From positions 1 to 8,401 of the forward strand of contig JAACEU010000017.1 of assembly GCA_011682355.1 (NCBI GenBank): a stretch of DNA of 8,401 bases, given 5' to 3'. The notes beneath the pieces are model-generated. The model was not told where the DNA came from. It saw only the letters and a program-made list of their open reading frames with translations, and did not search any database. This document shows, piece after piece, positions 1 to 8,401 of the stretch. Each line of letters opens with the position of its first letter. Position 1 is the first letter of the stretch. The stretch is from Nitrospirota bacterium (lineage in GTDB: Bacteria; Patescibacteriota; Gracilibacteria; UBA1369; LOWO2-01-FULL-3). The position numbers and the translations under genes were made by a program.

Positions 1-66
1 TAATGGCAAAAACAATGCAATAAACAATACACCAACCAAAACTCTACTTTTCAAAAGAATTCTCAT
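1..66 (-). CDS. N-terminal fragment of a membrane or secreted protein (cut by left edge)
   Basis: On the minus strand an ATG at 66-64 opens a frame that stays open to the window edge and gives 22 residues. The start reads MRILLKSRVLVGVLF and continues with a hydrophobic run ending in FLPL. Basic residues followed by a hydrophobic stretch are typical of a signal peptide or first membrane helix, so the protein is probably exported or membrane-anchored. No family can be named from so little sequence. Support for the start comes from a strong extended -10 box (TGG-TATAAT) 22 bases upstream on the same strand. There is no clear Shine-Dalgarno sequence. The gene diverges from der. Confidence 0.55.
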   Translation of the reverse strand, partial: MRILLKSRVLVGVLFIALFLPL

Positions 67-88
67 ATCTATATTTATTTTCTCGTAT

Positions 89-117
89 ATTATACCACAA
101 AGGCTTGCTCTTTTACA
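89..117 (-). promoter_or_regulatory. Promoter of the left-edge minus-strand gene
   Basis: Read on the minus strand, a perfect TATAAT (94-89) is preceded by TGG, giving an extended -10 element. A weak -35 hexamer TGTAAA (117-112) lies 17 bases further upstream. The predicted transcription start near 82 leaves a leader of about 16 bases before the ATG at 66. The element overlaps the promoter proposed for der, so the two may compete for RNA polymerase. Confidence 0.55.
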
Positions 118-132
118 CTCTTGATATATAAT
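105..132 (+). promoter_or_regulatory. Promoter of der
   Basis: A perfect TATAAT lies at 127-132, with a partial -35 TTGCTC at 105-110 and a 16-base spacer. Transcription would begin near 139. This rules out the in-frame TTG at 121 as the der start and supports the ATG at 157, giving a leader of about 18 bases. It interleaves with the oppositely directed promoter at 89-117. Confidence 0.5.
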
Positions 133-156
133 CGTTCTACCTTTAACAAGCTAAAA

Positions 157-1515
157 ATGGACCCCTCGCCGACAATCGCGATAGTTGGGCGACCAAATGT
201 AGGAAAATCAACTCTTTTCAATAGATTAATTGGAAAACGTTACGCCGTAATTGCTGAAGAAGCCGGAACTACTCGTGACAGAATTTCACATAAAGTCGAC
301 ATTGACGATTACGAAATACTGCTAGTGGACACCGGCGGAATTCAACATGGAGCACAAGAAAACATAGAGGAAGACGTTCAAACACAGGCCAAAATCGCAA
401 TCGAAGAAGCTGATGTGACCATTTTTGTTATAAATTCTATGCAGGATATGACCGTAGATGATTTTGCCGCCGCCGACATTTTAAGAAAATCCAAAAAACC
501 TATAATTTTGGTTGCAAATAAATGCGACAATCCGGGAATGGAAGCAAACATATATAACACATACGAACTGGGATTTGGCGAACCAATAGCCATATCAGCA
601 ATTCACAAAATAGGAATGGAAAATCTCCAAAATGAAATTCTGAAAACTATAAAAAAATTAAAATTCAAAAAACCAACGAAAAGTAAGGCAAACATCAAAA
701 AAAAGATCACAAACATTTGCTTGTTAGGAAGACCAAACGCAGGAAAATCATCTTTAATAAATGCTTTAATTGATGATCCCCAAAAATTGATCGTTTCTGA
801 AATCCCCGGAACCACCAGAGATTCCACCGACACGGAATTGATATATAAAGATAATAAATACAATTTAATCGATACAGCGGGAATTAGACGTCCCGGAAAA
901 ATATCACGCGGAATCGAAAAATTCAGTGTACTTAGAGGTTTTCAATCAATTGAAAGGTCTGATGTTGTAGTTTTACTCATAGATGGTAATGAAAGAATTG
1001 CGTCTCAAGACTGTAGCATCGCCAGTCATGCGCTCGAAGCTGAAAAAGGACTTATAATTGCGGTTAATAAAATCGACTTACTAGAGAGTGGAGAAGAGCA
1101 TAGAGAAAGATTATTGAGAATACTAAAAAAGAAATTCCCATTTGTCCCATGGGCACCTGTAGTTTTCATATCAGCAAAAAACAAGAAAAATACATATGAA
1201 ATACTCAATATCTCTGACCAAATAATGAAAGAAAGAGAAAAACGTATACAAACTGCTGAACTAAATTCTTTTTTACAAAAAATCACATTTAAACACAAAC
1301 CGGCCAGCACAAAAATCAAAAAGCCAAAATTTATGTACGCCAGCCAAGTCGACATAAATCCACCAAAATTCGTTCTATTTTTCAAAAACGCTTCAGTTCT
1401 CCACTTCTCATACCCCCGCTATCTCGAAAACAATATTCGAGCAGAATACGGCTTCAACGGAACTCCAATTCATCTAAAAATCAGAGGCAAAGCCGAAGAG
1501 GAGCAAAAGGATTAA
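157..1515 (+). CDS. der: Ribosome biogenesis GTPase Der (EngA), double-GTPase
   Basis: Der is an essential cytoplasmic GTPase with two tandem G domains that acts in assembly of the large (50S) ribosomal subunit. The 452-residue product shows the complete architecture. G domain 1 has the P-loop GRPNVGKS (11-18), GTTRDR (37-42), DTGG (58-61), NKCD (121-124) and an SA motif near 147. A basic linker (about 165-185) follows. G domain 2 has GRPNAGKS (191-198), GTTRDS (218-223), DTAG (239-242), NKID (304-307) and SA (339-340). The C-terminal KH-like domain (about 365-445) carries the SYPRYLENN and GTPIHL signatures. Length is normal for the family. I chose the ATG at 157 over the in-frame TTG at 121 because TATAAT at 127-132 lies within any longer reading and Der proteins usually begin just before the first G domain. 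No strong Shine-Dalgarno sequence is visible. It ends 13 bases from a convergent gene, with no obvious terminator between. Confidence 0.97.
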   Translation: MDPSPTIAIVGRPNVGKSTLFNRLIGKRYAVIAEEAGTTRDRISHKVDIDDYEILLVDTGGIQHGAQENIEEDVQTQAKIAIEEADVTIFVINSMQDMTVDDFAAADILRKSKKPIILVANKCDNPGMEANIYNTYELGFGEPIAISAIHKIGMENLQNEILKTIKKLKFKKPTKSKANIKKKITNICLLGRPNAGKSSLINALIDDPQKLIVSEIPGTTRDSTDTELIYKDNKYNLIDTAGIRRPGKISRGIEKFSVLRGFQSIERSDVVVLLIDGNERIASQDCSIASHALEAEKGLIIAVNKIDLLESGEEHRERLLRILKKKFPFVPWAPVVFISAKNKKNTYEILNISDQIMKEREKRIQTAELNSFLQKITFKHKPASTKIKKPKFMYASQVDINPPKFVLFFKNASVLHFSYPRYLENNIRAEYGFNGTPIHLKIRGKAEEEQKD

Positions 1516-1528
1516 AAAGGCAAATCAC

Positions 1529-1870
1529 TTATTGTTGAGCGCTTGAGGTGGCTACTTTAATAGCAGCAATTACCTTATCTAGGGCTTCTTGATTAATAAC
1601 CCGTACATCATACTCTGCCTGATTACCATTTAGAGTGTATTCATGGGTTTCGGTTCCTACAATCGCAAACTGAAGCGTGTCCCCTATATCCTTTGCTTTT
1701 TCTGGATCCAAGACAGGATAATTCAACGCAGTTTGTCCAATCTCCTGTCTTAGACTCTCTATTGCCGAATCTAAAACTCGATAATACTTCTCATATTGTC
1801 GGTGTCCCTTTAATGCAAGAACTCCATCGAGGACGGTCTCTACTGATACATTTCCTTCTGGATTAGCCAT
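1529..1870 (-). CDS. Hypothetical protein, 113 residues, unknown function
   Basis: I do not recognise this protein. The ATG at 1870-1868 starts a 113-residue frame ending in TAA. It has no signal peptide, membrane segment or cysteine, so a soluble cytoplasmic protein is likely. The first half looks helical (about 10-50, including YEKYYRVLDSAIESLRQEIG). The middle has strand-like stretches (about 65-95, with LQFAIVG and EYDVRVIN), and a final helix (about 94-108) leads into a polar tail, SSAQQ. The start is supported by a -35 TTGACA at 1935-1930 on the same strand. There is no Shine-Dalgarno sequence directly upstream. It converges on der with a 13-base gap and diverges from the ribbon-helix-helix gene. 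The open frame, promoter and balanced amino-acid composition make it a probable real gene. Confidence 0.7.
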   Translation of the reverse strand: MANPEGNVSVETVLDGVLALKGHRQYEKYYRVLDSAIESLRQEIGQTALNYPVLDPEKAKDIGDTLQFAIVGTETHEYTLNGNQAEYDVRVINQEALDKVIAAIKVATSSAQQ

Positions 1871-1906
1871 GTGTGATTTGGTTAGCTTGATAAGTTGTTA
1901 GGGGTC

Positions 1907-1935
1907 AACGTAGCCATTTAATTTTATTTTGTCAA
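1907..1935 (-). promoter_or_regulatory. Promoter of the 113-residue gene
   Basis: On the minus strand a perfect -35 TTGACA (1935-1930) is followed after 17 bases by TACGTT (1912-1907), a poor -10 box that keeps the leading TA and final T. The leader would be about 30 bases. The -35 is preceded by CC, so the box CCTTGACA is identical to that of the divergent promoter at 2030-2058. Together the two boxes form a perfect 8-base inverted repeat (1930-1937 and 2028-2035). Confidence 0.4.
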
Positions 1936-2029
1936 GGTCTAGTTTTAAAGATAGAGAGGATTTATTTTATTTCGGCTAACTTGCCTCAAACCCCAAGGTC
2001 GTCATCCTTCCTATACCACAGGAATGTCC

Positions 2030-2058
2030 TTGACATAATGGCTTATGCATCATAAACT
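2030..2058 (+). promoter_or_regulatory. Promoter of the ribbon-helix-helix gene
   Basis: A consensus -35 TTGACA (2030-2035) is followed after 17 bases by TAAACT (2053-2058), which matches four of six -10 positions. Transcription would begin near 2065, leaving a leader of about 70 bases, much longer than others in this window. Part of that leader could fold (GGTTG near 2089 with CAACC near 2113), which may be chance. Confidence 0.5.
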
Positions 2059-2125
2059 CAAACACTTCTGTCATTCATTTGATCGGCAGGGTTGAAGTAT
2101 AAAGTCGGAAAACAACCACCAAGAA

Positions 2126-2131
2126 AGAAGG
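2126..2131 (+). promoter_or_regulatory. Strong Shine-Dalgarno site that fixes a GTG start
   Basis: AGAAGG, continuing into TG, lies six bases before the GTG at 2138. An in-frame TGA at 2132-2134 excludes any earlier start, so site and codon decide the start together. It is the only clear Shine-Dalgarno sequence I find in the window. Confidence 0.7.
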
Positions 2132-2137
2132 TGAATA

Positions 2138-2359
2138 GTGAGCAGACAAGGTCGCCCAAACAGAAAGAAGTCCGGAAGAGAAACACAAAGGGTCACGACA
2201 ATTTTGGATGCCGAAGTGCACGACATCCTGGGACTCATGGCAGCCACGGGAAACTTATCGTTTGGCGAAATCATAGACAGTCTCGTCAAACAAAGCCCAA
2301 AGTACAAGACATGGAAGTCCATTCTTGACGCGACCAAAAAAGCACACGCCTCCGAATAA
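2138..2359 (+). CDS. Small ribbon-helix-helix DNA-binding protein (putative antitoxin or repressor)
   Basis: The 73-residue product has a basic N-terminal arm (about 1-17, rich in Arg, Lys and Gln). It is followed by a segment that fits the MetJ/Arc ribbon-helix-helix fold: strand RVTTILD (18-24), helix A (25-38), turn, and helix B starting at SFGEIIDSLV (41-50). Such proteins form dimers whose paired strands read DNA, and they serve as plasmid, phage or toxin-antitoxin regulators. The basic arm probably contacts DNA; this assignment rests on pattern only. The GTG start is fixed by a strong Shine-Dalgarno site and an in-frame stop just upstream. No toxin partner lies beside it: the downstream gene is convergent and the upstream one divergent. 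A hand count gives about 49% GC (108 of 222), above most neighbouring coding sequence. With the distinct translation signal this suggests acquisition from elsewhere. It may repress its own promoter and its neighbour's. Confidence 0.7.
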   Translation: MSRQGRPNRKKSGRETQRVTTILDAEVHDILGLMAATGNLSFGEIIDSLVKQSPKYKTWKSILDATKKAHASE

Positions 2360-2377
2360 ACCCACTTCAACACCTGC

Positions 2378-2423
2378 CTGTCGTTCTGACAGAAACATCC
2401 GCAGCCATACCTCTGGCTGCGGA
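2378..2423. terminator. Paired hairpins between convergent genes, possible two-way terminator
   Basis: Two inverted repeats lie between the ends of the ribbon-helix-helix gene and the nucleotidyltransferase gene. The first is CTGTC-GTTCT-GACAG (2378-2392). The second is a perfect 10-base stem, TCCGCAGCCA (2398-2407) with TGGCTGCGGA (2414-2423), around a 6-base loop. The second is GC-rich and would fold in RNA from either strand, as expected between convergent genes. Neither is followed by a proper run of U on either strand, so intrinsic termination is uncertain. The stems could instead protect 3' ends. Confidence 0.5.
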
Positions 2424-2430
2424 CTTCTAA

Positions 2431-3147
2431 TCAAACCCCCAAAAACTTTTCCAAATCCAACTTTTCCTCCACTCCATACTTATCAAACCATTTTTTTCTG
2501 TACTCCCGCCTCCTGTCCACATTATGGAATTTCAAAATATGATCTTCCACTATCAAACTCGCGATTTCCATATCCACAACTTCCATCTTTTCTTTTGCCC
2601 TCCTCATCTGCCATTTTTTCAAAATAGCTTCAACACGATTCCCAAACCACCCTCCCAACATCCACCCAAAAAGCCGATTCAAAATTCCACCACTTTCAAC
2701 AACCTTACTTCTATCTATCTCAAAATCCTCCTCAAAATTTCGCCTCACCCAACTATTCACCCTCAAAAATTCCTCAGAAACACCATCATCAACAACCGGA
2801 ACCATTGTCCTAACCCAAAAAGCTAAATAAATATCATTATCAATCGCAATTTTTCGCATATCCATGCCATCTTCATCAACAAAGAAACTCAAGCAAAATC
2901 TGCCGGCAACCTTTTCACCATGCCTGCGAACCCCCAAAATGTGCAACAAAAAAGTCACAAAAATCCTTACGATAAAAAGACGACCCTTCTTGGCAATAAT
3001 AAAAAGATCAATATCACTATTCCCATCAACTTTTCCAAAAGCCAAATTATTACAAACCGCCACCATCCGCAAAAACGGAACCATCCGCAAAATACAAACA
3101 TACTTTTCTGCCTTTTTCCACAACTTTTTTTCTATTTCACTATTCAT
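2431..3147 (-). CDS. Pol-beta superfamily nucleotidyltransferase domain protein
   Basis: The 238-residue product carries the nucleotidyltransferase core near its N-terminus. NLAFGK (34-39) leads into GNSDIDLFII (42-51), with metal-binding Asp45 and Asp47 in the hG...DxD arrangement. A third acidic residue probably comes from the next strand region, FCLSFFVDEDG (84-94). The usual Gly-Ser pair before DxD is replaced by NNLAFG, a divergence I associate with uncharacterised Patescibacteria homologues. Residues 57-72 are hydrophobic, but flanking charges and family resemblance suggest a buried helix rather than a membrane anchor. The C-terminal half is helical and basic (about 165-225). Proteins of this superfamily transfer nucleotides to small molecules, RNA or proteins; the substrate here cannot be deduced. 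The stop is TGA, followed after seven bases by a GC-rich hairpin. A -10 box TATACT ends eight bases before the ATG, so the mRNA may be almost leaderless. Confidence 0.8.
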   Translation of the reverse strand: MNSEIEKKLWKKAEKYVCILRMVPFLRMVAVCNNLAFGKVDGNSDIDLFIIAKKGRLFIVRIFVTFLLHILGVRRHGEKVAGRFCLSFFVDEDGMDMRKIAIDNDIYLAFWVRTMVPVVDDGVSEEFLRVNSWVRRNFEEDFEIDRSKVVESGGILNRLFGWMLGGWFGNRVEAILKKWQMRRAKEKMEVVDMEIASLIVEDHILKFHNVDRRREYRKKWFDKYGVEEKLDLEKFLGV

Positions 3148-3155
3148 ACTGGAAA

Positions 3156-3163
3156 AGTATACT
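3156..3163. promoter_or_regulatory. Palindromic -10 box shared by the nucleotidyltransferase gene and uvrC
   Basis: AGTATACT is a perfect palindrome, so TATACT reads on both strands (3158-3163 plus, 3161-3156 minus). On the minus strand, TTGTGC (3183-3178) at a 16-base spacing is a weak -35, and transcription would start about two bases before the nucleotidyltransferase ATG. On the plus strand transcription would start near 3170, before the uvrC ATG at 3188; no good -35 is visible on that side. One symmetric element may therefore fire in both directions. Confidence 0.45.
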
Positions 3164-3187
3164 ATTTAAGCCACATTGCACAATACT

Positions 3188-5272
3188 ATGAAGGTAAATA
3201 AGAAAATCAAAAAGATTTTAGGCGACTTGCCACACAGTCCCGGAGTCTACAGAATGCTCAACGACAAAAAGGAGATTATTTATATCGGAAAGGCAAAAGA
3301 TCTGAGCAAGCGCGTTAGACAATATTTTCAAAAACAAAATCACACTCTGAAAACTCAAAAGCTCCTGGAAAAAGTTGTAGACATCAAATTCACAGCCGTT
3401 GACAGCGATCTGGAAGCGATTCTTCTTGAAACAACTTTGATCAAAAAGCACAAACCGAAATACAACGTTTTGATGAAAGACGGAAAAAATTATGTTTACA
3501 TCAAGATCACTGACGAAGATTTTCCACGTATTCTGATCGTAAGAAAGGTCGAGAAAGACGGAGCCAAATATTTTGGTCCAAAAAGTGCGGCAAATAAGGT
3601 AAAAGAAACGTTTAAGGTCTTGAAAAAGATTCTCCCGTTCAGACATTGTTCGCTCGACATCAAATCTCTTGGCGACAAAAAGGTGGAAGTAACAAGAAAA
3701 ACAATCAAATATCCATGTCTCGATTATTATATAAAAAAATGTGCTGCTCCATGCATAGGAAAGTGCACGAAAAACGAATATCGGCAAATCATCAAGAATG
3801 TAGAAAATTTCCTCAAGGGAAAAGCCAACGACATCCTCGCATCACTTAATGAAGAAATGCAAATGTGGGCACAAACAAAAGAGTTTGAAAAAGCGGGAAA
3901 GGTAAGAGACAAAATTCAAAAAATCAAAAATATACTCGAAAGACAAAAAGTTTCAGACCCGAATCAAACAGACAAAGATATTATTAATTACTGCGTCATT
4001 CACGAAAAGGCATATTTCAATTTATTCCAAATTCGTGATGGCAAACTGATAAATCAGGAAAATTTTATACTTTCCGCCAAACACGCAGACTCGGAAGAAA
4101 ATCAAGAAATCCTGGAGTCTTTTGCTAATCAGTACTATCAACTGGCAACAGACATTCCAAAAGAAATCCTAATACCTCATAAAATAGAAAATGCCACAGC
4201 ACTCAGCAAAATCATCAAATCCAAATTCGTAATTCCAAAAATCGGCACAAAAAACAAACTCCTGGAAATGAGCCTAAAAAATGCCCAAATATATGCCGAC
4301 AGAAACAAACCAAGTTGGGAAACAGAAAGCAAACTAACAGAAAAAGCAGTAAAAGATCTCCAAAAAATCTTAAAATTCAAAACCCCGCTCAAAAGAATCG
4401 AATGCTACGACATTTCACACCTCAGCGGAACAGACACAGTAGGGTCGATGGTCGTTTTCATCAAAGGAGTTCCGGACAAATCCATGTATAGAAAATTCAG
4501 ACTCAGAACGGTCGAAGGAAAACCCGACGATTACAAATCACTGGAAGAAGTCCTCACCAGAAGACTCCTGAAAATCACCAAAGAAATAGAATTCAAAGAC
4601 TTCGTTTTCAAAAAAGCCCGCAAAAAAGACAAAGAATTCATTGAAAAACACAACAAAGTAGACGTAGAAAAGTCCGACAAACAGTTCTTCATTCTGGAAA
4701 AAAACAAAAAAGTAAAAGGGTTTATAGCAATCCACGAACAATCCAAAAAAGTTTCAGAAATAACCAACCTCTTCGTCCTAAAATCCGAAAGAGGCAAAAA
4801 ACTCGGATACAAACTCGTAAAAAGTGCTATAGAGAAAGCAAAATCAAAACGTGTCTACGGCTTATGCAAAAAAGAACTCCTCGAATATTACCAACTTTTC
4901 GGATTTGAAGAAGTCAAAAAAACGCCGGACGAGCTACTCAACAAAAAGAACCACATTTGCATCGTCTACGACAAGCTAAAACATAAACCCGACAAATCAT
5001 TCACCCAAATACCGGACCTCATAGTAATTGATGGAGGAAGAGGACAGCTCTCTGCCGGAACAAAAGTTCTCAAAAAATTAAATCTCAAAATCCCATACAT
5101 ATCTTTAGCTAAAAAACTTGAAGAAATTTTCACCCCGGAAAGAAAAACACCAATCATCCTCGAAAAAAACAACGATGCACTAAAACTCCTCCAACGCGCC
5201 CGAGATGAGGCACACAGATTTGCCATCAGCTATAACCAAAACCTAAGAACCAAAAGACTCAAAACTTTATAA
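3188..5272 (+). CDS. uvrC: Excinuclease subunit UvrC with inserted GNAT domain and no C-terminal helix-hairpin-helix
   Basis: UvrC is the dual-incision nuclease of UvrABC nucleotide excision repair. In this 694-residue protein the N-terminal GIY-YIG nuclease (about 12-95) has GVY (19-21), YIG (32-34), Lys35, Arg42 and Glu81, matching the catalytic set. A cysteine region follows: Cys154, Cys177, Cys185, Cys189 and Cys193. The last pattern resembles the iron-sulfur cysteines reported for E. coli UvrC. The UVR (UvrB-binding) motif is about 221-255. The C-terminal RNase H-like nuclease keeps Asp408 (YDISH), Asp615 (IDGG) and His676 (RDEAHRF). Asp408 and Asp615 are 207 residues apart, against roughly 62-67 in characterised UvrC, because a GNAT domain (about 467-598) is inserted between them. 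The protein stops at RTKRLKTL, where the tandem helix-hairpin-helix normally begins. I prefer the ATG at 3188 to an in-frame TTG at 3176. The 3' end overlaps thiI by 14 bases. Repair function is probably retained; the role of the insert is unknown. Confidence 0.95.
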   Translation: MKVNKKIKKILGDLPHSPGVYRMLNDKKEIIYIGKAKDLSKRVRQYFQKQNHTLKTQKLLEKVVDIKFTAVDSDLEAILLETTLIKKHKPKYNVLMKDGKNYVYIKITDEDFPRILIVRKVEKDGAKYFGPKSAANKVKETFKVLKKILPFRHCSLDIKSLGDKKVEVTRKTIKYPCLDYYIKKCAAPCIGKCTKNEYRQIIKNVENFLKGKANDILASLNEEMQMWAQTKEFEKAGKVRDKIQKIKNILERQKVSDPNQTDKDIINYCVIHEKAYFNLFQIRDGKLINQENFILSAKHADSEENQEILESFANQYYQLATDIPKEILIPHKIENATALSKIIKSKFVIPKIGTKNKLLEMSLKNAQIYADRNKPSWETESKLTEKAVKDLQKILKFKTPLKRIECYDISHLSGTDTVGSMVVFIKGVPDKSMYRKFRLRTVEGKPDDYKSLEEVLTRRLLKITKEIEFKDFVFKKARKKDKEFIEKHNKVDVEKSDKQFFILEKNKKVKGFIAIHEQSKKVSEITNLFVLKSERGKKLGYKLVKSAIEKAKSKRVYGLCKKELLEYYQLFGFEEVKKTPDELLNKKNHICIVYDKLKHKPDKSFTQIPDLIVIDGGRGQLSAGTKVLKKLNLKIPYISLAKKLEEIFTPERKTPIILEKNNDALKLLQRARDEAHRFAISYNQNLRTKRLKTL
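4586..4981 (+). other. GNAT acetyltransferase-like domain inserted within UvrC
   Basis: Residues about 467-598 of UvrC do not belong to the nuclease fold and read as a whole GNAT N-acetyltransferase-like domain. It opens with FKKARKKDKEFIEKH, followed by the strand VKGFIAI. Next comes the acetyl-CoA motif A region, ITNLFVLKSERGKKLGYKLV, where Arg535 to Gly540 would contact the cofactor pyrophosphate. The end has YYQLFGFEEV (567-576), the usual motif B. The consensus R-x-x-G-x-G/A is changed: Lys538 replaces the first glycine and Tyr541 follows Gly540, so cofactor binding is not assured. The reading frame runs through without a stop, and base composition matches the flanking uvrC sequence, which argues against a recent insertion or an assembly join. 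Confidence 0.8.
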
Positions 5273-6431
5273 CCTCACCTTCTTCAATAGCACTAACAAT
5301 CCAATCGCCAATTGGTAAATGTTCTTCGATCTTGTGCAAATCGTAAATATTCGCTTTCAATTCCGGATGCTTGGGCATAAACATACTGCAACTATCCTTA
5401 CACGGAAGCTTGGAAATATCAAAAGTTCCAATTTTTTCAGCTATCTTAATAATATCCTCCTTATCTAATGATATAAGTGGGTGAAACAATGGAATAGAAG
5501 TTGCCTCATGAATCGCAAACATATTTTCCGAAGTTTGTGAGGCGACTTGACCATAATTATCTCCGGTAATTAAACCTTTAGCCCTTTCCTTTTTGGCAAT
5601 ACTCTCAGCAATTCGCAACATCAATCTACGATACAAAACTGTTCTTATCTTTGCCGGAACGTCGGGATTTACAGCAATCTTTTTTTGTATTTCCCCAAAA
5701 GGAACCAAGTACATTTTTGTATCAAATTGATATTTGCTCAAAATCTCAACAATTTCCTTGGATTGATGCATTTCATCCTTGTCCGTATATGGATATCCAT
5801 GAAAATGAACAAATATCACTCTTGCACCTCGCCTCATCATTTGAAAAGAAGCAACAGGGGAGTCAATGCCGGAAGAAATCAAAGACACCAGCTTTCCCTG
5901 GCTATTCGAAGGCATCCCAGCCTGACCTTTGTAAGTATTGTATGAAAAATATCCAATATCGTTAAATAACTCAATATCCACTATAAATTCCGGATTCTTC
6001 AGTTTAACTTTCATATCAATCCCATTATTCAACATAAGCGCACCAATCTCCCTCTCCGCCTCAGCGGATTTATACGGCAAATTCATGGACCTTTTTATTT
6101 TTATTCGAAAATTACTCGGCCTCACTTCAAATTTTGGCAAATTATCCCATGCTTGTGCCCCAAGTTTATCTATTTTCGTACTACCAACATAAGTAAATTT
6201 AAAATTCTTTATACCAAAAATCTTTCGCAATACATCAACATACTCCTCTTCGTTAAACTTTTCCGGTAGCTCAATAAGAAGCCTGCCCAAGGTATATTTT
6301 ATCGAAAAAGTCTTCCTAAATCTCTTCTCCAATCTCATTTTCATACTCTTTCTCAGCTTCTTCACAAAATACTCTTTATTCGCTCCTTTTAGACCAATTT
6401 CTCCGTAATGTACAATTAAAACACGTTTCAT
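5259..6431 (-). CDS. thiI: tRNA uracil 4-sulfurtransferase ThiI, form without rhodanese domain
   Basis: ThiI adenylates and thiolates uridine 8 of tRNA to 4-thiouridine, a near-UV sensor, and in some bacteria also serves thiamine thiazole synthesis. The 390 residues give the N-terminal ferredoxin-like region (about 1-60, starting MKRVLIVHYGEIGLKG), the THUMP RNA-binding domain (about 60-165) and the PP-loop ATP-pyrophosphatase domain (about 178-390). The PP-loop reads ISSGIDSPVA (185-194), with Ser187 where most relatives have Gly. TGDNYGQVASQTSEN (289-303) and LPCKDSCSMFMPKHP (342-356, Cys344 and Cys348) are further ThiI signatures. The rhodanese domain of the longer E. coli enzyme is absent, as in many bacterial ThiI proteins, so sulfur transfer must use these cysteines or a partner. 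The stop is TGA and overlaps the uvrC end. A -10 TATAAT nine bases before the ATG suggests a nearly leaderless mRNA, although read-through from the upstream 86-residue gene is also possible. Confidence 0.93.
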   Translation of the reverse strand: MKRVLIVHYGEIGLKGANKEYFVKKLRKSMKMRLEKRFRKTFSIKYTLGRLLIELPEKFNEEEYVDVLRKIFGIKNFKFTYVGSTKIDKLGAQAWDNLPKFEVRPSNFRIKIKRSMNLPYKSAEAEREIGALMLNNGIDMKVKLKNPEFIVDIELFNDIGYFSYNTYKGQAGMPSNSQGKLVSLISSGIDSPVASFQMMRRGARVIFVHFHGYPYTDKDEMHQSKEIVEILSKYQFDTKMYLVPFGEIQKKIAVNPDVPAKIRTVLYRRLMLRIAESIAKKERAKGLITGDNYGQVASQTSENMFAIHEATSIPLFHPLISLDKEDIIKIAEKIGTFDISKLPCKDSCSMFMPKHPELKANIYDLHKIEEHLPIGDWIVSAIEEGEVIKF

Positions 6432-6440
6432 AACGTGCCG

Positions 6441-6469
6441 ATTATATCCTATTTACCCGGTAATAAAAG
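6441..6469 (-). promoter_or_regulatory. Promoter of thiI, near-leaderless
   Basis: A perfect TATAAT (6446-6441, minus strand) ends nine bases before the thiI ATG, so transcription should begin two to four bases before it. The -35 region CTTTTA at 17 bases is poor. The spacer contains the near-palindrome TTACC-C-GGTAA (6453-6463), which could be an operator or chance. It lies in the 44-base gap between the 86-residue gene and thiI. Confidence 0.5.
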
Positions 6470-6475
6470 AAAACT

Positions 6476-6736
6476 TTAAGCAATTCCCGAATCCACTTGA
6501 TCCTGACGCTCTTTACTCGCTTTGTTTAAATATGACTCTCTAGCCTCTTTATGCCTTTTTTCCAATGCCACCAACAAAAGAACTTTTGCCTTGTCAGGGT
6601 CTTTTTCTGCCATAACCTCTTTCTCATCTTCTTCTTCGATCAAACCCTTTTCAGCAAGCTCAGCGGATCTGTCATGATAATGCTTCAATTCATCTTTCAC
6701 TCCAACCTTTGATGGTACTTCTATTTTTTTGTCCAT
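6476..6736 (-). CDS. Small charged helical protein, 86 residues, unknown function
   Basis: I do not recognise this protein. It is 86 residues long, very rich in Glu, Lys and Asp, and almost certainly mostly helical. Two likely helices are about 12-48 (KDELKHYHDRSAELAEKG and the following EEEDEKEVMAEKD) and about 49-80 (DKAKVLLLVALEKRHKEARE). There is no cysteine, signal peptide or membrane segment, so it is probably cytoplasmic and may form a coiled coil or bind a partner. The start ATG (6736-6734) is supported by an extended -10 box (TGC-TATAAT) 22 bases upstream. No Shine-Dalgarno sequence is visible. It lies 44 bases upstream of thiI on the same strand and diverges from folP, so it might share a transcript with thiI. 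The steady frame and dedicated promoter make it a likely real gene. Confidence 0.7.
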   Translation of the reverse strand: MDKKIEVPSKVGVKDELKHYHDRSAELAEKGLIEEEDEKEVMAEKDPDKAKVLLLVALEKRHKEARESYLNKASKERQDQVDSGIA

Positions 6737-6758
6737 TTTTATATTTAATTATTAATAA

Positions 6759-6787
6759 ATTATAGCAAAAATCACCCAACATTGCTA
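6759..6787 (-). promoter_or_regulatory. Promoter of the 86-residue gene, interlocked with the folP promoter
   Basis: On the minus strand, TGC-TATAAT (6767-6759) is an extended consensus -10. TAGCAA (6787-6782) lies 17 bases upstream as a partial -35 that also forms part of the opposing folP -10 region. The predicted start near 6752 leaves a leader of about 16 bases. Confidence 0.55.
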
Positions 6788-6791
6788 GTAT
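6763..6791 (+). promoter_or_regulatory. Promoter of the folate operon, near-leaderless
   Basis: TGC-TAGTAT (6783-6791) is an extended -10 matching four of six core bases. TAGCAA (6763-6768) lies 17 bases upstream as a partial -35. The -10 ends nine bases before the folP ATG, so the leader would be two to four bases. TAGCAA (6763-6768) and TTGCTA (6782-6787) are perfect inverted copies. Each seems to serve one strand as its -35 and the other as the TGC-TA of its -10, so only one polymerase could occupy the site at a time. Confidence 0.5.
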
Positions 6792-6800
6792 CTCACCCGC

Positions 6801-7583
6801 ATGAAACACAAAAAACTACAAATAATGGGAATAATAAATGTCACGCCGGACTCCTTCAGCGACGGCGGAAAATTTCACACCCTCAAAAATGCAATAAAAA
6901 GAGCAAAAGAACTCGAAAAACAAGGGGCTAACATCCTCGATATAGGCGGAGAATCAACCGGTCCGGGCTCAAAAAACGTATCATTGGAAGAAGAATTAAA
7001 AAGAGTAATCCCAGTAATCAAGGAACTGCGAAAATCCACAAAACTTCCAATATCGATAGACACATACAAAGCCGAAGTGGCGCAACAAGCACTGGGTGCA
7101 GGCGCCAACATGGTAAACGACATAACCGCACTCAGAGGAGACCCAAAAATGGCATCAGTAATCAAAAAACACAAATGCCAAGTAATTTTGATGTACAGCA
7201 AAGATCCCACCCCAAGAACAACAATCAAAAAAAAGAAATACAAAGATGTTATCAAAACAATCAAAGATTTCCTCAAAAAACGAATCCAATACGCAAAAAA
7301 ACAAGGAATCTCAAACAATCAAATAATCATAGATCCCGGAATGGGACACTTCATAAGCGCATTACCGCAATACAGTTACGAAATAATTGCCAGATTGCAC
7401 GAATTTCACACATTGGGCTACCAAATTTTAATAGGAGCCTCACGAAAATCATTCTTGGGAGGATCTATGGAATCCAGAGTGGAAAAAGAAGCAGTTGTCT
7501 CTGCTATTGCATATAATGGGGGAGTAAGTATCATTAGAACCCACGATGTTAAACAAATCAAATGGCTAAAAAGTTTAAGCTAA
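6801..7583 (+). CDS. folP: Dihydropteroate synthase
   Basis: FolP joins 6-hydroxymethyl-7,8-dihydropterin diphosphate to p-aminobenzoate, forming 7,8-dihydropteroate; it is the sulfonamide target. The 260-residue protein is a TIM barrel of normal length, with motifs in order: INVTPDSFSDGG (12-23, Asn13), DIGGESTGPGS (47-57), SIDT (85-88, Asp87), NDI (106-108), IIIDPGMG (175-182, Asp178), GASRKSFLGG (212-221, Lys216) and RTHD (246-249). Two motifs are atypical. Gly54 stands where GGESTRPG enzymes have the loop-2 arginine, and the segment after Asp178 reads DPGMGHFIS, not DPGIGFGKT. I infer a divergent DHPS subfamily, not a loss of function, since the other active-site residues remain. It is the first gene of the operon: the promoter lies immediately upstream and the next gene begins 22 bases before the folP stop. 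Confidence 0.95.
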   Translation: MKHKKLQIMGIINVTPDSFSDGGKFHTLKNAIKRAKELEKQGANILDIGGESTGPGSKNVSLEEELKRVIPVIKELRKSTKLPISIDTYKAEVAQQALGAGANMVNDITALRGDPKMASVIKKHKCQVILMYSKDPTPRTTIKKKKYKDVIKTIKDFLKKRIQYAKKQGISNNQIIIDPGMGHFISALPQYSYEIIARLHEFHTLGYQILIGASRKSFLGGSMESRVEKEAVVSAIAYNGGVSIIRTHDVKQIKWLKSLS

Positions 7584-7915
7584 ACGTAAAATTCGACTTT
7601 GCGGCATCACATTTTCTCACCAAATATCACGGTAAATGTGAAAATTTACATGGACACAATTACAAACTCATAGTCACAATTGAAGACATCGTCAAAGATG
7701 ACGGCATGGTGATTGATTACAAAGAGATAAAAAAAACCGTAAACGAAAATGTCATAGATTTGGTAGATCACAAGCATCTAAATGATATTATTGAAAATCC
7801 ATCCAGCGAAAATATATTGATTTGGATGTGGGAAAAACTGAAAGAGAAGCTTCCGCTAATAAAATTAACTCTTTACGAAACTGAAAACTATTTTTGCGAA
7901 TATGAAGGAAAATAA
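7562..7915 (+). CDS. queD: 6-pyruvoyl-tetrahydropterin synthase / QueD family enzyme, likely serving folate synthesis
   Basis: The 117 residues have the T-fold pterin-binding signature of COG0720. Zinc ligands are His17, His30 and His32 (HGH at 30-32). The catalytic Cys26 has the QueD spacing (CxxxHGH). Asp69 and His70 form the usual dyad, and Glu106 in YETENY would anchor the pterin. Glu27 also gives ExxHGH, the signature of PTPS-III enzymes, which cleave dihydroneopterin triphosphate to 6-hydroxymethyl-dihydropterin and so replace FolB. The two known activities are therefore 6-carboxy-tetrahydropterin synthesis for queuosine and a folate bypass. Position between folP and folK, no folB, and no queC or queE in view favour the folate role. 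However, CENLHGH also occurs in ordinary QueD proteins, so sequence alone does not decide, and the symbol names the family only. The start ATG overlaps folP by 22 bases and the end overlaps folK by 14, suggesting translational coupling. Confidence 0.9.
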   Translation: MAKKFKLNVKFDFAASHFLTKYHGKCENLHGHNYKLIVTIEDIVKDDGMVIDYKEIKKTVNENVIDLVDHKHLNDIIENPSSENILIWMWEKLKEKLPLIKLTLYETENYFCEYEGK

Positions 7916-8318
7916 AGTTTTTATAGGAATCGGAACAAATGTAGGGGATAGAAGACAAAATATTGAAAATGCACTATTTGAAATTGGCAAAATAGCGTCT
8001 ATAAAGAAAAAATCTTCTATTCATGAAACAAAGCCTGTAGGATACAAAGATCAAGGAGATTTTTTTAACATGGCAATAGGAATAGAAACCGACCTAAAAC
8101 CAATTGATTTAATAATAAAACTTCAGGAAATTGAACACAAAATGGGGAGAGTTAGAGATATAAAAAACGGCCCCCGCATAATAGATCTCGATATTCTTAC
8201 TTATGGTAATGAAATAATAAACGAACCGGATTTGATAATTCCACACCCGAGAATGTTTGAACGAGACTTCGTAATGAAACCACTAAAAGAAATTACTGAT
8301 GATTTTAATAATCGATAA
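7902..8318 (+). CDS. folK: 2-amino-4-hydroxy-6-hydroxymethyldihydropteridine diphosphokinase (HPPK)
   Basis: FolK transfers pyrophosphate from ATP to 6-hydroxymethyl-7,8-dihydropterin, making the pterin substrate of FolP. The 138-residue protein has the full motif set: [13 protein letters not shown] (9-21, in place of the usual LGSNLGD), [15 protein letters not shown] (42-56), the ATP-binding region HKMGRVRD (79-86) with [10 protein letters not shown] (90-99), and [16 protein letters not shown] (113-128). Asp95 and Asp97 of the DLD are the two magnesium ligands. It is shorter than the 158-residue E. coli enzyme but complete at both ends. Its start lies inside the end of the PTPS gene (14-base overlap), and its last 20 bases overlap the pabA start, so expression is probably coupled across the operon. 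Confidence 0.95.
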
Positions 8319-8401
8319 TTACGATTCATTCACATACAACTTATTTCAACAAGTCGAGTCTCTTGGCAAAAAAGTCCAAGTTTTTAAACACGACAAAATT
8401 A
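8299..8401 (+). CDS. pabA: Glutamine amidotransferase of aminodeoxychorismate synthase (PabA/TrpG), cut by right edge
   Basis: An ATG at 8299 inside the end of folK opens a frame of 34 residues reaching the window edge. [18 protein letters not shown] is the hallmark N-terminus of class I glutamine amidotransferases paired with chorismate enzymes (PabA and TrpG). In a folate operon the natural role is PabA, which supplies ammonia so that PabB can convert chorismate to aminodeoxychorismate, the precursor of p-aminobenzoate used by FolP. TrpG (anthranilate synthase) cannot be excluded from this fragment, and one subunit serves both enzymes in some bacteria. The catalytic Cys-His-Glu triad lies beyond the window. 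The 20-base overlap with folK suggests coupled translation. Confidence 0.85.

Follow-up and report, generated by a model that had tools for sequence, protein, structure and literature searches.

The domain layout of UvrC, a core bacterial excision-repair protein, is usually regarded as fixed. The 8,401-nucleotide stretch of DNA analyzed here (the window) encodes a UvrC with the same nuclease domains, Asp/Asp/His residues and TIGR00194 family as the canonical protein, for which the C-terminal half from T. maritima (2nrt) and the GIY-YIG domain from B. caldotenax (1yd6) serve as references. Unlike canonical UvrC, it carries an additional GNAT domain of ~130 residues between the first two catalytic aspartates and it lacks the C-terminal helix-hairpin-helix, ending instead in a 15-residue tail. 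The GNAT half of N-acetylglutamate synthase/ArgA (2r8v, 5yge and 5yo2) is related to the insert by fold and shares 21–24% identity with it, whereas the GNAT of the window sits inside a nuclease, and its NCBIfam scores fall below those for ArgA-type membership (PRK07757, 41.8 vs. 154; PRK07922, 27 vs. 180; PRK05279, 20.6 vs. 344). C. elegans GNA1 (4ag7), a glucosamine-6-phosphate acetyltransferase, is a weak match (E 0.016) that likewise has Lys as the fourth residue of motif A, but it is free-standing, unlike the GNAT inserted in UvrC. Among the titles and abstract openings of the open-licence literature, we found no description of a GNAT domain in UvrC or of a domain-accepting loop. The features of the window UvrC are given below, with residues counted from the ATG at 3188 (an alternative in-frame TTG at 3176 would yield 698 aa).

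3188..5272, + strand: uvrC, 694 aa from ATG (TIGR00194, 486.6 bits vs. a cut-off of 285.45)
3239..3466, + strand: GIY-YIG nuclease domain (PF01541, 5.4e-13)
3833..3931, + strand: UvrB/UvrC motif (PF02151, 9.9e-5, 22.4 bits vs. a cut-off of 21.5)
4361..4591, + strand: RNase H endonuclease domain of UvrC, piece 1, with Asp408 at 4409-4411 (PF08459 positions 1-77)
4586..4981, + strand: inserted GNAT domain, residues 467-598 (PF00583, PF13673, PF13508; AlphaFold2 models; fold matches)
4790..4807, + strand: GNAT motif A RGKKLG, residues 535-540, with Lys538 at the fourth place (sequence alignment)
4886..4891, + strand: Tyr567-Tyr568 (conservation of Tyr568 among copies)
4901..4906, + strand: Gly572-Phe573, end of motif B (conservation among copies)
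4994..5227, + strand: RNase H domain, piece 2, with Asp615 at 5030-5032 and His676 at 5213-5215 (PF08459; the second match is 4889-5227, its start trimmed here to the insert end)

The window protein passes the TIGR00194 equivalog cut-off for excinuclease subunit C and both of its nuclease domains, GIY-YIG and RNase H-like, are present (PF01541, PF22920 and PF08459). Two genomes of the same genus encode UvrC proteins that are 80 and 85% identical to it. The earlier note had placed the catalytic aspartates 207 residues apart, with intact nuclease residues on both sides of the insert, and both points hold: Asp408 and Asp615 are separated by precisely this distance, while D408, D615 and H676 are invariant in an alignment of 73 proteins. 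By comparison, the spacing is 67 residues in E. coli UvrC, 62 in T. maritima UvrC, 71–96 in insert-free UvrCs of the same class (15 of 178 genomes) and 62–81 in 13 insert-free rows of families f25, f29, f33 and f34. Downstream of the DEAHRFA stretch, only 15 residues remain in the window protein and, judged by this tail length, the usual helix-hairpin-helix is absent; the corresponding tail measures 10–26 residues in 27 rows of the window's family (f1) vs. 62–71 in rows keeping the helix-hairpin-helix. This element is usual in UvrC, yet TIGR00194 does not require it and it was not treated as defining here. At window positions 5225-5272, UvrC of family f1 stops shortly past the RNase H domain, the helix-hairpin-helix tail of other class families being gone. 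The idea that the GNAT substitutes for the missing helix-hairpin-helix was rejected, as f24, f22, f32 and three f19 rows have motif A together with a long tail, and f3 and f8 have neither.

It is certain that a GNAT-family domain resides within the RNase H domain of this UvrC. Pfam splits PF08459 in two pieces, between which Acetyltransf_1 (2.6e-10; 41.0 bits vs. a cut-off of 20.7), Acetyltransf_10 (2.1e-9) and Acetyltransf_7 (1.4e-8) all exceed their curated cut-offs when the whole protein is searched (PF00583, PF13673 and PF13508), and the 136-residue segment by itself matches Acetyltransf_1 at 1.5e-11. The predicted models and their fold matches likewise identify a GNAT: predicted strands and helices span residues 473–595, and AlphaFold2 yields an insert pLDDT of 81–93 over ten-residue blocks of the whole protein and 92.3 for the insert alone (pTM 0.85). 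Thus, profile search and structure prediction, both proposed in the earlier note, recover the domain it had placed at 4586..4981, including a motif A between Arg535 and Gly540 and a motif B ending in Gly-Phe, a pair whose conservation in GNATs serves the fold itself. The consensus for motif A is Q/R-x-x-G-x-G/A, of which the window protein has Arg535 and Gly540, with Lys538 rather than Gly at the fourth place, and Tyr568 presumably occupies the position of the usual GNAT catalytic tyrosine. Lys538 had been thought to leave catalysis in doubt. This concern is eased, but not removed: Lys is the commonest residue at 538 among the 105 main-type copies keeping motif A (Lys 60, Arg 16, Gly 12, His 8, others 9) and is found in both 4ag7 and S. 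aureus 3d8p, where it aligns with Lys538, yet the fourth place is still not Gly. As proof of a dead enzyme, Lys538 was rejected for the same reasons.

A scan of genome contigs with the single protein yielded one locus only and the spread of the insert was therefore mapped by genome search; class, order and family here denote kinship grades of the search tool. The window UvrC finds a match in 57 of 60 genomes (its own counted), including the one-contig genome G007, and most of these matches span the insert in a single frame. Furthermore, 37 database proteins, again counting the window's own, carry the insert within proteins of UvrC length. The 153-contig, 76% complete draft genome of the window might raise the suspicion that uvrC and a GNAT gene were fused artificially during assembly or binning, but recurrence of the join across genomes leads us to reject this explanation as exceedingly improbable. 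Searched with a combined nuclease and insert model, 276 of 288 class genomes give a match. Among the matches listed, full or near-full spans occur in f1–f4, f6, f8 (G259), f9, f10 and f12–f16 of the order, as well as in f17, f19, f20, f22, f24, f30, f31, f32 and four f21 genomes, and weak matches in f25, f29 and f33. Direct reading of uvrC places the insert in f5 and f7 and finds it absent from f18 and f28, as well as from 13 rows of f25, f29, f33 and f34, four families in which most genomes examined have a uvrC with in-frame TGA. Among the genomes covered, the search of other UvrCs proposed in the earlier note shows the same insertion recurring through much of one class. In-frame stops were observed inside the UvrC matches of L025, L017 and L060 (G006, G025 and G010), perhaps from draft frame errors or decaying copies.

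Beyond the class, a phylum sample of 379 genomes includes a sole full-span match among those listed, L229 (G325, family f52); this GNAT-bearing UvrC may reflect either transfer or a misplaced genome. PF08459 matches 362 of the 379 genomes; among the matches listed, 325 lie outside the class and 317 of these are matched in one piece, a pattern that does not exclude an insert, as the degenerate inserts of G036, G047 and G049 are also matched in one piece. Distances of core and insert are correlated (Mantel r 0.777 over 77 rows; 0.353 for between-family pairs) and the nearest insert lies within the same family for 57 of 69 rows, both of which argue for mainly vertical descent. The GNAT insert is old in the class and has been inherited mainly together with UvrC. 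Within genus g3 of f1, the cores of L013 and L014 are 94% identical with inserts of only 69% identity, and L014 and L019 have inserts 78% identical with cores at 88%; inserts may have been exchanged by recombination among these three. A search of a phage collection at E 1e-5 returned no match to the insert, and a phage source for it was rejected on this basis.

The insertion site itself is occupied in several ways. Within f21, the site is empty in 10 of 17 rows, and a second GNAT type occupies it in L115, L135, L136, L138 and L148 (Pfam was run on L115, L135 and L148). Other enzyme families appear there as well, with every non-GNAT domain resting on one draft genome: a nucleotidyltransferase-like domain in L110/L232 (G064, f21; PF10706, 1.7e-6, its profile name "Aminoglyc_resit" being no evidence of drug resistance), a serine-hydrolase domain in L114/L231:159-2699 (G066, f23; PF06821, 1e-11) and a DUF559 domain in L137 (G115, f21; PF04480, 1.1e-34). 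L122, the tree neighbour of L110, has no insert. For the hydrolase type, the only record among 1118 candidates drawn from 5.8 billion proteins was its own. The DUF559 stretch is flanked by 34-nt inverted repeats that are 85% complementary and 377 nt apart, and this in-frame segment of uvrC (L230:623-1067, G115) resembles a mobile cassette trapped within a gene for DNA repair. Palindromic or miniature elements, such as the Rickettsia palindromic elements, are known to insert in frame into bacterial genes, and the DUF559 copy between its inverted repeats similarly lies in frame within a coding gene. In two f19 genomes (L131 and L133), all that remains of the GNAT is its C-terminal third, and two others have lost the domain. 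L056 (G035, f7) has, by eye, two GNAT-like units in tandem and an Asp-Asp spacing of 376. The wider finding, as judged from these sequences, is that the UvrC loop in this class appears to accept domains.

Conservation was assessed in 178 genomes, derived from 184 loci after five failed the pattern (L052, L120, L141, L218 and L221) and one genome, G084, proved duplicated; one member, G325, lies outside the class. Of these genomes, which are not random and include rows from the model match list that lean to GNAT-like inserts, 155 have the main GNAT type, 15 no insert, five the second GNAT type and three a domain of another family. The main-type profile was built from 30 sequences, and eight of the 155 rows fall below an E 0.01 match to it and were counted by position (L058, L142, L143, L144, L146, L224, L225 and L226). 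Scored from a single alignment as Arg/Gln/Lys at 535 plus Gly/Ala/Ser at 540, motif A persists in 105 of the 155 main-type genomes and has been lost from the other 50; in the window's family, the respective numbers are 24 and three. Tyr568 is present in 101/105 copies with the motif vs. 20/50 without it. Gly572 (103/105 vs. 48/50) and Phe or Tyr at 573 (104/105 vs. 46/50) are retained in both groups, and copies lacking the motif have Tyr/Phe/Trp at 557 in 46/50 and a basic residue at 555 in 40/50. A tree of 107 rows built from UvrC without the insert (a quick tree with 26 open forks among 104 inner branches) implies at least 15 changes of motif A state and no fewer than 10 switches between insert types. 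Among 11 independent pairs, motif and tyrosine change together in 5.3 and apart in 0.0 (sign test, median p 0.0625), which is suggestive, but not proof, of a joint loss beyond relatedness.

Selection was gauged in 15 close pairs, in which silent sites are often saturated: pN is below pS for the insert in all 15 and is ≤0.25 in 13. In 14 of the 15, the insert exceeds the N-terminal half in pN by a factor of 1.2 to 6.3. Three pairs without motif A have insert pN values of 0.48 (L039/L041), 0.41 (L045/L049) and 0.25 (L036/L054) vs. 0.13–0.19 elsewhere in the protein, whereas the exceptional pair, L050/L051, has a canonical motif A and an insert held tighter than the nuclease (0.206 vs. 0.25–0.28 for the rest).

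The genomic surroundings of uvrC are ordinary, comprising der, thiI, folP, a 6-pyruvoyl-tetrahydropterin synthase relative and folK by Pfam matches. On the minus strand of the window, the open frames 1529-1870, 2431-3147 and 6476-6736 have no Pfam match at E 0.001; that at 2431-3147 contains a GKVDGNSDIDLFI stretch that is nucleotidyltransferase-like by eye. Among 30 family genomes, UvrB was found in 26, but not in the window's draft, and phosphotransacetylase in 26. No sirtuin deacetylase reaches the Pfam cut-off in any of the 30, four of which have weaker matches, including the window's genome. Dephospho-CoA kinase (CoaE) exceeds its cut-off in 15 of 30, and none was found in the incomplete genome of the window. 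A link between this kinase and motif A in f1 was rejected: G013 has the kinase but lacks the motif, and the window genome has the motif but yielded no kinase.

How these inserts function can be considered in light of both their conservation and their decay. We lean toward a UvrC nuclease that likely works and that holds, between Asp408 and Asp615, a GNAT domain likely to bind acetyl-CoA as a predicted tethered acetyltransferase, although the margin over an even chance is modest. In the predicted model, the insert would exit where a long helix ends and re-enter just before the strand of the second Asp, a geometry in which a domain that folds by itself could be accommodated with the Asp/Asp/His site left undisturbed. 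The pyrophosphate-binding loop and the tyrosine at the catalytic place are kept together in about two-thirds of the sampled carriers, the tyrosine often being lost with the loop, which is the pattern expected under selection for acetyl transfer. Most GNAT copies likely bind acetyl-CoA, and we infer that they would acetylate something at the lesion; the simplest targets would be lysines of UvrC itself, of its partners or of DNA-bound proteins at the lesion. Against acetyl transfer are Lys538 in the window protein, the loss of the motif in 50 of 155 carriers with a median p of 0.0625 in the co-loss test, the faster evolution of the insert relative to the N-terminal half in 14 of 15 close pairs, the patchy dephospho-CoA kinase and the lack of a sirtuin above the cut-off, and the sister lineages that manage without the domain. 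Incision itself most likely does not need the GNAT, since the loop or the domain was lost from many lineages, and in others a different family occupies the site. The earlier proposal that incision is coupled to lysine acetylation or acetyl-CoA status is unsupported so far: the 50 genomes that lost the CoA loop retain the nuclease residues, sister lineages lack the domain or have a different one, and none of the 30 family genomes has a sirtuin over the cut-off.

The retention of 557, Gly572 and the basic 555 in motif-less copies, the survival of only the C-terminal third in the f19 partial deletions, and the rapid change of motif-less inserts relative to the rest of the protein would all suit a repurposed, non-catalytic GNAT fold that contacts DNA, UvrB or the nuclease core and retains acetyl-CoA binding only as a vestige. 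Such a contact or scaffold role may apply chiefly to the degenerate copies; as a general account it is rather doubtful, since motif A and Tyr568 would be unnecessary, yet they are jointly kept in most carriers, Gly-Phe serves the fold of GNATs generally, and L050/L051 constrain the insert more than the rest. A permissive loop in which foreign domains land, persist harmlessly for a time and decay would in turn explain a site that is empty in 15 of 178 genomes and 13 further rows, filled elsewhere by a nucleotidyltransferase-like, serine-hydrolase, DUF559 or second GNAT domain, the last but one between inverted repeats, and subject to at least 10 changes of type or even to tandem doubling. Mere passengers seem less probable still, however, as the main type is retained through much of the class with pN below pS and with motif A and Tyr568 jointly conserved, and each non-GNAT domain is known from one genome only, the hydrolase without a second record.

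Taking the predicted tethered acetyltransferase together with the other occupants, one can tentatively envisage the loop as a plug-in slot, albeit with less confidence than for the acetyltransferase itself: unrelated enzyme families (two acetyltransferase kinds, a nucleotidyltransferase, a serine hydrolase and a DUF559 endonuclease-like cassette) may have been acquired independently and some retained as second activities, creating bifunctional repair nucleases in which the acetyltransferase would mark proteins at lesions. In much of one class, the catalytic fold of UvrC houses an additional enzyme-family domain, whose decay, loss, doubling and replacement are all visible in living genomes. The UvrC inserts thus form a natural series for studying the tolerance of a catalytic fold to inserted domains, and they provide a testable candidate for acetylation at DNA-repair sites in bacteria with very small genomes.
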